Origin: Saccharibacillus sacchari DSM 19268
Lineage (GTDB): Bacteria; Bacillota; Bacilli; Paenibacillales; Paenibacillaceae
Length of the DNA stretch: 64,000 bases
Reading direction: 5' to 3'
NCBI RefSeq assembly: GCF_000585395.1
Contig: NZ_KK073875.1
Span: 2,604,017-2,668,016, forward strand
Shown here: one piece after another, positions 1 through 64,000 of the stretch
Layout of the letters: each line of letters opens with the position of its first letter
How positions within the stretch are numbered: the first letter of the stretch is position 1
Position numbers and translations under genes: made by a program
Notes under the pieces: generated by a model
Told to the model about the DNA's origin: nothing
Database searches by the model: none
What the model saw: only the letters and a program-made list of their open reading frames with translations

Positions 1-600
1 TTGAATGGCGGACGGAACGTCTTTTTCCGAGCTGATCAGCAGCAGATACGAGATCACCGCGTCGAGCATGGCCTGAATCCCGATCCCGATCAGAATCAGA
101 CGGCCGATCGAGAAGATTTTACCGCGTGACAAAATATAGATCACGACGACTGTAAGTAAGCCCGCAATAATGGCTGCGACAGAAGTAACCGCATTGCTGG
201 CATGCAGCACGGTGAGACAGAACACGGCAGCGGCGCTGGAGCCTGATGTGATCCCGATAACGTTCGGGTTCGCCAACGGGTTACGCAGCAGCGTCTGGAA
301 CGTGTATCCGGCTACGCCGAAAGCGAAACCCGCGAACAATCCGGCCAGCATACGCGGCAAACGGAGCGTACTGACGGCGAAAGATACGCCTTTGATCTGT
401 TCGCCGGACAACGCGCGTAACACTTGGTCGAGCGGATAGATCGTATTGCCGAGAATCAGCATGGCGCAGCATAGGGCTAAGGCAAGCAAAGCCAGAATGC
501 CCGTGACAAGCATCCAACGGCGCTGCCGATGACGGCGACCTTCGCGTATGAATGCGACAGATGCAGAAGCTTTATCGAGGTGAGAGGTTGTCATGGTCAT
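1..600 (-). CDS. FecCD-type iron-siderophore ABC permease, C-terminus outside the window
   Basis: Translating from the ATG at 600 gives 200 codons without a stop, running off the left edge of the window. After a charged N-terminus (about residues 1-28) come hydrophobic membrane spans and the FecCD hallmark stretch RLPRMLAGLFAGFAFGVAG followed by TLLRNPLANPNVIGITSGS. This family forms the membrane channel of BtuCDF-type importers for ferric siderophores. The start codon overlaps the stop of the upstream permease gene by four bases (ATGA), which indicates translational coupling and a heterodimeric permease. Full FecCD proteins are about 330-350 residues, so roughly 140 residues lie outside. The siderophore is not determined. 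Confidence 0.9.
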   Translation of the reverse strand, partial: MTMTTSHLDKASASVAFIREGRRHRQRRWMLVTGILALLALALCCAMLILGNTIYPLDQVLRALSGEQIKGVSFAVSTLRLPRMLAGLFAGFAFGVAGYTFQTLLRNPLANPNVIGITSGSSAAAVFCLTVLHASNAVTSVAAIIAGLLTVVVIYILSRGKIFSIGRLILIGIGIQAMLDAVISYLLLISSEKDVPSAIQ

Positions 601-1637
601 AGGGAACGCACCTTTGCCCGCATAGCGAGAATAATAAGAATCGGAGCCCCGACGAAGGCGGTCACGACGCCGACCTCAAGCTCGCCCGGACTGCCGATCA
701 AACGTCCGGCAATATCCGATACAGTAAGAATGACCGCGCCGGCCACAGCCGACAGCGGAATAACAAAGCGCAGATCCGCGCCGACCAGAAGCCGGACCAG
801 ATGCGTGGCCAAAAGGCCGATAAATCCGATCGGGCCGGCCAACGCGGTTGCGGCCCCGCACAAGATAACGCCTGCCAGAGCTGCGATCAGGCGCAGCGTT
901 CCCGTCTTCACGCCGAGACCTTTGGCGGCTTCGTCGCCGAGAGCCAGCGCGTTGAGGGCCGGCGAGGTCAGGAAACCGATTAACAATCCGACCAGCAGAA
1001 ACGGCACGAAAGTCGTCACGCTGTTCCAAGTTCCCGCGCCTACGCTGCCGACCTGCCAGAACCGGAACTGGTCCATGACATGCGAACGGGGAATCAGGAT
1101 AGCGGTTACCAGCGAAGAGAGGGCCGCACTGGTCGCTGCTCCGGCCAGTACGAGCTTGATCGGCGTCGCGCCGCCGCGTCCGAGCGATCCGATGCCGAAT
1201 ACGAATACCGCGGTAAGTCCGGCGCCCAGCATCGCCAGCCAGATATATTGACTTGCTGTTGTCATACCGAAAAAGGCCATGCCGCACACCACGAACAACG
1301 AGGCTCCCGTGTTTACGCCGAGGATGCTCGGATCGGCGATCGGATTGCGGGTCACGGCTTGCATCAGCGAGCCGGATACGCCGAGTGCCGCTCCGCAAAA
1401 CAGGCTGAATACCGTACGGGAGATTCGTTTGCGAATGATGTTCGCCTCGTAGGTATCCACCTCGGGACGAAACAAACCGTCGATCAAATCATGAAACGGC
1501 ACTGACCGCGAGCCGAATGCGAGGGAGGCGAGTATACTCGCTCCCAGCAAAATCAGGCTGACGATCAGCACCGTATAGAAATGCTTCGGAATGTGCGGGC
1601 TCGGACGTCGACCGTTCGAGACCGTAACATTGCTCAT
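597..1637 (-). CDS. FecCD-type iron-siderophore ABC permease
   Basis: This 346-residue polytopic membrane protein has the FecCD layout: a short cytoplasmic N-terminus, one spanning segment (about 20-42), the motif GAALGVSGSLMQAVTRNPIA and then GVNTGASL, which places it in the BtuC/FecC permease family. It would pair with the downstream permease and the upstream lipoprotein to import a ferric siderophore. It starts 6 bases after the stop of the binding-protein gene and overlaps the next permease by 4 bases, so the three genes form one operon controlled from the Fur-box promoter near 2855-2908. The ATPase gene is not in the window; in many Firmicutes FecCD operons share an ATPase encoded elsewhere. 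Confidence 0.93.
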   Translation of the reverse strand: MSNVTVSNGRRPSPHIPKHFYTVLIVSLILLGASILASLAFGSRSVPFHDLIDGLFRPEVDTYEANIIRKRISRTVFSLFCGAALGVSGSLMQAVTRNPIADPSILGVNTGASLFVVCGMAFFGMTTASQYIWLAMLGAGLTAVFVFGIGSLGRGGATPIKLVLAGAATSAALSSLVTAILIPRSHVMDQFRFWQVGSVGAGTWNSVTTFVPFLLVGLLIGFLTSPALNALALGDEAAKGLGVKTGTLRLIAALAGVILCGAATALAGPIGFIGLLATHLVRLLVGADLRFVIPLSAVAGAVILTVSDIAGRLIGSPGELEVGVVTAFVGAPILIILAMRAKVRSL

Positions 1638-1642
1638 CGGTC

Positions 1643-2764
1643 TTATTGCACCTTGTCGGCAGCAGCGCCGAGCAATGTCATGTAATCGTCAATCGTGTAA
1701 GCGATCGACAGCGGAGTCGGCGTTCCGGCTGCAACCAGCGGAGTGTCCGCCGCGATAAACGCTACGGAACCTCTTTCGATTGCCGGGATTTTACCGATCA
1801 GCGGATCGGCTTTGAGCGCTTCGTACAGCGCGTCGTCGCCGTAGCCGACAATGATGTCGACGTCGTTCAGCGCTTGCGCGTTTTCGGCGCTCAGTTCCAG
1901 CGAGTAGCTGGTTGGATCGGTAATCAGCGAAGTGATGCTTTCCGGGTAAGTCAGGCCCATCTCTTCCAGGAACGATACGCGGGTATCGACCGGCGTGTAG
2001 ATGTGCAGTTTGGACAGATCGTCCGCGGAGAAGTTGACCCAAGCGATCTTTTTGTCTTTGAGCTGCGGGTAAGCCTCGAACTTCTCGCTGATCAGGTTTT
2101 CCGTATCCGTGATCAGCTGCTCGCCTTCAGCCTGCATGCCCATGCCTTCGGCGGTTAATTGAATTTGCTCGCGCCATTTGGTTGTCCAAGGGGATGTCGG
2201 GTAAGCCACGACCGGAGCGATTTCGCTCAGCGTGTCGTAGTCTTCTTGCGTGATGCCCGAGTAAGCGGCCAGGATCACGTCCGGGTTCGCGTCGGAGATC
2301 GCTTCGAAGTCCAGGCCGTCGGTGTCCTGGAACACGTTAGGGGCCGTTGCGCCCAGTTCGTCGAGCTTGGCTTTCGTCCAAGGCAGCAGACCGTTGTCTT
2401 CTGCGCTTACGCCGAAGTTGGCGGCCGAGAAACCGTCCGGTACAACGCCGAGTGCGAGTACAACGTCCTGGTTGCCCCATTGGATCGTTACGATACGCTC
2501 CGGCTTTTTCTCCAGAACGGCTTCGCCCAGTGCCGTCTTGATCGTAAGCGGATATTCGGTAGCGTCCGCTTCGGCAGCCGGTTCTTCAGTAGCCGCAGCT
2601 TCCGTCTCAGCGGTGTCCGCAGCAGGAGCTGTTTCGGTCGTCGCCGACTCGGCTGCTGCCGGCGTGTCCGTCGAAGCGGTATTTGCCGCTCCGCAGCCGA
2701 CAAGTGCAAGGATCAGGATCAACGAGATGATGCTAAGCAGTGAAAACTTTCTTTTGGCGTTCAT
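1643..2764 (-). CDS. Iron-siderophore ABC transporter substrate-binding lipoprotein
   Basis: 373 residues from the ATG at 2764, chosen because GAGGGG sits 8 bases upstream; an earlier in-frame start at 2836 has no such site. The N-terminus is a lipoprotein signal (MNAKRK, a hydrophobic core, then LALVGCG with the lipidated Cys at about 24). A low-complexity Ala/Thr/Glu linker (about 26-75) follows, then a TroA/FepB-type periplasmic-binding fold beginning with a strand ending in PERIVTIQWGNQDVVLALG. It would capture a ferric siderophore at the outer face of the membrane and deliver it to the two downstream permeases. It is the first gene of the operon. Iron siderophore specificity is inferred from the family and the Fur box, not from ligand residues. 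Confidence 0.92.
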   Translation of the reverse strand: MNAKRKFSLLSIISLILILALVGCGAANTASTDTPAAAESATTETAPAADTAETEAAATEEPAAEADATEYPLTIKTALGEAVLEKKPERIVTIQWGNQDVVLALGVVPDGFSAANFGVSAEDNGLLPWTKAKLDELGATAPNVFQDTDGLDFEAISDANPDVILAAYSGITQEDYDTLSEIAPVVAYPTSPWTTKWREQIQLTAEGMGMQAEGEQLITDTENLISEKFEAYPQLKDKKIAWVNFSADDLSKLHIYTPVDTRVSFLEEMGLTYPESITSLITDPTSYSLELSAENAQALNDVDIIVGYGDDALYEALKADPLIGKIPAIERGSVAFIAADTPLVAAGTPTPLSIAYTIDDYMTLLGAAADKVQ

Positions 2765-2854
2765 GATTGTCCCCTCTCTAAATCGTAAAACGTATTGGGT
2801 CTTACTATCCATCCGAAATGAATAAAAATGCAACAAAACGGATATCGTTCGACA

Positions 2855-2869
2855 TGATAATGATTATCA
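2855..2869. promoter_or_regulatory. Fur box (perfect 7-1-7 palindrome)
   Basis: TGATAATGATTATCA matches the Bacillus 7-1-7 Fur consensus TGATAATNATTATCA at every defined position. It lies about 90 bases upstream of the binding-protein start and overlaps or abuts the transcription start expected from the promoter at 2879-2908, so iron-replete Fur would block transcription. Related PerR and Zur boxes are similar, but the siderophore genes make Fur the natural reading. Confidence 0.9.
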
Positions 2870-2878
2870 ACTTCATTT

Positions 2879-2908
2879 AATATATCGACCAACCCCTTTC
2901 GTTGTCAA
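2879..2908 (-). promoter_or_regulatory. SigA-type promoter of the siderophore uptake operon
   Basis: On the minus strand a consensus -35 TTGACA (2903-2908) is separated by 18 bases from TATATT (2879-2884). The predicted start at about 2872 falls next to the Fur box. Confidence 0.75.
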
Positions 2909-2969
2909 CGAAAACCTTTCAAAAAATAACTGTATACGTATGTATTTTCATAAAACGCTTCAGATAAAT

Positions 2970-3133
2970 TAGGGCGTGTACGCAAACTCAACGCCATGCA
3001 TCTTGACCTGCCTTTTCGCCCTCTGCGGCGTCATTTTCCCTTGACGTGCCCCGGCACGCCTTCGGAAAAATTCCTTGCCGAGAACGAAAATTCAGCTCAA
3101 TCTGCTCCTGACGGAGTTTGCGTACACGCCCTA
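2970..3133. mobile_element. MITE-like element, copy 1 (20-bp terminal inverted repeats ending in TA)
   Basis: The ends 2970-2989 (TAGGGCGTGTACGCAAACTC) and 3114-3133 are perfect reverse complements. Both termini end in TA, as expected if a Tc1/mariner/IS630-like element duplicated a TA target. The 164-bp body has no convincing reading frame, so the element is non-autonomous. A shorter relative lies at 5229-5295 and shares the ends and the inner stretch AACGNCRTGCATCTT. No transposase is present in the window; the family assignment is an inference. Confidence 0.7.
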
Positions 3134-3151
3134 GGCGAAGAAAATAAAAGA

Positions 3152-3175
3152 ACTCCCGGAATTAATCCGGGAGTT
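3152..3175. terminator. Palindromic hairpin, upstream member of a duplicated pair
   Basis: AACTCCCGG-aattaa-CCGGGAGTT forms a perfect 9-bp stem. A diverged direct copy lies at 3308-3333, so the two hairpins bracket the repeat at 3181-3302. It may be a displaced copy of the terminator of the chemoreceptor gene. It lacks a clear U-tract. Confidence 0.45.
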
Positions 3176-3180
3176 CAACG

Positions 3181-3302
3181 TGTCGAGAAAGTCTAACGTA
3201 GCTGGAAGGCAGAAGGCGGAGAGAGAAATTCAGTGAAGGAACGATAGTGATCGCCTTTGAAATCGAGAAAATTCCGCATAAAATTCAATCCCTTTCTCGA
3301 CA
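3181..3302. repeat. Long-palindrome repeat, copy 1 (shortened)
   Basis: The boundaries TGTCGAGAAAG (3181-3191) and CTTTCTCGACA (3292-3302) are perfect 11-bp inverted repeats. The left half contains GGCGGAGAGAGAAATTCAGT and then CGCCTTTGAA, which also occur as reverse complements in the two larger copies at 27358-27572 and 54309-54478. There is no coding potential. The element sits downstream of the chemoreceptor gene between two hairpins. Confidence 0.65.
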
Positions 3303-3307
3303 GCCCG

Positions 3308-3333
3308 ACTCCCGGATTTATTCCGGAAGTTCA
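3308..3333 (-). terminator. Hairpin downstream of the chemoreceptor gene
   Basis: Read on the minus strand, GAACTTCCGG and CCGGGAGTC pair with one mismatch around a short AT-rich loop, 28 bases past the chemoreceptor stop. It is a diverged copy of the hairpin at 3152-3175. The U-tract is weak, so termination is plausible rather than certain. Confidence 0.45.
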
Positions 3334-3361
3334 TAATCATGGTAGAGCATCAAAAAGACGA

Positions 3362-5065
3362 TCAGATCTTGAATGTGCCGACTACCCGATGCAAATTGTC
3401 CGCCAAATGGGACAGCGCGGTCGAGGAGGAGGAGACCTCTTCCATCGAAGCGAGCTGCTGCTGGGCGGCTGCTGCCACGTTTTGCGAATGATCCGACGTT
3501 TCGTCGGCAATATGCAGAATGCCAGACAGATTAGAGGAAGCATTTTGTACGCGGGAGGATACGTCTTGGGTAGCCGAAGACATCCGGTCTACCCGAGTGG
3601 TGAGCGTGTTCATCAGTTCCAGAATTTCTTTGAAGTTGGTTTGGGTGCGTCTGACGACTTCAAGTCCGGCTTGAACTTCCGTGCCGACCTGCTCGATCGA
3701 TTGGTTGGAACGCTCCATGTCGTTTTGAATCTCATGGATCAGTCCCGAGATTTGAGCGGAAGACTGTTGGGATTGCTCGGCCAGCTTCCGAACTTCGTCT
3801 GCCACGACGGCAAATCCCCTACCATGCTCGCCGGCTCTGGCTGCTTCAATCGCTGCGTTTAGAGCAAGCAGATTGGTTTGCGAGGCAATCGACGAAATAA
3901 ATTGCGAGATTTCTTCGATTTCTTTCGAACGACCGTCCAGCAGTTGAATGACTTTGCCGCTTTCGTGTACGGAACGGTCGATCTCTTGAATCTGAACGAC
4001 GGTCTCGTCGACCAGGCGATCGCCTTCCGAGGCTTTGCGGATCGTTTGATTGCTGACGTCGAGCACGGTTGTCGCGTTATCGGAGATCGAACGAACGCCG
4101 GTTACGACTTCATCCAGAGCGGCTGTACTGTCATTCAGACGATGTGCCGATTGTTCCGCGCCCTGCGCGACATCTTGAATGGACATCGCAATCGTTTCCG
4201 TAGCCAAGCTGCTCTGTTCCGCGCTTGCGGACAGCTCTTCGGAGGAAGCGGCCACCTGCTGCGAAGTGTCGATGACTTCGTTGAACAGCATGCGCAGATT
4301 GCCCGTCATATCGTTAAAGCTGTTCGCGAGCGTAGTCAACTCATCGCCGGAATGGTCGGTTACAGGGTGCGTGAAATCCCCTTCGCCGGCCAGTTTAAGC
4401 GAAGCCGCCACGGCTTCGAGACGTTTTCTGATCCGGCGCGTGAACAACAATACGGCTGTCGTCGATACGATCAGGACGCCGGCCAGCACAATAATGAACA
4501 AGGTGAAAAAGTCGGACAAAATCTTCTCGATAATGCTCTGCGGGGCACCCACATAAAAGATACCGATCACTTGGCCGTCTGCGCCGAGAATCGGCATGTA
4601 GGCGGACTGATACGTATTTCCTGCGACATTGGCTTCGCCCGTGTACAGTTCGCCGCGATCCAGAACGGCTTGTTTCACCGTATCGGATACTTTCGTGCCT
4701 ACTGCGCGTTTCCCGTCTACCTGAACGTTGGTTGCGATTCGCGTGTCGCCTTGGAAAACCGTGACCGTGCCGCCGCTGTCCGCGCCGATGGAGTCTACCA
4801 GATCGAAGTTGTCGTTCATTAGAGTCGTACCTTTATATAATTTCCCGTCGGTTACGGTCCAATCGCCCGGGTTTGCACTGTCGATGTACCGATAGGCCAG
4901 CGCCAAATCGCCTTTTGCCTTTTCGACCGCGAACTCCTTGATTCCTTTGCTGACTTGTTGCTGGACCAGAAGACCGACGATTCCGGAGAACAAAATCATG
5001 AACACGAGGAACATTAGATTTATTTTTGTACCTAATTTCAATTTCACATGTAATTTTTTGCGCAC
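3362..5065 (-). CDS. Methyl-accepting chemotaxis protein with a single extracytoplasmic Cache domain
   Basis: 567 residues from a GTG start with AAGGAG 12 bases upstream. The layout is: a membrane anchor (about 14-36), an extracytoplasmic single-Cache sensor (about 40-185) ending in [18 protein letters not shown], a second membrane span (about 190-212), HAMP (about 212-265), and a long coiled-coil signalling domain. The hairpin tip [20 protein letters not shown] with [13 protein letters not shown] binds CheA and CheW. It would sense a small ligand outside the cell and bias flagellar rotation. The gene is monocistronic. An ACCGATAT element upstream (5101-5108) resembles the SigD -10 used for motility genes. 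The ligand is unknown. Confidence 0.95.
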
Positions 5066-5100
5066 AATTCGATGGCTCCTTATCTAGGTTTGTGCTAGTT

Positions 5101-5108
5101 ATATCGGT
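5101..5108 (-). promoter_or_regulatory. Possible SigD-type -10 element of the chemoreceptor gene
   Basis: ACCGATAT on the minus strand, about 36 bases before the GTG start, differs by one base from the SigD -10 consensus GCCGATAT. The matching -35 (TAAA about 15 bases upstream) is poor, reading TTTA. Suggestive only. Confidence 0.35.
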
Positions 5109-5228
5109 AAAATTTGAAATTTCTAAAGAGTTTTCGACAAAAATTCGACAAATTTAAGGACTTTTAACTTGAGTTGAAAGTCCTATTTCAATAGTTTCAT
5201 ATTTGGATATAAAGTGAAACGTTTCTAT

Positions 5229-5295
5229 TAGGGCGTGTACGCAAACTTAACGACGTGCATCTTTAGCCGCCTTCGAAGTTTGCAGACACGCCCTA
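5229..5295. mobile_element. MITE-like element, copy 2 (67 bp)
   Basis: The ends TAGGGCGTGTACGCAAACTT (5229-5248) and the reverse complement at 5276-5295 match at 18 of 20 positions and again terminate in TA. Inner bases AACGACGTGCATCTT correspond to AACGCCATGCATCTT in copy 1, so this is the same family with about 100 bp deleted from the centre. Confidence 0.65.
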
Positions 5296-5301
5296 GCATA
5301 T

Positions 5302-5339
5302 AAAAAAGGCTTTTCGCGATTCGGCGAAAAGCCTTTTTT
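5302..5339. terminator. Bidirectional terminator next to the GAF histidine kinase gene
   Basis: Perfect hairpin: AAAAAAGGCTTTTCGC (5302-5317), a 6-base loop, then GCGAAAAGCCTTTTTT (5324-5339). The kinase stop codon touches its right edge. A/T tracts on both sides allow termination in both directions. Confidence 0.9.
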
Positions 5340-6619
5340 CAATCTCCCCAGGAAGCTTCGGGAAGGGTCATGGGCAAACTGAACACAAATCGACTGCCTG
5401 TTCCGGATGAATACTCCAACCGCAGCTTCCCGCCCATCAGCTCGACGAGTTGTTTGCAGATGGATAAGCCGAGTCCGGTACCGCCGTACCGATTCACGTA
5501 ATTGGCGGTGTGCAGCTGGGTGAAAGCCTGAAATAGCATTGGCTGTTTATCCGCGGAGATTCCTTTTCCCGTATCGGTTACGGCAAATGTCAGGTAAGCC
5601 TCATCTTCGCTGCCTTGCTGTTGCTTGCGTTTATCCGTCCGTTCTTGTTCGTTGCCCGAAGAGACGTAAGCTTCGATCCGAACCTCGCCCGAATCGGTAA
5701 ATTTTAATGCGTTGGACAATAGATTGACTAGAATTTGACGGATTTTGTTCTCGTCCCCGATCCATAAATCCGGCATGTTCATCGGAATAATCTCATGCAG
5801 TTCAATCCCTTTGCGATGGGCCTCGGTGCGGAATAACTGAGTGAGGTCGACCAGGCAGCCGCGCAGGGAAAAAGGCTCGCGCGAGACGTCCATTTTACCG
5901 GAATCCAGTTTGGAGTAGTCGAGAATTTGATTCAACAGGGTCATGAGGGAGCTGCCGCTTGAGTGGATGAGATGCAGGTATTGCTGCTGCTTATCGGTCA
6001 GAACGGTCGATTGAAGCATCTCGCCCACGTTCAGAATCGCATTCATCGGCGTCCGGATTTCATGACTGAGAATCGCGAGGAGATTGGACTTTTGCTCCAG
6101 CGTCTTCAGTCTCTCCTCCTCGGCGGCGCGCCAAAGTCGATGCGTACGCTCAAGGTCCAGCATGTTTTCGAAAAAGGCAGCCAATGAGGTCAACATTTCG
6201 ACATCGTGCAGCGTGTACGCGTAGAACCTGTCATCGAATGCGCATAAGGAACCGAAGATCTTCCCGTCGCTTGTTTTGATCGTAACTCCCATAAACGAAC
6301 AACCCCCGACGAACGGCGTAACGTCCATATCGCGGGTAAGGGGATGAGTGAGATTGTTATCGATAATAAGCGGTTCCGGGCCGTTCTCGGTTACAAGGTG
6401 ACAGTAGGAATCCGTATGATCGATTACCAATCCCTCTTGTAAAATCACGGCGCTGCGATTAATCGTGTTCAGGACTTTGGTCTCCGCTTCGTCGCTGAGA
6501 GCAATGCAAAACGTATTGGCCGGGATCGCTTTACTGGCTGTATCGACGATCTGGGCGGCGGAAGCATACAATTTTTCGGACAAAATCTCCATCACGTCAG
6601 CGTAACTCGTTTTAAGCAT
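5339..6619 (-). CDS. GAF-domain sensor histidine kinase (soluble)
   Basis: 426 residues with no membrane segment. A GAF sensor covers about residues 15-160, with the pattern GSLCAFDDRFY typical of GAF proteins close to phytochrome-like and diguanylate-cyclase families. A short helix leads into a HisKA dimerisation domain with the phospho-acceptor in LLAILSHEIRTPMNAIL (His about 187). A complete HATPase_c domain follows (N-box ILVNLLSNALKF, G1 VTDTGKGI, G2 GGTGLGLSICKQ). It would autophosphorylate in response to a cytoplasmic signal and pass the phosphate to a response regulator that is not adjacent, so it is an orphan kinase here. The start was chosen for the upstream GAGGTG. Confidence 0.92.
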   Translation of the reverse strand: MLKTSYADVMEILSEKLYASAAQIVDTASKAIPANTFCIALSDEAETKVLNTINRSAVILQEGLVIDHTDSYCHLVTENGPEPLIIDNNLTHPLTRDMDVTPFVGGCSFMGVTIKTSDGKIFGSLCAFDDRFYAYTLHDVEMLTSLAAFFENMLDLERTHRLWRAAEEERLKTLEQKSNLLAILSHEIRTPMNAILNVGEMLQSTVLTDKQQQYLHLIHSSGSSLMTLLNQILDYSKLDSGKMDVSREPFSLRGCLVDLTQLFRTEAHRKGIELHEIIPMNMPDLWIGDENKIRQILVNLLSNALKFTDSGEVRIEAYVSSGNEQERTDKRKQQQGSEDEAYLTFAVTDTGKGISADKQPMLFQAFTQLHTANYVNRYGGTGLGLSICKQLVELMGGKLRLEYSSGTGSRFVFSLPMTLPEASWGD

Positions 6620-6858
6620 AGCGGCACCTCGGATACATAAATGTTCAATAAAAAAAATATGTTAATGTCAGATTACCACGAATTTTAGATAATAAACGCG
6701 AATTTTTGGAGGGGGCGATCAGAAAGCAGGAATTATCGGACTTAATCTGCGTATTTTTGCGGTATTCACTACATAAACCGCTAGGTGACTGGAGTAAACA
6801 GGAAAGTCGGCAAGCACTTTCTCCAAGGCTCCGCATGTAGAAAAATTTAGCCGTTTCG

Positions 6859-6887
6859 TTGCCATTTTCCGTATTGTTCGTTATCCT
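6859..6887 (+). promoter_or_regulatory. Promoter of the thiamine operon
   Basis: TTGCCA (6859-6864) and TATCCT (6882-6887) are separated by 17 bases and lie just upstream of the TPP riboswitch, giving a transcript start around 6894. Confidence 0.55.
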
Positions 6888-6905
6888 GATCTTATAACCG
6901 AATAA

Positions 6906-7002
6906 GAATGCGGGTGCTGGATGAAGTCCGGCTGAGATGGAGACCTTGTGTGTCCGGACCGTTAATCTGATCCAGGTAATGCTGGCGTAGAGAATCCCAT
7001 TC
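6906..7002 (+). ncRNA. TPP riboswitch (THI element)
   Basis: The conserved THI-box landmarks occur in order: GCGGGTGC (6911-6918), GGCTGAGA (6930-6937), CTGATCCAGGTAATGCTGGC (6967-6986) and GTAGAGAA. Closing helix P1 pairs GAATGcGGG (6906-6914) with CCCATTC (6995-7001). It binds thiamine pyrophosphate and precedes a terminator hairpin and the thiF-thiE-thiS-thiG-thiO operon, so high TPP should end transcription early. Confidence 0.95.
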
Positions 7003-7011
7003 GAATTGTTC

Positions 7012-7043
7012 AAGCCATTCGTGTATTCTCGAATGGCTTTTTT
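7012..7043 (+). terminator. Riboswitch-controlled terminator upstream of thiF
   Basis: AAGCCATTC (7012-7020) pairs with GAATGGCTT (7031-7039), followed by T residues, 48 bases before the thiF start. Its position right after the TPP aptamer fits an expression platform. Confidence 0.85.
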
Positions 7044-7090
7044 GCATACTCGCAGGGAAAAGCGGGCATCTGGAAACAAGGAGAAAAGCG

Positions 7091-8110
7091 ATGACCGAAC
7101 AAGAAGACCGTTATTCGAGACAAATGTTATTCGCTCCGATCGGAGCCGAAGGGCAGAGCAAGCTTGCGAACAGCGCCGTTTGCATTGTGGGCATGGGTGC
7201 GCTCGGCACGGTGCTGGCGAGCCATATGGTGAGAGCAGGAGTCGGACGGGTCCGCCTGATCGACCGGGATTACGTGGAACGCAGCAATTTGCAGCGGCAG
7301 ATGCTGTACGACGAAGAAGATGCCGCGCAGTCTCTCCCTAAAGTGGTGGCGGCCGAGAATAAATTGAAGAAGATCAATTCGGACGTGACGCTGGAAAAAG
7401 CATTCGCGGACCTCGCGCCGGGCAACGCGGAAAGTCTGCTGGAGGGCATGGACTTGGTGCTGGACGGCACCGATAATTTTCAAACCCGTTTCCTGTTGAA
7501 CGATGCTTGTTACAGCGCCGGGATTCCGTTGATCTACGGCGGCGCGGTCGGTTCGAGGGGAATGAGCGCCGTATTCGTTCCCGGAAGCACGCCGTGCCTG
7601 CGCTGCTTGATCCCGTCTGCCGACTCCGGCGGGGAAACCTGCGATACGGTAGGCGTGATCTCGCCCGTCGTCGATATCGTCGCGTCGTACCAGTCGGTCG
7701 AAGCGCTCAAGTGGCTGGTCGGAGACGAGGAGTCGAGGCGTGAGACGCTGCTGTCGTTCGACGTTTGGAACAATCATATACATGAGTTGAAGCCGGTTCC
7801 GGCAAAGCCGGATTGTCCTTGCTGCGGCCTGAAAACGTATCCGGCGCTTCGGCGCGAAGAAGAGACGCTGCTGTCGCTGTGCGGGCGGGAATCGATCCAG
7901 ATCGCCGGACACGCGCCGTTCGACCTGAACGCGTGGGCGGAAAAGCTTGCTCCGGCAACGCGAACGGTCAAAGCCAATCCGTATTTGATCCGCGCCGAAT
8001 TGGCCGAAGGCGGGCGGTTGGTGCTGTTCGAAGACGGACGGGTGCTGGTTCAGGGAACGGACGATCCGGTTCGGGCGAGAAGTCTGTATGCGAGGTATAT
8101 CGGGAACTGA
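7091..8110 (+). CDS. thiF: ThiF/MoeB-family sulfur-carrier adenylyltransferase
   Basis: 339 residues starting after AAGGAG. The E1-like fold is clear: nucleotide-binding loop VGMGALGTVLASHM, the arginine in RSNLQRQ, DGTDNFQTRFLLND, and two zinc-binding Cys pairs (CLRC near 172 and CPCC near 240). It would adenylate the C-terminal glycine of ThiS, preparing it for sulfur transfer during thiazole formation. It is the first gene after the TPP riboswitch and ThiS is encoded two genes downstream, which supports ThiF over MoeB. The C-terminal approximately 90 residues are less typical and lack a recognisable rhodanese motif. Confidence 0.92.
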   Translation: MTEQEDRYSRQMLFAPIGAEGQSKLANSAVCIVGMGALGTVLASHMVRAGVGRVRLIDRDYVERSNLQRQMLYDEEDAAQSLPKVVAAENKLKKINSDVTLEKAFADLAPGNAESLLEGMDLVLDGTDNFQTRFLLNDACYSAGIPLIYGGAVGSRGMSAVFVPGSTPCLRCLIPSADSGGETCDTVGVISPVVDIVASYQSVEALKWLVGDEESRRETLLSFDVWNNHIHELKPVPAKPDCPCCGLKTYPALRREEETLLSLCGRESIQIAGHAPFDLNAWAEKLAPATRTVKANPYLIRAELAEGGRLVLFEDGRVLVQGTDDPVRARSLYARYIGN

Positions 8111-8191
8111 GCAATTGGAAAATCAAAGGCGATAAGGGCAACGGGACGGAACATGATTCGCCGAACAAACGATAAAGGAGAGATTCGACGT

Positions 8192-8821
8192 ATGAAAGAG
8201 TTCAGATTGTACGCGATTACCGGGGAGAATTTTCATCCCGGCCGCGAACTGGCGGAAGTGATGGAGCAGGCGATTTTGGGCGGCGCGGATATTATTCAAT
8301 TTCGGGATAAGCATAGCGGGAAAGAAGAACTGCTGCGCAAAGCAAAAGTGCTGCGGGAGCTGACCCGGCGATACGGCATTCCTTTTATCGTCAATGATCA
8401 TGTGGAGTTGGCGCTTGAAGTCGATGCGGACGGGATTCATCTGGGGCAGGGCGATCTGAAGCTTTCCGAAGCGCGTCGGATCGTGGGCAGCAAGATTATC
8501 GGGATCTCCACGCATGCGATCGAAGAAGCGTTGGCGGCGCAGGAAGAGGGAGCGGATTATATCGGCGCCGGACCGGTGTACGCCACGCAGACGAAGCTCG
8601 ACGTCGTGGCTCCGGTAGGGCTGGACTATATCCGCGAAGTATCGCGGCGGATTAGCATTCCGTTCGTGGCGATCGGCGGGATCAAGCTTGGCAACGCGGA
8701 CGAAGTGATTGACGCGGGAGCAACGAGACTGTGCGCGATCAGCGAGATCGTCGGCAGCGAAGATCCCGCCGGCGCGTGCCGCGCGTTTATCGACAAGCTG
8801 GAGCGGAAGGAGCGTGCATAG
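8192..8821 (+). CDS. thiE: Thiamine phosphate synthase (ThiE/TenI family)
   Basis: 209 residues from the ATG at 8192, preceded by AAAGGAG; an earlier in-frame ATG at 8153 has no ribosome binding site. The TIM-barrel landmarks of ThiE are present: [49 protein letters not shown] and FVAIGGI. ThiE couples hydroxymethylpyrimidine pyrophosphate to the thiazole phosphate to make thiamine phosphate. The close relative TenI (thiazole tautomerase) often sits in thiO-thiS-thiG clusters, but TenI lacks the QFR-K and GP-Y-T-TK residues seen here, so ThiE activity is favoured. The position between thiF and thiS would fit either. Confidence 0.85.
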
Positions 8822-8824
8822 CGG

Positions 8825-9025
8825 ATGGCGGAATTGACGATCAACGGCAAGCGGAAAGAACTGGATGCCGATACGCTGGCGGATGTCGTGGAGCTGCTCG
8901 GCCTCGGCGGCCGCCCGGTCGTGGCCGAAGTGAACGGAGAAGTTGTCGCGTCGGAAAAATGGGCAGAGACGCAAGTGGCAAGCGGAATGAAGATCGAGTT
9001 GGTTCATTTTGTGGGAGGGGGCTGA
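8825..9025 (+). CDS. thiS: Sulfur-carrier protein ThiS
   Basis: A 66-residue ubiquitin-like protein starting 3 bases after thiE and ending in the required Gly-Gly tail (HFVGGG). The opening [11 protein letters not shown] and the middle [12 protein letters not shown] are typical of ThiS. The C-terminal glycine is adenylated by ThiF, converted to a thiocarboxylate, and donates sulfur to ThiG. The tight spacing to thiE and thiG indicates a translationally coupled operon. Confidence 0.95.
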
Positions 9026-9030
9026 AAAAG

Positions 9031-9873
9031 GTGGATGTTCGAAAAATCAGCGATCAAGCGCAAAGCCGTGCGGAATTAGGCGATGCGGCCGGGGCGGCGA
9101 GAGATACGTGGCGGATCGGGGACGAGGAAATGACGTCGAGATTTTTCCTCGGGACGGGACTGTTTCCGAATCCGTTCGTGCAAAACGAGGCGATCGCCGC
9201 ATCGGGCGCGGAAGTGCTGACGTTCGCGATCCGGCGTGTGGATCTGGAGTCGGCGGAAGACGATTCGATCCTTCAGCATTTGGAGCCGGGGAAGTTTCGC
9301 TTTTTGCCCAACACGTCGGGTTCGCGCACGGCGGAAGAAGCGGTGCGCATTGCAAGGCTGGCGCGGGCATCCGGTCTTAGCGACTGGATCAAGGTCGAGA
9401 TCAGCGCCAACGAGCGCACGCTGCTGCCCGATCCGATCGAGACGCTTCGCGCGACGGAGATTCTGGTGAAAGAAGGCTTCACGGTACTGCCGTATATCTC
9501 GGACGATCCCGTGATCTGCCGCAAGCTGGAAGAGGCAGGCGCGGCGGCGATCATGCCCGGCGGTGCGCCGATCGGCACGGGACTAGGCATTCTCAACCCG
9601 TACAACATCGGCCTGATCGCCGAAGAAGCGAACGTGCCGGTGATCGTCGATGCGGGCCTCGGCACGGCCAGCGACGCGGCGCTGGCGATGGAACTGGGCG
9701 CGGCCGCGATCCTGATGAACACGCCCGTCGCCAAAGCGCAGGACCCCGTCGGCATGGCGCTCGCGATGAAGCTGGCGATCGAAGGCGGAAGACTCGCGTA
9801 TCTGTCGGGACGGATGGGCAAAAAGAAATATGCGTCGGCGAGCAGCGGATTCGACGCGTTAAAAGTGGAGTGA
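9031..9873 (+). CDS. thiG: Thiazole synthase ThiG
   Basis: 280 residues from a GTG at 9031, preceded at 9-base spacing by GGGAGGGGG that overlaps the end of thiS. The core is Thi[34 protein letters not shown] with the Schiff-base Lys, [20 protein letters not shown] and [20 protein letters not shown]. It condenses 1-deoxyxylulose phosphate, dehydroglycine from ThiO and sulfur from ThiS into the thiazole. The N-terminus is about 25 residues longer than in Bacillus ThiG; the ATG at 9130 would remove the strand WRIGDEEM that aligns with the usual start, so a start between 9031 and about 9110 is likely. Confidence 0.93.
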
Positions 9874-9942
9874 TCCGAAGGGCAGGGAACTTCATGCAAA
9901 GGATCGGTGAAGCGGCGGAAAGTTTGAAAGGGGGACGGGCGC

Positions 9943-11211
9943 ATGAATGAGTCGTTTATCGTGCTGGGCGGCGGCATTATCGGATTGTCCTGCGCGCTGG
10001 AACTGCGGCTGCGCGGCGCTGACGTGACCGTGCTGGAAGCCGGGGAATGCGGCGGGCAAGCTTCCGGGGCGGCGGCCGGGATGCTGGCGCCGTATTCGGA
10101 GAATCCGGAATATCCGGACGAATTTTTCCGGCTGTGCCGGGAAAGCCTGGAGCTGTATCCGCAGTGGCAGCGCAGAGTCAGGGAATTGTCCGGCATGGAC
10201 TTCGAGTATACGGAGTGCGGGAGTCTGTACGCCGCTTACCACGAAGCGGATCTGCTTGCGCTGGAAGGTCGGCTGCACTGGCAGCGGCAGCACGGTTCGA
10301 GCGGCGAGATTCTGCGCGGCGCGGAGCTGTTCGCGGCGGAGCCGGGATTGTCGCGCGAGGTTGTAGCGGCGCTGCGCACGCCGGAGGAAAGCCATATTTA
10401 CGCGCCGGACTTCGTCGAAGCGCTTAAATCCGCCTGCTTGAAGGCGGGGGTTGTCGTGCGCGAACGGCTCGGCGAACTTGAGCCGACGGAGTGGGAACGC
10501 GGGGTGGAAGTGCGGGGGAACGGCGGATTCGACGCCGAAAGTCCGTTGGAACTTGCCCGGAGAGCGGATGACGGGAAGGGTCAAATGCCCGGAGGCGTCG
10601 ATCCGACTGCGGAGAACGGGATTCTCACCTCCGGCGAAGCCGTATTCCGCGCGGATCGGCTCGTGATCTGCACCGGAGCTTGGGCCGGGAAATTGTCCGG
10701 CCGCTTGGGTCTTCGCCTGCCCGTGCAGCCGATACGCGGGCAGATCTGCGCCTACGAATGGGGCGCCGGGGAGGAAGATCATGTGCCGGTACGGCATATG
10801 ATCTTCGGCAGCCAGGGCTATCTGGTGCAAAAAGCGAACGGGACGTTGGTTTGCGGCGCGTCCGAAGACGTCGCGGGCTTCGATACGAGCGTGACCGAGC
10901 GCGGCATCGCGCGCCTGCTTCGCTGGAACAAGCGGGTGCTGCCCGCGCTCGGGCAGGCGCAGCCGTTCCACCGCTGGGCCGGGCTGCGCCCGGCGACGCT
11001 CGACGGCCGCCCGCTGATCGGGCGGCTGGAAAGAGCGGAGCGAATCATCTTCGCGGCAGGCCATTACCGCAACGGGATCCTGCTCAGTCCGGCGACCGCG
11101 AAGCGGGTCGCGGATTTGGCCGAAGGCCGCAAGGCAGAGCCTTGGCAGGCGGCGTTTCGGCCGGAACGGTTCCACGCGGTCGCCTCGCGCGCCGGATCCG
11201 GCTCGCGTTAG
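9943..11211 (+). CDS. thiO: Glycine oxidase ThiO
   Basis: 422 residues, an FAD-dependent DAO-family oxidase. An N-terminal Rossmann motif (FIVLGGGIIGLSCALELRLRG) and E at the end of strand 2 bind FAD; QASGAAAGMLAPYSE is a ThiO signature, and the C-terminal WAGLRPATLDGRPLIG and AAGHYRNGILLSP complete the fold. It oxidises glycine to the imine used by ThiG. It is the last gene of the riboswitch operon. The protein is about 50 residues longer than typical ThiO because of a Gly/Asp-rich insertion around residues 185-225. A terminator follows at 11313. Confidence 0.92.
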   Translation: MNESFIVLGGGIIGLSCALELRLRGADVTVLEAGECGGQASGAAAGMLAPYSENPEYPDEFFRLCRESLELYPQWQRRVRELSGMDFEYTECGSLYAAYHEADLLALEGRLHWQRQHGSSGEILRGAELFAAEPGLSREVVAALRTPEESHIYAPDFVEALKSACLKAGVVVRERLGELEPTEWERGVEVRGNGGFDAESPLELARRADDGKGQMPGGVDPTAENGILTSGEAVFRADRLVICTGAWAGKLSGRLGLRLPVQPIRGQICAYEWGAGEEDHVPVRHMIFGSQGYLVQKANGTLVCGASEDVAGFDTSVTERGIARLLRWNKRVLPALGQAQPFHRWAGLRPATLDGRPLIGRLERAERIIFAAGHYRNGILLSPATAKRVADLAEGRKAEPWQAAFRPERFHAVASRAGSGSR

Positions 11212-11265
11212 CCGCAGCGCGGCGAAAAGGCGTCTAAAACGGGTACCTTTTCAACGTTGAAAGCA

Positions 11266-11306
11266 AGGTTATGCCCGAATGAAACGCACCTGAAGCGTGT
11301 GCCTGG
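11266..11306. repeat. Diverged relative of the 89-bp hairpin repeat
   Basis: AAGGTTATGCCCGAATGAAACGCACCTGAAGCGTGTGC resembles, at about 33 of 38 positions by eye, the reverse complement of the hairpin unit at 50988-51165. It lies just before the thiO terminator. It lacks the second arm, so it is probably a decayed copy. Confidence 0.5.
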
Positions 11307-11312
11307 GGCTTG

Positions 11313-11354
11313 GGAGCGCTAACGGATCGCATGTCCGTTAACGCTCCTTTTTTT
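11313..11354 (+). terminator. Terminator of the thiamine operon
   Basis: GGAGCGcTAACGGA (11313-11326) pairs with TCCGTTAaCGCTCC (11334-11347) around a 7-base loop and is followed by seven T residues. Confidence 0.9.
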
Positions 11355-11362
11355 CGCGGGTT

Positions 11363-11516
11363 TCGTTTTTAACGGATTCAGACGACGCTTAGCAGCAAAA
11401 ACATGCGATTTATCCCCTTAAAAGCTCGACTTTTCCGAGTTAAATGTCATCTCGATCCGTTAAAATTTCCGCTCGCCCAAAAATGTCCGCTAAGCGTCGC
11501 CTGTATCCGTTAAAAG
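11363..11516. repeat. Imperfect palindrome between thiO and the VanR-like gene
   Basis: The left arm TTTTTAACGGATTCAGACGA continues into CGCTTAGC (about 11366-11390). The right arm (about 11488-11516) contains the reverse complement with a few mismatches (GCTAAGCGTCGCCTGTATCC). A loop of roughly 100 bases separates them. There is no coding potential. The rest of the stretch up to 11786 shows no gene. Confidence 0.55.
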
Positions 11517-11786
11517 CATCGGAGCCGGAGCCTGTTTAAATCTGCTTTGCCGGTCGAGCATGGGCCCTTCATGCGCAGCCGCTTCGCCTCGCGAATTTCG
11601 ATACCCGCTTCGTATTCGTGCTTTTGAACCGCCGTTTTCCCCGGCCTTTGCGCCGACTCTTTTTCCGCGTAAAATGAAACCATGCTGCCTCCGCCGCCAT
11701 CGCGGCACGCAAGCGGCCTGTTTTTAAAATCCACGGCTTCGGCGATTCGCTTTTTCCGAAGCCTGCATACAAGGAGCGAACCTATC

Positions 11787-12479
11787 ATGAAAGGTGCCAC
11801 AATCCTGATCGCGGACGACGAGAAAGAAATCGCCGACCTGGTCGCGCTGCATTTGGAGAAGGAAGGGTATCGGACGCTGACGACGCAGGACGGGCGGGAA
11901 GCGGTACGCATCGCGCAGGCCCAACCGATCGATCTGGTCATTTTGGATATCATGATGCCGCATATGGACGGGTACGAGGTGACGCGGCAGATTCGGGAAC
12001 AGCACCGGATGCCGATCATTTTTCTCAGCGCCAAGACGTCCGACCTCGATAAAATCACGGGGCTCGTGATCGGCGCGGACGATTACATGACCAAGCCGTT
12101 CAATCCGATGGAGCTGGTCGCCCGGGTGAACGCGCAGATTCGCCGTTCGACGCAGCTCAACGTGCCGGAAAAACGCAGCTCCGTGCTGGAAACGAATGGG
12201 CTGACGATCGATCCGGAACAACGCGAAGTGAAAGTGTACGGCAAAGTGGTCGAGCTGACGCCGAAAGAGTTCGATATTCTCTATCTGCTCGCCGGCCATC
12301 CGAAAAAAGTGTTCAGCGCCGAAAATATTTTCCGTCATGTCTGGGGTGACGATTATTTCGAGAGCGGCAATACGGTGATGGTGCATATCCGTACCCTGCG
12401 CCGCAAGCTGGGAGAGGACGTCGAGAAGAACAAATGGATCAAGACCGTCTGGGGCGTCGGGTACGCGTTCAATGGCTAG
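11787..12479 (+). CDS. OmpR/VanR-family response regulator
   Basis: 230 residues from the ATG at 11787 with AAGGAG 10 bases upstream; an earlier in-frame start at 11682 adds a non-conserved tail. The receiver domain (1-120) has the acidic pair DDE, the phospho-acceptor Asp in LVILDIMMPHMDGYE, the conserved Thr/Ser position and Lys in DDYMTKPFNPMEL. The OmpR winged helix (about 130-228) ends RTLRRKLGEDVEKNKWIKTVWGVGY. It would be phosphorylated by the kinase whose gene overlaps its stop by 8 bases, and probably controls the downstream VanY-like gene. Confidence 0.95.
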   Translation: MKGATILIADDEKEIADLVALHLEKEGYRTLTTQDGREAVRIAQAQPIDLVILDIMMPHMDGYEVTRQIREQHRMPIIFLSAKTSDLDKITGLVIGADDYMTKPFNPMELVARVNAQIRRSTQLNVPEKRSSVLETNGLTIDPEQREVKVYGKVVELTPKEFDILYLLAGHPKKVFSAENIFRHVWGDDYFESGNTVMVHIRTLRRKLGEDVEKNKWIKTVWGVGYAFNG

Positions 12480-13596
12480 GCTGACGAGCAGTTTCCGCAT
12501 GCGGATGATCCTGCTGCTGGGCTTGAGCATGCTGTTGTCCGGCGGCGTTACCTACGCGATCTACAAAGCGCTTCAGGTCTATTACGTGGAAAATGCCAAA
12601 GTCGGCGACCCCATGGCTAATTTTCGTCGTTTTATCCGCGATGTCGGCGACTTGAATTTTTTCCTGATCTTTTTCGTGCCGCTGGCGATTTTGTTTTTCT
12701 TTCTTTTGACCAAGCCGTATTCCCGTTATTTCCGCGAGATTTCGACGGGGATCAATCGGCTCGCGAACGGAGACTTCGAGGGCAAGGTGCAGATCGAATC
12801 CAACGACGAGTTCGGCAGCATCGCGGCGGACATGAACGCGGCGGGCGAAAAGCTCAAGAAAGCCGTGGAGCGCGGCGACTTCGCCGAAAGCAGCAAAGAT
12901 CAGCTCGTGCTGAATCTCGCCCATGATCTGCGTACGCCGCTGACGTCGGTGCTCGGCTATCTGGACGTCATTTTGCGCAGCGACGAGCTGACGCAGGAGC
13001 AGATCAAGCATTACACGACGATCGCCTTCACCAAGTCCAAAAGGCTGGAGCGGCTGGTCGACGAACTGTTCGAGATTACGCGCATGAACTACGGCATGCT
13101 GACGCTCGACACGCAGACGCTGGATCTCGGCGAACTGCTGGTGCAGATGAACGAAGAGATGTATCCGGTATTCGAGCAAAACGGCCTGGCCGCCCGGACC
13201 GACATCCAACCGGACGTGATCATACAAGGCGACGGCGAGCTGCTGGCGCGGGTATTCGAGAATCTGCTGATGAATGCGGCACGTTACGGACAAGACGGTC
13301 GGTATATCGATATCGCCTGCCGGATCGAAGGACAAGAAGCGGTCGTGAGCGTAACCAACTACGGCAATTCGATTCCGGCAAATGAGCTGCCGCATCTGTT
13401 CGAAATGTTCTACACCGGCGATCGCGCGCGGGTGCAGAGTCATCAGGGCGGCGGTACGGGACTGGGGCTTTTTATCGCCAAAAATATTGTGGAACGCCAT
13501 AAAGGCAGGATTTCCGCGCAAAGCGACGTCGTGCGCACGGAGTTCGAAGTGCGGTTGCCGGACAGCTTGCCTCAAGCCGATCCGACGCCGTTTTAA
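12472..13596 (+). CDS. VanS-like sensor histidine kinase
   Basis: 374 residues. Two membrane helices (about 12-32 and 62-82) bracket a short extracellular loop of about 30 residues. HAMP (about 84-138) follows, then HisKA with VLNLAHDLRTPLTSVLGYLD (His about 150) and HATPase_c (ENLLMNAARYG, GGTGLGLFIAKNIVERH). Small-loop kinases of this type usually sense envelope stress or membrane-bound cues. The gene overlaps the response-regulator gene by 8 bases, indicating coupled translation. The resemblance to VanS rests on the architecture and the downstream VanY-like gene; vanHAX ligase genes are absent, so vancomycin resistance should not be assumed. Confidence 0.93.
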   Translation: MARLTSSFRMRMILLLGLSMLLSGGVTYAIYKALQVYYVENAKVGDPMANFRRFIRDVGDLNFFLIFFVPLAILFFFLLTKPYSRYFREISTGINRLANGDFEGKVQIESNDEFGSIAADMNAAGEKLKKAVERGDFAESSKDQLVLNLAHDLRTPLTSVLGYLDVILRSDELTQEQIKHYTTIAFTKSKRLERLVDELFEITRMNYGMLTLDTQTLDLGELLVQMNEEMYPVFEQNGLAARTDIQPDVIIQGDGELLARVFENLLMNAARYGQDGRYIDIACRIEGQEAVVSVTNYGNSIPANELPHLFEMFYTGDRARVQSHQGGGTGLGLFIAKNIVERHKGRISAQSDVVRTEFEVRLPDSLPQADPTPF

Positions 13597-13680
13597 GAAA
13601 AACTTTAGATTCGTCCATGCTTTTTCTTAAGCGACTCCTCGTATTCTTAGGGTAGAAGAGGGATAGGAGGATTTCGACGC

Positions 13681-14544
13681 ATGAAAAAGCGGGGTTTCAC
13701 TGCGGTAATTATCATATTGCTATTGATTATTGCGGTCTTTAAGTTGACGGAGCAACGAAGCGGTTCGGCAGAGTCGGCGGACGGGCTGATCCAGGAGATC
13801 GCTTTGCGCAACAGCGGACAGTCGTTGCAGGTTGCGGAAGATCAGCTGTACTCCGGAGATCTGCTGCTCGTGAACGGCGACTATCCGATGCGGCCGCAAG
13901 GCACTCAGGCAGACGTGACGGAGCTGTTCGGCCATTCGGAGCTGACGGGGCCGGCTTCGCTGCTTGATCGTGAGATTCGGCTGTCGCGCGGGGTAGCGTT
14001 GAAATTCGTCGTCATGGTCGATGCGGCCGCGAACGGGGGCGTCGAGCATTTTCTCGTCAGCAGCGGATATCGCGACGAGCTGGAACAAAGCCGATTGTAT
14101 AAGGAAAAAGGTTCGGATTACGCGCTTCCGCCCGGCTACAGCGAGCATCATCTGGGCTTGGCGCTGGATATCGGTTCGACGGAAGGGCCGATGGCCGAGG
14201 CGAAGGAAGGCGAGTGGTTGGAGAAAAACGCGGCCCGTTACGGCTTCGTGCTGCGTTATCCGGCAGACAAAACGGGGATCACCGGCATTTCGTTCGAGCC
14301 GTGGCATTTTCGTTACGTCGGTCTGCCTCACAGCCTGTTAATGAAGAAAAACAATCTCGTGCTGGAAGAGTATCTGACGCTGTTGGAAGAGAAAGAAGCG
14401 ATTACGACCACCGTTAACGGCAGGGAGTACGAGGTCTGTTATTACGCGCCGGATCGTCTGTCGGAGTTGAAAATACCGAAAGGCCGCGACTATGCCCTGT
14501 CAGGCGATAACCGCGGCGGCTTAATACTGACTCTGTATCCGTAA
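13681..14544 (+). CDS. VanY-like D-Ala-D-Ala carboxypeptidase (M15B)
   Basis: 287 residues with an N-terminal membrane anchor (about 5-22) that places the enzyme outside the membrane. The M15B zinc site is visible: SSGYRDELEQSRLY, the SxHxxGxAxD motif in SEHHLGLALDIG, and the second metal motif EPWHFRYVG. It would trim the terminal D-Ala from peptidoglycan stem peptides. It follows the two-component genes by 84 bases; TTCTTAAG and TTCTTAGG 20 bases apart upstream (13624-13651) could be a response-regulator direct repeat, but this is weak. The start is set by GGAGG 10 bases before the ATG. Confidence 0.9.
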   Translation: MKKRGFTAVIIILLLIIAVFKLTEQRSGSAESADGLIQEIALRNSGQSLQVAEDQLYSGDLLLVNGDYPMRPQGTQADVTELFGHSELTGPASLLDREIRLSRGVALKFVVMVDAAANGGVEHFLVSSGYRDELEQSRLYKEKGSDYALPPGYSEHHLGLALDIGSTEGPMAEAKEGEWLEKNAARYGFVLRYPADKTGITGISFEPWHFRYVGLPHSLLMKKNNLVLEEYLTLLEEKEAITTTVNGREYEVCYYAPDRLSELKIPKGRDYALSGDNRGGLILTLYP

Positions 14545-14558
14545 AAGGAAAAAGGGCG

Positions 14559-15665
14559 TCACACGTGCTCGAACATGCGTTCAAGCGCGCTTTTGGCGTC
14601 TTCGGCGATCGTTTGCGGAACTTGGATGATCCCTGTCGGCTCCCCGCGGTCGATGCATTCCAAAGACCAGAGCAGATGCGGCAGGTCGATCCGGTTCATG
14701 GTCAGGCATGGGCAGAGGTCCGGATTGAGCGAGACGATCTGCTGTTCCGGGTGCTGCGCGGCAAGGCGTCGAACCAAATTCATCTCGGTGCCGACTGACC
14801 ATTTGCTGCCCGGAGGGGCTTCGTTGATCCGGTCGATGATGTATTTGGTGGAACCGGCGTCGTCGGCGGCGATCACGACGTCATGCGTACACTCCGGATG
14901 GACGATCACGCGCACCTCGGGGTCCAAGCGTTTCGTTTCTTCGATCTGCGCGACGGTGAATTTCTCGTGCACCGAGCAGTGGCCTTTCCATAAAATAATC
15001 CGAACGTCTTCAGGGTTCTGATCCGTCAGCAGGCGCTGCGCATACGGATCCCACACCGCCATCTCGTCCAGCGGAATGCCCAGTTGGAACGCCGTATTGC
15101 GTCCCAGATGCTGATCCGGCAGGAACAGGATGCGTTTGCGCTGCTTGAGCGCCCACGCGATGACTTGGCGGGCGTTGGACGAGGTGACGGTCGCGCCGCC
15201 GTGGCGGCCGACGAACGCTTTGATCTCGGCGGTGGAATTGACGTACGTCAGCGGCAGGATGCTATCGCCGACTTGTTCGGTCAACAGGCGCCAGGCAATT
15301 TCGGTCTGGGCCATATTCGCCATGTCCGCCATCGAGCAGCCTGCGCGCATATCGGGCAAAATGACCTTTTGCTGCGGTTGGGTCAGAATATCGCACGTCT
15401 CGGCCATGAAATGCACGCCGCAAAACACGATATGGCGCGCTTTGGTATTTTGGGCGGACAGGCGTGCCAGTTCCAGCGAATCCCCGGTCATATCGGCAAA
15501 TTGGACAACCTCGTCGCGTTGATAATGGTGCCCGGGGATCAGCAGTTCCTCGCCGTGTTTCTGCTTGATCTCCCTTACCCGGCGCTCCATTTCTTCCGTC
15601 GGGAGATCCCGATACGCGGCCGGCATCATCGGATATTGCGGCATGACTTCATTGAATATCGACAT
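14559..15665 (-). CDS. nadA: Quinolinate synthase NadA
   Basis: 368 residues of the longer Bacillus-type NadA. Visible features include [27 protein letters not shown] (first cluster Cys), [22 protein letters not shown] (second Cys) and the C-terminal [13 protein letters not shown] (third Cys). The three Cys hold a [4Fe-4S] cluster; the enzyme condenses iminoaspartate from NadB with dihydroxyacetone phosphate to quinolinate. The start codon abuts the nadC stop with no gap. The divergent nifS product probably supplies sulfur for the cluster. No clear terminator separates it from the convergent carboxypeptidase gene 14 bases away. Confidence 0.96.
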
Positions 15666-16535
15666 TTAGTTTACCTGCCTTTCTATGGTCTGCAATCGTT
15701 CGGGGCTGGCTACAATATCCATGCTGATATCCAGGCTGGACACCGAATGGGTCAAAAAGCCGAGCGAGATGTAATGGACTCCCGTGCCTTTGTACGTCGG
15801 AAGCGTGCGCATATGGATCCCGCCGGAAGCTTCCGTGGTGATGTGCGGCGGCGTGAGTTGAGCGAATCGTCTGACCGTGTCGGGATCGCAATTGTCGAAC
15901 ATGATGATGTCCGGACCTGCGGCAATCGCTTCGCGAAGCTGCGCTTCGTCCTCGATCTCCACCTCAATTTTGACCATGTGCCCGTGTTTGGCTTTCGCTT
16001 TGGCGACAGCCGCCGTGATCGAGCCTTCCGCGGCGATATGGTTGTCTTTGATCATGATGCCGTCGTACAAGCCGAACCGATGGTTGTATCCGCCGCCTGC
16101 GGTGACCGCGTATTTTTCCAACATGCGCAGGCCCGGGGTTGTTTTGCGGGTATCGCAGATGCGGATCGATGGATCGTTCAGCGTTTCGATCGCGTTGCGC
16201 GTCGCCGTAGCGATGCCCGACATGCGCTGAAGCAGGTTCAGCACTACGCGTTCGCCCGTCAACAGAACCGAAGGGTTGCCGGACAGCGTCGCGATCGGCT
16301 CGCCGTAGGCGATCGCGTCTCCGTCTTTTTTTAACAGAGACACACGAACCTGGTCATCCAGCACGGAAAAAGCTTCGCGAATCACGTCGACCCCGGCCAC
16401 GATCCCTTCTTGCTTGGCATAGATGACCGCCTGCTGGTTGTCGGAATCCGAGATCAACTGCGCGCTCAGATCCCCGCTGCCGATATCCTCCATGTAAAAC
16501 TGTTCCAACATTTTTCTTAACGCAATACGCTGCAT
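15666..16535 (-). CDS. nadC: Nicotinate-nucleotide pyrophosphorylase (quinolinate phosphoribosyltransferase)
   Basis: 289 residues from the ATG at 16535, preceded by AAAGGA; a much longer frame exists upstream but runs antiparallel in sense to nothing conserved and lies inside nadB. The family motifs are present: EDIGSGDLS near the N-terminus, LNLLQRMSGIAT, ICDTRKTTPGLRMLEKYAV, GGGYNHRFGLYDGIMIKDNH and KIEVEIE. The enzyme converts quinolinate and PRPP to nicotinate mononucleotide. It overlaps the end of nadB by 19 bases and abuts nadA, so the three are translationally coupled. Confidence 0.96.
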   Translation of the reverse strand: MQRIALRKMLEQFYMEDIGSGDLSAQLISDSDNQQAVIYAKQEGIVAGVDVIREAFSVLDDQVRVSLLKKDGDAIAYGEPIATLSGNPSVLLTGERVVLNLLQRMSGIATATRNAIETLNDPSIRICDTRKTTPGLRMLEKYAVTAGGGYNHRFGLYDGIMIKDNHIAAEGSITAAVAKAKAKHGHMVKIEVEIEDEAQLREAIAAGPDIIMFDNCDPDTVRRFAQLTPPHITTEASGGIHMRTLPTYKGTGVHYISLGFLTHSVSSLDISMDIVASPERLQTIERQVN

Positions 16536-18175
16536 GCTTCGGTTGTCCTTTCGTGATGCAAAATGGGAGCGGCCGACCCGGTATGGGTGATCGTGCGTCC
16601 CGACCACTGCGGATCGAGGCGCATCGGGTAGTCTTGCCGATAATGCGCGCCGCGGCTTTCCGTGCGCAATAGAGCTGAAGTGACGACCAGGCGAGCGAGC
16701 TGCCAGAGTCGGGATAGTTCCGCTTGTTCGCGGGTGAGATCGGACAAGCGGATCTCTTCGCTGTGTAGACTGCTCAGCCAACGTTCCAATTGCTCAAGTC
16801 CTTCGGCATGGCGAACGATGGAAGCGTGTCGGCTCATCTGCTGCTGAAGCTCGGCGAGCGTAGTGTGCGGCACGGTCAAGGCAAGATCGCTATTGATCGA
16901 CGTCTCATCATGAACGGTAGAATTGACGAGCGCGGGATCGCCGAAAGCCTTATGCCCGTCGCTCACCGGATAACGGAATAGATCCGGCGAGTGGCCGTCT
17001 CCATCGTTTTGCCGCGCATAATCGAAGATATGCCGTGCCGCCCTTTTACCCAGAACCAGAGCTTCCAGCAGCGAGTTGCTAGCCAGGCGGTTCGCGCCGT
17101 GCAGACCCGTGCAGGCGGCTTCGCCGATCGCGTACAAGCCGGGAACTGAAGTGCAGCCGTGCGCATCCACCTTGATCCCGCCCATCATGAAGTGCATGCC
17201 GGGGACAACCGGAATTTTTTGCGCTTCAAGGTCAATGTCCGCTTTGCGCAAAATGCCCGTGATTGTCGGAAACCGTTCCGTAAAGCCGACGCAGCCGCTA
17301 ATATCCAGATGAACGCGATGCCCGCTCTGCATTTGTTCATGAATCGCCCGGGCGACAATATCGCGCGGAGCCAGATCGCCGAGCGGATGCTTGCCTTCCA
17401 TAATGGCCCGTCCTTGCTCATTCCGCAGCACACCGCCTTCCCCTCGAACCGCTTCGGAAATCAGGCCGTAGGTTGTGCCGTTTTTCACCAACAAGGTCGG
17501 ATGAAACTGCATGAACTCCAGATCGCATAATTCCGCTCCGGCCTCGTAAGCGAGCATCAGTCCGTCTCCCGTAATGCTGGCATCGCCGCTATGGTTGGCA
17601 TACAGACTTCCGCAACCGCCGCTGGCGATAATGACGGAATCCGCGCGGAACGTTGTCAATTCTCCTTCATGCAGAGCCATGACTCCGACGCAGCGGCGTT
17701 GTTCGACGATCAGCTTCAGTGCGTGGGTCTGCTCCAGAATCGAGATATTGCCCGGAATGCGCGCAAGCAGATATTCGGTCAGCAAGCGTCCCGTGGCGTC
17801 TCCGCCCGCGTGAAAGATCCGGTTAAACGAGTGGGCACCTTCCAGGCCGAGCCGAATTTCCTGCCGCGTATCGCGATCGAACGGAAAACCGTCTTGAGCC
17901 AGTTGATGCACATAGGCGCTGCCTTCCGACAATATATCCTGCACGATCGAAAAATCGGTATGGCCGTCTCCGGCCGTCAATGTATCTTCAAAGTGCGAAG
18001 CCACGGAATCTTCCGGCAAATGGACAGCGGCTATGCCGCCTTGAGCCAGCATGGAGTTGCCGCTTCGCACGGAAACTTTGGTCAGCAGTTGAATACGGCA
18101 CCCTTCCGGCAAAGACGCAATCAGCGAGAGGGCTGCCGCTCCGGCTCCGATGACGATGACAGATGGTTTGGACAA
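16517..18175 (-). CDS. nadB: L-aspartate oxidase
   Basis: 552 residues, a flavoprotein of the succinate dehydrogenase family. FAD contacts are visible in VIVIGAGAAALSLIASLPEG, SGNSMLAQGGIAAV and IASGGCGSLYANHSGD, and the catalytic region in FHPTLL and RDIVARAI; the C-terminus has the helical domain with RGAHYRQDYP. It oxidises L-aspartate to iminoaspartate, the substrate of NadA. It is the first gene of nadB-nadC-nadA, transcribed away from nifS-niaR. The palindrome at 18219-18234, 44 bases upstream, is the likely NiaR operator. Confidence 0.96.
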   Translation of the reverse strand: MSKPSVIVIGAGAAALSLIASLPEGCRIQLLTKVSVRSGNSMLAQGGIAAVHLPEDSVASHFEDTLTAGDGHTDFSIVQDILSEGSAYVHQLAQDGFPFDRDTRQEIRLGLEGAHSFNRIFHAGGDATGRLLTEYLLARIPGNISILEQTHALKLIVEQRRCVGVMALHEGELTTFRADSVIIASGGCGSLYANHSGDASITGDGLMLAYEAGAELCDLEFMQFHPTLLVKNGTTYGLISEAVRGEGGVLRNEQGRAIMEGKHPLGDLAPRDIVARAIHEQMQSGHRVHLDISGCVGFTERFPTITGILRKADIDLEAQKIPVVPGMHFMMGGIKVDAHGCTSVPGLYAIGEAACTGLHGANRLASNSLLEALVLGKRAARHIFDYARQNDGDGHSPDLFRYPVSDGHKAFGDPALVNSTVHDETSINSDLALTVPHTTLAELQQQMSRHASIVRHAEGLEQLERWLSSLHSEEIRLSDLTREQAELSRLWQLARLVVTSALLRTESRGAHYRQDYPMRLDPQWSGRTITHTGSAAPILHHERTTEACSVLR

Positions 18176-18218
18176 GATGATCCACTCTCTTCTTCGAAAG
18201 GTTTACAAATTAACATAC

Positions 18219-18234
18219 AGGTGTCTTGACACCT
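18219..18234. promoter_or_regulatory. NiaR (YrxA) operator in the nad divergon
   Basis: AGGTGTC-TT-GACACCT is a perfect 7-2-7 palindrome between divergent nadB and nifS. It includes the -35 TTGACA (18227-18232) of a rightward promoter with TAAACT 18 bases on. The niaR product is encoded two genes to the right, so nicotinate-dependent repression of both arms is the obvious reading. The resemblance to known Bacillus NiaR sites is from memory. Confidence 0.75.
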
Positions 18235-18310
18235 ATATTTACACAAACATAAACTAAACTCAAGTCTATCGACAACATTCGCCGGATTTGTACCGGAAAA
18301 GGAGTTTGGG

Positions 18311-19453
18311 ATGATTTATTTGGATTATGCCGCGTCTTCGCCCCTGTGCGAGGAAGCTTTGCAAACATTAATGACGATGAGCCGGGACGTATACGCCAAC
18401 GCGAGCAGTTTGCATGACGGAGGTGGACAGGCTGCGCATATTCTGGAACGAAGCCGGGAGTTTGTCGCCGGATTGATCGGAGGAGATCCCAAAAGGCTGT
18501 ACTTCACGAGCGGAGGAACCGAGTCGAATATTCTGGCGATCCACGCTTTGGCGAGAGGACTGCCTGCGGAGCGCAGGCATGTACTGGTTTCGGCCATGGA
18601 GCATCATTCGGTCAAGCTTGCCGCAAACGGGCTGGTTGAACTCGGGTATGAAGTCGAATTCGTTTGGCCGGATGCTTGGGGACGGATCACGCCGGAGCAG
18701 ATCGAGCCGCTGCTGCGACCAGATACCGGATTGGTCTCGGTGCAGCACGCCAACTCCGAGACCGGGCTGATCCAGCCTTTGGCCGAGATCGGTGCCTTTT
18801 TGCATGAACGGGGGATCTTGCTGCATGCGGACGCGGTTCAGTCGTTCGGAAAAATCGGCTTTTCCGTCGAGGAGTTGGAAGTGGATGCCGTATCGGTCTC
18901 TTCGCATAAGGTGCAAGGGCCGAAAGGAGTCGGAGCGGTGTATATTCGGCCCGGCGTTTCTTATGTTTCGGTGTATCCCGAAGCGCTGCATGAAGGCGGC
19001 TTCCGACCGGGAACGGTCAATGTGCCGGCAATCGCCGCGTTCGCTTCCGCCGCTGTCCATACATGCGGACTGATCGAACAGCGCACGGAGCAATACGTGT
19101 CGCTGAGGAAATATTTGACGGAACGTTTCCGCGAATACGAGCTGCCCGCTTATCTGGTGACGGATCGTTTGCTCGGCAACGCGCTGAATATTTTGCCCCA
19201 TATCGCCGGCTGCGCCGGGTTGGGCTACGAGGGGCAATATGTTATGCTGGAATGCAACCGGAAAGGCCTCTGCATCTCCACGGGAAGTGCCTGTTCTTCG
19301 GGTCATCAAGCCATTCCCGATACGTTGTCCGCACTCGGATTGTCAGGGGGAGAAGGACATTCGTTTTTCCGTATTTCTTTCGGCCCCGATACGACGACGC
19401 AGCATTTGGATCGACTGGTGCAGGCTCTGCATGAGCTTGCGCAAACCAAATAG
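18311..19453 (+). CDS. nifS: Cysteine desulfurase (NifS/IscS family) linked to NAD synthesis
   Basis: 380 residues, a class V PLP enzyme: N-terminal YLDYAASSP, the Schiff-base Lys in SVSSHKVQGPKGVGAVYI (about 206), and the active Cys in CISTGSACSSGHQ (about 325). It removes sulfur from cysteine. Its place divergent to nadBCA and next to niaR matches Bacillus subtilis, where the NifS homologue is dedicated to assembling the NadA iron-sulfur cluster. A strong AAAGGAG precedes the ATG by 7 bases. Confidence 0.94.
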   Translation: MIYLDYAASSPLCEEALQTLMTMSRDVYANASSLHDGGGQAAHILERSREFVAGLIGGDPKRLYFTSGGTESNILAIHALARGLPAERRHVLVSAMEHHSVKLAANGLVELGYEVEFVWPDAWGRITPEQIEPLLRPDTGLVSVQHANSETGLIQPLAEIGAFLHERGILLHADAVQSFGKIGFSVEELEVDAVSVSSHKVQGPKGVGAVYIRPGVSYVSVYPEALHEGGFRPGTVNVPAIAAFASAAVHTCGLIEQRTEQYVSLRKYLTERFREYELPAYLVTDRLLGNALNILPHIAGCAGLGYEGQYVMLECNRKGLCISTGSACSSGHQAIPDTLSALGLSGGEGHSFFRISFGPDTTTQHLDRLVQALHELAQTK

Positions 19454-19474
19454 AGAAGGGAGTCTCTCATCCCT

Positions 19475-20005
19475 ATGGAAGAAATCAAGTTGACGGGCGA
19501 CCAGCGGCGCGAGAAGCTGCTGTCTTGGCTCCAAGAATCGTCGCCCTTAACCGGAAGCGAGTTGGCGCGCCGGGCGTCCGTATCCCGGCAGGTCATCGTG
19601 CAGGACATGACGCTGCTCAAAGCCAAAAACCATGCCATTCTGGCGACCAGCCAGGGCTATATTTATCTGACGGAAAACAAAGAGCCTCGCTCTGAGCGCA
19701 TTATCGCCTGCAAGCATGATCCTTCCCGCACGGAAGAGGAGCTGCTGCTCTTGGTGGATTACGGGGTCAGCGTCGACGACGTCATTATCGAGCATCCGGT
19801 ATACGGGCAATTGACGGCGTTGATTCGCGTAAGCACGCGCAGCGAAGTGTACGAGTTTATCGAACGGATCACGGCGACCGGGGCGTCGTATTTGTCGGAA
19901 CTGACGGACGGCATTCATCTGCATACGATCTCCGCGCCGGACGAAGAACGAATCGAGAAAGCCTGCGCCGCGCTGCAAAAAGCCGGTTTTTTGGTCGAAG
20001 ACTGA
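19475..20005 (+). CDS. niaR: Transcriptional repressor of NAD biosynthesis NiaR (YrxA)
   Basis: 176 residues: an HTH_11 winged helix (about 8-65, with SELARRASVSRQVIVQDMTLLKA) and a 3H domain (about 75-172) with its metal-binding histidines in IIEHPVYGQ and DGIHLHTI. The family binds nicotinic acid as co-repressor. It is 21 bases downstream of nifS in one operon and would bind the palindrome at 18219-18234, controlling both its own operon and nadBCA. The stop codon lies inside the terminator hairpin. Confidence 0.94.
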   Translation: MEEIKLTGDQRREKLLSWLQESSPLTGSELARRASVSRQVIVQDMTLLKAKNHAILATSQGYIYLTENKEPRSERIIACKHDPSRTEEELLLLVDYGVSVDDVIIEHPVYGQLTALIRVSTRSEVYEFIERITATGASYLSELTDGIHLHTISAPDEERIEKACAALQKAGFLVED

Positions 20006-20018
20006 AAACCGGTTTTTT
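19983..20018 (+). terminator. Terminator of nifS-niaR
   Basis: CCGGTTTT (19983-19990) pairs with AAAACCGG (20005-20012), followed by six T. The left arm is inside the last codons of niaR. Confidence 0.85.
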
Positions 20019-20075
20019 CTTGCGCTTATCGCGGGTACGGGAAACGAAAATACGACGGAAAACAACGGAGGCGTT

Positions 20076-21101
20076 ATGGGAAAAATCAAACTGGCCGTGA
20101 TCGGCCTCGGCAATATGGGACGCAATATGATTCATCGGCTTGTGCCGCGGTATGCAGGGCAGGTGGAACTGGTCGCGCTGTGCGACAGCAGCGAAGAGAG
20201 TTTGCGGCGCGAAAGCGAAGCTGTGAACGGTGCGCCGAAGTTGTACACGGACTATCGGACGCTGCTGGCGGAGACCGATGCCGATCTGGTGTATATCGCG
20301 GTTCCGCCGTCCATGCACTACGAAGCGGTAAAGCTGGCTTTCGAACGGGGGATTCACGTCTTTTGCGAAAAACCGCTGGCCAACAGCCTTGAAGAAGCGA
20401 AAGAGATGGTGCAGTTGGCGGAACAGTCCGATCGGCTGAATGTCGTTCACTTCTCGTTCCCGCTGGAACCGGCCGTATTGAAGTTCCGGGAGCTGATCGA
20501 GCAGGGCGTTGCCGGAGAAATCGAGCGTGCCGACCTGTATCTGGAGTTCCCGAGCTGGCCGAGAGCCTGGCAGCAAAACGACTGGATCGGCACGCGCCGC
20601 GAAGGCGGTTATCTGCTGGAGGTCGGCATCCATTGGATCAACATGATTCAGCAAACTTTCGGCCCGATCGTCGCGGTACGCAGCGAGGTGGAGTTCCCGG
20701 CCGACGAGAACTTGTGCGAGACGGTCACGACGGCGGTACTGCGTTTGGAAAGCGGCTTGGAGATCCATCTGTCCGGTACGGATCGCCGCGAAAGCGAGGA
20801 AGGCGAGGAACGGGTATCGCTGGTTGTGCGGGGATCGGGCGGAACGGTCGCGCTGGAGAATTGGGGCAGTCTGTTCGTCGGTGCTGCTGGTGAAGAACCC
20901 AAGAAGGTGATGGAGGACGAAGACCACGACGGCGAAGGCCAATACCTGCCGATTTTCGGGCAGATTCTGCGGATTTTGAACGGGGAAAAAGGTACCGTGT
21001 ACGATTTCCGCGATGGATATCAGGCGCAGCTGGTGCTGGAAGCGCTGCGGAATCCGACAGGAAACGGCAAGTTCGTCGAGTTGCCATCGGCATTGATCTA
21101 A
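20076..21101 (+). CDS. Gfo/Idh/MocA-family NAD(P)-dependent oxidoreductase
   Basis: 341 residues. The N-terminal Rossmann fold has KLAVIGLGNMGRNMIHRL; VYIAVPPSMHYEAVKLAFERG and the catalytic lysine in FCEKPLANSLEEA are typical of the family, and EVGIHWINMI supplies the conserved His. Members oxidise or reduce sugars, inositols and related alcohols with NAD(P). Genomic context gives no substrate, and it appears to be a single-gene unit. The ATG follows CGGAGG at 7 bases. Confidence 0.88.
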   Translation: MGKIKLAVIGLGNMGRNMIHRLVPRYAGQVELVALCDSSEESLRRESEAVNGAPKLYTDYRTLLAETDADLVYIAVPPSMHYEAVKLAFERGIHVFCEKPLANSLEEAKEMVQLAEQSDRLNVVHFSFPLEPAVLKFRELIEQGVAGEIERADLYLEFPSWPRAWQQNDWIGTRREGGYLLEVGIHWINMIQQTFGPIVAVRSEVEFPADENLCETVTTAVLRLESGLEIHLSGTDRRESEEGEERVSLVVRGSGGTVALENWGSLFVGAAGEEPKKVMEDEDHDGEGQYLPIFGQILRILNGEKGTVYDFRDGYQAQLVLEALRNPTGNGKFVELPSALI

Positions 21102-21461
21102 ATTTCTTATTTTATGAATTTCTCCCGCAGCGCCCAAACTGCTGAAAGGAATACGAACTTAACAGAGTATTTCGTTTTGCTTGTTGTATGCGCTCTGGGA
21201 ATCCGTTAATCTGGAGTCAACTTTAGCTGGAGGTGCTCTCCGTGACCTATTCGATGCGCTTGAGATAATCGAACATCCCGCACCGGCGGACCGTTAGCCT
21301 TTTTTTAAAAGGAAAAACGTACGCCTTTTTGTGTCGGGATCGTTTCGCGTTGTCTGGAGCCTTATGGAATAGGTCTGTTTGTGCGGTCTGAATCGGCGAA
21401 CGGACTCACTAACTACGGAGCTTCGAATGATTATTCGGAAGCCGACAGGAGAGCAACTTTT
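21102..21461 (+). other. Intergenic stretch with a possible gene remnant
   Basis: 360 bases without a convincing gene. One short open frame (about 21163-21297) ends with the protein-like string LRDLFDALEIIEHPAPADR but lacks a supported start or homologue known to me. No good terminator for the upstream oxidoreductase gene is seen. The MFS gene start has its own AGGAG. Confidence 0.3.
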
Positions 21462-22718
21462 ATGAAAACCACACAAACCCAATGGAAAAAAACGTTCGCG
21501 ACTATTTTTACCGGACAGTTATTTTCGATTTTGACTTCGGCGATGGTGCAGTTTGCGGTGATTTGGCATTTGACCGCGACGACCGGATCAGCGACGGTGC
21601 TGCTCCTTGCAGGGCTGGCGGCGTTCTTGCCTCAGGCGATTTTGGGGCCGTTCGTCGGCGTCTGGATCGACCGCTGGAACCGCAAGATCACAATGATTAT
21701 TGCGGATAGCGCGATTGCGTTGTTCAGCTTGCTGCTCGGGATTTATTTCTATCTGGGTGACCCTGCCCTGCCGGTCGTGTTCGCGATTTTGGCGATTCGC
21801 TCCGCCGCATCGGCGTTCCATGCTCCCGCATTCCAGGCGGCGATGCCGTTGATTGCGCCGGAAGATCAACTTACGCGCGTGGCGGGTTGGCAGCAGTTGG
21901 TGTTCTCGGCATCGAGCATCGCCGGGCCGGCGCTTGGGATTGCCGTGTATTCGTCTTCTTCACTGGCGGCAGTGCTGCTGCTGGATGTGGCCGGGGCTTT
22001 GTTCGCGAATCTGATGCTGGCGCTCGTGAACATTCCCAAGCAGCAAAGGGATGCTTTCGAAGCGGAGTCGCCGTCGTTCATGCGAGAGTTCAAAAGCGGT
22101 TGGTTAGCCTTCGTCACGGTGAAACCGCTCGTCCGATTGAGCTTTGTCACGATTGCGTTCAGCATCGTATTTATGCCGTTAGCTACCTTGTTCCCGCTCA
22201 TGACGCTTCAACATTTCGGACTTGGCGGCTATGCGGCCAGTATCGTGGAAGCAGGATTCGGCATCGGCATGATTGCGGGAGGGGCTTCGTTGGCAGTCTT
22301 CGCCGGGAAGCTGAAAGACACTACCTTCCTAAGCCTTAGCTTGATTCTGATCGGCTTAACCTGCGGATTTAGCGGCGTGCTGCCGATTACGGCTTTTACG
22401 ATCTTCGTCGTTTTATCCTTTTTCATGGGTGCGGCGGCTCCGCTCTACAACGGCCCTTACATGGCGATGATCCAGAAGGCGTATCGTCCGGAACAGCTGG
22501 GTCGCGTCATCTCGTTCATCACCAGTTTGACCATGCTCGCCTCCCCGATCGGGTTGGCCTTCGCGGGTCCCGTGGTCGAAGCTTACGGCGTGCAGGTCTG
22601 GTTCCTCGGATCGGGTGTAGTGGTGACATTGCTCGGTTTGCTGGTTCTGGCGGGCAGTAGCCGGTTTAGCATTACGGAAATCGCGGGAGCAGAGGCTGAG
22701 CCGGAAGCGACCGAATAG
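21462..22718 (+). CDS. MFS transporter, macrolide-efflux-like
   Basis: 418 residues from the ATG at 21462 (AGGAG 10 bases upstream); an in-frame ATG at 21381 has no such site. About 12 membrane helices are evident. The motif between helices 2 and 3, GPFVGVWIDRWNRK, followed by DSAIALFSLLLG, is typical of the MefA/YfiS subgroup of drug exporters. It would export a small hydrophobic compound with proton antiport. No regulator gene is adjacent. The substrate is unknown. Confidence 0.85.
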   Translation: MKTTQTQWKKTFATIFTGQLFSILTSAMVQFAVIWHLTATTGSATVLLLAGLAAFLPQAILGPFVGVWIDRWNRKITMIIADSAIALFSLLLGIYFYLGDPALPVVFAILAIRSAASAFHAPAFQAAMPLIAPEDQLTRVAGWQQLVFSASSIAGPALGIAVYSSSSLAAVLLLDVAGALFANLMLALVNIPKQQRDAFEAESPSFMREFKSGWLAFVTVKPLVRLSFVTIAFSIVFMPLATLFPLMTLQHFGLGGYAASIVEAGFGIGMIAGGASLAVFAGKLKDTTFLSLSLILIGLTCGFSGVLPITAFTIFVVLSFFMGAAAPLYNGPYMAMIQKAYRPEQLGRVISFITSLTMLASPIGLAFAGPVVEAYGVQVWFLGSGVVVTLLGLLVLAGSSRFSITEIAGAEAEPEATE

Positions 22719-22758
22719 TTTTTGGTGCAACGTTGAATCATGAAGGTAGGTTGTTTGA

Positions 22759-23379
22759 ATGATTTTTAAAAGGAATATCTTCGTTATAACCATAATTGTT
22801 GTATTGATCGCCGCAGGAGTTCTAGGATTCAAGGCTTGGAGCAATGCCGGCAACAGGCTTCCTATTCAACACATTCAGGGAAGCTTTGTCGTCGATGTGG
22901 ATAACAAAAATGAAGTCGTCGGGCTTGTGGATTACGTATTTGTCGCTAAAGTTATCCACAATAAAGGCACAATCCACAAAGATATCGTGACGATGGAGGA
23001 CGAAGACGGCAAACCGACAGAGGTAGGCTCGCCTTACACAACGTACACGATTGAAGTTGTGGATAATATCAAAGGGAAGCTGAAGAAAAATATCCCCTTT
23101 GACATTCTGAAGCAAGGCGGAATCACACTGAACGGTCAAGCCATCCAAATGTTTGAACAGGATGTTTTGCCGGAAGTCGGCGAGTATTACGTGTTCTTGG
23201 GCTATGCGCAGTCAGATGGTTCGCTGCTTATTTCAGGGCCGAATTCCAATGTGCGGATTAAGGGGGCGGATGAACAGGAGATTGTCTCTTCGGACGTCTA
23301 TCGGACTTATCAGGAAGCTGTCGAGAATCAGATCGTAACGGTAAAAAGGGAGCGGTTTACTTCGGATTTCGAAGAGTAG
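22759..23379 (+). CDS. Conserved membrane-anchored extracytoplasmic protein of unknown function
   Basis: 206 residues. One N-terminal hydrophobic segment (about 7-27) looks like an uncleaved anchor or signal. The remainder is soluble with beta-rich patterns such as VVGLVDYVFVAKV, YTIEVVDNIKG and YYVFLGYAQSDG, reminiscent of Gram-positive surface proteins annotated as hypothetical. It lacks a lipobox or sortase motif. The gene lies 40 bases after the MFS gene, with no terminator in between, and is followed by one at 23422. Confidence 0.65.
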   Translation: MIFKRNIFVITIIVVLIAAGVLGFKAWSNAGNRLPIQHIQGSFVVDVDNKNEVVGLVDYVFVAKVIHNKGTIHKDIVTMEDEDGKPTEVGSPYTTYTIEVVDNIKGKLKKNIPFDILKQGGITLNGQAIQMFEQDVLPEVGEYYVFLGYAQSDGSLLISGPNSNVRIKGADEQEIVSSDVYRTYQEAVENQIVTVKRERFTSDFEE

Positions 23380-23421
23380 GCGAGTGAAAAGGCGTTAAGA
23401 GGCTTGATCCGCAATTCTAAA

Positions 23422-23458
23422 AGCCGGCCGTTCTCCGAGGAGGACGCCGGCTCTTTTT
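23422..23458 (+). terminator. Terminator after the surface-protein gene
   Basis: AGCCGGC (23422-23428) pairs with GCCGGCT (23446-23452) followed by CTTTTT. Confidence 0.8.
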
Positions 23459-23484
23459 ACATTCAGATTCGAGGAGAGACGGAA

Positions 23485-23982
23485 ATGAACGTGCGTATTG
23501 CGGAGACGCAGGCTTCAAAAGCGGTAGGCGTATCGACGAAAATCGTGGATCCGTATCGGGAGATTGCGGTGTTTGCGGAGCAAATCTGGAACGATGGCAG
23601 ACATGATCGGGTCAATGAGACCGTCGGCAGACCAATTCGGACGATGCTCAGCGGTTATCACTACGATTTTCGGGAAGATGGGACACGGCAGTACATGATG
23701 GGGACGGAACTAGAAGAAGAGGTAGAGGTGCCAAGCGACCTGACGGTGATCGATATTCCCGGTGGTAGCTATGCGGTGTTCGAGATGAGTGCCACGCAGC
23801 CGGACGATCAGGAGATCGACACGCAAATTCAGGATCTGTGGCGGCGCATCTATTCGGAGTGGTTCCCTTCATCCCGATTCGAACAGGCAGAAGGTCCGTG
23901 CATCGAGACGTATGCGTGGACAGATGAAGCGAGTGGCGATTATAAGAGCGAGATATGGATTCCTGTTCGGATTAAGGCTTGA
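23485..23982 (+). CDS. GyrI-like / AraC-type effector-binding domain protein
   Basis: 165 residues from the ATG at 23485 with GAGGAG 9 bases upstream. The pattern MNVRIAETQASKAVGVSTK at the N-terminus, GGSYAVFEM in the centre and an acidic C-terminal strand ending EIWIPVR are typical of stand-alone GyrI-like domains (Rob/BmrR ligand-binding fold). Such proteins bind hydrophobic small molecules or inhibit gyrase; no DNA-binding domain is attached here. The role is not determined by context. A terminator follows at 24017. Confidence 0.8.
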   Translation: MNVRIAETQASKAVGVSTKIVDPYREIAVFAEQIWNDGRHDRVNETVGRPIRTMLSGYHYDFREDGTRQYMMGTELEEEVEVPSDLTVIDIPGGSYAVFEMSATQPDDQEIDTQIQDLWRRIYSEWFPSSRFEQAEGPCIETYAWTDEASGDYKSEIWIPVRIKA

Positions 23983-24016
23983 TCGTCTAGAAGAAGTAAC
24001 TGTCAGACGTAATAAG

Positions 24017-24052
24017 AACCGACTGCGCCGAAACTGGCGAGTCGGTTTTTTT
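24017..24052 (+). terminator. Terminator after the GyrI-like gene
   Basis: AACCGACT (24017-24024) pairs with AGTCGGTT (24040-24047), followed by T residues. Confidence 0.85.
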
Positions 24053-24073
24053 AGGGTGAACATGTCCGTCGAC

Positions 24074-24103
24074 TTGCATCCCGAGAAACTTCACCGTTAT
24101 AGT
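24074..24103 (+). promoter_or_regulatory. Promoter of the GH43 gene
   Basis: TTGCAT (24074-24079) and TATAGT (24098-24103) separated by 18 bases. Confidence 0.6.
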
Positions 24104-24113
24104 GGAGATAAGT

Positions 24114-24127
24114 TGTAAGCGCAAACA
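24114..24127 (+). promoter_or_regulatory. cre site (CcpA) of the GH43 gene
   Basis: TGTAAGCGCAAACA fits the CcpA consensus TGNAANCGNNNNCA. It overlaps the predicted transcription start just below the -10 box, a position from which CcpA-HPr(Ser-P) would repress transcription during growth on preferred sugars. Confidence 0.65.
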
Positions 24128-24149
24128 AAAATCCGAAGGAGCTGATCCC

Positions 24150-25160
24150 ATGTCTGTCCAGCCCGCCTATAATGCCGCTTCCGATGTGCAGAATCCGCAG
24201 GGAGGCCATCGCCTTGCCGATATGCCGGTGCATGACCCTTTTATTCTCGCTGATTCGAACAGTGACACTTACTATCTGTACAGCGGAGCGGCTCCCCGAT
24301 TGAACGGGGTCGACCGGCACGGCGTGCTTGTGTATAAAAGCAAAGACTTGGAAGAGTGGGAAGGGCCTTATGTCGTATTCGCCGTGCCGGACGACTCTTG
24401 GGCGGACCCGCAGCATGGAGCATGGGCGCCCGAGGTGCATGAGCATAACGGCCGATATTATTTGTTCGTGACGCTGCATAACGAAGGCCGTCCGCTCGAA
24501 GGCGATCCGGTGCAAGGTTATGCGAAGCATTGGCGGGGGACGGCTACGGCTGTGAGCGATTCGCCGGAAGGTCCTTTCGAGCTGTTGAACTTGGAAAGTC
24601 CGGTGGTGACTTCGGAGCAGATGACGCTGGACGGGACGCTGTATCTCGACGAGGAAGGCCAACCGTGGATGGTGTATTGCCACGAATGGGTGCAGACGTT
24701 GGACGGTACGATCGAGGCCGTTCGGTTGAGCGACGATCTCTCTTCCGCGGCAGGCGAGCCGATTCTGCTGCTGAGCGGTTCGGCAGCGCCTTGGATCAGA
24801 ACGGCGGCGACAAGCGAATCGGAGCATGGGGGATTGTCCTCCGATGCCGAACCGCTCGTTTACGTCACGGACGGCTGCCAGTTGTACCGCACATCCGACG
24901 GCAGCCTGAACATGCTCTGGTCGAGCTATGAAGACGGCAGCTATGTGCAGACGATTGCCCGTTCGATGAGCGGCAAGCTGGAAGGGCCGTGGGAGCAGCT
25001 TGATCCGCTCGTCAAAGAAGACAGCGGGCACGGGATGTTTTTCCGTACTTTTGACGGCGAATGGAGGTTGGTCCTGCATCGTCCGTTCCAAATGCCGGAG
25101 TCGCGCGGTTACGTGTATCCGATCCGGGATCTGGGCGACCGATTCGGATTGGCCGAGTAA
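24150..25160 (+). CDS. Glycoside hydrolase family 43 (arabinofuranosidase/xylosidase-like)
   Basis: 336 residues from the ATG at 24150 after GAAGGAG. No signal peptide, so the enzyme acts inside the cell. The five-bladed propeller catalytic residues of GH43 can be placed: base Asp in VHDPFIL (about 31), the pKa-modulating Asp in TLDGTLYL (about 160) and the acid Glu in WAPEVHEHNG or the later QPWMVYCHEW region. The likely substrates are arabino- or xylo-oligosaccharides taken up by the cell. The cre site upstream fits carbon-catabolite control. The exact GH43 subfamily cannot be set by eye. Confidence 0.87.
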   Translation: MSVQPAYNAASDVQNPQGGHRLADMPVHDPFILADSNSDTYYLYSGAAPRLNGVDRHGVLVYKSKDLEEWEGPYVVFAVPDDSWADPQHGAWAPEVHEHNGRYYLFVTLHNEGRPLEGDPVQGYAKHWRGTATAVSDSPEGPFELLNLESPVVTSEQMTLDGTLYLDEEGQPWMVYCHEWVQTLDGTIEAVRLSDDLSSAAGEPILLLSGSAAPWIRTAATSESEHGGLSSDAEPLVYVTDGCQLYRTSDGSLNMLWSSYEDGSYVQTIARSMSGKLEGPWEQLDPLVKEDSGHGMFFRTFDGEWRLVLHRPFQMPESRGYVYPIRDLGDRFGLAE

Positions 25161-25197
25161 CGAAATAGGTTAACCGTTCAGCGAAAAGATGCAGCCC

Positions 25198-25250
25198 AAA
25201 AAACCGGGCAAGAGTCGGCGAAAGACTCGCCGTTCCTGTCCGGTTTTCGT
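25198..25250 (+). terminator. Terminator after the GH43 gene
   Basis: AAACCGG (25201-25207) with CCGGTTT (25240-25246), enclosing an inner GAGTC/GACTC stem, then TTTTCG. Confidence 0.7.
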
Positions 25251-25283
25251 ATGGGCTTGCTATGGGCGGAATGCGGATGTTGG

Positions 25284-25502
25284 TTACTTTTTGCCTTTGC
25301 CGGGTTTATTGAGATTAGCGCTGCCTTCAGGACGTCGTTCTACCCGCAGCCACAGAATACCGCTGACTAGCGCGTAGGTCGCCACGGCCAAACTGAAGAT
25401 GCCAGCGATTAGATTATCTTTTAGCATTAGAATGCCCACCACAATCATGAGAATAGCCAGTACAAAGCGGATGATGGAACGGTTGTGTTTCTTGAGCATC
25501 AT
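25284..25502 (-). CDS. Small two-helix membrane protein
   Basis: 72 residues from the ATG at 25502, chosen because GAAGGAG lies 10 bases upstream; a longer frame starts at 25568. Two hydrophobic segments (about residues 9-27 and 29-50: IIRFVLAILMIVVGILML and LIAGIFSLAVATYALVSGIL) are followed by a basic Pro/Gly/Lys tail. It resembles the many short hypothetical membrane proteins of Bacillales. No function can be given. Confidence 0.6.
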   Translation of the reverse strand: MMLKKHNRSIIRFVLAILMIVVGILMLKDNLIAGIFSLAVATYALVSGILWLRVERRPEGSANLNKPGKGKK

Positions 25503-25850
25503 TACATGCAGTCTCCTTCGACAAGATATTATCCTGCTGATACGCAGCGCGGCGGCTATCGGTTTCATTCATGGGGTTGAAAAGGAAATGCGATCAAAGC
25601 GCTGGCGGAAATGGTGTACAATGGAAAAGGGACTGCGTACTTTTATACGGTAAAGCAATAGGATTTGGGTGGATTTTGGTTTATAGTAAACGTAGTGACG
25701 ATTTTTTTTGAAAATAAGAGAATTCCTTCGCATTAGCCTTACTTTTGTAGCATCCGTGCAGGTCGCCCCATTCTTCGCAGGCAATAAAACGAAGCAATGG
25801 ACGCGTACCCTGCTTACTTGGCAAATATACTGGATAAGGCAGGTTTTGTG
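25503..25850 (+). other. Upstream region of mqo
   Basis: 348 bases, more AT-rich than the neighbours, between the divergent small membrane gene and mqo. No gene, riboswitch or clear palindrome was recognised. Confidence 0.3.
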
Positions 25851-27350
25851 ATGAGCAGCGTAGTGAAAAAAACAGACGTGATCTTAATCGGGGCCGGAGT
25901 CATGAGCGCGACGCTCGGAACCTTGCTGAAAGAGCTGTCGCCGGAATGGGAAATTAAGACGTTCGAGAAATTAGCGAGCGCCGGCGAAGAAAGCTCCAAT
26001 GAATGGAACAATGCAGGCACGGGCCATGCAGCGTTATGCGAACTCAATTACACGACGGAAAAAGCGGACGGTTCGATCGATATCACGAAAGCCGTCAATA
26101 TCAACGAGCAGTTCCAGCTGTCCCGGCAGTTCTGGGCGCATTTGGTCAGACAAAACTTGCTTCGCAATCCGGGAGAGTTTATTCGTCCCATCCCGCATAT
26201 GAGCTGGGTGGCCGGAGACAAGGACGTCGAATTTTTAAGCAAGCGATTTAAAGCGCTATCAGAGAATCCGTTGTTCCAAGGAATGGACTATTCGGAGAAT
26301 CACGCTCAGCTTCAAGAATGGATTCCTTTGATGATGCAGGGCCGGGAACCGTCGGAAAAGGTCGCGGCGACCAAGATCGATTCCGGCACGGACGTGAATT
26401 TCGGCGCGCTGACGCGGTTGCTGTTCGACCATCTCAAAACGCGCGGCGTCGAAGTGAACTACCGTTACGCGGTCAAGGACATCAAGCGCGCGCAAGGCGG
26501 AGGCTGGCGCGTTAAGGTGCAGAACCTGAACAACAATCAGGTTGAGTATCACGAGGCACGCTTCCTGTTCATCGGAGCAGGGGGCGCGAGTCTTCCTTTG
26601 CTGCAAAAGACGGGCATTCCGGAGTCCAAGCATATCGGCGGCTTCCCGGTCAGCGGCGTGTTTATGGTTTGTAAAAATCAGGCGATCGCGGAAAAGCATC
26701 ATGCAAAGGTATACGGGAAAGCCAAGCTGGGCGCACCGCCGATGTCCGTTCCTCACTTGGACACGCGTTATATCGACGGAAAAAAAGCGCTGCTGTTCGG
26801 TCCGTTCGCGGGCTTTACGCCGAAATTCCTGAAGACCGGCTCCAACATGGATTTGATCGGTTCGGTCAAGCCGAGCAATCTGTTGACGATGCTGGCGGCC
26901 GGAGCGAAGGAAATGGGGCTGACCAAGTATCTGGTTCAGCAGTTGATGCTCTCGAACGCCCAGCGGATCGCGGAGCTGCGCGAGTTTATTCCCGAAGTGA
27001 AGGACGAGGACTGGGAAGTCGTCATTGCCGGTCAGCGCGTGCAGGTCATCAAGGACACGCCGCAGGGAAAAGGCACGCTGCAATTCGGCACGGAAGTGGT
27101 CAGCGCGTCGGACGGTTCGGTCTCGGCTTTGCTCGGCGCTTCGCCGGGGGCTTCGACTGCCGTGCATGTCATGCTTGAAGTAATGCAGCGCTGCTTCCCG
27201 CAGCAGATGCCGCAGTGGGAGGAGAAGATCCGGGCGATGATTCCTTCTTACGGCGTGCGGTTGTCGGACGAGCCGGAGTTGTTCAAGGAGATTTTCGATT
27301 CGACGGCGGAGGCGCTTGGGCTGGAGAAGATCGCCGAAGTGCGGAGTTAA
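25851..27350 (+). CDS. mqo: Malate:quinone oxidoreductase
   Basis: 499 residues from the ATG at 25851 (AAGGCAGG upstream). The FAD-binding N-terminus [20 protein letters not shown], the family signature [20 protein letters not shown] and the C-terminal [19 protein letters not shown] are characteristic of Mqo. This peripheral membrane flavoenzyme oxidises malate to oxaloacetate and reduces quinone, as an alternative to NAD-dependent malate dehydrogenase. It is a single-gene unit followed by the long palindrome and a terminator. Confidence 0.96.
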
Positions 27351-27357
27351 CCTGCTC

Positions 27358-27572
27358 TCGAAAGTTACTTTGGTGGGGGGAAGCGAGAAGACTGCGAGAG
27401 AAATTGCCAGCATAGGCTTCCGAAGTGCATTTCTTCGAAATGCTTCACAAGACGCTGTCTCACTCGGAAAAGGGATTTGATTTAACTAAGGAATTTTCCG
27501 AGTTCAAAGGCGTCTCTCACTGAATTTCTCTCTCCGTCTTCTCGCTTCCAGTTACGTTGGATTTTCTAGACA
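27358..27572. repeat. Long-palindrome repeat, copy 2
   Basis: An imperfect palindrome of about 215 bases. Outer arms: GGGAAGCGAGAAGAC (about 27378-27392) against GTCTTCTCGCTTCC (27536-27549); GAGAGAAATT against AATTTCTCTC; inner AGACGCTGTCTCACTCGGAA against TTTTCCGAGTTCAAAGGCGT. The right arm 27503-27548 is identical to 54401-54446 at 43 of 46 positions. It lies between convergent genes and next to a terminator, with no reading frame of note. Confidence 0.75.
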
Positions 27573-27576
27573 GGTT

Positions 27577-27613
27577 AAGAGCTTTGATTCTTAAAGGAAT
27601 CAAAGCTCTTTTT
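27577..27613 (+). terminator. Terminator after mqo, adjacent to the long palindrome
   Basis: AAGAGCTTTGATTC (27577-27590) pairs perfectly with GAATCAAAGCTCTT (27597-27610), then TTT. Confidence 0.9.
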
Positions 27614-27679
27614 GATTTTTTGATCGCGATGACGAAATCAGGCTTCGTTATTTCGGGGGATTTTGTTCCGGCGGCTTGT

Positions 27680-28681
27680 TCAATTACTTTTTTCGGTGAT
27701 CAGAGTATTCGGCTGCGGTGCGAAATATCGATCTACGGCTTGTCCGAAAGCGTTCAGCAAAAATGCCGTCGCTTTTTTGCTTACTTCCGCCTTCGGGCAC
27801 ATCATGTCGAAGGCGTGATAGCATCCGGGATACAGTTCGAATTCTGCTGCCACGCCTGCTTTGCGTAAGCTCTCTACGTATCGAATCGTCTCGTCGCGGA
27901 AAGGTTCGAGATTTCCGGCGAAGGTGACGGCAGGAGGCGATCCGGCGTAGTCGGTTGCCCGAGCGGCAGCGGCGTACGGCGGAAGGTCGTCGCGTCCGTA
28001 CAGCTCGCCCAAGTACAGTTTCCATGCCCATTCGTTGGAGTTGGAATTCCAGATCGGGGCGTTGTTGTTTTGGGCCGATTCGCCTTGCATGCGGTCGTCG
28101 ATCATCGGGTACAGCGGCATCTGGAAAGCGAGGTTCACTTCGCCCAGGTCGCGGGCGTACAGAGCCAGGGCCGCGCTCAGACCTCCGCCCGCGCTTTCGC
28201 CGCCGACCATCAGTTGGTCGTCCCGAATGCCCAGCGAAGCGGCATTGGCCTTCATCCAAAGCAGCGCATCGTAGGCGTCATGCAGCGCCGCTGGGTAAGG
28301 CGCGTCGATTGATAGCCGATACTCCGGTGCGATGATGACGCAATCCCGGGTAGCGATCAGGTTTTTGTACATATCGGCGTTCAGTTCGGGAATACCGAGC
28401 GCATAGCCGCCGCCGTGCAGCCACAGGATGCCTGGCATATTTGCGGCTTCGTGCAGCGGGCGATAGATGCGTATGCGGATCTGCCGACCGTCGCGAGCGG
28501 GAATCCATTGTTCGTCGCAGCGCAGGCCGTCGATATTTTTGCCTTTGCGGGACTCCAATGCTTTCTTGGCGCTTTTGGCGGAGGCGATGAATTTGGCTTC
28601 GGTCGATTTTTTCGTCAGGGCCGTCATGATGACGCCCTTCACTCTAAGCTGCCGATCGATCATGCGGAGGGTGACTTTCAT
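27680..28681 (-). CDS. Alpha/beta hydrolase of the hormone-sensitive-lipase family (esterase)
   Basis: 333 residues from the ATG at 28681; GAAGGAG precedes it at 12 bases, whereas the more distal starts sit on top of that site. Oxyanion-hole motif HGGGYALG, nucleophile Ser in GESAGGGLSAAL, the acid in the FRDETI region and the catalytic His in GCYHAFD complete the triad. Without signal peptide it should be cytoplasmic and act on short-chain esters. It faces mqo tail to tail. The substrate is unknown. Confidence 0.9.
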   Translation of the reverse strand: MKVTLRMIDRQLRVKGVIMTALTKKSTEAKFIASAKSAKKALESRKGKNIDGLRCDEQWIPARDGRQIRIRIYRPLHEAANMPGILWLHGGGYALGIPELNADMYKNLIATRDCVIIAPEYRLSIDAPYPAALHDAYDALLWMKANAASLGIRDDQLMVGGESAGGGLSAALALYARDLGEVNLAFQMPLYPMIDDRMQGESAQNNNAPIWNSNSNEWAWKLYLGELYGRDDLPPYAAAARATDYAGSPPAVTFAGNLEPFRDETIRYVESLRKAGVAAEFELYPGCYHAFDMMCPKAEVSKKATAFLLNAFGQAVDRYFAPQPNTLITEKSN

Positions 28682-28758
28682 TTCGATGCTCATCTCCTTC
28701 GTGACGTGATACACGCGCGCTTTCTACCGATCATTGTACCTCTTGTGCGGGATCAGGC

Positions 28759-30042
28759 TCAATCGGCACCTTTGATTCGTTCCAGCGCTTCCGCCGGGAT
28801 GAGCAGCTGCTCGCTTTTTTTCGTCATGTCCTTGAGCTGCACCTGCCCCGCTGCCGCTTCATTTTCGCCGATCAGAACCACCCAGCGAATCCCGCGAACC
28901 GACGCCGACGCCAGCGATTTTTTCAACTTTCGCCCGATCGGTTCGACACTTGTCCGAATGCCGTCTGCACGCAGCAGCGCGGCTGTTTCCAGCGCGGGCG
29001 CGATCATGTCCTCGCCGATCGGAACGATCAAAACCTGCGGCTGCGGCATCTGTGTCTCGCGTTCGGCCAGCATCGCCATGATCGACTCCATTCCGAACGA
29101 GAGGCCAACCGTCGGATACGCGATGTCCGGTCGTTCCACGAGCTGTCCGATGATGTTGTCATACCGTCCTCCTCCGCCCAGACTGGACGTGAAGCGGCCG
29201 GAAGCGTCGAAGATTTCGTAGACCGTTCCGGTATAGAAGGATAATCCTCTGGCGAGAAAAGGATCGAAACGGCAGACGGAGTCCAGTCCCAAGCGTTCCA
29301 GCAGCCCGGCGAGCGCCCGAGCTTCGTTTGCGCCTTCGTCGTTTTCCACGCCGCAGGATGTCACCCAGTCTTCAAACGTATCCACAGGCGCTTCGGTCAG
29401 GCGAACGATCGACTCGGCGACGGAGGCTGACAGTTCTTTGCCCGCCAACTCCCGCAGCACGCCGTCCCGCCCGATTTTGTCGAGCTTATCCAGCGTCAGC
29501 ATGACGGAGGAGCGCAGCTCTGTCGGTACGCCGAGGTATTCCAGCGTCTCGCCGAGCAGCTTGCGGTTGTTCCAGCGAATTACCGCCGGAATCTCCAGTC
29601 TGCGGAACGCTTCTGCGGCCAGCTGCATCAATTCCGCTTCCGCTTGCGGTCCGGCGATCCCCACGACGTCCGCGTCGCATTGCAGGAATTCGCGCAGCCG
29701 CCCTTTTTTGACCGGGCCGTCGCGGAACACTTTGCCGATTTCGTAGCGTTTGTAAGGGAATTCGATGCCGGGATTTAGCGCGACGACTTTGGCAAAAGGA
29801 ATCGTCAGATCGTAACGCAGTCCCAGCTTCCGCTCGCCCTGGTCGGTCAGTTGGTACATTTCTTTCAGGATTTCGTCGCCGCCCGCGTATTTCGAAGCCA
29901 GCAGATCCAACTCGTTCAGAATCGTGGAGCTCATCTCGTCAAAGTCGTACGCTTCGAACAGTTGTCGCAGCGTCGCCTCTACCTTCCGGCGTATCGCTTG
30001 CTCTTTTCCGAAAAAATCATATGTGCCTTTTACGTTTTGCAT
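28759..30042 (-). CDS. hisS: Histidyl-tRNA synthetase (HisS2-like) under a leader-peptide attenuator
   Basis: 427 residues from the ATG at 30042, preceded at 9 bases by AGAGAGG; two more distal starts overlap that site. Class II landmarks: motif 2 in RYEIGKVFRDGPVKKGRLRE, HisRS-specific ARGLSFYTGTVYEI and GGGGRYDNIIG, and motif 3 in TVGLSFGMESI. A complete C-terminal anticodon-binding domain (from PQVLIVPIGED) indicates a true synthetase rather than HisZ. Motif 2 differs from the usual FRYERPQKGR of Bacillus HisS, so this is probably a second, divergent HisRS. Its leader (30043-30289) contains a His-rich peptide frame and a terminator. Confidence 0.93.
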   Translation of the reverse strand: MQNVKGTYDFFGKEQAIRRKVEATLRQLFEAYDFDEMSSTILNELDLLASKYAGGDEILKEMYQLTDQGERKLGLRYDLTIPFAKVVALNPGIEFPYKRYEIGKVFRDGPVKKGRLREFLQCDADVVGIAGPQAEAELMQLAAEAFRRLEIPAVIRWNNRKLLGETLEYLGVPTELRSSVMLTLDKLDKIGRDGVLRELAGKELSASVAESIVRLTEAPVDTFEDWVTSCGVENDEGANEARALAGLLERLGLDSVCRFDPFLARGLSFYTGTVYEIFDASGRFTSSLGGGGRYDNIIGQLVERPDIAYPTVGLSFGMESIMAMLAERETQMPQPQVLIVPIGEDMIAPALETAALLRADGIRTSVEPIGRKLKKSLASASVRGIRWVVLIGENEAAAGQVQLKDMTKKSEQLLIPAEALERIKGAD

Positions 30043-30078
30043 GATCGTCATCCTCTCTCTTCGCAAAGTTTTGAAAAC

Positions 30079-30113
30079 AAAAAAACGCGCAGGACCTCTT
30101 GGTCCTGCGCGTT
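30079..30113 (-). terminator. Attenuator terminator upstream of hisS
   Basis: On the minus strand AACGCGCAGGACC (30113-30101) pairs perfectly with GGTCCTGCGCGTT (30096-30084) through a 4-base loop, then seven T. It stands 36 bases before the hisS start and after the leader ORF, so transcription must read through it to reach hisS. Confidence 0.9.
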
Positions 30114-30132
30114 TTGCTATGCCGCAGGGAGG

Positions 30133-30186
30133 CCAACGCGAGAAGCGTTAGCCCGCCCCGGATTTATTGCTCGGGGGTGCTAACGC
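30133..30186 (-). promoter_or_regulatory. Competing hairpins of the hisS attenuator
   Basis: In transcript order: segment 1 GCGTTAGC (30186-30179), segment 2 GCTAACGC (30152-30145), segment 3 GCGTTGG (30139-30133). Segments 1 and 2 pair over 8 bp with an inner CCCCG/CGGGG stem (30176-30172 with 30160-30156). Segments 2 and 3 can instead pair over 7 bp (one G-U). CGCGTT overlapping segment 3 (30140-30135) can also pair with AACGCG at the foot of the terminator. Segment 1 contains the leader stop codon. Confidence 0.65.
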
Positions 30187-30227
30187 TGCTTGTGATGATG
30201 AAGTTGAGTCGATAAGGTTGCCTGCAT
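30180..30227 (-). CDS. Histidine leader peptide of hisS
   Basis: A 15-residue frame MQATLSTQLHHHKQR ending in TAG, with AAGGAG at proper distance upstream of its ATG and a consensus promoter before it. Three successive His codons (30192-30200) lie just upstream of the 1:2 hairpin. If a ribosome stalls with its A-site on the first His codon, its leading edge would be near 30188, leaving segment 1 free; if it reaches the stop, it covers segment 1. This spacing is what an attenuator sensing charged tRNA-His needs. The peptide itself is probably non-functional. Confidence 0.75.
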   Translation of the reverse strand: MQATLSTQLHHHKQR

Positions 30228-30260
30228 GGTGACCCTCTCCTTCAGCATGAATTATGAACG

Positions 30261-30289
30261 ATTATAGCGATCCTCGCCGAAATAAGCAA
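30261..30289 (-). promoter_or_regulatory. Promoter of the hisS leader
   Basis: TTGCTT (30289-30284) and a perfect TATAAT (30266-30261) separated by 17 bases on the minus strand. The predicted start near 30254 lies 27 bases before the leader-peptide ATG. Confidence 0.85.
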
Positions 30290-30359
30290 TCCCTTTCCGA
30301 AACACACGAAATGTTGCAATAATCCCGTATCGTCTCCCCCGCGGCAGTTGTTATATTGA

Positions 30360-33704
<3,345 letters not shown>

Positions 33705-33713
33705 AATTCGATT

Positions 33714-33750
33714 AAAATGCGCACGATGTATATCTATCGTGCGCATTTTT
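33714..33750 (+). terminator. Terminator after the GH53 gene
   Basis: AAAATGCGCACGAT and ATCGTGCGCATTTTT form a perfect 14-bp stem around an 8-base loop. Confidence 0.9.
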
Positions 33751-33752
33751 GA

Positions 33753-33780
33753 TTACTTTTAATTCTTTGTTTGATATAAT
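33753..33780 (+). promoter_or_regulatory. Promoter of the RelB/YoeB-type operon
   Basis: TTACTT (33753-33758), 16 bases, TATAAT (33775-33780); GGAGG follows near 33800. Confidence 0.6.
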
Positions 33781-33811
33781 ACAGGTGAAACGAATTTAAG
33801 GAGGGAAAGGT

Positions 33812-34090
33812 ATGGCACAGGCTAACATTAATATTCGGGTAGACGAGGAAGTGAAAAAAGAAGCCGAGCTTCTATTCTCTGAACTTGGGTTGAACATGAC
33901 TACGGCAGTCAATATCTTTATCCGTCAGTCGATCCGTCAAGGCGGTATTCCTTTTGATATCACGACACAAACAGATGCTTTTTATAATCCGGCCAATATA
34001 AAAAGACTAAAGGAATCAATCAAGCAAATCGAAGAAGGAAATACAGTAACAAAAACCTTAAAGGACTTGGAAATTTCTGATCATGCGTAA
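33812..34090 (+). CDS. RelB/DinJ-family antitoxin
   Basis: 92 residues. The N-terminal ribbon-helix-helix is evident: INIRVDEEVKKEAELLFSEL, then GLNMTTAVNIFIRQSIRQGG with PFDI, the DinJ hallmark. The C-terminal half is charged and would wrap the toxin. It should repress its own promoter and neutralise the toxin encoded next, whose start overlaps its stop by 8 bases. The pair is AT-rich relative to its neighbours, which suggests recent acquisition. Confidence 0.9.
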   Translation: MAQANINIRVDEEVKKEAELLFSELGLNMTTAVNIFIRQSIRQGGIPFDITTQTDAFYNPANIKRLKESIKQIEEGNTVTKTLKDLEISDHA

Positions 34091-34349
34091 TCTGATTTTT
34101 TCAAGTTATGCGTGGGAAGATTATGTTTATTGGCAGACGCAAGACCGTAAGACGATAAAAAGAATCAACCAACTCATTAAAGATATTGAACGAGGCGGCT
34201 ATAAAGGAATCGGAAAGCCAGAGCCTCTTAAAGGTGAATTATCGGGATATTGGAGTCGACGAATTGATGATACGAATCGTATTGTTTATCGACTGACCGA
34301 ATCTTCGATTGAATTCTATGCTTTTCGTACTCATTATGGCGATCATTGA
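34083..34349 (+). CDS. YoeB/Txe-family mRNA-cleaving toxin
   Basis: 88 residues closely following the YoeB pattern: IFSSYAWEDYVYWQTQDRK, then IKDIERGGYKGIGKPEPLK, SGYWSRRIDDTNRIVYRL and a C-terminal HY. The catalytic Glu, Arg and His of YoeB are in place (GKPEPLK, WSRRID, RTHY). It is a ribosome-dependent endoribonuclease that slows translation under stress. YoeB usually pairs with a YefM-type antitoxin; here the partner is of RelB/DinJ type. Confidence 0.92.
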   Translation: MRNLIFSSYAWEDYVYWQTQDRKTIKRINQLIKDIERGGYKGIGKPEPLKGELSGYWSRRIDDTNRIVYRLTESSIEFYAFRTHYGDH

Positions 34350-34351
34350 GA

Positions 34352-34383
34352 AAAGCGACCCCGAAAGATCTGGGTCGCTTTTT
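34352..34383. terminator. Bidirectional terminator between the toxin and SDR genes
   Basis: AAAGCGACCC (34352-34361) pairs with GGGTCGCTTT (34372-34381) with T residues beyond. Confidence 0.85.
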
Positions 34384-34409
34384 GCTTACTCTATTTTTAA
34401 GGCTAGGCT

Positions 34410-35279
34410 TTACACCCCGACATCATCCGCGTCCGTGGAATATGCCAATTCCTTCTGCGCTTCCAATGCCGCCAGTCTTGCCAGCAGCGATTCGCGCATT
34501 ACCGCATAAGCGTCGCTGCCGAGCGCGAGGCGCAGCGGGCCTTCGCCGGCATCCGAACGATCGATAATCGCCTGCGCCATTTTCTCGGGATCGCCGACGA
34601 CGGCGCGGTTGAAAGCTTCGGGCGTGTCCATACCGGGCAGTTCGCCTTTCATCATGCGGGCGAACTGTCCGGCTTCCTGCTCGCGATAGACGTCCATCGG
34701 TTCGCCGTAAGCGGCGTTGCCGCCGAGAAATCCGGTTCGGATGCCGCCAGGCTCAACCATCGTGGACCGAATGCCGAACGGCGCGGCTTCTTTGGCGAAC
34801 GCTTCAAAAGCGCCTTCTACCGCCCATTTGGTCGAACAATATAGTCCCATGCCCGGAATCGAGTAATGCCCGGCCGAGCTGGAAAGCTGCACCAAATGCC
34901 CGTGTCCCTGTTTTCTCAAAAAAGGCATAGCGGCTCTGGCGGCGCGAAGCGAGCCTAACACGTTAGTATGAAATTCGTGCTCCATCTGCGCATCGCTCGC
35001 TTCTTCGACCGCGCCGTATAATCCGTACGCCGCGTTATTGACGAACACGTCGACCGTGCCAAGCTCCGTAAAAGCCCGCGTGACCACTTCTTCGATCTGC
35101 GCCGCGTTCGTCAGATCCAGATACGCCGACCATAGCCGATCTCCGTACGTATTTTTCAACTCGTCCAAGACTCCGGCTTTGCGCACCGTAGCCGCGACCC
35201 GGTCGCCCCGCTCCAGCAATTTGCGTGTCAGATGAATAGCCAAGCCGCCCGAAGCGCCCGTAATGAACCATGTTTGCAT
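34410..35279 (-). CDS. SDR-family oxidoreductase
   Basis: 289 residues from the ATG at 35279 with GGGAGG 9 bases upstream; a longer frame from 35408 has no support. Classical SDR elements: FITGASGGLAIHLTRKLLERG for the cofactor, NNAAYGLYGAVEE, the catalytic Ser (VQLSSSAGHYS) and YCSTKWAVEG (Tyr and Lys). VAATVRKAG suggests NADPH preference. It is transcribed in the same direction as, and probably controlled by, the XRE-type regulator encoded 206 bases upstream. The substrate is unknown. Confidence 0.9.
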   Translation of the reverse strand: MQTWFITGASGGLAIHLTRKLLERGDRVAATVRKAGVLDELKNTYGDRLWSAYLDLTNAAQIEEVVTRAFTELGTVDVFVNNAAYGLYGAVEEASDAQMEHEFHTNVLGSLRAARAAMPFLRKQGHGHLVQLSSSAGHYSIPGMGLYCSTKWAVEGAFEAFAKEAAPFGIRSTMVEPGGIRTGFLGGNAAYGEPMDVYREQEAGQFARMMKGELPGMDTPEAFNRAVVGDPEKMAQAIIDRSDAGEGPLRLALGSDAYAVMRESLLARLAALEAQKELAYSTDADDVGV

Positions 35280-35485
35280 CTGTATCATCCTCCCGTAATT
35301 GAATTCCTGCCCAGCATAACCGCTGCATCGAAAAGCTAACCAGAGCAGGATGATACGGGTAACGACGTTAATAGGCTGAGTCGCGGTACGTTGTCGGATT
35401 TGGATCAATATCCACGGAATCCCTTGTCTGTAGGGCCGAAAAGGTATCTACATCTACATGCTGACCGTGTTCGATCACTTGAGAC

Positions 35486-36331
35486 TCATGACTCGGCATC
35501 CCGTTTAAGCAAATCCTTGAGCTGCTGTTCGGTATCCGTGCCGGGCGCAGGAACGAGAATCGACCAGACCAGGCTCGGGTCCTGATCGATCTGGGAAGCG
35601 GAATGAATGTCGAAGTCCAACCGTTTGCCGTCAGGCAGAATAAAGTGCATCGGGCAGACATGGTTTTGTTTGACCTCGAACAGATCCCAGCAGCGCCGGA
35701 ACTCTTCGCTGTCTCGGCTCAACCGCTCGAATCGTTCCATATATCGCGGATTATGCTTGTTTCGCTCGAAATTTGTGCGCACCCAAGCCGCCGTATAACG
35801 GGCAAACTGCTCCCAATTCAGCAGCCGTTCCCGAAACGCCGGATTCAAAAACACCATATCCAGTACGTGCCGATCCTGCTCGGAAGCGTGGCCGAAGTCC
35901 GCCATTAACAGCTCGGCAGAGCGATTCCATGCGAGTACGTCCGTGCTGTCGTTCGTAATAAAGCACGGGTAAGTGAGTTGGTTGGTCAATGCCTGCAATA
36001 ACGGAATATCGGTTCTGGCATCCGCTACATGCGTAGGAGCCAGCGAAGATTCAGCCAATGAAAAAAGGTAGTTCTGCTCCGAATCGCCAAGTTTCAGCGC
36101 GCGACCGATGTTGAGCAGAATCTCTTGAGACGGATTGAGGTCTTTCCCCTGTTCCAACCAAGTGTAGTAAGTAACGCTCATATTCGCCAAGTACGCGACC
36201 TCTTCCCGACGAAGCCCCGGCGTACGCCGACGTCCCGGAAGCGGATCGATGCCGGAATCTTCGGGCTGAAGCCGCTGACGGCGCGATTTGATAAATTCGC
36301 CGAGCGCGGAGGATGAACGGTTGTTTGTCAT
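35486..36331 (-). CDS. XRE-family transcriptional regulator with MmyB-like ligand domain
   Basis: 281 residues from the ATG at 36331. An N-terminal helix-turn-helix (about 8-80) has RRRTPGLRREEVAYLANMSV and YYTWLEQGKD, the signature of the MmyB/YP_ family. The C-terminal PAS-like domain (about 105-270) contains PCFITNDSTDVLAWNRSAE and binds fatty-acid-like ligands in studied members. Such regulators typically control a neighbouring SDR gene, which matches the next gene. Confidence 0.92.
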   Translation of the reverse strand: MTNNRSSSALGEFIKSRRQRLQPEDSGIDPLPGRRRTPGLRREEVAYLANMSVTYYTWLEQGKDLNPSQEILLNIGRALKLGDSEQNYLFSLAESSLAPTHVADARTDIPLLQALTNQLTYPCFITNDSTDVLAWNRSAELLMADFGHASEQDRHVLDMVFLNPAFRERLLNWEQFARYTAAWVRTNFERNKHNPRYMERFERLSRDSEEFRRCWDLFEVKQNHVCPMHFILPDGKRLDFDIHSASQIDQDPSLVWSILVPAPGTDTEQQLKDLLKRDAES

Positions 36332-36390
36332 GAAGAACCCGCCTTTTCGCAGAGTATATCTATAGTTTAGGTCAAAACGGACACGCGCAC

Positions 36391-36440
36391 AAAAAACGCC
36401 CGATGCGAGGGTGGGGTGGTCGCATCGGGCGTTCTTGTTT
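36391..36440. terminator. Bidirectional terminator after the SLH protein gene
   Basis: AACGCCCGATGCGA pairs with TCGCATCGGGCGTT around an 11-base loop, with A and T tracts on either side. Confidence 0.85.
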
Positions 36441-36476
36441 TGCGGGATCAACCTCAATAAATGCTGCCAATCGATC

Positions 36477-37199
36477 TTATTTGACTTCGATCGGCAGGAT
36501 GTGCATTTCGCCGTCTTCTTCAATCGGCAGAATCGTGATCGGCTGCTTCAGTTGGTTCATGTAATCGATCGCGTTGTACAGCATAACGGCTGCTTCGGCA
36601 CGCGTGATTTCTTCTTGCGGGTGGAACTTTTTGTCGGCATCCAGTTGTACGATTTCCAGCGCGATCGCCAGTTGAGTGGAGCCGAGCGACATAATGTCGA
36701 ACTGGTCTTCGTCCGCGATTTCCGGTACGAGGATGTTGATCATCGGCAGGTTGCCTGCTGTTTTGAGCGTGTCCATCAGGTAGTCGACATAGGCTTCGCG
36801 TGTGATTTTTGCTGTTGGATCGACATCTGTCGGGATGCTTGCGCCGCTTTGTGCCGCATCAAGGAAAGCTGCCGCGTACCAAGCATCGTTCTTCACGGCG
36901 GGGAACAGGTCATGAGCCGTCTGCGATGCGTCCACGTCCGGCAGTTCAAGCGATGCCAGGCCGAGACCGTTCGAGATGAACTGAACCGCTTGAGCTTGCG
37001 TCACCAACGAATTCGGAGCGAACGAGCTTGCGCTCACGCCCTTGATAATGCCTTGTTCTTGCAGCGATTGGATTTTTTCTTGTCCGGCTACATTCTTCAG
37101 ATCCTTAAACGTCGTAGGTGCGGCAGCAAAGATCGAACCGCCGAGCGAAGCAGTCAGGATCGAGACGGACATCAGGGAAGCGGCGAATTTCTTTTTCAT
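36477..37199 (-). CDS. Secreted S-layer-homology domain protein
   Basis: 240 residues with a signal peptide (about 1-26, ending SIFAAA). Three weakly conserved SLH repeats follow: TFKDLKNV with IKGVSASSFAPNSLVTQAQAV, a middle repeat with ITREAYVDYLMDTL, and a third with FHPQEEITRAEAAVMLYNAI. It would attach to secondary cell-wall polymer. It has no catalytic module, so a structural or accessory envelope role is likely. The C-terminus repeats the string ILPIE twice. The gene stands alone. Confidence 0.85.
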   Translation of the reverse strand: MKKKFAASLMSVSILTASLGGSIFAAAPTTFKDLKNVAGQEKIQSLQEQGIIKGVSASSFAPNSLVTQAQAVQFISNGLGLASLELPDVDASQTAHDLFPAVKNDAWYAAAFLDAAQSGASIPTDVDPTAKITREAYVDYLMDTLKTAGNLPMINILVPEIADEDQFDIMSLGSTQLAIALEIVQLDADKKFHPQEEITRAEAAVMLYNAIDYMNQLKQPITILPIEEDGEMHILPIEVK

Positions 37200-37443
37200 G
37201 GATAAAACCTCCTATGGGATCAGTAGATTAACATCGTTATGTTCTCGTTCTTGCCTACCCAGACGAACCGTTTTCGGCAAAGGTTGCGAAGATCTGAGAT
37301 TTACCTAAAAATTAATTAAAGGAATGATTTTAGAGCATGATAGGCCTTTTGCGCGCAGAGTGGTTATTCACTTCGCCTTCCTCTAATATGAACATAGAAG
37401 CGTGTCTACATTCCGATTTCCATATCAAAAGGAGGATTTCCCC

Positions 37444-38112
37444 ATGACCTCGAATCTCCCAACCGATCAACCGGAACTTGCACCCGACAAGCAAGCCAAA
37501 GTTGACGCTTACCGCATTCTCAACCGCTATGCCGTCAAAGGACAGACGGTGTTCGCGGGGTCTTCGTTGATGGAATTTTTCCCGATTCACGAGCTTCAAC
37601 AGACATCCGGCAAGCCGTTTACCGTATACAATCGCGGCGTCGCCGGATTCGTGACACGGGAGCTGCTGGCTTCGCTCGATGCCTGTATTTTGGAACTTGC
37701 GCCGTCGCGTTTGTTTATCAATATCGGAACGAACGATCTTGGCGAACCGGATTATACGATTGACGGTCTGATCGAGCGTTATGAGGAGATTCTTCGACGG
37801 GTACAGGAGCATTTGCCCGATTGTCGTATTGTGTTGCTGAAATACTACCCGGTCAATGCGGAAGCGAAGTTTCCCGGCGTTGATCCTGCGGGCGCTGCCG
37901 AGTTTTTCTCGCTCCGAAACAACGGAACGCTCGCCCAAGCCAACGAAGCGGTTCAGCAACTCGCCGAACGGCTTGGGCTGGAATATATCGACGCGAACCA
38001 AGGGCTGACGGATGAACATGGAAACTTGAACGAAGCCTATACGATGGACGGCATCCACATGTTCGCGAACGGATATAAGATCGTCTGGGATAACTTGCAG
38101 CGTTACGTGTGA
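37444..38112 (+). CDS. SGNH/GDSL-family hydrolase
   Basis: 222 residues from the ATG at 37444 (AAAGGAGG 7 bases upstream). SGNH blocks are visible: VFAGSSLMEFFP (nucleophile Ser), VYNRGVAGF (oxyanion Gly), NIGTNDLGEP (oxyanion Asn) and the C-terminal TMDGIHMFANGY with catalytic Asp and His. No signal peptide, so it is likely cytoplasmic. Such enzymes deacylate sugars or phospholipid-like esters. No operon partner is present. Confidence 0.9.
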   Translation: MTSNLPTDQPELAPDKQAKVDAYRILNRYAVKGQTVFAGSSLMEFFPIHELQQTSGKPFTVYNRGVAGFVTRELLASLDACILELAPSRLFINIGTNDLGEPDYTIDGLIERYEEILRRVQEHLPDCRIVLLKYYPVNAEAKFPGVDPAGAAEFFSLRNNGTLAQANEAVQQLAERLGLEYIDANQGLTDEHGNLNEAYTMDGIHMFANGYKIVWDNLQRYV

Positions 38113-38139
38113 AAAAGCGAATAAATCACACGTTGATCA

Positions 38140-38175
38140 AGCACGAACTCTTTGAAAAGGGTTCGTGCTTTTTTT
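38140..38175 (+). terminator. Terminator after the SGNH hydrolase gene
   Basis: AGCACGAAC and GTTCGTGCT form the outer stem, with CTTT/AAAG inside, followed by seven T. Confidence 0.9.
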
Positions 38176-38196
38176 ATGCCCAAACGCGAGAATGAA

Positions 38197-38210
38197 CTGA
38201 CTGTGGTAAG
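38197..38210. promoter_or_regulatory. Upstream TetR operator copy (imperfect)
   Basis: CTGACTGTGGTAAG resembles the palindrome at 38259-38272 at 11 of 14 positions and lies 62 bases upstream of it, suggesting a second binding site. Confidence 0.45.
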
Positions 38211-38250
38211 TTTATTTTCGTTTTAAAAACATTTTTGACATAAAATAATC

Positions 38251-38279
38251 TTTACAAACTGACTACGGTCAGATAAAAT
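38251..38279 (+). promoter_or_regulatory. Promoter of the MFS-TetR operon with operator in the spacer
   Basis: TTTACA (38251-38256) and TAAAAT (38274-38279) are 17 bases apart. The spacer holds the palindrome CTGACTACGGTCAG (38259-38272), a typical TetR-family position for blocking RNA polymerase. Confidence 0.7.
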
Positions 38280-38317
38280 TCGTCTCATATCAAATTTAAG
38301 TATCAACGGAGGTAGAG

Positions 38318-39505
38318 ATGAGTACGAAAGTGTTGACGGCCCCGGCGGCCCGGCTGTGGAGCCGATCTTTTATTTTCATTATGGTCGCGAACGCGCTGCT
38401 CTTCATGGTGTTCGAGATGATGCTGCCGACGCTGCCGCTGTTCGTGTCGAAGCTGGGCGGAGGCGCGTCGCAAGTCGGACTGGTGACCGGAATTTTCATG
38501 TTTTCCGCGATTCTGATCCGTCCGTTCACGGCCAAGCTTGCTGCGAAGTTCGATAAGAAATACCTGCTGCTGACCGGACTTGCGATCTGCGCGTTGATGA
38601 CGGGGGCTTATTACCTCTCGACGAGCATCGGGATGATTCTGGTATTCCGCGTGCTGCACGGTCTGGGTTTCGGCTTGGCGACCACGTATTTCGCGACGCT
38701 GGCAACGGCGAGCATTCCGAAAGAACGCCGCGGCGAGGGATTAGGCTACTTCGGCGTAGGCGAGACGGTCGCGGTGTCGGTCGGCCCGCTGATCGGTACT
38801 GCCATTCTGATGCGTTACGACTTCGGTAATCTATTTTTCGGCGGCGCGTTCATTTTGCTGCTCGCCGTGCTGATGACCGCATTCATTTCGCGCAAACCGC
38901 AGGCCGATGCCGAGTCGGAAGCCGTGCATGGAGAGGCCAAGGTCAAACTGATCGAGCGCAAAGTGTTGTTCCCTTCGCTGCTCATTTTGCTGGTCGGTAT
39001 TGCGGCGGGTTCGATCATGTCGTTTATTGCGTTGTACGCCGCGGAAAAAGGATTCGGAGCAGTAGCCTGGTTCTTCTTCATCGTGGCGGCGGCAAGCTTC
39101 GCGGTTCGTCTGGTCTCGGGTAAAATGTTCGATCGCTTCGGTCCGGGTTCGGTGCTCGTTCCATCGGCGTTCTTCATGATCGCGGGTATCGGATTGCTTA
39201 CGCTGGCCGGAAACGAGGCGATGTTCCTGCTATCCGCCGTGCTGTACGGACTCGGCTTCGGCGCGGTATTCCCGGCGATCCAGACATGGTGCGTCAATCT
39301 GGTCGGCGAACATGAGCATGAGAACGCGATGGCTTCGTTTTTCAACTTCTTCGATCTCGGGATCGGCGGCGGCGCGATGATTCTCGGCCTGATCGCTTCG
39401 GCATTTTCCTACGAATTGGTGTATGATGTGGCTATCGCGGTCATGGTCGTTTATCTGCTGTTGTATGCGGGATATGCGATTCGCAACCGGAAAAAGAGGG
39501 TCTGA
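38318..39505 (+). CDS. MFS transporter, TetR-regulated
   Basis: 395 residues, about 12 membrane helices, starting after CGGAGG. The inter-helix loop AKLAAKFDKKYLLLTG, the helix-5 pattern ESxxx-like LGYFGVGETVAVSVGPLIG and the C-terminal repeats place it among YfkF/YwoG-type drug or sugar exporters. The immediately downstream TetR gene (23 bases away) and the palindrome in the promoter suggest that the exporter is induced by its own substrate. The substrate is unknown. Confidence 0.9.
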   Translation: MSTKVLTAPAARLWSRSFIFIMVANALLFMVFEMMLPTLPLFVSKLGGGASQVGLVTGIFMFSAILIRPFTAKLAAKFDKKYLLLTGLAICALMTGAYYLSTSIGMILVFRVLHGLGFGLATTYFATLATASIPKERRGEGLGYFGVGETVAVSVGPLIGTAILMRYDFGNLFFGGAFILLLAVLMTAFISRKPQADAESEAVHGEAKVKLIERKVLFPSLLILLVGIAAGSIMSFIALYAAEKGFGAVAWFFFIVAAASFAVRLVSGKMFDRFGPGSVLVPSAFFMIAGIGLLTLAGNEAMFLLSAVLYGLGFGAVFPAIQTWCVNLVGEHEHENAMASFFNFFDLGIGGGAMILGLIASAFSYELVYDVAIAVMVVYLLLYAGYAIRNRKKRV

Positions 39506-39528
39506 TCCGGCCCGTCGGAGGGTTGTCA

Positions 39529-40107
39529 TTGAGCAGGGAAAAAATCAAAGAAGCGGCAATCGCGCAGTTCAACCTTCACGGTTACGAGGGCACGAAGATG
39601 TCGCAGATCGCCGAAGAAGCGGGCATTCGCAAGCAATCGATGGCGTACCATTTTGCAAGTAAAAAGGAACTGTTGACGGAGCTGTACGGGGAAGTCGTGG
39701 AAGAAGAGATCGCGTTCGTGCGCGGCTTCTTCGGCGAGACGTCGAACAAGACTTGGGAAGAGCGGCTGCACGGCTATATGATCGAGCATAAGAACCGTTA
39801 CCTCACGCGCCCTGGCATGCACCTGATGTTCGTGTTTTCTTTTACCACGCCGCTTGAAGTTCGGGATTTCGTATTATTCGAATACCGTCGCTACCTGTCC
39901 GTGCTGAAAGCGGAGCTGACGGCATTGTTTGATCAGGCAGAAGTCGGCCATCTGACTCCGGAAGAGTGCATGGTGGCCTGCATGACGATGATGGACGGGC
40001 TGGATATTCAGTTGGTCTATGAGACGCGCCAAGCTTACGATCAGACGTTGGCGATCGCGTGGAAAGTCTTTTTGACCGGGATCGGACATGCGCCGGGAAA
40101 ACCTTGA
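39529..40107 (+). CDS. TetR/AcrR-family repressor of the MFS operon
   Basis: 192 residues starting with TTG at 39529, six bases after GGAGGG; a TTG at 39523 overlaps that site. The helix-turn-helix covers about 5-55 (AAIAQFNLHGYEGTKMSQIA, IRKQSMAYHFASKKELL). The rest is the ligand-binding helical domain. It is co-transcribed with the MFS gene and probably binds the palindromes at 38197 and 38259. A terminator follows at 40128. Confidence 0.92.
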   Translation: MSREKIKEAAIAQFNLHGYEGTKMSQIAEEAGIRKQSMAYHFASKKELLTELYGEVVEEEIAFVRGFFGETSNKTWEERLHGYMIEHKNRYLTRPGMHLMFVFSFTTPLEVRDFVLFEYRRYLSVLKAELTALFDQAEVGHLTPEECMVACMTMMDGLDIQLVYETRQAYDQTLAIAWKVFLTGIGHAPGKP

Positions 40108-40127
40108 AATCTTGACGTCATCCGCGG

Positions 40128-40163
40128 AAACGGCGACCTTCGAATCGAAGGCTGCCGTTTTTT
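40128..40163 (+). terminator. Terminator of the MFS-TetR operon
   Basis: AAACGG / CCGTTT outer stem with inner CCTTCG / CGAAGG, then TTTTTT. Confidence 0.8.
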
Positions 40164-40243
40164 CGTATTCGGAAGGATGTTTCAATTGTACGGCATCGGT
40201 CTTTCTATATACAGGTAAGAGTACGCGAAAAGGAGGAATTCCC

Positions 40244-41326
40244 ATGTTCGTCATTGTCGCGATCACACTGCTGCTGCTCGCCGCGCTGTGCGCGAAATTC
40301 GTTCGCATGCCCGCCGTGCCGACCGCCGACGGAGCCGCCGTCATGGCGTTCGCGATCTTCACGCAGGGCGCGTTGGTTCATTTTGCGGGAAAAGGATCGG
40401 CTTGGACGATCGGCTTCGCCGTCTTCACGCTGCTGCTCTGGCTGTTCCTGCTGACGTGTTATCTGCGTTCGGTGCTGGACGGCAGCTTCAAAAGCCGCCA
40501 TTGGGACGATCCCGTCGGGCGCTTCGCGATCGGGACATGGGTAGCCGGTACGGGAGCGGCGTTGACGGCGGCCCATCTGAATATTCCGCAGCTGCATCCG
40601 GTGCTGGTGGCGCTCGGCATCTTGAACGTCGGGCTGTTGATCTTCTACCTGTTCGGGGCGTCGCTGGCGGCGGGGGAAATCGCGGGCCTGCGGTTGACGG
40701 GGAAATTGCACGGCGTGATTTTGCTGACGACCGTCGCGCTGCAATCCGTCTGCCTGATGCTGCACGAGCTGTTCGGGGCGAAGGAATACATGGTCTACCG
40801 CGTGCTGATCCTGCTGGGTATCCTATTCTATCTCGCGGGCGCGGCGCTGCTGTTCCTGCGTTATCGCCGCCGCGATTGGAATCTGGCGGACGATTGGCCG
40901 GAAAGCAACTGTATTCTGTACGGCGCCGTCGCCATCACGGGAGCGGCCGCGCTTAAGTCGTCGGTGTTCCCGGCAGGCGTGTTGATCGGCATCTGGATGT
41001 TCGCGCTGCTGGTTCTGCTGCTCGTCGAAGGGACGGAAATCGTGCGAGCCTTCCTGCGCGCGCTTCGGTACGGCTTGCGCAAAGGACTCGGCGCGTATGC
41101 TCCGGCGCAGTGGTCGAGACTGTTCACGCTGGGGATGTTCTACTTCTTCGGCCGGGAGGCCGCGAAGGTGTTCGACGACCATGCACCCGAATGGATGAAT
41201 GTCCTTCATAAATGGACGTTGTATACTGGCGCGTGGATGATCGTTTTTCTTTTTGTCGCTCAGTTGTTGGTTTGGATAGCTCATTTGTTTTATCATTCGT
41301 CCACTGGTAGAAAACATTCTTCTTAA
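40244..41326 (+). CDS. Polytopic membrane protein of unknown function
   Basis: 360 residues from the ATG at 40244 (AAAGGAGG 7 bases upstream). About nine or ten hydrophobic segments are evenly spread, beginning with FVIVAITLLLLAALCAKFV. Charged loops carry SRHWDDPVGRFAIGTWVAG and FFGREAAKVFDDHAPEWMN. The pattern recalls tellurite-resistance/dicarboxylate (TDT) channel proteins with their paired helices, but key residues cannot be confirmed by eye. It stands alone between a TetR terminator and the aldolase gene. Confidence 0.7.
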   Translation: MFVIVAITLLLLAALCAKFVRMPAVPTADGAAVMAFAIFTQGALVHFAGKGSAWTIGFAVFTLLLWLFLLTCYLRSVLDGSFKSRHWDDPVGRFAIGTWVAGTGAALTAAHLNIPQLHPVLVALGILNVGLLIFYLFGASLAAGEIAGLRLTGKLHGVILLTTVALQSVCLMLHELFGAKEYMVYRVLILLGILFYLAGAALLFLRYRRRDWNLADDWPESNCILYGAVAITGAAALKSSVFPAGVLIGIWMFALLVLLLVEGTEIVRAFLRALRYGLRKGLGAYAPAQWSRLFTLGMFYFFGREAAKVFDDHAPEWMNVLHKWTLYTGAWMIVFLFVAQLLVWIAHLFYHSSTGRKHSS

Positions 41327-41417
41327 AAATTTTCGTATAAATATACAAAATCCGCTGCAGACGGAGTATGATAGGAGCAACGGATTTTGACTTATACAGA
41401 AAATGGAGAGATCAACC

Positions 41418-42488
41418 ATGACCCGATTCGAATGTGATTATACCCAAGGCGCGCACCCGCGCATTTTGCAACGTTTGCTGGAAACGAATATGGAACAGAC
41501 CAGCGGCTACGGCACGGACGAGCACTGCGAGCGCGCACGCGATCTGATCCGTCAGGCTTGCGCGGCAGAACGCGCAGACGTACATTTCCTCGTTGGCGGC
41601 ACGCAGACGAATACGACCGTGATCGCCGCGCTGCTTCGTCCGCATCAAGGCGTGCTCTCGGCCGACACCGGACATATCGCGGGACACGAGACCGGCGCGA
41701 TCGAATCGACGGGACATAAAGTGCTGACGCTCCCGCATCAAAACGGCAAGATCACGGCGCAGCAGGTGCGGGAAGCTTATGAAAATCATCTAAGCGACGG
41801 AGCGAAAGAACATCTGGTGCAGCCCGGCATGGTCTACATCTCGCAATCGACGGAAAACGGAACGATCTACAATCTGGCGGAACTCGAAGCGCTCAGCGCC
41901 GTTTGCCGAGAGTACGCTCTGCCCCTGTTCGTCGACGGCGCGCGTCTCGGTTACGCGCTGGCCGCTGAAGGCAGTGACGTTACCCTGGCCGACTTGGCGC
42001 GCCTGACCGACGTCTTCTACATCGGCGGCACCAAGCTCGGTGCGCTGATGGGCGAAGCCGTTGTAATCATGAACGAAGAGCTCAAGCGCGATTTCCGTTA
42101 TCTGATCAAGCAGCGCGGCGGTCTGTTGGCAAAAGGACGCCTGCTCGGCATCCAATTCGAGACGCTGTTCGAGGACGGCCTGTACTTCGAGATTTCGCGT
42201 CACGCGGTGAGCCTGGCGATGAAACTGCGCAGCGGCATTCAAGAGCTGGGCTACGGCTTCCTGCACAACTCGCCGACCAACCAACAGTTCCCGATCCTGC
42301 CGAACGAACTGCTGGAAGAGCTGAAAACCAAGCATACGTTCACGACGTGGGAAAAGGCGGACGAGCAGCATACGGCGGTTCGTTTCTGCACAAGCTGGGG
42401 AACGACGGACGAAGAGATCGACGAGCTGGTCCGCGATCTGCGCGGCGTACAGCAAAAAGTACAAATACCGGCGGATGTTTTGTGTTAA
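41418..42488 (+). CDS. Low-specificity L-threonine aldolase-like PLP enzyme
   Basis: 356 residues from the ATG at 41418 with GGAG 8 bases upstream. It belongs to the beta-eliminating lyase / threonine aldolase fold: SGYGTDEHCERARDLI, FLVGGTQTNTTVIAALL, DTGHIAGHETGAIE, FVDGARLGYALA and the PLP lysine in YIGGTKLGALMGEAVVI. It would split threonine or allo-threonine to glycine and acetaldehyde. It is monocistronic. An inverted repeat AAAATCCG/CGGATTTT lies in its leader (about 41348-41387). Confidence 0.9.
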   Translation: MTRFECDYTQGAHPRILQRLLETNMEQTSGYGTDEHCERARDLIRQACAAERADVHFLVGGTQTNTTVIAALLRPHQGVLSADTGHIAGHETGAIESTGHKVLTLPHQNGKITAQQVREAYENHLSDGAKEHLVQPGMVYISQSTENGTIYNLAELEALSAVCREYALPLFVDGARLGYALAAEGSDVTLADLARLTDVFYIGGTKLGALMGEAVVIMNEELKRDFRYLIKQRGGLLAKGRLLGIQFETLFEDGLYFEISRHAVSLAMKLRSGIQELGYGFLHNSPTNQQFPILPNELLEELKTKHTFTTWEKADEQHTAVRFCTSWGTTDEEIDELVRDLRGVQQKVQIPADVLC

Positions 42489-42519
42489 TACGAAGACCGT
42501 TGCGAGTGTTTGCGAAAAC

Positions 42520-42706
42520 GAATAACTGCATATCTCCACTTATTTTCTTAAAAAATCGGCATTTTGAGAAATAACTGCATATCTCCATTTAATTTTGTCT
42601 TTTTGGGTTCGATCGTGTACGTTTGGCTCGAATAACTGGATTTATGCACTTATTTTCGTGAATGATCCGATTTGGCGAGAATTAAATGGATTATTGTAGT
42701 TATTTC
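42520..42706. repeat. Cluster of degenerate AATAACTGCAT-type repeats, last unit inverted
   Basis: Units begin AATAACTGCATATCTCCACT (42521), AATAACTGCATATCTCCATT (42569) and AATAACTGGATTTATGCACT (42631), each followed by TTATTTT-like tracts. A fourth, read as reverse complement, is AAATAACTACAATAATCCAT (ending near 42706). Spacing is irregular (about 48 and 62 bases). There is no coding potential. The stretch lies between convergent genes. Confidence 0.7.
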
Positions 42707-42738
42707 AATATAGTTAGCCTGTAGACGCGGTCGAATTC

Positions 42739-42786
42739 AAAGAAGCTGCCTCCAAATCCCAATCCGGGTCGGAGGCAGCTTCTTTT
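42739..42786. terminator. Bidirectional terminator between the aldolase and GH1 genes
   Basis: AAAGAAGCTGCCTCC (42739-42753) pairs with GGAGGCAGCTTCTTT (42771-42785). Confidence 0.9.
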
Positions 42787-42827
42787 GTTTTACGTATTAA
42801 AGATGTTTTCCCGCTCGCAGCTTCGGT

Positions 42828-44306
<1,479 letters not shown>

Positions 44307-46280
44307 TTATTTAACGACCGTCAGCAGCTTGGTGCTCAGCGTGCTTGAGGTCAAGTTTTCGATAACGACGTCTTTATAGTCGAAAGCATTGGTAACCAAG
44401 ACCGGAGTAATCGTCGGCATGCCGGCTTTTTGGATGGCTTCCCGGTCGAACTCCAGCAGGAGATCGCCTTTTTTGAAAGATTGGCCTTCTTCGGCATGCA
44501 GCGTGAACGGTTGGCCTTTGAGCTTCACGGTGTCCATCCCGACATGCACGAACAGCTCGACGCCGCCGTCGGAGCGCAGCCCGATCGCGTGTCGGCTCGG
44601 CGTCGTCGTAGCGACGATACCGTCGAACGGCGCATACAATTTGCCTTCTTCCGGTTCAATTGCGATACCGGGGCCCATCGCTCCCGTGCTGAACGCTTCG
44701 TCCGGCACTTCGGACAGCGGAAGCACGCGGCCTTTCAGTGGAGACAGCACCGCTTCATCTTCGAGCGGCAGCGTTCCTTGAGTTGCTGATATGTCAGGCG
44801 AACCCTGCATATCCACGATTTGCGGAGCCGTAGCTGCGGTTACCCCGCCGCGTGCGGCTGCTTGTCCCGTCTCGGCGTCTCCGCCCGCGAACGCAGCCGC
44901 TTTTTCTGTCGCGTCTTCGCCGTAGCCGAAGAACATAATCATGAGAACCGGAAGCACCAGCGAGATGGCACAGCCGATCAGGATACCCCAGACCGACGTC
45001 GGATAAGCTTCGTTAATGCCGTTGACGATGGTCAATGGACCCGGCAGTCCGGCATACGCGAAGTAATACGGAGTGAAAAAGCTGGCGACGATCGAGCCGA
45101 TCGCACCGGATAGACAGCCGTAGATCATCGGTTTCTTGAACTTGAGCGTGATCCCGTAGATCGCAGGCTCGGTAATGCCGAAGATGCCGGTAATGCCAGC
45201 GGATACGCCGACTTTACGCGTCTCCTGCGAACGGGTCTTGATAATAACGCCGAGCACGGCACCGATCTGAGCCACGATAGCGATCGTTTGATACGCCTGG
45301 AACGAATCGCGTCCGTACTGCTCGAAGTTGGCGAGTACCATCGGCGTGACGCCCCAATGAACGCCGAAGATGACGATGACCTGCCAGAAGCCGCCGACGA
45401 TCGCTCCGGCAAGCGCAGGCACGTTTTCAGCCAGGAAGTTGTAGCCGTTCGCGATTCCGTTGGCGCCCCATGTGGACAACGGACCGATCAGTGCGATGGT
45501 CAGCGGCACCATGATGACGAGGCACAGGAACGGCACGAACAGCGGACGGATGACTTCGTGCATGATTTTGTTCAGGAACTTTTCCAAGTAAGACAAGATC
45601 CAGACCAGGAACAGCGGCGGCAGCACGGACGAGGTGTAAGTCGTCTCGGTCAGCGCGATCCCGATAAAGCGGAAATTCTCGCCGTCCGCGATGCGCGTCG
45701 CGATGCCCGCCCAATCCGGACTGACGAGCGCGGCGCAGCTGGCGACGGCGATGAAGGTATTGGTCTTGAAGTGCTTCGACGCCGTGATGGCGATAAAGAT
45801 CGGCAGGAACGTGAACGGCGCCCAAGAGATGAAGCTGAATACTTCGTAGGTGCCGGTCTGTCCGAATGCCGGATAGATCAGGTTGGCGACGATCAGCAGG
45901 CCTTGCAGGATACCTGCGGCCGCCAGTATGTATACGAATGGAGCGAACACGGCCGACATGGTCGCAATGATGCGGTTCAGGATCGTGCCTTTCGGCGCGT
46001 CGTCTTCCGTATTCGCATCGAGGTTCGCAAGCCCCGCGAACGCCTCGTACACTTCGCCGACATGCTGGCCGATGACGACCTGGAATTGTCCGCCGTTTTC
46101 CACGACCGTAATGACGCCGGGCATGGCTGTTACTTTCTGTTTCGCTTCGGCCCCTGATTCCTTGAGCACCAATCGGAGCCTTGTCGCACATCGTGTAGCG
46201 CTTACAATATTGTCGCTCCCGCCGACGGCGTCCAGTATGTCTTTTGCCAATTTCGGATAATCTCTTACGCTAGCTGCCAA
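44307..46280 (-). CDS. Beta-glucoside-specific PTS enzyme IIBCA (BglF/BglP-like)
   Basis: 657 residues with domain order B-C-A: IIB at 1-90 with phospho-Cys in SATRCATRLRL, IIC at about 105-460 with some ten membrane helices, and IIA at about 510-650 with phospho-His in ELFVHVGMDTVKL. It imports and phosphorylates beta-glucosides such as salicin, arbutin or cellobiose at the membrane, using HPr as donor. It is the first gene of the operon with the GH1 enzyme and is divergent from a GntR regulator, in contrast to the usual LicT/BglG antiterminator; no RAT site was seen in the leader. Confidence 0.94.
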   Translation of the reverse strand: MAASVRDYPKLAKDILDAVGGSDNIVSATRCATRLRLVLKESGAEAKQKVTAMPGVITVVENGGQFQVVIGQHVGEVYEAFAGLANLDANTEDDAPKGTILNRIIATMSAVFAPFVYILAAAGILQGLLIVANLIYPAFGQTGTYEVFSFISWAPFTFLPIFIAITASKHFKTNTFIAVASCAALVSPDWAGIATRIADGENFRFIGIALTETTYTSSVLPPLFLVWILSYLEKFLNKIMHEVIRPLFVPFLCLVIMVPLTIALIGPLSTWGANGIANGYNFLAENVPALAGAIVGGFWQVIVIFGVHWGVTPMVLANFEQYGRDSFQAYQTIAIVAQIGAVLGVIIKTRSQETRKVGVSAGITGIFGITEPAIYGITLKFKKPMIYGCLSGAIGSIVASFFTPYYFAYAGLPGPLTIVNGINEAYPTSVWGILIGCAISLVLPVLMIMFFGYGEDATEKAAAFAGGDAETGQAAARGGVTAATAPQIVDMQGSPDISATQGTLPLEDEAVLSPLKGRVLPLSEVPDEAFSTGAMGPGIAIEPEEGKLYAPFDGIVATTTPSRHAIGLRSDGGVELFVHVGMDTVKLKGQPFTLHAEEGQSFKKGDLLLEFDREAIQKAGMPTITPVLVTNAFDYKDVVIENLTSSTLSTKLLTVVK

Positions 46281-46327
46281 AGAAATCCCTCCCGTCGATC
46301 AGAAACGATCGATATACAGATTTTAAT

Positions 46328-46345
46328 AATTGTACCGGTATAATT
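46328..46345. promoter_or_regulatory. Operator of the beta-glucoside operon (GntR-type)
   Basis: AATTGTACC-GGTATAATT is an 18-bp palindrome with one mismatch, located between divergent PTS and GntR genes. It overlaps a leftward promoter (TTGGTT, 18 bases, TACAAT on the minus strand). A half-site TGTACCG recurs at 46410-46416 near the rightward promoter (TATAAT 46437-46442). Confidence 0.65.
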
Positions 46346-46487
46346 TAATAATAACCAAACAAAATAAAATTGAATAGACAATTAAATAAAAAGAGTCAAA
46401 TTATTTTTCTGTACCGTTTTCGGAAAAAGAGTGTGCTATAATTTCGGTAAAATCGGGGAGCGCCCCAACGAAAAGGACGATAAACCC

Positions 46488-47198
46488 ATGCTCAAATACC
46501 AGCAGATCGCGGACGAAATCGAACAGTACATCGAAGAACGGGAATTGCAGCAGGGACACAAGCTCCCGGTGCTTGAAGAATGGATCGCGCGTTTCGAGGC
46601 CAGCAAAAGTACGCTCACCAAAGCTTTGGAGCTGCTGGAACGCAAAGGCGTCATTTTCCAAGTTCGGGGCAGCGGGATTTTTGTCAGACGGCACAAGCGC
46701 AAGGGCTATATCAGTCTGACGTCCAACCAAGGTTTCAAAAAAGACCTGGAAGACTTCAAAGTCAGTTCGAAGGTGTTGGAGCTGGATATCCGCAAGCCGA
46801 CGGGGGAAGCGGCATCCAACCTCAATCTCACGACCGAAGACGACGTCTATTACGTGAAGCGCGTTCGTTACATCTTCGAGCAGACGCTGTGCTTGGAAGA
46901 GTCGTATTTCAGCAAATCGATCGTGACCTATCTGAACCGCGAGATCGCCGAAGATTCCGTGTTCCAGTACGTGAAGGAAGGATTGGGTCTCAAGGTCGGG
47001 TTCTCGGATCAATACATGCACGTCGACAAGCTGAACGCGGAAGAAGCCGGATATTTAGGGTTGAAAAAAAATGATCCCAAGTTCGTCATGGAGAGCATCT
47101 TCTATCTGACCAACGGGCAGCCGTTCGACTTCTCGAGAGTAACGTACAACTATATTCAGTCGCAGTTTTTTATTCAGGCGGGGGATCAGGGGTATTGA
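46488..47198 (+). CDS. GntR/HutC-family regulator of the beta-glucoside operon
   Basis: 236 residues from the ATG at 46488. The N-terminal winged helix (about 1-70) has YQQIADEIEQYIEERELQQG and GSGIFVRRH; the C-terminal UTRA domain (about 90-230) has YVKRVRYIFEQTLCLEESYF. Regulators of this group (for example TreR, BglR) bind sugar phosphates. Divergence from the PTS gene and the palindrome between them make it the likely repressor of the operon. Confidence 0.92.
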   Translation: MLKYQQIADEIEQYIEERELQQGHKLPVLEEWIARFEASKSTLTKALELLERKGVIFQVRGSGIFVRRHKRKGYISLTSNQGFKKDLEDFKVSSKVLELDIRKPTGEAASNLNLTTEDDVYYVKRVRYIFEQTLCLEESYFSKSIVTYLNREIAEDSVFQYVKEGLGLKVGFSDQYMHVDKLNAEEAGYLGLKKNDPKFVMESIFYLTNGQPFDFSRVTYNYIQSQFFIQAGDQGY

Positions 47199-47211
47199 AT
47201 AAGCAAGAATC

Positions 47212-47245
47212 AGAAGGCTGCCTTTGCAAAAGGGTAGTCTTTTTT
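47212..47245 (+). terminator. Terminator after the GntR gene
   Basis: AAGGCTGCCTTT and AAAGGGTAGTCTT pair with some G-U pairs, then T residues. Confidence 0.65.
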
Positions 47246-47257
47246 AAAAATAATACT

Positions 47258-47271
47258 GGAACAATCATTCC
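47258..47271. promoter_or_regulatory. Operator of the second TetR gene
   Basis: GGAACAATCATTCC, a palindrome with one mismatch pair, 49 bases before the TetR start. A perfect version, GGAACGATCGTTCC, occurs upstream of the next MFS gene. Confidence 0.7.
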
Positions 47272-47319
47272 GAAAAGAGTATGATGGGTTCACGAACGAA
47301 AAAGAAAGGAGACATGACG

Positions 47320-47895
47320 ATGGCGAGGACCAAAGAATTCGACCGGGCGCAGGTGCTCCATAAGGCGATGCTGCTGTTCTGGGAAAAAGGGTACGACGGC
47401 ACAAGCATGGCCGATCTGCTGGAGACGATGGGCATCAGCCGATCCAGCATGTACGAGACGTTCACGGACAAGCATTCCTTGTATCTGGAAGCGGCGCAGC
47501 TGTACAGGCGAACCAGTCAGGAGAAGCGGAAATTCCTGCTGGAAGCGGAGTCGGCCAAGGAAGGCATCCGGCAGTATTTCGAGCGTCATATCGACGGATC
47601 GTTCCGCGAAGACACGCCGATGGGCTGTCTGGTGACGAACACGATCGTGAACGTCGATTCGCCGGGAGACGAGATCAATGTTCTGATGCGGGCGCATTTC
47701 GACGAACTCCGGGTGGCTTTTCTGGAACTGCTGAGACGCGGACAGGAATCGGGCGAAATCGCGGCGGATCGCAATGTCGAAGATTTGGCGTACATGCTGC
47801 TCACGATCAATCACGGGATCAACGTTGCGGCCAAGCTGAACAACAGCCGGGAACGGGCGGAAAGCATGATCGAGATGGTCTTGGGCATGCTGTAA
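47320..47895 (+). CDS. TetR/AcrR-family regulator
   Basis: 191 residues from the ATG at 47320 (GGAG 8 bases upstream). The helix-turn-helix (about 8-55) reads VLHKAMLLFWEKGYDGTSMA with ISRSSMYETFTDKHSLYLEA, similar to the YxaF/LmrA-type TetR subgroup. The C-terminal domain has the MGCLVTNTIV pattern common in this subgroup. It likely represses itself and the downstream MFS gene through the shared GGAACNATNGTTCC-type operators. Confidence 0.92.
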   Translation: MARTKEFDRAQVLHKAMLLFWEKGYDGTSMADLLETMGISRSSMYETFTDKHSLYLEAAQLYRRTSQEKRKFLLEAESAKEGIRQYFERHIDGSFREDTPMGCLVTNTIVNVDSPGDEINVLMRAHFDELRVAFLELLRRGQESGEIAADRNVEDLAYMLLTINHGINVAAKLNNSRERAESMIEMVLGML

Positions 47896-47901
47896 AAAAA
47901 G

Positions 47902-47927
47902 AAAATAGGAGCACGAAGCCTATTTTT
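47902..47927 (+). terminator. Terminator after the TetR gene
   Basis: AAAATAGG pairs with CCTATTTT, then TTT. It separates the TetR gene from the MFS gene, which has its own operator. Confidence 0.8.
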
Positions 47928-47938
47928 TTAATCATTAC

Positions 47939-47952
47939 GGAACGATCGTTCC
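47939..47952. promoter_or_regulatory. TetR operator upstream of the MFS gene
   Basis: GGAACGATCGTTCC is a perfect 14-bp palindrome, 26 bases before the MFS start. Confidence 0.8.
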
Positions 47953-47977
47953 GAAATATGAAGGAGAGTGAGTGAAA

Positions 47978-49201
47978 ATGACAAGCACAACGAACGTGAA
48001 AGTAAGCTCGAATCCGGGATCTCGAAACGAAAAAGAAATCCCCGGCTGGTTATTGCTGTTCTTGGCTGCGGCTTGCGGGATCATCGTCGCTAACCTGTAT
48101 TACGCCCAGCCGTTGGTGGAGCCTATCCGCCAAGCGATCGGCCTGTCCGCAGGTTCGGCCGGCCTGATCGTGACGCTGACGCAGATCGGCTACGCGGCCG
48201 GGTTGCTGCTGCTCGTGCCGCTCGGCGACATTTTGGAAAACCGGAAGCTGGTGTCGGTACTGCTGCTCTTCACCGTCGCGGCGCTGGCATTATCGGCCGT
48301 CGCCGGAAGCGCCCCGCTGTTCCTGTTGGCCGCGCTGCTGATCGGGCTTGGCTCCGTTGCTGCGCAGATTCTTGTTCCTTACGCGTCGCATTTGGCTTCG
48401 GAAGAGTCGCGAGGTCGGGTTGTCGGTAACGTTATGAGTGGTCTGCTGCTCGGCATCATGCTGGCGCGTCCATTGTCCAGTCTGCTCGCCGGTTGGTTCG
48501 GCTGGCGCTCTATTTTCTTCGTGTCGGCGGGTCTGATCTTGCTGTTGGCCCTCGTCCTGCTGCGTGCCCTACCGAAGCGGCATCCGCAGTCCGGCATGAC
48601 GTATCCGCAGCTGCTTGGGTCGATGCGCCGTCTGCTGACTTCGACTCCGATCCTGCGCCGCCGCGCCGTGTATCATGCCCTGTTGTTCGCGTCATTCAGC
48701 TTGTTCTGGACGACGGCTCCTCTGCTGCTTGCAAGTCCCGCTTTCGGCTTCTCGCAAACGGGCATTGCGATCTTCGCGCTCGTCGGCGTAGCGGGTGCGG
48801 CGGCGGCTCCGGTTGCCGGACGTCTGGCTGACCGGGGATGGAGTTACGTCGCGACGGGATTGGCTCTGGCTCTGGTTGCGGCTTCCGCGTTCCTGCCGAT
48901 GTTCGTCCACCACCGCTCGATCTTCACCGTCGGCCTGCTGGTTACCGCCGCCGTGCTGCTCGATCTTGGCGTCTCCGCCAATCTGGTGCTGAGCCAGCGG
49001 GCGATCTTCTCGCTCGGCGTTGAAGCGCGCAGCCGCCTGAACGGTCTGTTCATGGCGATCTTCTTCGTGGGCGGCGCGGCCGGTTCGGCGGTCGGAGGCT
49101 GGGCGTTCGCTTCGGGCGGCTGGCAGGTGGCGATGATGATCGGCGCTGCGCTTCCGTTGCTGGCGCTGGCTTATTTCGCCACGGAAGGCAGCAATCCATA
49201 A
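47978..49201 (+). CDS. MFS transporter (YgaY/arabinose-efflux-like)
   Basis: 407 residues, 12 predicted membrane helices. [20 protein letters not shown] at the first helix and [17 protein letters not shown] in the helix 2-3 loop are the signature of the YgaY/YnfM group of MFS exporters. The ATG at 47978 was taken; a GTG six bases upstream is also possible given AAGGAG at 47961. Expression is probably derepressed when the TetR protein binds the exported compound. Substrate unknown. Confidence 0.92.
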
Positions 49202-49239
49202 GTTGCTTGCATTTAAAAGTCATTAAAAATTTCAAATGG

Positions 49240-49992
49240 TTATTTATATTTTTTTGATCCTCGAGTCTTCATTACGATAAGACCCGATATGAAGATCAAG
49301 CTAGCTACCAATAACCAAGACAATGAGGAAAATTTGGATTCTACTATTTGTGCAGAAAAATCGCCTGAGCCGGATTTGGAAGAGTTATCATTGTTATTCT
49401 GGTATTCTAGTTTGATTTGTTCTCCGATATTTTTTACAGAAAGTTCGCTATTTCTTCTCATACTTAATGTCGAATTGTTTTTAATAGGTATGAAGCGATC
49501 GATCCCGTCCGTCACTGCAACCATTCTAAATGATTCATCATATACCAAGAAATCTGAATGTTTAGAAGCCTTAGCGTTAAATAAATTACTATTGCTTTTA
49601 ATTTCTTGTGCGAATGTGAGATCACTTTTAATAGTGGATACTTTCCAACTACCTTCTTGTTGTTCTGCAAAAACGATTCCAGCAGATTTAGAGCCTACTT
49701 CAATAGGGAAAATATATCCTGAAAAAGAAAACATGTCTGAATTTAAATTGTTAAGAAAATCTTTTGAAACTACGTAATAAGGATAACCCTCTCCAAGAAC
49801 GGCATTCGTGACTTCATCGTCTTCAGATAATCCAAAATGTTCTTTGTCATTATCCAATGAAATCATGTAAGTTTTAAAATCATCCTCAACCTGTGTTTTA
49901 ACTTCGTTCGGAATATCGGTATTGGCAGAAGCAAGCGAAGCCAAAGAAAATAAACTTATAACCAGTCCCCAAAATACGACTATTTTTCTCAT
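49240..49992 (-). CDS. AT-rich orphan: secreted, C-terminally membrane-anchored protein
   Basis: 250 residues. It has a signal peptide (about 1-24, ending ASA), an extracytoplasmic domain with DIPNEVKTQVEDDFKTYMIS and GYPYYVVSKDFL, an Asn/Ser-rich spacer (about 200-218) and a C-terminal membrane helix (about 226-242) with a short basic tail, as in wall-less anchored surface proteins. Base composition is far lower in GC than the flanking genes, which suggests acquisition from another Firmicute. I do not recognise the family. Confidence 0.65.
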   Translation of the reverse strand: MRKIVVFWGLVISLFSLASLASANTDIPNEVKTQVEDDFKTYMISLDNDKEHFGLSEDDEVTNAVLGEGYPYYVVSKDFLNNLNSDMFSFSGYIFPIEVGSKSAGIVFAEQQEGSWKVSTIKSDLTFAQEIKSNSNLFNAKASKHSDFLVYDESFRMVAVTDGIDRFIPIKNNSTLSMRRNSELSVKNIGEQIKLEYQNNNDNSSKSGSGDFSAQIVESKFSSLSWLLVASLIFISGLIVMKTRGSKKYK

Positions 49993-50020
49993 ATTTCATG
50001 TCCTCCTTTAATCCTGATTG

Positions 50021-50908
50021 TCACTCCCCGTGCCTGAACCTCCGATATTCCTTCGGCGTGCGCCCTTGAATCTTTTTAAAAGACTGCACGAAATGGTTCA
50101 CATGGTTGAATCCCGTCTTGCCCGCGATTTCCGTGATGGTTCGATCCGTCGACGTCAGCAGTTCGATGCCTTTTTTGATGCGGTACTTGATGAGGTAGTC
50201 GTAAGGCGTCGTGCGGATCGTTTTTTTGAAACTGCGGGTGCATTCCGAGATGCTCAAATGCGCGGCGTCGGCGATTTCCTGCAACGTGATCGGACTGGCG
50301 TAGTGCTGATGGATAAAGCTAAGCATGAGCTGCAACCGCTCTTGCTGCCGCTTTTCGTGCTTGGGCGTTTCTTCGGGCGAGAGCGTGAGGTTGGAGATTA
50401 ACAGGAACCATAGCTGCGCCGTTTTGATCGACACTTCGTATTCCCAGCCCCAGCTTTTGGCCGAATCGAAAATCTTTCTCATGTCTTGCAGCATGTCCAG
50501 TACGCGTTTCTCCCATTCGGCTTCTCCTTTGATGAAAAAGGCAACAAGGGAGGAACGCGTATAAGGGAGAACATAGTTGGCTTCCATCGTGCTGTCCGAA
50601 TGGAACGCGAGCAGCTTTTCCGGGAAATTGAAGCTGAGATATTCGCCGCCGCGCGTCAATTGCGTCGCGATATGCAGCATGCCCCGGTTGATTAGAATCG
50701 CTTGACCCTGTTCTAACTTGTGGTCGATCCCGTTCACCTGGATGACTAGGCTGCCGCTCGTGACCCAAGTGATTTGCAGCTCTTCGTGCCAATGCAGATC
50801 GTTGAAGCCGCGGCCTTCGGGAATGCTTTTGTCGAGCGTGTGGGTGTAGAGGATGCAGGGGAAGGAGAGGTCGGGGAAAGAGATGGTTTCGTGTAAAGGT
50901 TTGGCCAT
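50021..50908 (-). CDS. AraC-family regulator with N-terminal cupin
   Basis: 295 residues. The cupin sensor (about 15-150) has DLHWHEELQITWVTSGSLVI and INRGMLHIA; the C-terminal double helix-turn-helix (about 195-290) has LQEIADAAHLSISECTRSFK and ITEIAGKTGFNHVNHFVQSF with the family tail GRTPKEYRR. Such regulators activate sugar-use genes on binding an oligosaccharide. It is divergent from the GH3 enzyme gene, its likely target. Confidence 0.92.
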   Translation of the reverse strand: MAKPLHETISFPDLSFPCILYTHTLDKSIPEGRGFNDLHWHEELQITWVTSGSLVIQVNGIDHKLEQGQAILINRGMLHIATQLTRGGEYLSFNFPEKLLAFHSDSTMEANYVLPYTRSSLVAFFIKGEAEWEKRVLDMLQDMRKIFDSAKSWGWEYEVSIKTAQLWFLLISNLTLSPEETPKHEKRQQERLQLMLSFIHQHYASPITLQEIADAAHLSISECTRSFKKTIRTTPYDYLIKYRIKKGIELLTSTDRTITEIAGKTGFNHVNHFVQSFKKIQGRTPKEYRRFRHGE

Positions 50909-50987
50909 GGGGGTGCTCCTTTCGGTGACGATATATCGATATCATCATAACAGAGTCGACTTTTTTAAGAGTAGAGTTCGTTTCAAG

Positions 50988-51165
50988 ACTTAGTAGCTTG
51001 ACCAACCTTAATCATAGGTTTACGTTCGGCTGAAACGCACACGCTTTAGGTGCGTTTCAGCCGGGCGTAACCTTACACTTAGTAGCTTGACCAACCTTAA
51101 TCATAGGTTTACGTTCGGCTGAAACGCACACGCTTTAGGTGCGTTTCAGCCGGGCGTAACCTTAC
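50988..51165. repeat. 89-bp perfect tandem duplication with nested hairpins
   Basis: Two identical 89-base units (50988-51076 and 51077-51165). Each contains a hairpin GGCTGAAACGCAC (loop of 9) GTGCGTTTCAGCC, extended by flanking GGTTTACG / CGTAACC. The array starts with TAGTAGCTTGACCAA and is closed by its reverse complement TTGGTCAAGCTACTA (51174-51188). It lies between the divergent AraC and GH3 genes. A partial relative lies at 11266-11306. Confidence 0.85.
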
Positions 51166-51380
51166 ATTTAACTTGGTCAAGCTACTAGGTGCATTTCAAG
51201 ACTCAGATGCGTTTCAAGAGTCGCTTAGCGCGGATGTATGTGATCTTCTTGCCCGGAGGGGTCGAAGATCACATGAATCATAGAATCTCACATGAAAACG
51301 CAACCAATTATCCGGGTAGTTTGCCGGAGCGCATCTATTTTAAAATAGAGAGAAGAAAGCGTATTCTAAGGAGGATCTCC

Positions 51381-54302
51381 ATGTCTGTCGAAACCAACTA
51401 TCCGTTTCAAAATACATCGCTTCCGCTCGAGGAGCGCGTAACCGATCTTGTCTCCCGCTTCACGCTGGAGGAGAAAGTCGATCTGATGATCCAATACCAG
51501 ACCGCCGTCGAGCGTCTGGGCGTTAAACCTTACAAGCACGGCACCGAAGCCGCTCACGGCATGGCTTGGCTGGGCGAAGCAACGGGCTATCCGCAGCCGA
51601 TCGGCTTGTCGAACATTTGGGACGAAGAGCTGCTGGAGCGCATCGGCAGCGCGATCGGCGACGAAGCCCGCGGCTTTTACAAACGCAATCCCGAAATCAA
51701 CGGCTTGACGCTGTGGGCGCCGACCGTCGACATGGAGCGCGATCCGCGTTGGGGACGTACGGAAGAAGCTTACGGCGAAGACCCGATTCTGGCCGGTAAA
51801 CTCTCCTCCGCACTGGTAAAAGGCATCCAAGGCGATCATCCGACGTATCTGAAAGCGGTTGCCACCTTGAAGCATTTTATCGGCAACAATAACGAAGTAG
51901 GCCGCGGCGACGCTTCGGTCAGCATCGATCCGCGCAATATGCGCGAATACTACCTCAAAGCGTTCGAAATACCGTTCAAAGAAGGCGGCGCTCAGTCGAT
52001 GATGACGTCGTACAACGCGGTCAACGGCGTACCGGCCAACCTGAACCCGGACGTAAACGGCATCGTCAAAGAAGAATGGGGCATGGACGGTTTTGTCGTT
52101 AGCGACGCGTTCGACGTATCCGGCACCGTGCGCGATCACGGCTACCTGGAGTCCCATACCGAAGCGGTCGCCCGTTCCGTCAAAGAAGGCGGTATCGACA
52201 GCCTCACCGACGACGGCGAACTGATGAAATCTTCGCTGCGCGAAGCGCTGCAAGACGGACAGATCACGGAAGCCGACCTTGATGTAGCACTGCGCAACAC
52301 GTTCCGCGTGCGTTTCCGTTTGGGCGAGTTCGATCCCGAAGAAGGCAACCCGTACGCGGCGATCGACGAATCCGTCATTATGAAAAAAGAACACGCCGAG
52401 CTGGCCCGCGAAGCTGCGCGGAAAGCCGTCGTGCTGCTCAAAAACGATAAAAAACTGCTGCCGCTGCAAGCGGACAAGCTGAGTAAAATCGCCGTAATCG
52501 GACCGCTGGGCGGAACCGTGTATCGCGACTGGTACAGCGGCGAGCTTCCATACGCGATCACGCCGCTGGCGGGTATTCAGGAAAAGCTGGAGAGTGCGGG
52601 CAAAGGCGGCCAAGCGACATTTGCGGGCGGCACGGATCGTATCAAACTCAAGTCGAAAAAGAACGGCAAATACGTAGCGCTCCAGCAAAAAGAAGAATCG
52701 CCTTTGGCGGCATCCGCCGATTCGGCCGAACAGGCTTCCGTATTCGAACTGACCGATTGGGGTTGGGACAACGCGACGCTGATTGCCGAAGAAAACGGTC
52801 TCTATCTGACAACGGACGACCGGATCGTTAAGGCATCGGCTAATCGCATCTGGGAATGGTTCACGAAAGAAGTCTTCTTGGCCCGTCCGGAGAACGGCGA
52901 CGCTTCGGGAGAAAACAATTCGGTCACTTTCTCGACGTGGAAAGACACGCCGGTCACGGTTGGGGAAAACGGAGAGCTGCTGTCCGGTGATGGCCGCGCG
53001 GAAGAAACATCGAACGAGATCGACGCAGGCGGCACATCGGCGCTCGACAACTCGGCGGCTGAAGCTCTTCAAGCAGACGTATTCGAAGTGGAAAAGGTAA
53101 CCGACAAATACGAAGCGGCTCGCGAAGCAGCCCGTAACGCGGAAGTCGCGGTCGTATTCGTCGGCAACCACCCGCTGATTAACGGCAAAGAAACCGTCGA
53201 CCGTCCGGACATCACGCTGCCGGAATCGCAAGAGCAGCTGATTAAGGAAGTGCTGGCGGTTAACCCGAATACGGTTGTCGTGGTCATCGGCAGCTATCCG
53301 TATGCGCTGAACTGGGTCAACGACAACGTACCGTCCGTGCTCTATTCGACGCATGCCGGCCAAGAGGTGGGCCGTGCCGTTGCAGACGTTTTGTTCGGCG
53401 AAGAAAACCCGGCCGGACGCGTCAGCATGACCTGGTACAAATCCGTCGATCAACTGCCGGAGTTCATGGATTACGATATCATCCAAGGAAACCGCACTTA
53501 CCGTTACTTCGACGGCGAACCGCTGTATCCATTCGGTTACGGCCTGTCATACACCACATTCGGCTACGATGCTTTGAAGCTGGCTGTCCCAAGCGTAACG
53601 GCTGCGGAAGGCGCGAAGATCGACCTGACCGTTACCGTGACGAACACGGGCGACGCGGACGGCGAAGAAGTCGTGCAGCTCTACGGTCGCGTGGAACAAT
53701 CCCGCGTGAAGCGTCCGCTCAAGCAACTTCTGGCTTTCCGTCGTATCAAGCTTGCCGCCGGACAGTCGCAAGAAGTCTCCTTCAGCGTTCCGCTGTCGGA
53801 GTTGGCCGTATGGGACGTAACCCAAGAGCGCTTCGTGATCGAAAACGCCAAGTACACGCTGTCCGTCGGTTCGTCGTCGGACAAACTGCCGCTCAGCACT
53901 GAACTGCAAGTCTCCGGCGAGACCATCCCGCCGCGCGATCTGACGCAATCGACGAAAGCCGTCAACTACGACGCTTACGAAGGCGTATTCCTCGGCGAAT
54001 GCTACGAAGGCGGCAGCGCCATCGAAGTCGCGGGCGACTCCGGCTGGATTGGATTCCAGGATGCGGAGTTCGGCGCAGGCGCACAATCCGTGACGATCCG
54101 CGTTGCCAGCACGACAGGCGGCACCGTCGACGTTCGTCTCGGCAGCGCAGACGGCCAATTGGTCGGCCATGCCTCGGTAGAAAAAGGCGGCGCTCAGCAA
54201 TGGGCAGATGTGCAAATCTCCTTGAACGGCGTAAGCGGCCGCCAGAACGTATACGTCATTCTGAACGGCAAAGTATCCGTAAGTTCGATCCGTTTCGCAT
54301 AA
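51381..54302 (+). CDS. GH3 beta-glycosidase with CBM6-like C-terminus
   Basis: 973 residues from the ATG at 51381 (AAGGAGG 8 bases upstream); the frame is open to 51189 but without support. The N-terminal TIM barrel has EAAHGMAWLG, MERDPRWGRTEEAYGEDP and KHFIGNNNE, with the nucleophile Asp in GFVVSDAFDVSG (about 242). The C-terminal GH3 sandwich is split by a beta-trefoil-like insert (about 420-560, KLKSKKNGKYVAL onward), then a fibronectin-III-like domain (about 725-840) and a CBM6-like module (about 855-973). No signal peptide. Likely a beta-xylosidase or beta-glucosidase; specificity is not set by eye. Confidence 0.92.
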   Translation: MSVETNYPFQNTSLPLEERVTDLVSRFTLEEKVDLMIQYQTAVERLGVKPYKHGTEAAHGMAWLGEATGYPQPIGLSNIWDEELLERIGSAIGDEARGFYKRNPEINGLTLWAPTVDMERDPRWGRTEEAYGEDPILAGKLSSALVKGIQGDHPTYLKAVATLKHFIGNNNEVGRGDASVSIDPRNMREYYLKAFEIPFKEGGAQSMMTSYNAVNGVPANLNPDVNGIVKEEWGMDGFVVSDAFDVSGTVRDHGYLESHTEAVARSVKEGGIDSLTDDGELMKSSLREALQDGQITEADLDVALRNTFRVRFRLGEFDPEEGNPYAAIDESVIMKKEHAELAREAARKAVVLLKNDKKLLPLQADKLSKIAVIGPLGGTVYRDWYSGELPYAITPLAGIQEKLESAGKGGQATFAGGTDRIKLKSKKNGKYVALQQKEESPLAASADSAEQASVFELTDWGWDNATLIAEENGLYLTTDDRIVKASANRIWEWFTKEVFLARPENGDASGENNSVTFSTWKDTPVTVGENGELLSGDGRAEETSNEIDAGGTSALDNSAAEALQADVFEVEKVTDKYEAAREAARNAEVAVVFVGNHPLINGKETVDRPDITLPESQEQLIKEVLAVNPNTVVVVIGSYPYALNWVNDNVPSVLYSTHAGQEVGRAVADVLFGEENPAGRVSMTWYKSVDQLPEFMDYDIIQGNRTYRYFDGEPLYPFGYGLSYTTFGYDALKLAVPSVTAAEGAKIDLTVTVTNTGDADGEEVVQLYGRVEQSRVKRPLKQLLAFRRIKLAAGQSQEVSFSVPLSELAVWDVTQERFVIENAKYTLSVGSSSDKLPLSTELQVSGETIPPRDLTQSTKAVNYDAYEGVFLGECYEGGSAIEVAGDSGWIGFQDAEFGAGAQSVTIRVASTTGGTVDVRLGSADGQLVGHASVEKGGAQQWADVQISLNGVSGRQNVYVILNGKVSVSSIRFA

Positions 54303-54308
54303 AGCGGG

Positions 54309-54478
54309 AAAGTCCTGTACGTGAGGTGAAGCTTGAAGCCGGCGGAGGGAGAAATTCGTTCGAGACGCTGTCTCACGCAGAAAACCTTCGGTTTTCCGCG
54401 TTCAAAGGCGTCTCTCACTGAATTTCTCCCTCCGCCTTTTCGCTTCGTCTACAACCAAGACTTTCTTTAGGCAGTAAG
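54309..54478. repeat. Long-palindrome repeat, copy 3
   Basis: An imperfect palindrome of about 170 bases. GGCGGAGGGAGAAATTCGTT (about 54340-54360) pairs with AATTTCTCCCTCCGCC (54421-54436); AGACGCTGTCTCACGCAGAAAA pairs with TTTTCCGCGTTCAAAGGCGTCT with a few mismatches around a CCTTCGG tip. Its right arm is nearly identical to copy 2. A terminator follows directly, as in copy 2. Confidence 0.75.
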
Positions 54479-54513
54479 CCGGGTTCCCTTTGGTATAGGG
54501 AACCCGGTTTTTT
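54479..54513 (+). terminator. Terminator after the GH3 gene and long palindrome
   Basis: CCGGGTTCCCT (54479-54489) pairs with AGGGAACCCGG (54497-54507), then six T. Confidence 0.9.
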
Positions 54514-54558
54514 GCATATTGCAGTTATATGCAAGTGCGACTACGCCAAAGCATGACA

Positions 54559-54597
54559 AAAAGCGAAGCACGAACCTAAAGGTCCGGCACTTCGCTC
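54559..54597 (-). terminator. Terminator of the secreted coiled-coil protein gene
   Basis: Read on the minus strand, AGCGAAG and CTTCGCT form the outer stem with an inner CCTTTAGG stem, followed by TTTTTG. Confidence 0.75.
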
Positions 54598-54681
54598 ATT
54601 TAAAGAAGGCTTCGCTTGGTGGTAGTTTTAGATGAATAAGGTTTTGACTTTTAGTCCTATACCTACCCCCGCAGCGCCCTC

Positions 54682-55131
54682 CTATCTCATATTCCCGATA
54701 ATCGAAGATCTCGAATCCTGCATCTTCTTGATGAAGTTCGTCATGACGTCGAACGCTTCGTTGCGTTTGTTGCTCAACGATTGCAGGCGAAGCATGTCCA
54801 TTTGCTGACTGTTGCTCGCTGCGTCGATCTGCGCTTTGCGCGCTTCTGCGGTTGCGGCGTCGCCGTTGGCTTGAGCTTCGGCCAGTTGCGAGTTCAGGAT
54901 TGCGAGCTGCGCGTTACGATCTTGGACTTCTTGAATTTGCGTTTTCAGTTGTTGTTCCAGCAGGTTCGCGCGGTTCTGTTGCACGGCCATCATTGCCGTC
55001 TCCAGATCCATTGAACGAATATCGATCTGCGACAAATCGCCGATCGAACTTGCCGAAGCCGGTGCCGCGACGGCAACAGCCGCTACGGCTGCGAATGCGG
55101 AAGCCGCGAGTGCTTTTTGAATCTTTTTCAT
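54682..55131 (-). CDS. Small secreted coiled-coil protein of unknown function
   Basis: 149 residues from the ATG at 55131 (GAGGGAC upstream). A signal peptide with an Ala-rich core (about 1-27, ending ASA) is followed by an almost fully alpha-helical, Gln/Leu/Ala-rich region with heptad character (ANLLEQQLKTQIQEVQDRNA and NAQLAILNSQLAEAQANGDA). It resembles extracytoplasmic helical-bundle proteins; no catalytic motif is seen. It is monocistronic, with its own terminator. Confidence 0.7.
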   Translation of the reverse strand: MKKIQKALAASAFAAVAAVAVAAPASASSIGDLSQIDIRSMDLETAMMAVQQNRANLLEQQLKTQIQEVQDRNAQLAILNSQLAEAQANGDAATAEARKAQIDAASNSQQMDMLRLQSLSNKRNEAFDVMTNFIKKMQDSRSSIIGNMR

Positions 55132-55300
55132 CAAAGTCCCTCTTTTCTATAGGTATCCTGCATGCTTTGCGCCTCGAAATGCTCGCTAGCTTTCGCCATC
55201 TTATATCACGATTTTAAAATAAACAATTCTATTTAAATTAAATTTGAGTTAAATATTTAGCAGATTTCACGTGCCGTCGGCACCTTATCCCTTTTTGCCC

Positions 55301-55306
55301 TATAAT
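55301..55306 (+). promoter_or_regulatory. -10 element of the SatA-like gene
   Basis: TATAAT, 34 bases before the ATG. No good -35 is seen, but the palindrome GTGCCGTCGGCAC (55271-55283) overlaps the expected -35 position and may be a regulator site. Confidence 0.45.
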
Positions 55307-55339
55307 GGAACAAAGAACGCATAAACAGGGGGAGATCGC

Positions 55340-55897
55340 ATGGAAGAAACTCATCAGGCAAAAGGCATCCGAATTGTTCGTTTCGACATCGAGCACATCC
55401 CTTACGTCAATGATATGAACGAGACGTTTCCGATCTTCGGCCGACTGGTTCCGAGTTTTCAGAATGGAGTCTGGACGCATATCGAGGAGATGTTGGACAA
55501 GGTAAGCTATATTTGCTTTCCGGACGACCGTCTGGACTGGGAATCGTATATCGGGAATGACGAGAAAGTTATTTTTCTTGCCTTTTACGGTGCAGAGTGC
55601 GTAGGTCAGGTCCGTCTTGTACGGGAGTGGACGCGTTATGCGTACATTGAAAATATCGCCGTTCGCGGCTCGCATCGCGGTCGCGGAGTAAGCACGCTGC
55701 TGATGGAGCAGGCGGAACGTTGGGCGCGCGAGCATGAACTGTTGGGCCTGTCGCTCGAAGCGCAGGATGATAACCTCGCGGCATGCCGGTTCTATCTCAA
55801 GCAAGGTATGGTACTCGGCGGAGTAGATACGCTTAAGCAGGCGGCTAATCCGGAGATTGATAGCACGTTATATTTTTATAAAATTTTTAACAACTGA
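55340..55897 (+). CDS. GNAT acetyltransferase similar to streptothricin acetyltransferase SatA
   Basis: 185 residues starting after GGGGGAG. The acetyl-CoA site reads IENIAVRGSHRGRGVSTLLM, and the C-terminal segment LEAQDDNLAACRFYLKQGMVLGGVDTL is close to the pattern of Bacillus SatA/YyaR, which acetylates streptothricin. Whether this protein inactivates that antibiotic is an inference from motif similarity. It stands alone with its own -10 box. Confidence 0.82.
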   Translation: MEETHQAKGIRIVRFDIEHIPYVNDMNETFPIFGRLVPSFQNGVWTHIEEMLDKVSYICFPDDRLDWESYIGNDEKVIFLAFYGAECVGQVRLVREWTRYAYIENIAVRGSHRGRGVSTLLMEQAERWAREHELLGLSLEAQDDNLAACRFYLKQGMVLGGVDTLKQAANPEIDSTLYFYKIFNN

Positions 55898-55921
55898 AAA
55901 TGAAGTGACGCTTTAAATGTG

Positions 55922-55950
55922 TTGTTAACTCACGTCGTTGATCTTATAAT
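55922..55950 (+). promoter_or_regulatory. Promoter of the Phd/RelE-type operon
   Basis: TTGTTA (55922-55927), 17 bases, TATAAT (55945-55950). Confidence 0.75.
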
Positions 55951-55993
55951 ATAAATATATTTCAAAATATAACGTACAAACGGAGGTGCGATT

Positions 55994-56416
55994 GTGCCCG
56001 CTTTAGAAAATGATAAGTATGAAAAAAGTGTCCGGAATTTTAGATATACGCCAGCGACGTCACAAGTTCTATCCTTTCTTCAAGATCAAGTTTTGACGGT
56101 TACAGACGTGACACGAACCAAGAAGTTGACCGAAATCTTGGACATTTATGCGGAAGAAGAACCTAGTGAAGAAATCTTTGTTGTACAAAACACGAGAAAT
56201 AAAAATGCGCAAGCTGTTATTGCTGACTTAGATTATTTTCAAGAGCTATTGGAGATCAGAGAAAAAGTCGAAGAAGCCAGTGATGAACTTATGTATCAAG
56301 TGGCGTTAGAGAGAAAAAATGAAAAAGCAGATATCGATCTAGCTCAAGTTATTGAGGCGAATGGACTTGATGCAAAGCGAATTTTACAACTTATCGAAGA
56401 TGAGGATTTTGAATAA
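55994..56416 (+). CDS. Phd/YefM-like antitoxin
   Basis: 140 residues from a GTG start (CGGAGG 7 bases upstream). The core TKKLTEILDIYAEEEPSEEI followed by FVVQNTRNKNAQAVIADLDY has the Phd/YefM dimerisation pattern (a promoter-binding fold ending in a conserved small-residue/acidic turn), with an unusually long acidic C-terminal half. Its stop overlaps the toxin start by one base (TAATG). The region is AT-rich relative to its surroundings. Confidence 0.75.
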   Translation: MPALENDKYEKSVRNFRYTPATSQVLSFLQDQVLTVTDVTRTKKLTEILDIYAEEEPSEEIFVVQNTRNKNAQAVIADLDYFQELLEIREKVEEASDELMYQVALERKNEKADIDLAQVIEANGLDAKRILQLIEDEDFE

Positions 56417-56784
56417 TGTCACCTGTCGAAATGATCAACCAGATGTTAGCCGAGTTTAATGTTATCGTTAGATTCGGTACAGGGGCATTTGATGACTTGA
56501 GCCAATATCCTCGCGGCGAACAAGAAAAAATTATCGCTTTAATCGTAAAAAGAGGAATGAAAGGGCCTCTTATTAGACCCGATGGACTCGGAGAGCCTTT
56601 ACACGGTGAGTTATACGGATTTACCAAAATCAAGCCTAAGAAACTTGGATTGCGAATTATCTATCGACCTGTGCAAGATGATGTAATTGTTATGGAGATT
56701 ATCGCAATCGGACCCAGAGACAAGAAACAGGTCTACAATATGGCGGCAAAAAGAATCACAGAGTTTAAAGGCGAAATGAAGTAA
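56416..56784 (+). CDS. RelE/ParE-like toxin
   Basis: 122 residues. The RelE fold is suggested by FGTGAFDDLSQYPRGEQEKI, GPLIRPDGLGEPLHGELYGF, KIKPKKLGLRIIYRPVQD and the final strand VMEIIAIGPRDKKQVY. The conserved Arg in RIIYR and the GPRD end match RelE-type ribonucleases. An approximately 15-residue N-terminal extension is unusual. It is co-transcribed with the Phd-like gene, which fits a type II toxin-antitoxin module. Confidence 0.8.
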   Translation: MSPVEMINQMLAEFNVIVRFGTGAFDDLSQYPRGEQEKIIALIVKRGMKGPLIRPDGLGEPLHGELYGFTKIKPKKLGLRIIYRPVQDDVIVMEIIAIGPRDKKQVYNMAAKRITEFKGEMK

Positions 56785-56826
56785 TGCCGATCTGCCTTGA
56801 ATTTTCAGCACACGAAAGGACCTATT

Positions 56827-57303
56827 ATGATCAAAGGACTGTTCGAAACCCATATCAACGTCAGTAATTACGAGAAGTCGGCGGCTTTTTACGAGCGGTT
56901 GCCCGGTTTGATCCCGCTGCACGAGGATGCTGCGCGCAAGTCGAAGTTTTACTGGATCGGACGTCCGGGCGAAGCGATGCTGGGTATTCGGGAAAATTAT
57001 CCGTCGCCGCTTGTGCAGCGCCAGCATTTTGCTTTTCGCGTGGAATTGAATGATCTGGAGTCGACCCGGCGAATGCTGCATGGACAGGGCATTTCCACAA
57101 CGAATTTCTTCGGAGAAAGCGATGCGCCGTTAAGCGTATTCCCGTTTATGCCGGCGGTCTCGCTCTATTTTGAAGACCCCGACGGCCATTCGATTGAGTT
57201 GCTGTCGATGCTGCCGGATGCGCCGAGACCGGAGCTTGCGATCATGCCGTGGCCGGAGTGGGAAGAAACATGCGGCAGAACGCCTGGGCCAGCAGGTCGG
57301 TAA
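56827..57303 (+). CDS. VOC-family (glyoxalase/bleomycin-resistance fold) protein
   Basis: 158 residues from the ATG at 56827 (GAAAGGA upstream). The paired beta-alpha-beta-beta-beta units are clear: KGLFETHINVSNYEKSAAFY, the metal His in ETHINV, HFAFRVELNDLES with a second His, and the distal metal Glu in FEDPDGHSIELLSM. Such proteins are dioxygenases, isomerases or antibiotic-binding proteins. The neighbours give no substrate. Confidence 0.87.
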   Translation: MIKGLFETHINVSNYEKSAAFYERLPGLIPLHEDAARKSKFYWIGRPGEAMLGIRENYPSPLVQRQHFAFRVELNDLESTRRMLHGQGISTTNFFGESDAPLSVFPFMPAVSLYFEDPDGHSIELLSMLPDAPRPELAIMPWPEWEETCGRTPGPAGR

Positions 57304-57439
57304 AAGAATCACGAGGAGCCTCCTTCTATCGTGACTGCATTGAATCTGAGACTTGCGCTCGAACACAGTTAAAGTGCTGCAACCCGGATTCTTTTCCAAG
57401 ATTTACTTGCTGTTCGCGATTGTTTCGTTTATCCTGCAA

Positions 57440-57457
57440 TTAGTACAATCGTTCTAA
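57440..57457. promoter_or_regulatory. TetR operator (autoregulatory copy)
   Basis: TTAGTACAATCGTTCTAA is an imperfect palindrome, 12 bases before the TetR ATG. The exact reverse complement occurs at 58077-58094 before the SDR gene. Confidence 0.8.
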
Positions 57458-57468
57458 AGGAGAAGTTC

Positions 57469-58059
57469 ATGAGCAAACGCCATTACGACAGCGAAGAGAC
57501 GCGCCGGATTATCGCGGACAAGGCGACTCAGCTATTTGCCCGAAAAGGCTTCGGCGGAACATCGATTGCCGATATTTCCAAAGAGTCGGGCTTCAGCAAA
57601 GGGCATATCTACTACCATTTTGAGAACAAAGAAAAGCTGTTCGTCGCGTTGGCTCGGGATACGATGAAGGCTTGGGGAGAGAAGTGGGAAACGATCGCGC
57701 CGAGCTATCCAACCGCGACCGAGCAGCTTCACGCCGTGGCCCAGTTCGCCATGAACAATTATAAGACGCCGCTGCTGCACGTCGGTCAGGAATTGGCAGT
57801 CAATCCGGCCACTGATCCGCAAACGCTTCAGCAATTGCAGGGGTTGGCGGAGACGCCTATGGGCATTTACGGCGGAATTCTGAGTCAGGGCGTTGTAGAT
57901 GGCGAATTCGAGATCGCAGATGTGCCCGGCGCGGCTTTTCTGTTCGGGACCTGGATCGGTTCGTTATGTCCGCTGATCTTCACGATAGAGGCCGAAGCGC
58001 TAAGCGCATTGTTCCGTCAAGGCGTCGATATTTTTGTAGGAGGAATTCGTCCAAGGTGA
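57469..58059 (+). CDS. TetR/AcrR-family regulator
   Basis: 196 residues starting after AAAGGAG. The helix-turn-helix (about 10-58) reads ATQLFARKGFGGTSIADISK with GFSKGHIYYHFENKEKLFVA. The C-terminal ligand domain is typical in length. It is followed by an SDR gene, and the same palindrome stands before both genes, so it probably represses itself and the SDR gene. Confidence 0.93.
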   Translation: MSKRHYDSEETRRIIADKATQLFARKGFGGTSIADISKESGFSKGHIYYHFENKEKLFVALARDTMKAWGEKWETIAPSYPTATEQLHAVAQFAMNNYKTPLLHVGQELAVNPATDPQTLQQLQGLAETPMGIYGGILSQGVVDGEFEIADVPGAAFLFGTWIGSLCPLIFTIEAEALSALFRQGVDIFVGGIRPR

Positions 58060-58076
58060 CGACTTCCTTATGTAGA

Positions 58077-58094
58077 TTAGAACGATTGTACTAA
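58077..58094. promoter_or_regulatory. TetR operator upstream of the SDR gene
   Basis: TTAGAACGATTGTACTAA is the reverse complement of the copy at 57440-57457, 18 of 18 bases identical. It lies 30 bases before the SDR start. Confidence 0.8.
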
Positions 58095-58123
58095 TTATTC
58101 TAATCGAGATGAGGCGAACGGAT

Positions 58124-58981
58124 ATGGAAAAGGCAGGACGTAAAGTCGCGATTGTCACAGGCGCGGCTTCCGGAATCGGAAAAGCGATTGCGAAGCAGCT
58201 TGCCGGGCGCGGCGTTGATGTCGTGATTGCGGATATCGACGAAGTACGCGGTCGGCAGACGGTTGAAGAGATTGCCCAAGCAGGCGGGGCGGCGCGTTTT
58301 CTAAAGTTGGACGTGACCGATTATGCGGAGGTCGAAGCGGCCGTGTACGAGGCGTATCATGAATACGGACGACTGGACTATATGTTCAATAACGCGGGAA
58401 TTTCGTTGTATGCCGAGCTGTACGATATGACCGAAGCACATTGGCGCCGAATCGTGGACGTCAATGTGTGGGGGGTGATCAACGGCGTGCAGGCTGCCTA
58501 TCCGATTATGAAAAAGCAGGGTTTCGGCCATATCGCCAACACTTCGTCCGCTACCGCACTGGGTCCGGCACCAACGGCTGCCGCTTACGCCACGACCAAA
58601 CACGCCGTGTTGGGTCTGACGACTTCGCTGCATTACGAGGCGGAAGCGTTCGGCGTTAAGGTGAGTGCGCTCTGCCCTTCTTTCGTCGATACGCCTATTT
58701 TCGCGGCAAGCCAGGGCATCAACATGGATACGGCCAAAGTACAAGCGCAGATGGCGAAGCAGAAAAAGATGAGTCCCGAGCAATTTGCCGCGCTCGCTCT
58801 TCGGGATCTGGAACGCAACCGCCCGATCGTGTGCCCGATGCCGCTGCGACGCACGATGGACGTGTTTTTTGCCCTTTTCCCCGCGGCTCATCGCAGCTTG
58901 ATGCGTCTGGTATGCCAAGTATCCAGGCAAGCGCGGGTCGAACCCGGTGAAGTGACCAAGAGCAGTGAACGCGCGGTATGA
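58124..58981 (+). CDS. SDR-family dehydrogenase, TetR-regulated
   Basis: 285 residues from the ATG at 58124. Cofactor motif AIVTGAASGIGKAIAKQL, DVTD, the NNAG string (YMFNNAGIS), catalytic Ser (ANTSSATALG) and YATTKHAVLG (Tyr, Lys) are all present; DIDE after strand 2 favours NAD. The C-terminus extends beyond the core with AHRSLMRLVCQVSRQARVEP. The preceding TetR gene and shared operator imply induction by its substrate or product. The substrate is unknown. Confidence 0.92.
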   Translation: MEKAGRKVAIVTGAASGIGKAIAKQLAGRGVDVVIADIDEVRGRQTVEEIAQAGGAARFLKLDVTDYAEVEAAVYEAYHEYGRLDYMFNNAGISLYAELYDMTEAHWRRIVDVNVWGVINGVQAAYPIMKKQGFGHIANTSSATALGPAPTAAAYATTKHAVLGLTTSLHYEAEAFGVKVSALCPSFVDTPIFAASQGINMDTAKVQAQMAKQKKMSPEQFAALALRDLERNRPIVCPMPLRRTMDVFFALFPAAHRSLMRLVCQVSRQARVEPGEVTKSSERAV

Positions 58982-59026
58982 AGCTTAACTAGGAAAAGGA
59001 GAGATTTTGCATCTGCACAAGAGGGT

Positions 59027-59055
59027 TTGTCCCGTCCGTCCGGTAATGATAAAAT
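59027..59055 (+). promoter_or_regulatory. Promoter of the M24-like gene
   Basis: TTGTCC (59027-59032), 17 bases, TAAAAT (59050-59055). Confidence 0.55.
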
Positions 59056-59128
59056 CTAGGCGATTCATCGTGCAGTTAGAAAAACATACCAGACAACAGA
59101 TAGATCGATAACGGAGGGCGAGGACTGT

Positions 59129-60544
59129 ATGGAAAAAGAAACTCAACATCGCTTGTTCAAGACAGTGACCTATGCACAAATCCCAAAACCGACGACCCGT
59201 CCGGCTCCAGCACCGGTTGACCTGACGGACGACACGCTGGAGCTGCATAAAACCAAGATTCTGCAAAGGATGCAAGCCGCGGGTCTGGAACTGCTCGTGA
59301 TTTATGCCGATCGCGAGCACGGAACGAATTTCGGCTACCTGACCGGCTACGAGCCGAGATTCGAAGAAGCGGTGCTGACCTTGCATGCGAGCGGAACAGC
59401 AAAGCTGATGCTGGGCAACGAGTCGCTGCGCATGGCTCCGTACAGCCGAATTCCTGCGGAAGTCGTGCATACCCCGCATTTTTCGCTGCCGAATCAGCCG
59501 ATGGCCAACACTCGTACGCTCATCGAACTGATGGGCGATGCAGGAGTGAAGCCGGGGATGCAGGTTGGTTTAGTGGGTTGGAAGCTGTTCACGAGCGCGG
59601 TGGACGATAATACGCAGATGTTCGCCGTTCCTTCGTTTATCGCGGATGCAGTCAAAAATATTACAGGCATGCACGGACGAGTGTTAAACGCGACAGGTCT
59701 GTTCATCGATCCGGATCACGGCGCTCGCGTACGCATGAATGCCAATGAGATCGCGCATTACGAATTTGGCGCTTCTCAAGCGTCGGACCGCGTGCTGCGG
59801 CTGCTCGACAAGCTGGAGCCGGGACTGACGGAAATGGAACTGGCTCATGAATTAGCGGTATACGGCCAGCCGAACAATGTGCAGACGATCTGCGCCACGG
59901 GCGATCGATTTACGAATGCTGTCGTGGCCCCGCGTGACAAGCCTGTTCGAGCGGGAGACAAATTTTCGGCGACGCTCGGTTATCGGGGAGGCTTGACCAG
60001 CCGCTCCGGGTACGTCGTATCTTCGGCAGACGAACTGCCGCAGGAGGTTGCCGATTATATGGACGCGGTCGCGATTCCATATTACCGTGCGGCCGTAACC
60101 TGGTATGAACGTCTGGAGATTGGACTCACCGGAGGGGCGATGTACGAAGTGATCGAAGCCGTGCTGCCCAAGTCCCGCTATCATTGGCACTTGAATCCGG
60201 GCCATCTGACGGCAGGCGAGGAATGGCTGTCGTCGCCTTTTTACCCGCAGTCGGATATTCCGGTACAGAGCGGCATGCTGCTTCAGATGGACATCATTCC
60301 GTCCGTACCGGGTTACGGCGGCGCCAGCGCGGAGGACGGCGTAGCGATTGCGGACGAAAAGCTGCGCCGCGAACTAGCTGATACGTACCCGGACGTGTGG
60401 GCACGCATCGCAGAACGCCGCGCGTATATGGAAAAGGTACTGGGCATCGCGTTGAAGCCCGAAGTATTGCCCTTATCGAATCTGAACGGGTATTTCCGTC
60501 CGTTTCTTCTCAACAAGGCATTTGCGTTAAACGTAAAAGAGTAA
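59129..60544 (+). CDS. M24 (creatinase/prolidase-fold) protein with degraded metal site
   Basis: 471 residues. An N-terminal creatinase-like domain (about 40-195, NFGYLTGYEPRFEEAVLTL) precedes a pita-bread domain (about 205-430). In active M24 enzymes the metal is held by Asp, Asp, His, Glu, Glu. Here the first two fall in KFSATLGYRGGLTSRSGYVV where no Asp is present; His remains in NPGHLTAGEEW, the first Glu is replaced by Asp in LLQMDIIP, and the last Glu remains in SAEDGVAI. It is therefore probably not a normal metallopeptidase. A good GGAGG precedes the ATG. Confidence 0.85.
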   Translation: MEKETQHRLFKTVTYAQIPKPTTRPAPAPVDLTDDTLELHKTKILQRMQAAGLELLVIYADREHGTNFGYLTGYEPRFEEAVLTLHASGTAKLMLGNESLRMAPYSRIPAEVVHTPHFSLPNQPMANTRTLIELMGDAGVKPGMQVGLVGWKLFTSAVDDNTQMFAVPSFIADAVKNITGMHGRVLNATGLFIDPDHGARVRMNANEIAHYEFGASQASDRVLRLLDKLEPGLTEMELAHELAVYGQPNNVQTICATGDRFTNAVVAPRDKPVRAGDKFSATLGYRGGLTSRSGYVVSSADELPQEVADYMDAVAIPYYRAAVTWYERLEIGLTGGAMYEVIEAVLPKSRYHWHLNPGHLTAGEEWLSSPFYPQSDIPVQSGMLLQMDIIPSVPGYGGASAEDGVAIADEKLRRELADTYPDVWARIAERRAYMEKVLGIALKPEVLPLSNLNGYFRPFLLNKAFALNVKE

Positions 60545-60581
60545 GCGACTGTTGCATGAGCGCTGTCACATCTGCTGCGAT

Positions 60582-61274
60582 TCAGGCGACGTCGATCTGA
60601 TCGATATTGCGGAAGCTGAGGTATGCGCCGATGATGCCGATTGCGGCGAGCGCCAGCGGAATCGCGATGATCGAACTGAGCGAGAACCCGGCGTTGTTCG
60701 ACGACACGATCGCGACAATAAAGATCGACGATACGATCGTGGCGGCGACCGAGCGGCGCGGTAGCCCGATTACGAGCGGCAGCAGACTCATGCCTGCGGC
60801 GCCGATTGTTTGGAGGATTACATGACCGAATTGATGCACCAGATTCGTTGCGCTGAGGTCGGAAGCCAAATCGCCGACGAAATGATTCACGGTCAGCATC
60901 AAAGCGTCCAATAGAACGTTTCCGAGCACGATCGCGACGAAGCACCATACGAATACGATCGAAAGCTTGGCGAAAATCAACTGTTTGCGGCTGACCGGAT
61001 AAGCGAACAGCAGGGTCATGGTACGGTCTTTGAACTCGCTGATCACAAGCTTCGATAATAAGGCGGACGCATAAACGATGAACGTCGCGCCGACGAGCGT
61101 ATTTACGGCCGATAGCATATCCGCCTGATTTTTGAACGTGGATCCTGTCGGTTCGTCTTTCACGAAGTACATCAGCATCAGCAAACCCGCGATCGCCGCG
61201 TAAGCGATCAACGCTCCGAGGATGTATCCCCGCAGACCGCCTTTTTTAAGCTCCAGTTTGACCAGGTGCAGCAT
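60582..61274 (-). CDS. ABC-2 type permease (BcrB-like)
   Basis: 230 residues with six predicted membrane helices, starting with LVKLELKKGGLRGYILGALI. The first soluble turn after helix 2, FKDRTMTLLFAYPVSRKQLI, is typical of BcrB/NatB-like permeases that work with a separate ATPase. Its start overlaps the ATPase gene by 29 bases with a strong AAAGGAGG inside that gene. The pair would export or protect against a hydrophobic peptide antibiotic, or extrude ions; the exact role is unknown. Confidence 0.88.
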   Translation of the reverse strand: MLHLVKLELKKGGLRGYILGALIAYAAIAGLLMLMYFVKDEPTGSTFKNQADMLSAVNTLVGATFIVYASALLSKLVISEFKDRTMTLLFAYPVSRKQLIFAKLSIVFVWCFVAIVLGNVLLDALMLTVNHFVGDLASDLSATNLVHQFGHVILQTIGAAGMSLLPLVIGLPRRSVAATIVSSIFIVAIVSSNNAGFSLSSIIAIPLALAAIGIIGAYLSFRNIDQIDVA

Positions 61275-62190
61275 GGTCGTCGCCTCCTTTGATCATATCG
61301 AAAAAGTATTCTTCCAGCGAATGATGCCGACGGTTGATCGACTCGATCGACACGTCGTTCAAAATGAGCATTTTCGACAACGACTCCTGCGGCACCCGAG
61401 TATCATAGACGCGCAGCGTATGGTCATCGATCTGCTTGAATTGATCCAGTCCGAGCTTTTCGGTCAGTACGTAAGCGGCCAATGCCGCGTTCGGCGTCGA
61501 AATCTCCACGAAAGCGGTCGTCGATGTCCGCACGTCGTCCAGCGACACTTCGCGCAGCAGACGTCCTTCATTGATGACGCCGATCGTGTCGGCGATCTGT
61601 TCGATCTCCGACAGCAAATGGCTGGAGACCAGAATCGAGGTGCCCCATTCGTCGCGCAGCCTGCGGAACAACAAGCGCATCGACTGAATGCCTTCCGGAT
61701 CGAGTCCGTTGATCGGCTCGTCGAGGAGCAGCAGTTCCGGCCTTGTGGAGATCGCGCGCGCAATCGCCAGACGCTGCTTCATGCCGAGCGAGAATTGCTT
61801 GACCGGTTTGCGGTCCGTTCCTACGAGGTGCACCATGCGCAGCGCTTCGTCGATGGCTCCTTTGCTGTGATAGCCCATATACTCGGCGTGCAGTTCCAGA
61901 TTTTCCCGAGCCGTCATGCGGTCGTAAAAAACAGGCGTCTCGATCAGATGGCCGATTCGTTTCAGGTGTTCGTTGCGTCCGATTATCAGCTTTTCGCCGA
62001 ACAATTCGATCTCGCCGCCTGTCGGTTGAACCAGTCCAAGCAGCATTTTCATCACGGTGGACTTGCCCGCTCCGTTCGGCCCCAGGAACCCGTAAATTTC
62101 GCCCCGCTTTACCGTCATCTCGACATTGGATACGACATCCGCCGACCGATAACTTTTGCTGAGCATCCGTGTGCGTATCGTGTGCGTCAT
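61246..62190 (-). CDS. ABC transporter ATPase (BcrA-like)
   Basis: 314 residues from the ATG at 62190; a GTG 12 bases upstream overlaps the AAGGAG site. Walker A in GFLGPNGAGKSTVMKMLLGL, signature QFSLGMKQRLAIARAI, Walker B in ELLLLDEPINGLDPEG and the switch His (SSHLLSE). About 90 C-terminal residues after the core fit the DrrA/BcrA family. It powers the downstream permease. The two-component genes immediately upstream probably control it, as in bacitracin- or lantibiotic-responsive modules. Confidence 0.93.
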   Translation of the reverse strand: MTHTIRTRMLSKSYRSADVVSNVEMTVKRGEIYGFLGPNGAGKSTVMKMLLGLVQPTGGEIELFGEKLIIGRNEHLKRIGHLIETPVFYDRMTARENLELHAEYMGYHSKGAIDEALRMVHLVGTDRKPVKQFSLGMKQRLAIARAISTRPELLLLDEPINGLDPEGIQSMRLLFRRLRDEWGTSILVSSHLLSEIEQIADTIGVINEGRLLREVSLDDVRTSTTAFVEISTPNAALAAYVLTEKLGLDQFKQIDDHTLRVYDTRVPQESLSKMLILNDVSIESINRRHHSLEEYFFDMIKGGDDHAAPGQTGA

Positions 62191-62281
62191 GGTTTTGCTC
62201 ACTCCTTATCGCGTATTTTCTTCATGTCTTCATGTTATCGGGCGAGGCTGTCTTTTCCCTGTCGCGATTCTTACTTATTTC

Positions 62282-63262
62282 TTACGTTGAGCGCGTGAGC
62301 GTAGGCGGGGTATAAGACGAAGCCGCAAAAACAAGCGTAAAGCAAGTCCGAACGCCCGGTTCGCTCGTTAAGGCAACCGTGCCGTCCATTCGTTCCGTCA
62401 GCCTTTTCGCGATCGCAAGTCCCAGGCCGCTGCCTTGAAATCCGCGGTTGCGGGAATCGTCCAGCGTGTACATGCGTTCGAATACGCGAAGCTGCTCGGA
62501 AGCCGGAATGCCTTTGCCCCGGTCGACGACTTCGATGGTGACGCGGCTCTCCGAAGAAGTCAGCCGAAGCCCCAGATAACCGCCGTCCGCGCCGTACCGA
62601 ATCGCATTGGAGAGCAAATTATCCAAAATGCGGTGTAGCGCGTCGGCGTTGGCGTAGATCCAAGCAGGCTGCTCGGGCAAATCCAGCGCTACTTCAATGC
62701 CGCGATCCGCAAGCAGGTCGAAATACCCGAGGATGCGTTGGCGGCAGGCTTCGGCGGCATCGATCGGGGACAGCTGCAGATCGTAATCGTCGGACTCCAG
62801 CTTGGACAGATCGAAAAAGGCATTGATGCGCTCATGCACCTCGACCGTTTTGCGGTACACTTTGCCCAGCATGTCGCGGCGTTCCGCATCGGTCAGTTCC
62901 GGGCTGCGATCCAACACTTCGGCATAGCCCATTACGACGGTCAGCGGGGTTTTGAGATCATGGGAGACATTAGAGAGCATCCGGCGCATGGCTTGTTCGG
63001 TGCGGGCGTAATCGGAAGCCGACTCCGCCGCCCGGTCCAGCAGTGCGTTGATATTTTGCAGCAGCTCCCGCAGTTCCGGTTCTCCCGTCACCACAAGCAA
63101 CCGTTCGCGGCCCGGCACATGCTCGGGAGCCGTGAACGATAGCAGCTTTTCATTCATATAAGCCAGATCTCGCCGCAGTTTGCGCACGCGCAGTTTTTCC
63201 CCGACATAGAGCGCAAGCAGTACCCCGGCAGGAAGCAGACCGATCCACCATCGTTCATCCAT
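62282..63262 (-). CDS. Sensor histidine kinase of the ABC-transporter module
   Basis: 326 residues. One hydrophobic N-terminal segment (about 5-22), a basic linker and a short region precede HisKA with MLSNVSHDLKTPLTVVMGYA (His about 103) and HATPase_c (ILDNLLSNAIRYG, DRGKGIPASE, GSGLGLAIAKRL). The near absence of an extracellular domain suggests that it senses within the membrane or through the adjacent transporter. Its ATG overlaps the response-regulator stop by one base (TAATG). The layout resembles the Bacillus YcbLM-YcbNO module. Confidence 0.92.
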   Translation of the reverse strand: MDERWWIGLLPAGVLLALYVGEKLRVRKLRRDLAYMNEKLLSFTAPEHVPGRERLLVVTGEPELRELLQNINALLDRAAESASDYARTEQAMRRMLSNVSHDLKTPLTVVMGYAEVLDRSPELTDAERRDMLGKVYRKTVEVHERINAFFDLSKLESDDYDLQLSPIDAAEACRQRILGYFDLLADRGIEVALDLPEQPAWIYANADALHRILDNLLSNAIRYGADGGYLGLRLTSSESRVTIEVVDRGKGIPASEQLRVFERMYTLDDSRNRGFQGSGLGLAIAKRLTERMDGTVALTSEPGVRTCFTLVFAASSYTPPTLTRST

Positions 63263-63975
63263 TACCGCTCACCCAGCCGATAACCGATTCCCCACAGCGT
63301 CACGATATAGCGAGGGTTCGACGGATCGTCCTCGATCTTCTCGCGCAGCCTGCGCATATGTACGTTGATCGCGTTATCGTCGTTGTAATATTCTTCGTTC
63401 CAGACCTGCTCGTACAGCATGGCTTTCGTGTATACGCGGGAAGGGTGCTGGAGCATCAGTTTGAGAATCTGGAATTCTTTTGCCGTCAAACGAATGTCTT
63501 CGCCGCGCTTGCGCACGCTGAAGTTGTCCGGGTCTACGACGAGATCGCCCGCTGTCAGCAGTTCCGGTTGGGTCGGTTGAATCACAGCCTGCTCCTCCGG
63601 AATCGAATACTGCGTCGCTCTGCGGATCGAAGCTTGAATACGGGCCGACAACTCGATGAGGGAAAAAGGCTTGGCAATATAATCATCGGCGCCGAACCGC
63701 AGTCCGAGCGCTTTCTCGACTTCATTATCTTTGGCCGACACGATCAGGATCGGGACGCGGCTGACGCCCCGGAGCTGCTGGAGCACGTCCATGCCGCTGA
63801 GTCCGGGCAGCATTAGGTCGAGCAGCACCAGATCGTAACGGTCGGCTCGGAAGGCTTCCAACGCGCTGCTGCCTTCATGCACAACGGCAGAACGGTAGCC
63901 TTCCTTCTTCATATAATCCGCGATCATGTCGCTAATCCCTGTATCGTCCTCGATAATCAGAAGATTTCCTTCCAC
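63262..63975 (-). CDS. OmpR-family response regulator of the ABC-transporter module
   Basis: 237 residues from a GTG start at 63975 with AGGAGGAG 5-6 bases upstream. The receiver domain has IIEDDTGISDMI, phospho-Asp in DLVLLDLMLPGLSGMD and Lys in DDYIAKPFSLIEL. The winged helix (about 140-235) ends with AINVHMRRLREKIEDDPSNP and the usual GIGYRLG. It is first in a four-gene unit with the kinase, ATPase and permease genes, although an 80-base gap before the ATPase gene may hold a regulated promoter. Confidence 0.95.
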   Translation of the reverse strand: MEGNLLIIEDDTGISDMIADYMKKEGYRSAVVHEGSSALEAFRADRYDLVLLDLMLPGLSGMDVLQQLRGVSRVPILIVSAKDNEVEKALGLRFGADDYIAKPFSLIELSARIQASIRRATQYSIPEEQAVIQPTQPELLTAGDLVVDPDNFSVRKRGEDIRLTAKEFQILKLMLQHPSRVYTKAMLYEQVWNEEYYNDDNAINVHMRRLREKIEDDPSNPRYIVTLWGIGYRLGER

Positions 63976-64000
63976 CTGTTCTCCTCCTAAAGTGAAGCGA

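Follow-up and report, generated by a model that had tools for sequence, protein, structure and literature searches.

A probable histidine leader-peptide attenuator, predicted to be ON by default, upstream of an auxiliary histidyl-tRNA synthetase gene in Paenibacillaceae

In the proteobacterial his and trp leaders, the rule is that a ribosome stalled by starvation masks the first RNA segment and another structure antiterminates, while RNA that is not translated is terminated. In Streptomyces, the gene of an auxiliary tryptophanyl-tRNA synthetase (TrpRS) is subject to ribosome-mediated attenuation. In bacilli, histidine leader peptides upstream of hisS* and hisZ were predicted in 2010 (Naville and Gautheret; PMC2965389), so that, going by this account, His leaders before hisS paralogs are a known kind of element. 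According to the text of a further study, His attenuators precede the his operons of the B. cereus group, Peptostreptococcaceae/Lutispora and Erysipelotrichales (PMC9413887), and an upstream ORF (uORF) motif before cysS in Rhodobacterales has been described as a proposed case of ribosome-mediated attenuation (PMC8632094).

In this study, we analysed a leader located ahead of hisS2, an auxiliary histidyl-tRNA synthetase (HisRS) gene, within a 64,000-nt stretch of Saccharibacillus sacchari DNA (referred to below as the window). The first-pass annotation, made from the letters of this DNA, had described a His leader-peptide attenuator there. Our analysis confirmed that the observation is real, chance being excluded mainly because the leader is conserved across hisS2 loci. 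Taking the sequence, its conservation, the covariation and the predicted folds together, we consider it likely, with a probability of roughly 0.74, that the leader is a ribosome-mediated transcription attenuator of the auxiliary HisRS gene with ON as its default state.

The leader element and the gene behind it

The whole feature lies on the minus strand, in the 5′ to 3′ order promoter, Shine-Dalgarno sequence, leader ORF, five segments and hisS2. The promoter, read off the sequence, consists of TTGCTT (30289-30284) and TATAAT (30266-30261) with a 17-nt spacer. It had been annotated as a consensus promoter, which holds for the perfect −10 box but not for the −35 box, where three of six bases match, and because of this mismatch the promoter scan did not report it. 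Among the 98 loci collected, 63 have a TATAAT 40-110 nt upstream of the element. The Shine-Dalgarno sequence GAAGGAG (30243-30237) and the 15-codon frame with three consecutive His codons were located on the minus strand as annotated. The leader ORF, MQATLSTQLHHHKQR, comprises 15 codons plus TAG (30227-30180) and has a conserved peptide ending; its His codons, CAT CAT CAC (30200-30192), form a run that ends three codons ahead of the stop. As judged from the letters, the locus thus has a translatable short ORF with a Shine-Dalgarno sequence ahead of a gene, tandem codons for the amino acid of the gene product (His, HisRS), and mutually exclusive stems with an intrinsic terminator before the gene, which together are the marks of a leader-peptide attenuator.

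Segment 1 (30172..30186), placed by alignment, contains the leader stop codon. Covariation identifies segment 2 (30145..30160) as the partner of either segment 1 or segment 3, and covariation and folding together identify segment 3 (30123..30139) as the partner of segment 2 or, as a predicted antiterminator, of segment 4 plus the terminator loop. Segment 4 (30101..30115, by alignment) is the 5′ arm of the terminator and includes CGCAGG (30109-30104), the antiterminator partner of segment 3. Segment 5 (30082..30096) is the 3′ arm according to the terminator scan and the alignment, and the T7 tract of the terminator, found by the scan and by reading, occupies 30085-30079. The loop of the terminator together with its first arm bases reads GAGG (30095..30098), and its capture by the CCTC of segment 3 (30132-30129) is suggested by covariation among hisS2 leaders and predicted in the window RNA. 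Segments 1, 3 and 5 are alike and segments 2 and 4 resemble their complements, so that 1:2, 2:3, 3:4 and 4:5 are all able to pair. The first hairpin with the stop codon in its arm (1:2) and the alternative hairpin (2:3) are present as annotated, and so is the terminator with its T7 tract just before hisS2, although its stem, given as 13 bp, counts 15 pairs in the scan. The fold of 30250-30070 is more stable than those of dinucleotide shuffles by 5.9 SD, and none of 200 shuffles equals it.

In an Rfam search of the leader, no family reached its gathering score, and neither the T-box (RF00230) nor His_leader (RF00514) was among its 13 matches at E≤5; the covariance model of RF00230 had no match there, in agreement with the annotated lack of a T-box. 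The RF04312 trpB motif (26.9 of 59 bits) and Thr_leader (20.6 of 55 bits) were rejected as identities, since their full-length matches are weak and resemble the leader in shape only. Elsewhere, the window contains a TPP riboswitch (RF00059, 60 bits; 6900-7010, plus strand) and two overlapping small ORFs (33812-34349, plus strand) which we take to resemble a RelB/DinJ-YoeB-type antitoxin-toxin pair.

The gene behind the leader, hisS2 (28759..30042, minus strand), encodes 427 aa from its ATG. Its product scores 569 bits with NCBIfam NF009085 (cut-off 540) and 331 bits with TIGR00442 (cut-off 287), and it aligns with a solved HisRS along its length, including the stretches RYDLT, REFLQCDAD and ARGLSFYTG, which we take to be core motifs of HisRS. 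On this basis, hisS2 reads as the gene of a real HisRS; one ortholog (L004) is 92% identical. A second hisS of the genome scores 489 bits with TIGR00442 (cut-off 287) and is preceded by a T-box (RF00230) that scores 56.3 bits (E=1.5e-11), short of the curated 93 bits. Because of this other, T-box-preceded hisS, we regard hisS2 as a spare. The genome has a third, weaker hisS match (L003), with 23% identity and one internal stop.

Conservation of the leader and covariation of its segments

hisS2 was found at E≤1e-100 in 115 of 394 sampled genomes of the Paenibacillaceae. Among the 150 leader matches listed, each of these 115 genes had a leader upstream on the same strand, with a gap of 29-756 nt between the element and the hisS2 protein match; the covariance model had been built from 29 distinct hisS2 loci and was thus trained on hisS2 leaders, partly of the same species, so that 115 of 115 does not amount to a blind motif test. 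What is informative is that no hisS2 at this threshold lacked a leader among the 394 genomes. At E≤0.001, the model matched in 151 of the 394 genomes, a few of these matches being doubtful, such as that of G142, which rests mainly on the terminator. Many second matches in 30 re-searched genomes were antisense to the palindromic terminator and were not counted as copies.

Among the 35 loci first inspected, the peptide ending, the stop and the segments are common to the 29 distinct hisS2 loci. The remaining six were two duplicates (L026, L027), L002, L003, L024 (a 33% identical Saprospiraceae match without the leader) and L035 (with an HHH leader of another kind). The later alignment A4 comprises 90 leaders, of which 60 belong to hisS2, intact or broken, and 30 to other genes. 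Remnants or chance matches (L074, L085 and L094-L098; seven of the 98 loci) and duplicates (L036, L037, L043, L049, L055, L060 and L064) were left out of this and of an 84-row alignment, the duplicates L026, L027, L056, L058, L065 and L088 and the antisense L066 having been removed earlier; the alignments were made without L110 and L112-L118, which were fetched later. The leader alignment that the first-pass annotation had suggested as a check shows that conservation extends to the His codons, the position of the stop within segment 1, the stems and the terminator.

Counted from the first in-frame stop, His occupies positions −6, −5 and −4 in 76, 82 and 70 of the 90 leaders, respectively. The replacements are mostly Tyr (12, 6 and 6) and Phe (12 at −4), as in the endings LQQYYHFNQR, FHYYKMR and DYYYHE. 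In 89 of 90 leaders, a conserved CGT/CGG codon is directly followed by TAG or TAA; the frames of L075 and L090 end two codons earlier, and that of L014 runs on for three more codons, to the end of segment 1. Gln at −8, two positions ahead of the His run, is present in 70 of 88 leaders; it lies outside the stems, and no pairing role was seen for it.

In comparison with shuffles, which ignore the relatedness of the leaders, three helices showed more doubly changed pairs than any of 300 shuffles in the 90 leaders: 1:2 (93.1% of cells paired; 75 doubly changed versus 28.9 in shuffles), 2:3 (89.3%; 24 versus 11.7) and 4:5 (93.7%; 7 versus 1.8). Helix 3:4 is paired in 96.5% of cells and, since it hardly varies, has a single doubly changed pair, a G-C to A-U change in L119, a value reached by 41 of 300 shuffles; over the same leaders, it has no excess of pairing (65 of 300 shuffles reach it). 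With the first 29 leaders alone, an excess over the shuffles was seen for 1:2 plus 3:4 and not for 2:3 plus 4:5.

The first-pass annotation had named as a weakness of its reading that the 6-bp antiterminator is much weaker than the terminator. Two results go some way to meet this objection. The base at A4 column 110, in the 5′ arm of the terminator, forms its antiterminator pair with segment 3 in all 90 leaders (UA 77, UG 13), but its terminator pair in 29 of 88. With antiterminator pairing universal and terminator pairing restricted in this way, selection at this base appears to serve 3:4 rather than the terminator, and we conclude from the aligned leaders that the 6-bp antiterminator is under selection. 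In addition, the 60 hisS2 leaders show covariation between segment 3 and two loop bases of the terminator; 118 of 120 cells are paired, a value that none of 2000 shuffles reaches. The segment 3/loop combinations are CCTC/GAGG (49), CCTC/GGGG (4), CCTC/AAGG (2), CCCC/GGGG (2) and single cases of CCCT/AGGG, CCTA/TAGG and CCCA/TGGG; in all five hisS2 leaders with an altered segment 3, the loop matches. Together, the arm and loop pairings suggest that segment 3 holds the loop as well as the 5′ arm. The capture of the loop is not a general feature, since among the 30 copies before other genes its two columns are paired in no more than 9 and 13, respectively. The part of the objection that stands is that, in the complete window RNA, the terminator is still the preferred structure.

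Proposed switching and competing explanations

We propose that, as RNA polymerase makes the leader RNA, a ribosome would translate the leader ORF. If charged His-tRNA is scarce, through starvation or an inhibited primary HisRS, the ribosome would stall on the first His codons with its leading edge short of segment 1, so that 1:2 could pair and leave segment 3 free. Free segment 3 would pair with the terminator 5′ arm (CCUGCG/CGCAGG) and, in hisS2 leaders, additionally with the terminator loop (CCUC/GAGG), the terminator would be slow to nucleate, and hisS2 would be transcribed. If His-tRNA is plentiful, the ribosome would reach the stop codon and cover segment 1, 2:3 (about 15 bp) would pair and use up segment 3, and the terminator would form. 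Since segment 1 includes the stop codon and the terminator is shifted downstream by one segment, it is a ribosome at the stop that masks segment 1, and untranslated RNA is predicted to be ON. From this geometry and the modelled folds, we infer a default-ON polarity, the reverse of that of the E. coli his and trp leaders.

To model the ribosome, the RNA was masked up to 9 nt beyond the first A-site nucleotide, an assumed footprint, and folded at a length that includes no more of segment 5 than its first arm bases (the decision point). In the window RNA, the probability of loop capture was 0.89 naked, 0.96 with the ribosome on His1, 0.86 on His2, 0.04 on His3 and 0.00 on the stop, and the number of terminator pairs was 0.04, 0.11, 0.38, 2.71 and 3.86, respectively. 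The corresponding means for the 60 hisS2 leaders were 0.50, 0.71, 0.69, 0.17 and 0.00 for loop capture and 0.30, 0.33, 0.40, 2.25 and 3.21 for terminator pairs. Given the loss of loop capture on His3, stalls on His1 or His2 alone fit the model. Naked RNA holds off the terminator longer than stop-masked RNA in 82 of 84 leaders; in the 30 leaders of other genes, the terminator nucleates (two pairs) at the stop in only 10. The masked folds reproduce the switching logic of the first-pass annotation, in which an early stall gives 1:2 with segment 3 free and a ribosome at the stop gives 2:3 and the terminator; comparison and modelling thus support its mechanism.

Once segment 5 is complete, the window RNA prefers the terminator whether naked, masked on His2 or masked on the stop, and the stop mask shifts the cross-over to the terminator from 8 to 6 nt of segment 5, no more. 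The full minimum-energy fold retains 3:4 in 44 of 84 leaders naked, in 50 on His2 and in one on the stop; the 40 naked folds without 3:4 include those of L006 and L020, which consist of 2:3 plus the terminator. With the terminator preferred at equilibrium, antitermination in the window and in about half of its relatives would have to be kinetic. When the RNA extends no further than segment 4, 14 of 54 hisS2 leaders contain 2:3 even when naked, and under the stop mask 3:4 persists in 32 of 54 hisS2 leaders and 25 of 30 others. In L007 and L081, two of six folds displayed, the composite antiterminator abuts the U tract and might itself terminate.

These folds bear directly on the classical polarity, in which the His-stalled ribosome would mask segment 1, another structure would antiterminate and untranslated RNA would be OFF. 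It has the precedent of the proteobacterial his and trp leaders, and both the preference for the terminator with a stall on His3 and the terminator in the complete naked window RNA are in its favour. However, masking segment 1 yields 2:3, which does not touch the terminator, so that starvation would turn hisS2 OFF, and the His1 and His2 codons start 14 and 11 nt before segment 1. We consider it unlikely that the leader works in this way.

The peptide itself invites two further explanations. The ending Q-x-HHH-K-x-R might arrest the ribosome through the exit tunnel, making the leader a sensor of its nascent peptide or of a drug rather than of uncharged tRNA, and the frequent Gln at −8 outside the stems would suit such a role, as would the Gln that often precedes the His run in unrelated leaders of other families (FLQQHHH, LSQQHHH). 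Against this, the Arg codon is fixed by stem 1, residue −3 is variable (among others K, E, G, N, H and T) and YYHF is found in six leaders, which makes an arrest peptide improbable in our view. The Tyr and Phe codons of a subset of leaders, which account for most of the substitutes at −6, −5 and −4, could also mean that the sensor is not strictly one of His and responds to aromatic aminoacyl-tRNAs or to general translation speed; given the prevalence of His at these three positions and the HHH ahead of a HisRS gene in the window, we give this very little credence. That the leader senses queuosine tRNAs is speculation. Attenuation through stalling on the first His codons, with a default-ON polarity, is the reading that we prefer.

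Other genes behind the leader and relation to known attenuators

The selection of the 98 loci was not random, since it partly favoured weak or second copies; the gene next to the leader, as classed by tblastn, was hisS2 in 60 (seven duplicates), a Nudix hydrolase in 19, a HisRS-like gene in five, a gene for a 123-143 aa protein in three and without class in 11. On reading, the unclassed loci comprised a HisRS-like gene (L105), an arylamine N-acetyltransferase gene (PF00797; L090), the start of an hisS2 whose rest is gone (L050), an S66 peptidase gene (L086) and seven remnants or chance matches. The S66 peptidase was rejected as a target because it sits behind the apparent start of a lost Nudix gene. 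In some loci, the leader is intact and hisS2 is broken: L109 and L120 retain a piece of its start and the C-terminal part, in L122 it is interrupted, and L123 has a C-terminal piece recognized by eye, without a tblastn match.

The Nudix hydrolase has about 155 aa (L069-L072, L075-L079, L083, L084, L091-L093 and L099-L103) and was assigned by PF00293 (E=1.6e-11 for one partial sequence). It has no obvious tie to histidine, and the gene in L083 reads as broken. The HisRS-like proteins of 260-300 aa (L080-L082, L104, L105 and L107) stand behind leaders with YYHF, that is, one His, two Tyr and one Phe; their label derives from a match of one copy to NF009085 at E=7e-4, far under the cut-off, and from reading by eye, and another copy had no Pfam match. 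In five of these six loci, those with their flanks read, a gene that looks methyltransferase-like by eye follows. The 123-143 aa protein (L067, L068 and L073) reads RFHGNY...PAGIF...AVTWFK in L067, and this copy had no match in Pfam or NCBIfam.

Across the class Bacilli, the leader model matched in 20 of 398 genomes, three of them outside the family: L119 has hisS2 behind its leader, L111 is without hisS2 in the stretch read, and the match in G672 was judged to be chance. Other families gave 22 hisS2 matches at E≤1e-85. In all 19 of the loci read, a short ORF with clustered His codons lies upstream, and in 18 the leader RNA differs in sequence. Seventeen loci of one other family (L138-L152, L154 and L155) have a second, unrelated leader type (FLQQHHHT/G etc.), whose His codons could apparently pair with a GUGGUG stretch further down and which, judged by this pairing, may switch differently. 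In these 17 leaders, 1:2 shrinks from 15.7 to 8.9 bp under the stop mask and 2:3 grows to 5.2 bp, and 3:4 stays (13.9 on His1, 13.5 on the stop). Since 3:4 persists, we do not extend the five-segment model to them.

It is a tentative suggestion, and one we hold to be rather doubtful, that the leader represents a transferable default-ON class of this family with five segments and a loop-capturing antiterminator, serving a small regulon for failed histidyl-tRNA charging that comprises a diverged spare HisRS, the Nudix hydrolase, HisRS-like remnants and the 123-143 aa protein. More speculatively, such a regulon may protect against a natural inhibitor that targets HisRS; the literature at title and abstract level gave no lead to such a compound. 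If the proposal is true, two HisRS genes in one Firmicutes cell are under two different RNA sensors, a T-box and a leader peptide, and there is a leader attenuator which is ON by default and induced by blocking leader translation, opposite to the textbook case. The module before Nudix and other genes would then be an entry to the genes needed when histidine charging fails, and the functions of these leader-linked genes would become testable.

Like the proteobacterial his and trp attenuators (RF00514 etc.), the leader combines tandem regulatory codons, alternating stems and an intrinsic terminator, but here the stop is in segment 1, the terminator comes one segment later and RF00514 is unmatched. 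With the Streptomyces TrpRS attenuator it shares an auxiliary synthetase and a leader peptide, the amino acid there being Trp and the phylum Actinobacteria. The predicted leaders of bacilli likewise have a His-rich short ORF and a terminator before a hisS paralog, with a T-box at the main hisS; 'Paenibacillus' does not occur in the main text of that study, and its passages on these leaders give no segment architecture, polarity or targets beyond hisS* and hisZ (PMC2965389). The his-operon attenuators of Firmicutes share three to five consecutive His codons before the attenuator stems but precede biosynthesis operons, 'hisS' being absent from the text on them (PMC9413887), and the cysS uORF, as described, also places tandem cognate codons before an aminoacyl-tRNA synthetase gene, but for Cys and in alpha-proteobacteria (PMC8632094). 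In the literature at title and abstract level, with subscription papers mostly outside, we found no system with this architecture, polarity and Nudix targets. The architecture, the polarity and the use before multiple genes thus look new, and the strongest of the new claims are the loop-capturing antiterminator suggested by covariation, the default-ON polarity to which geometry and folding point, and the presence of one module before several genes.
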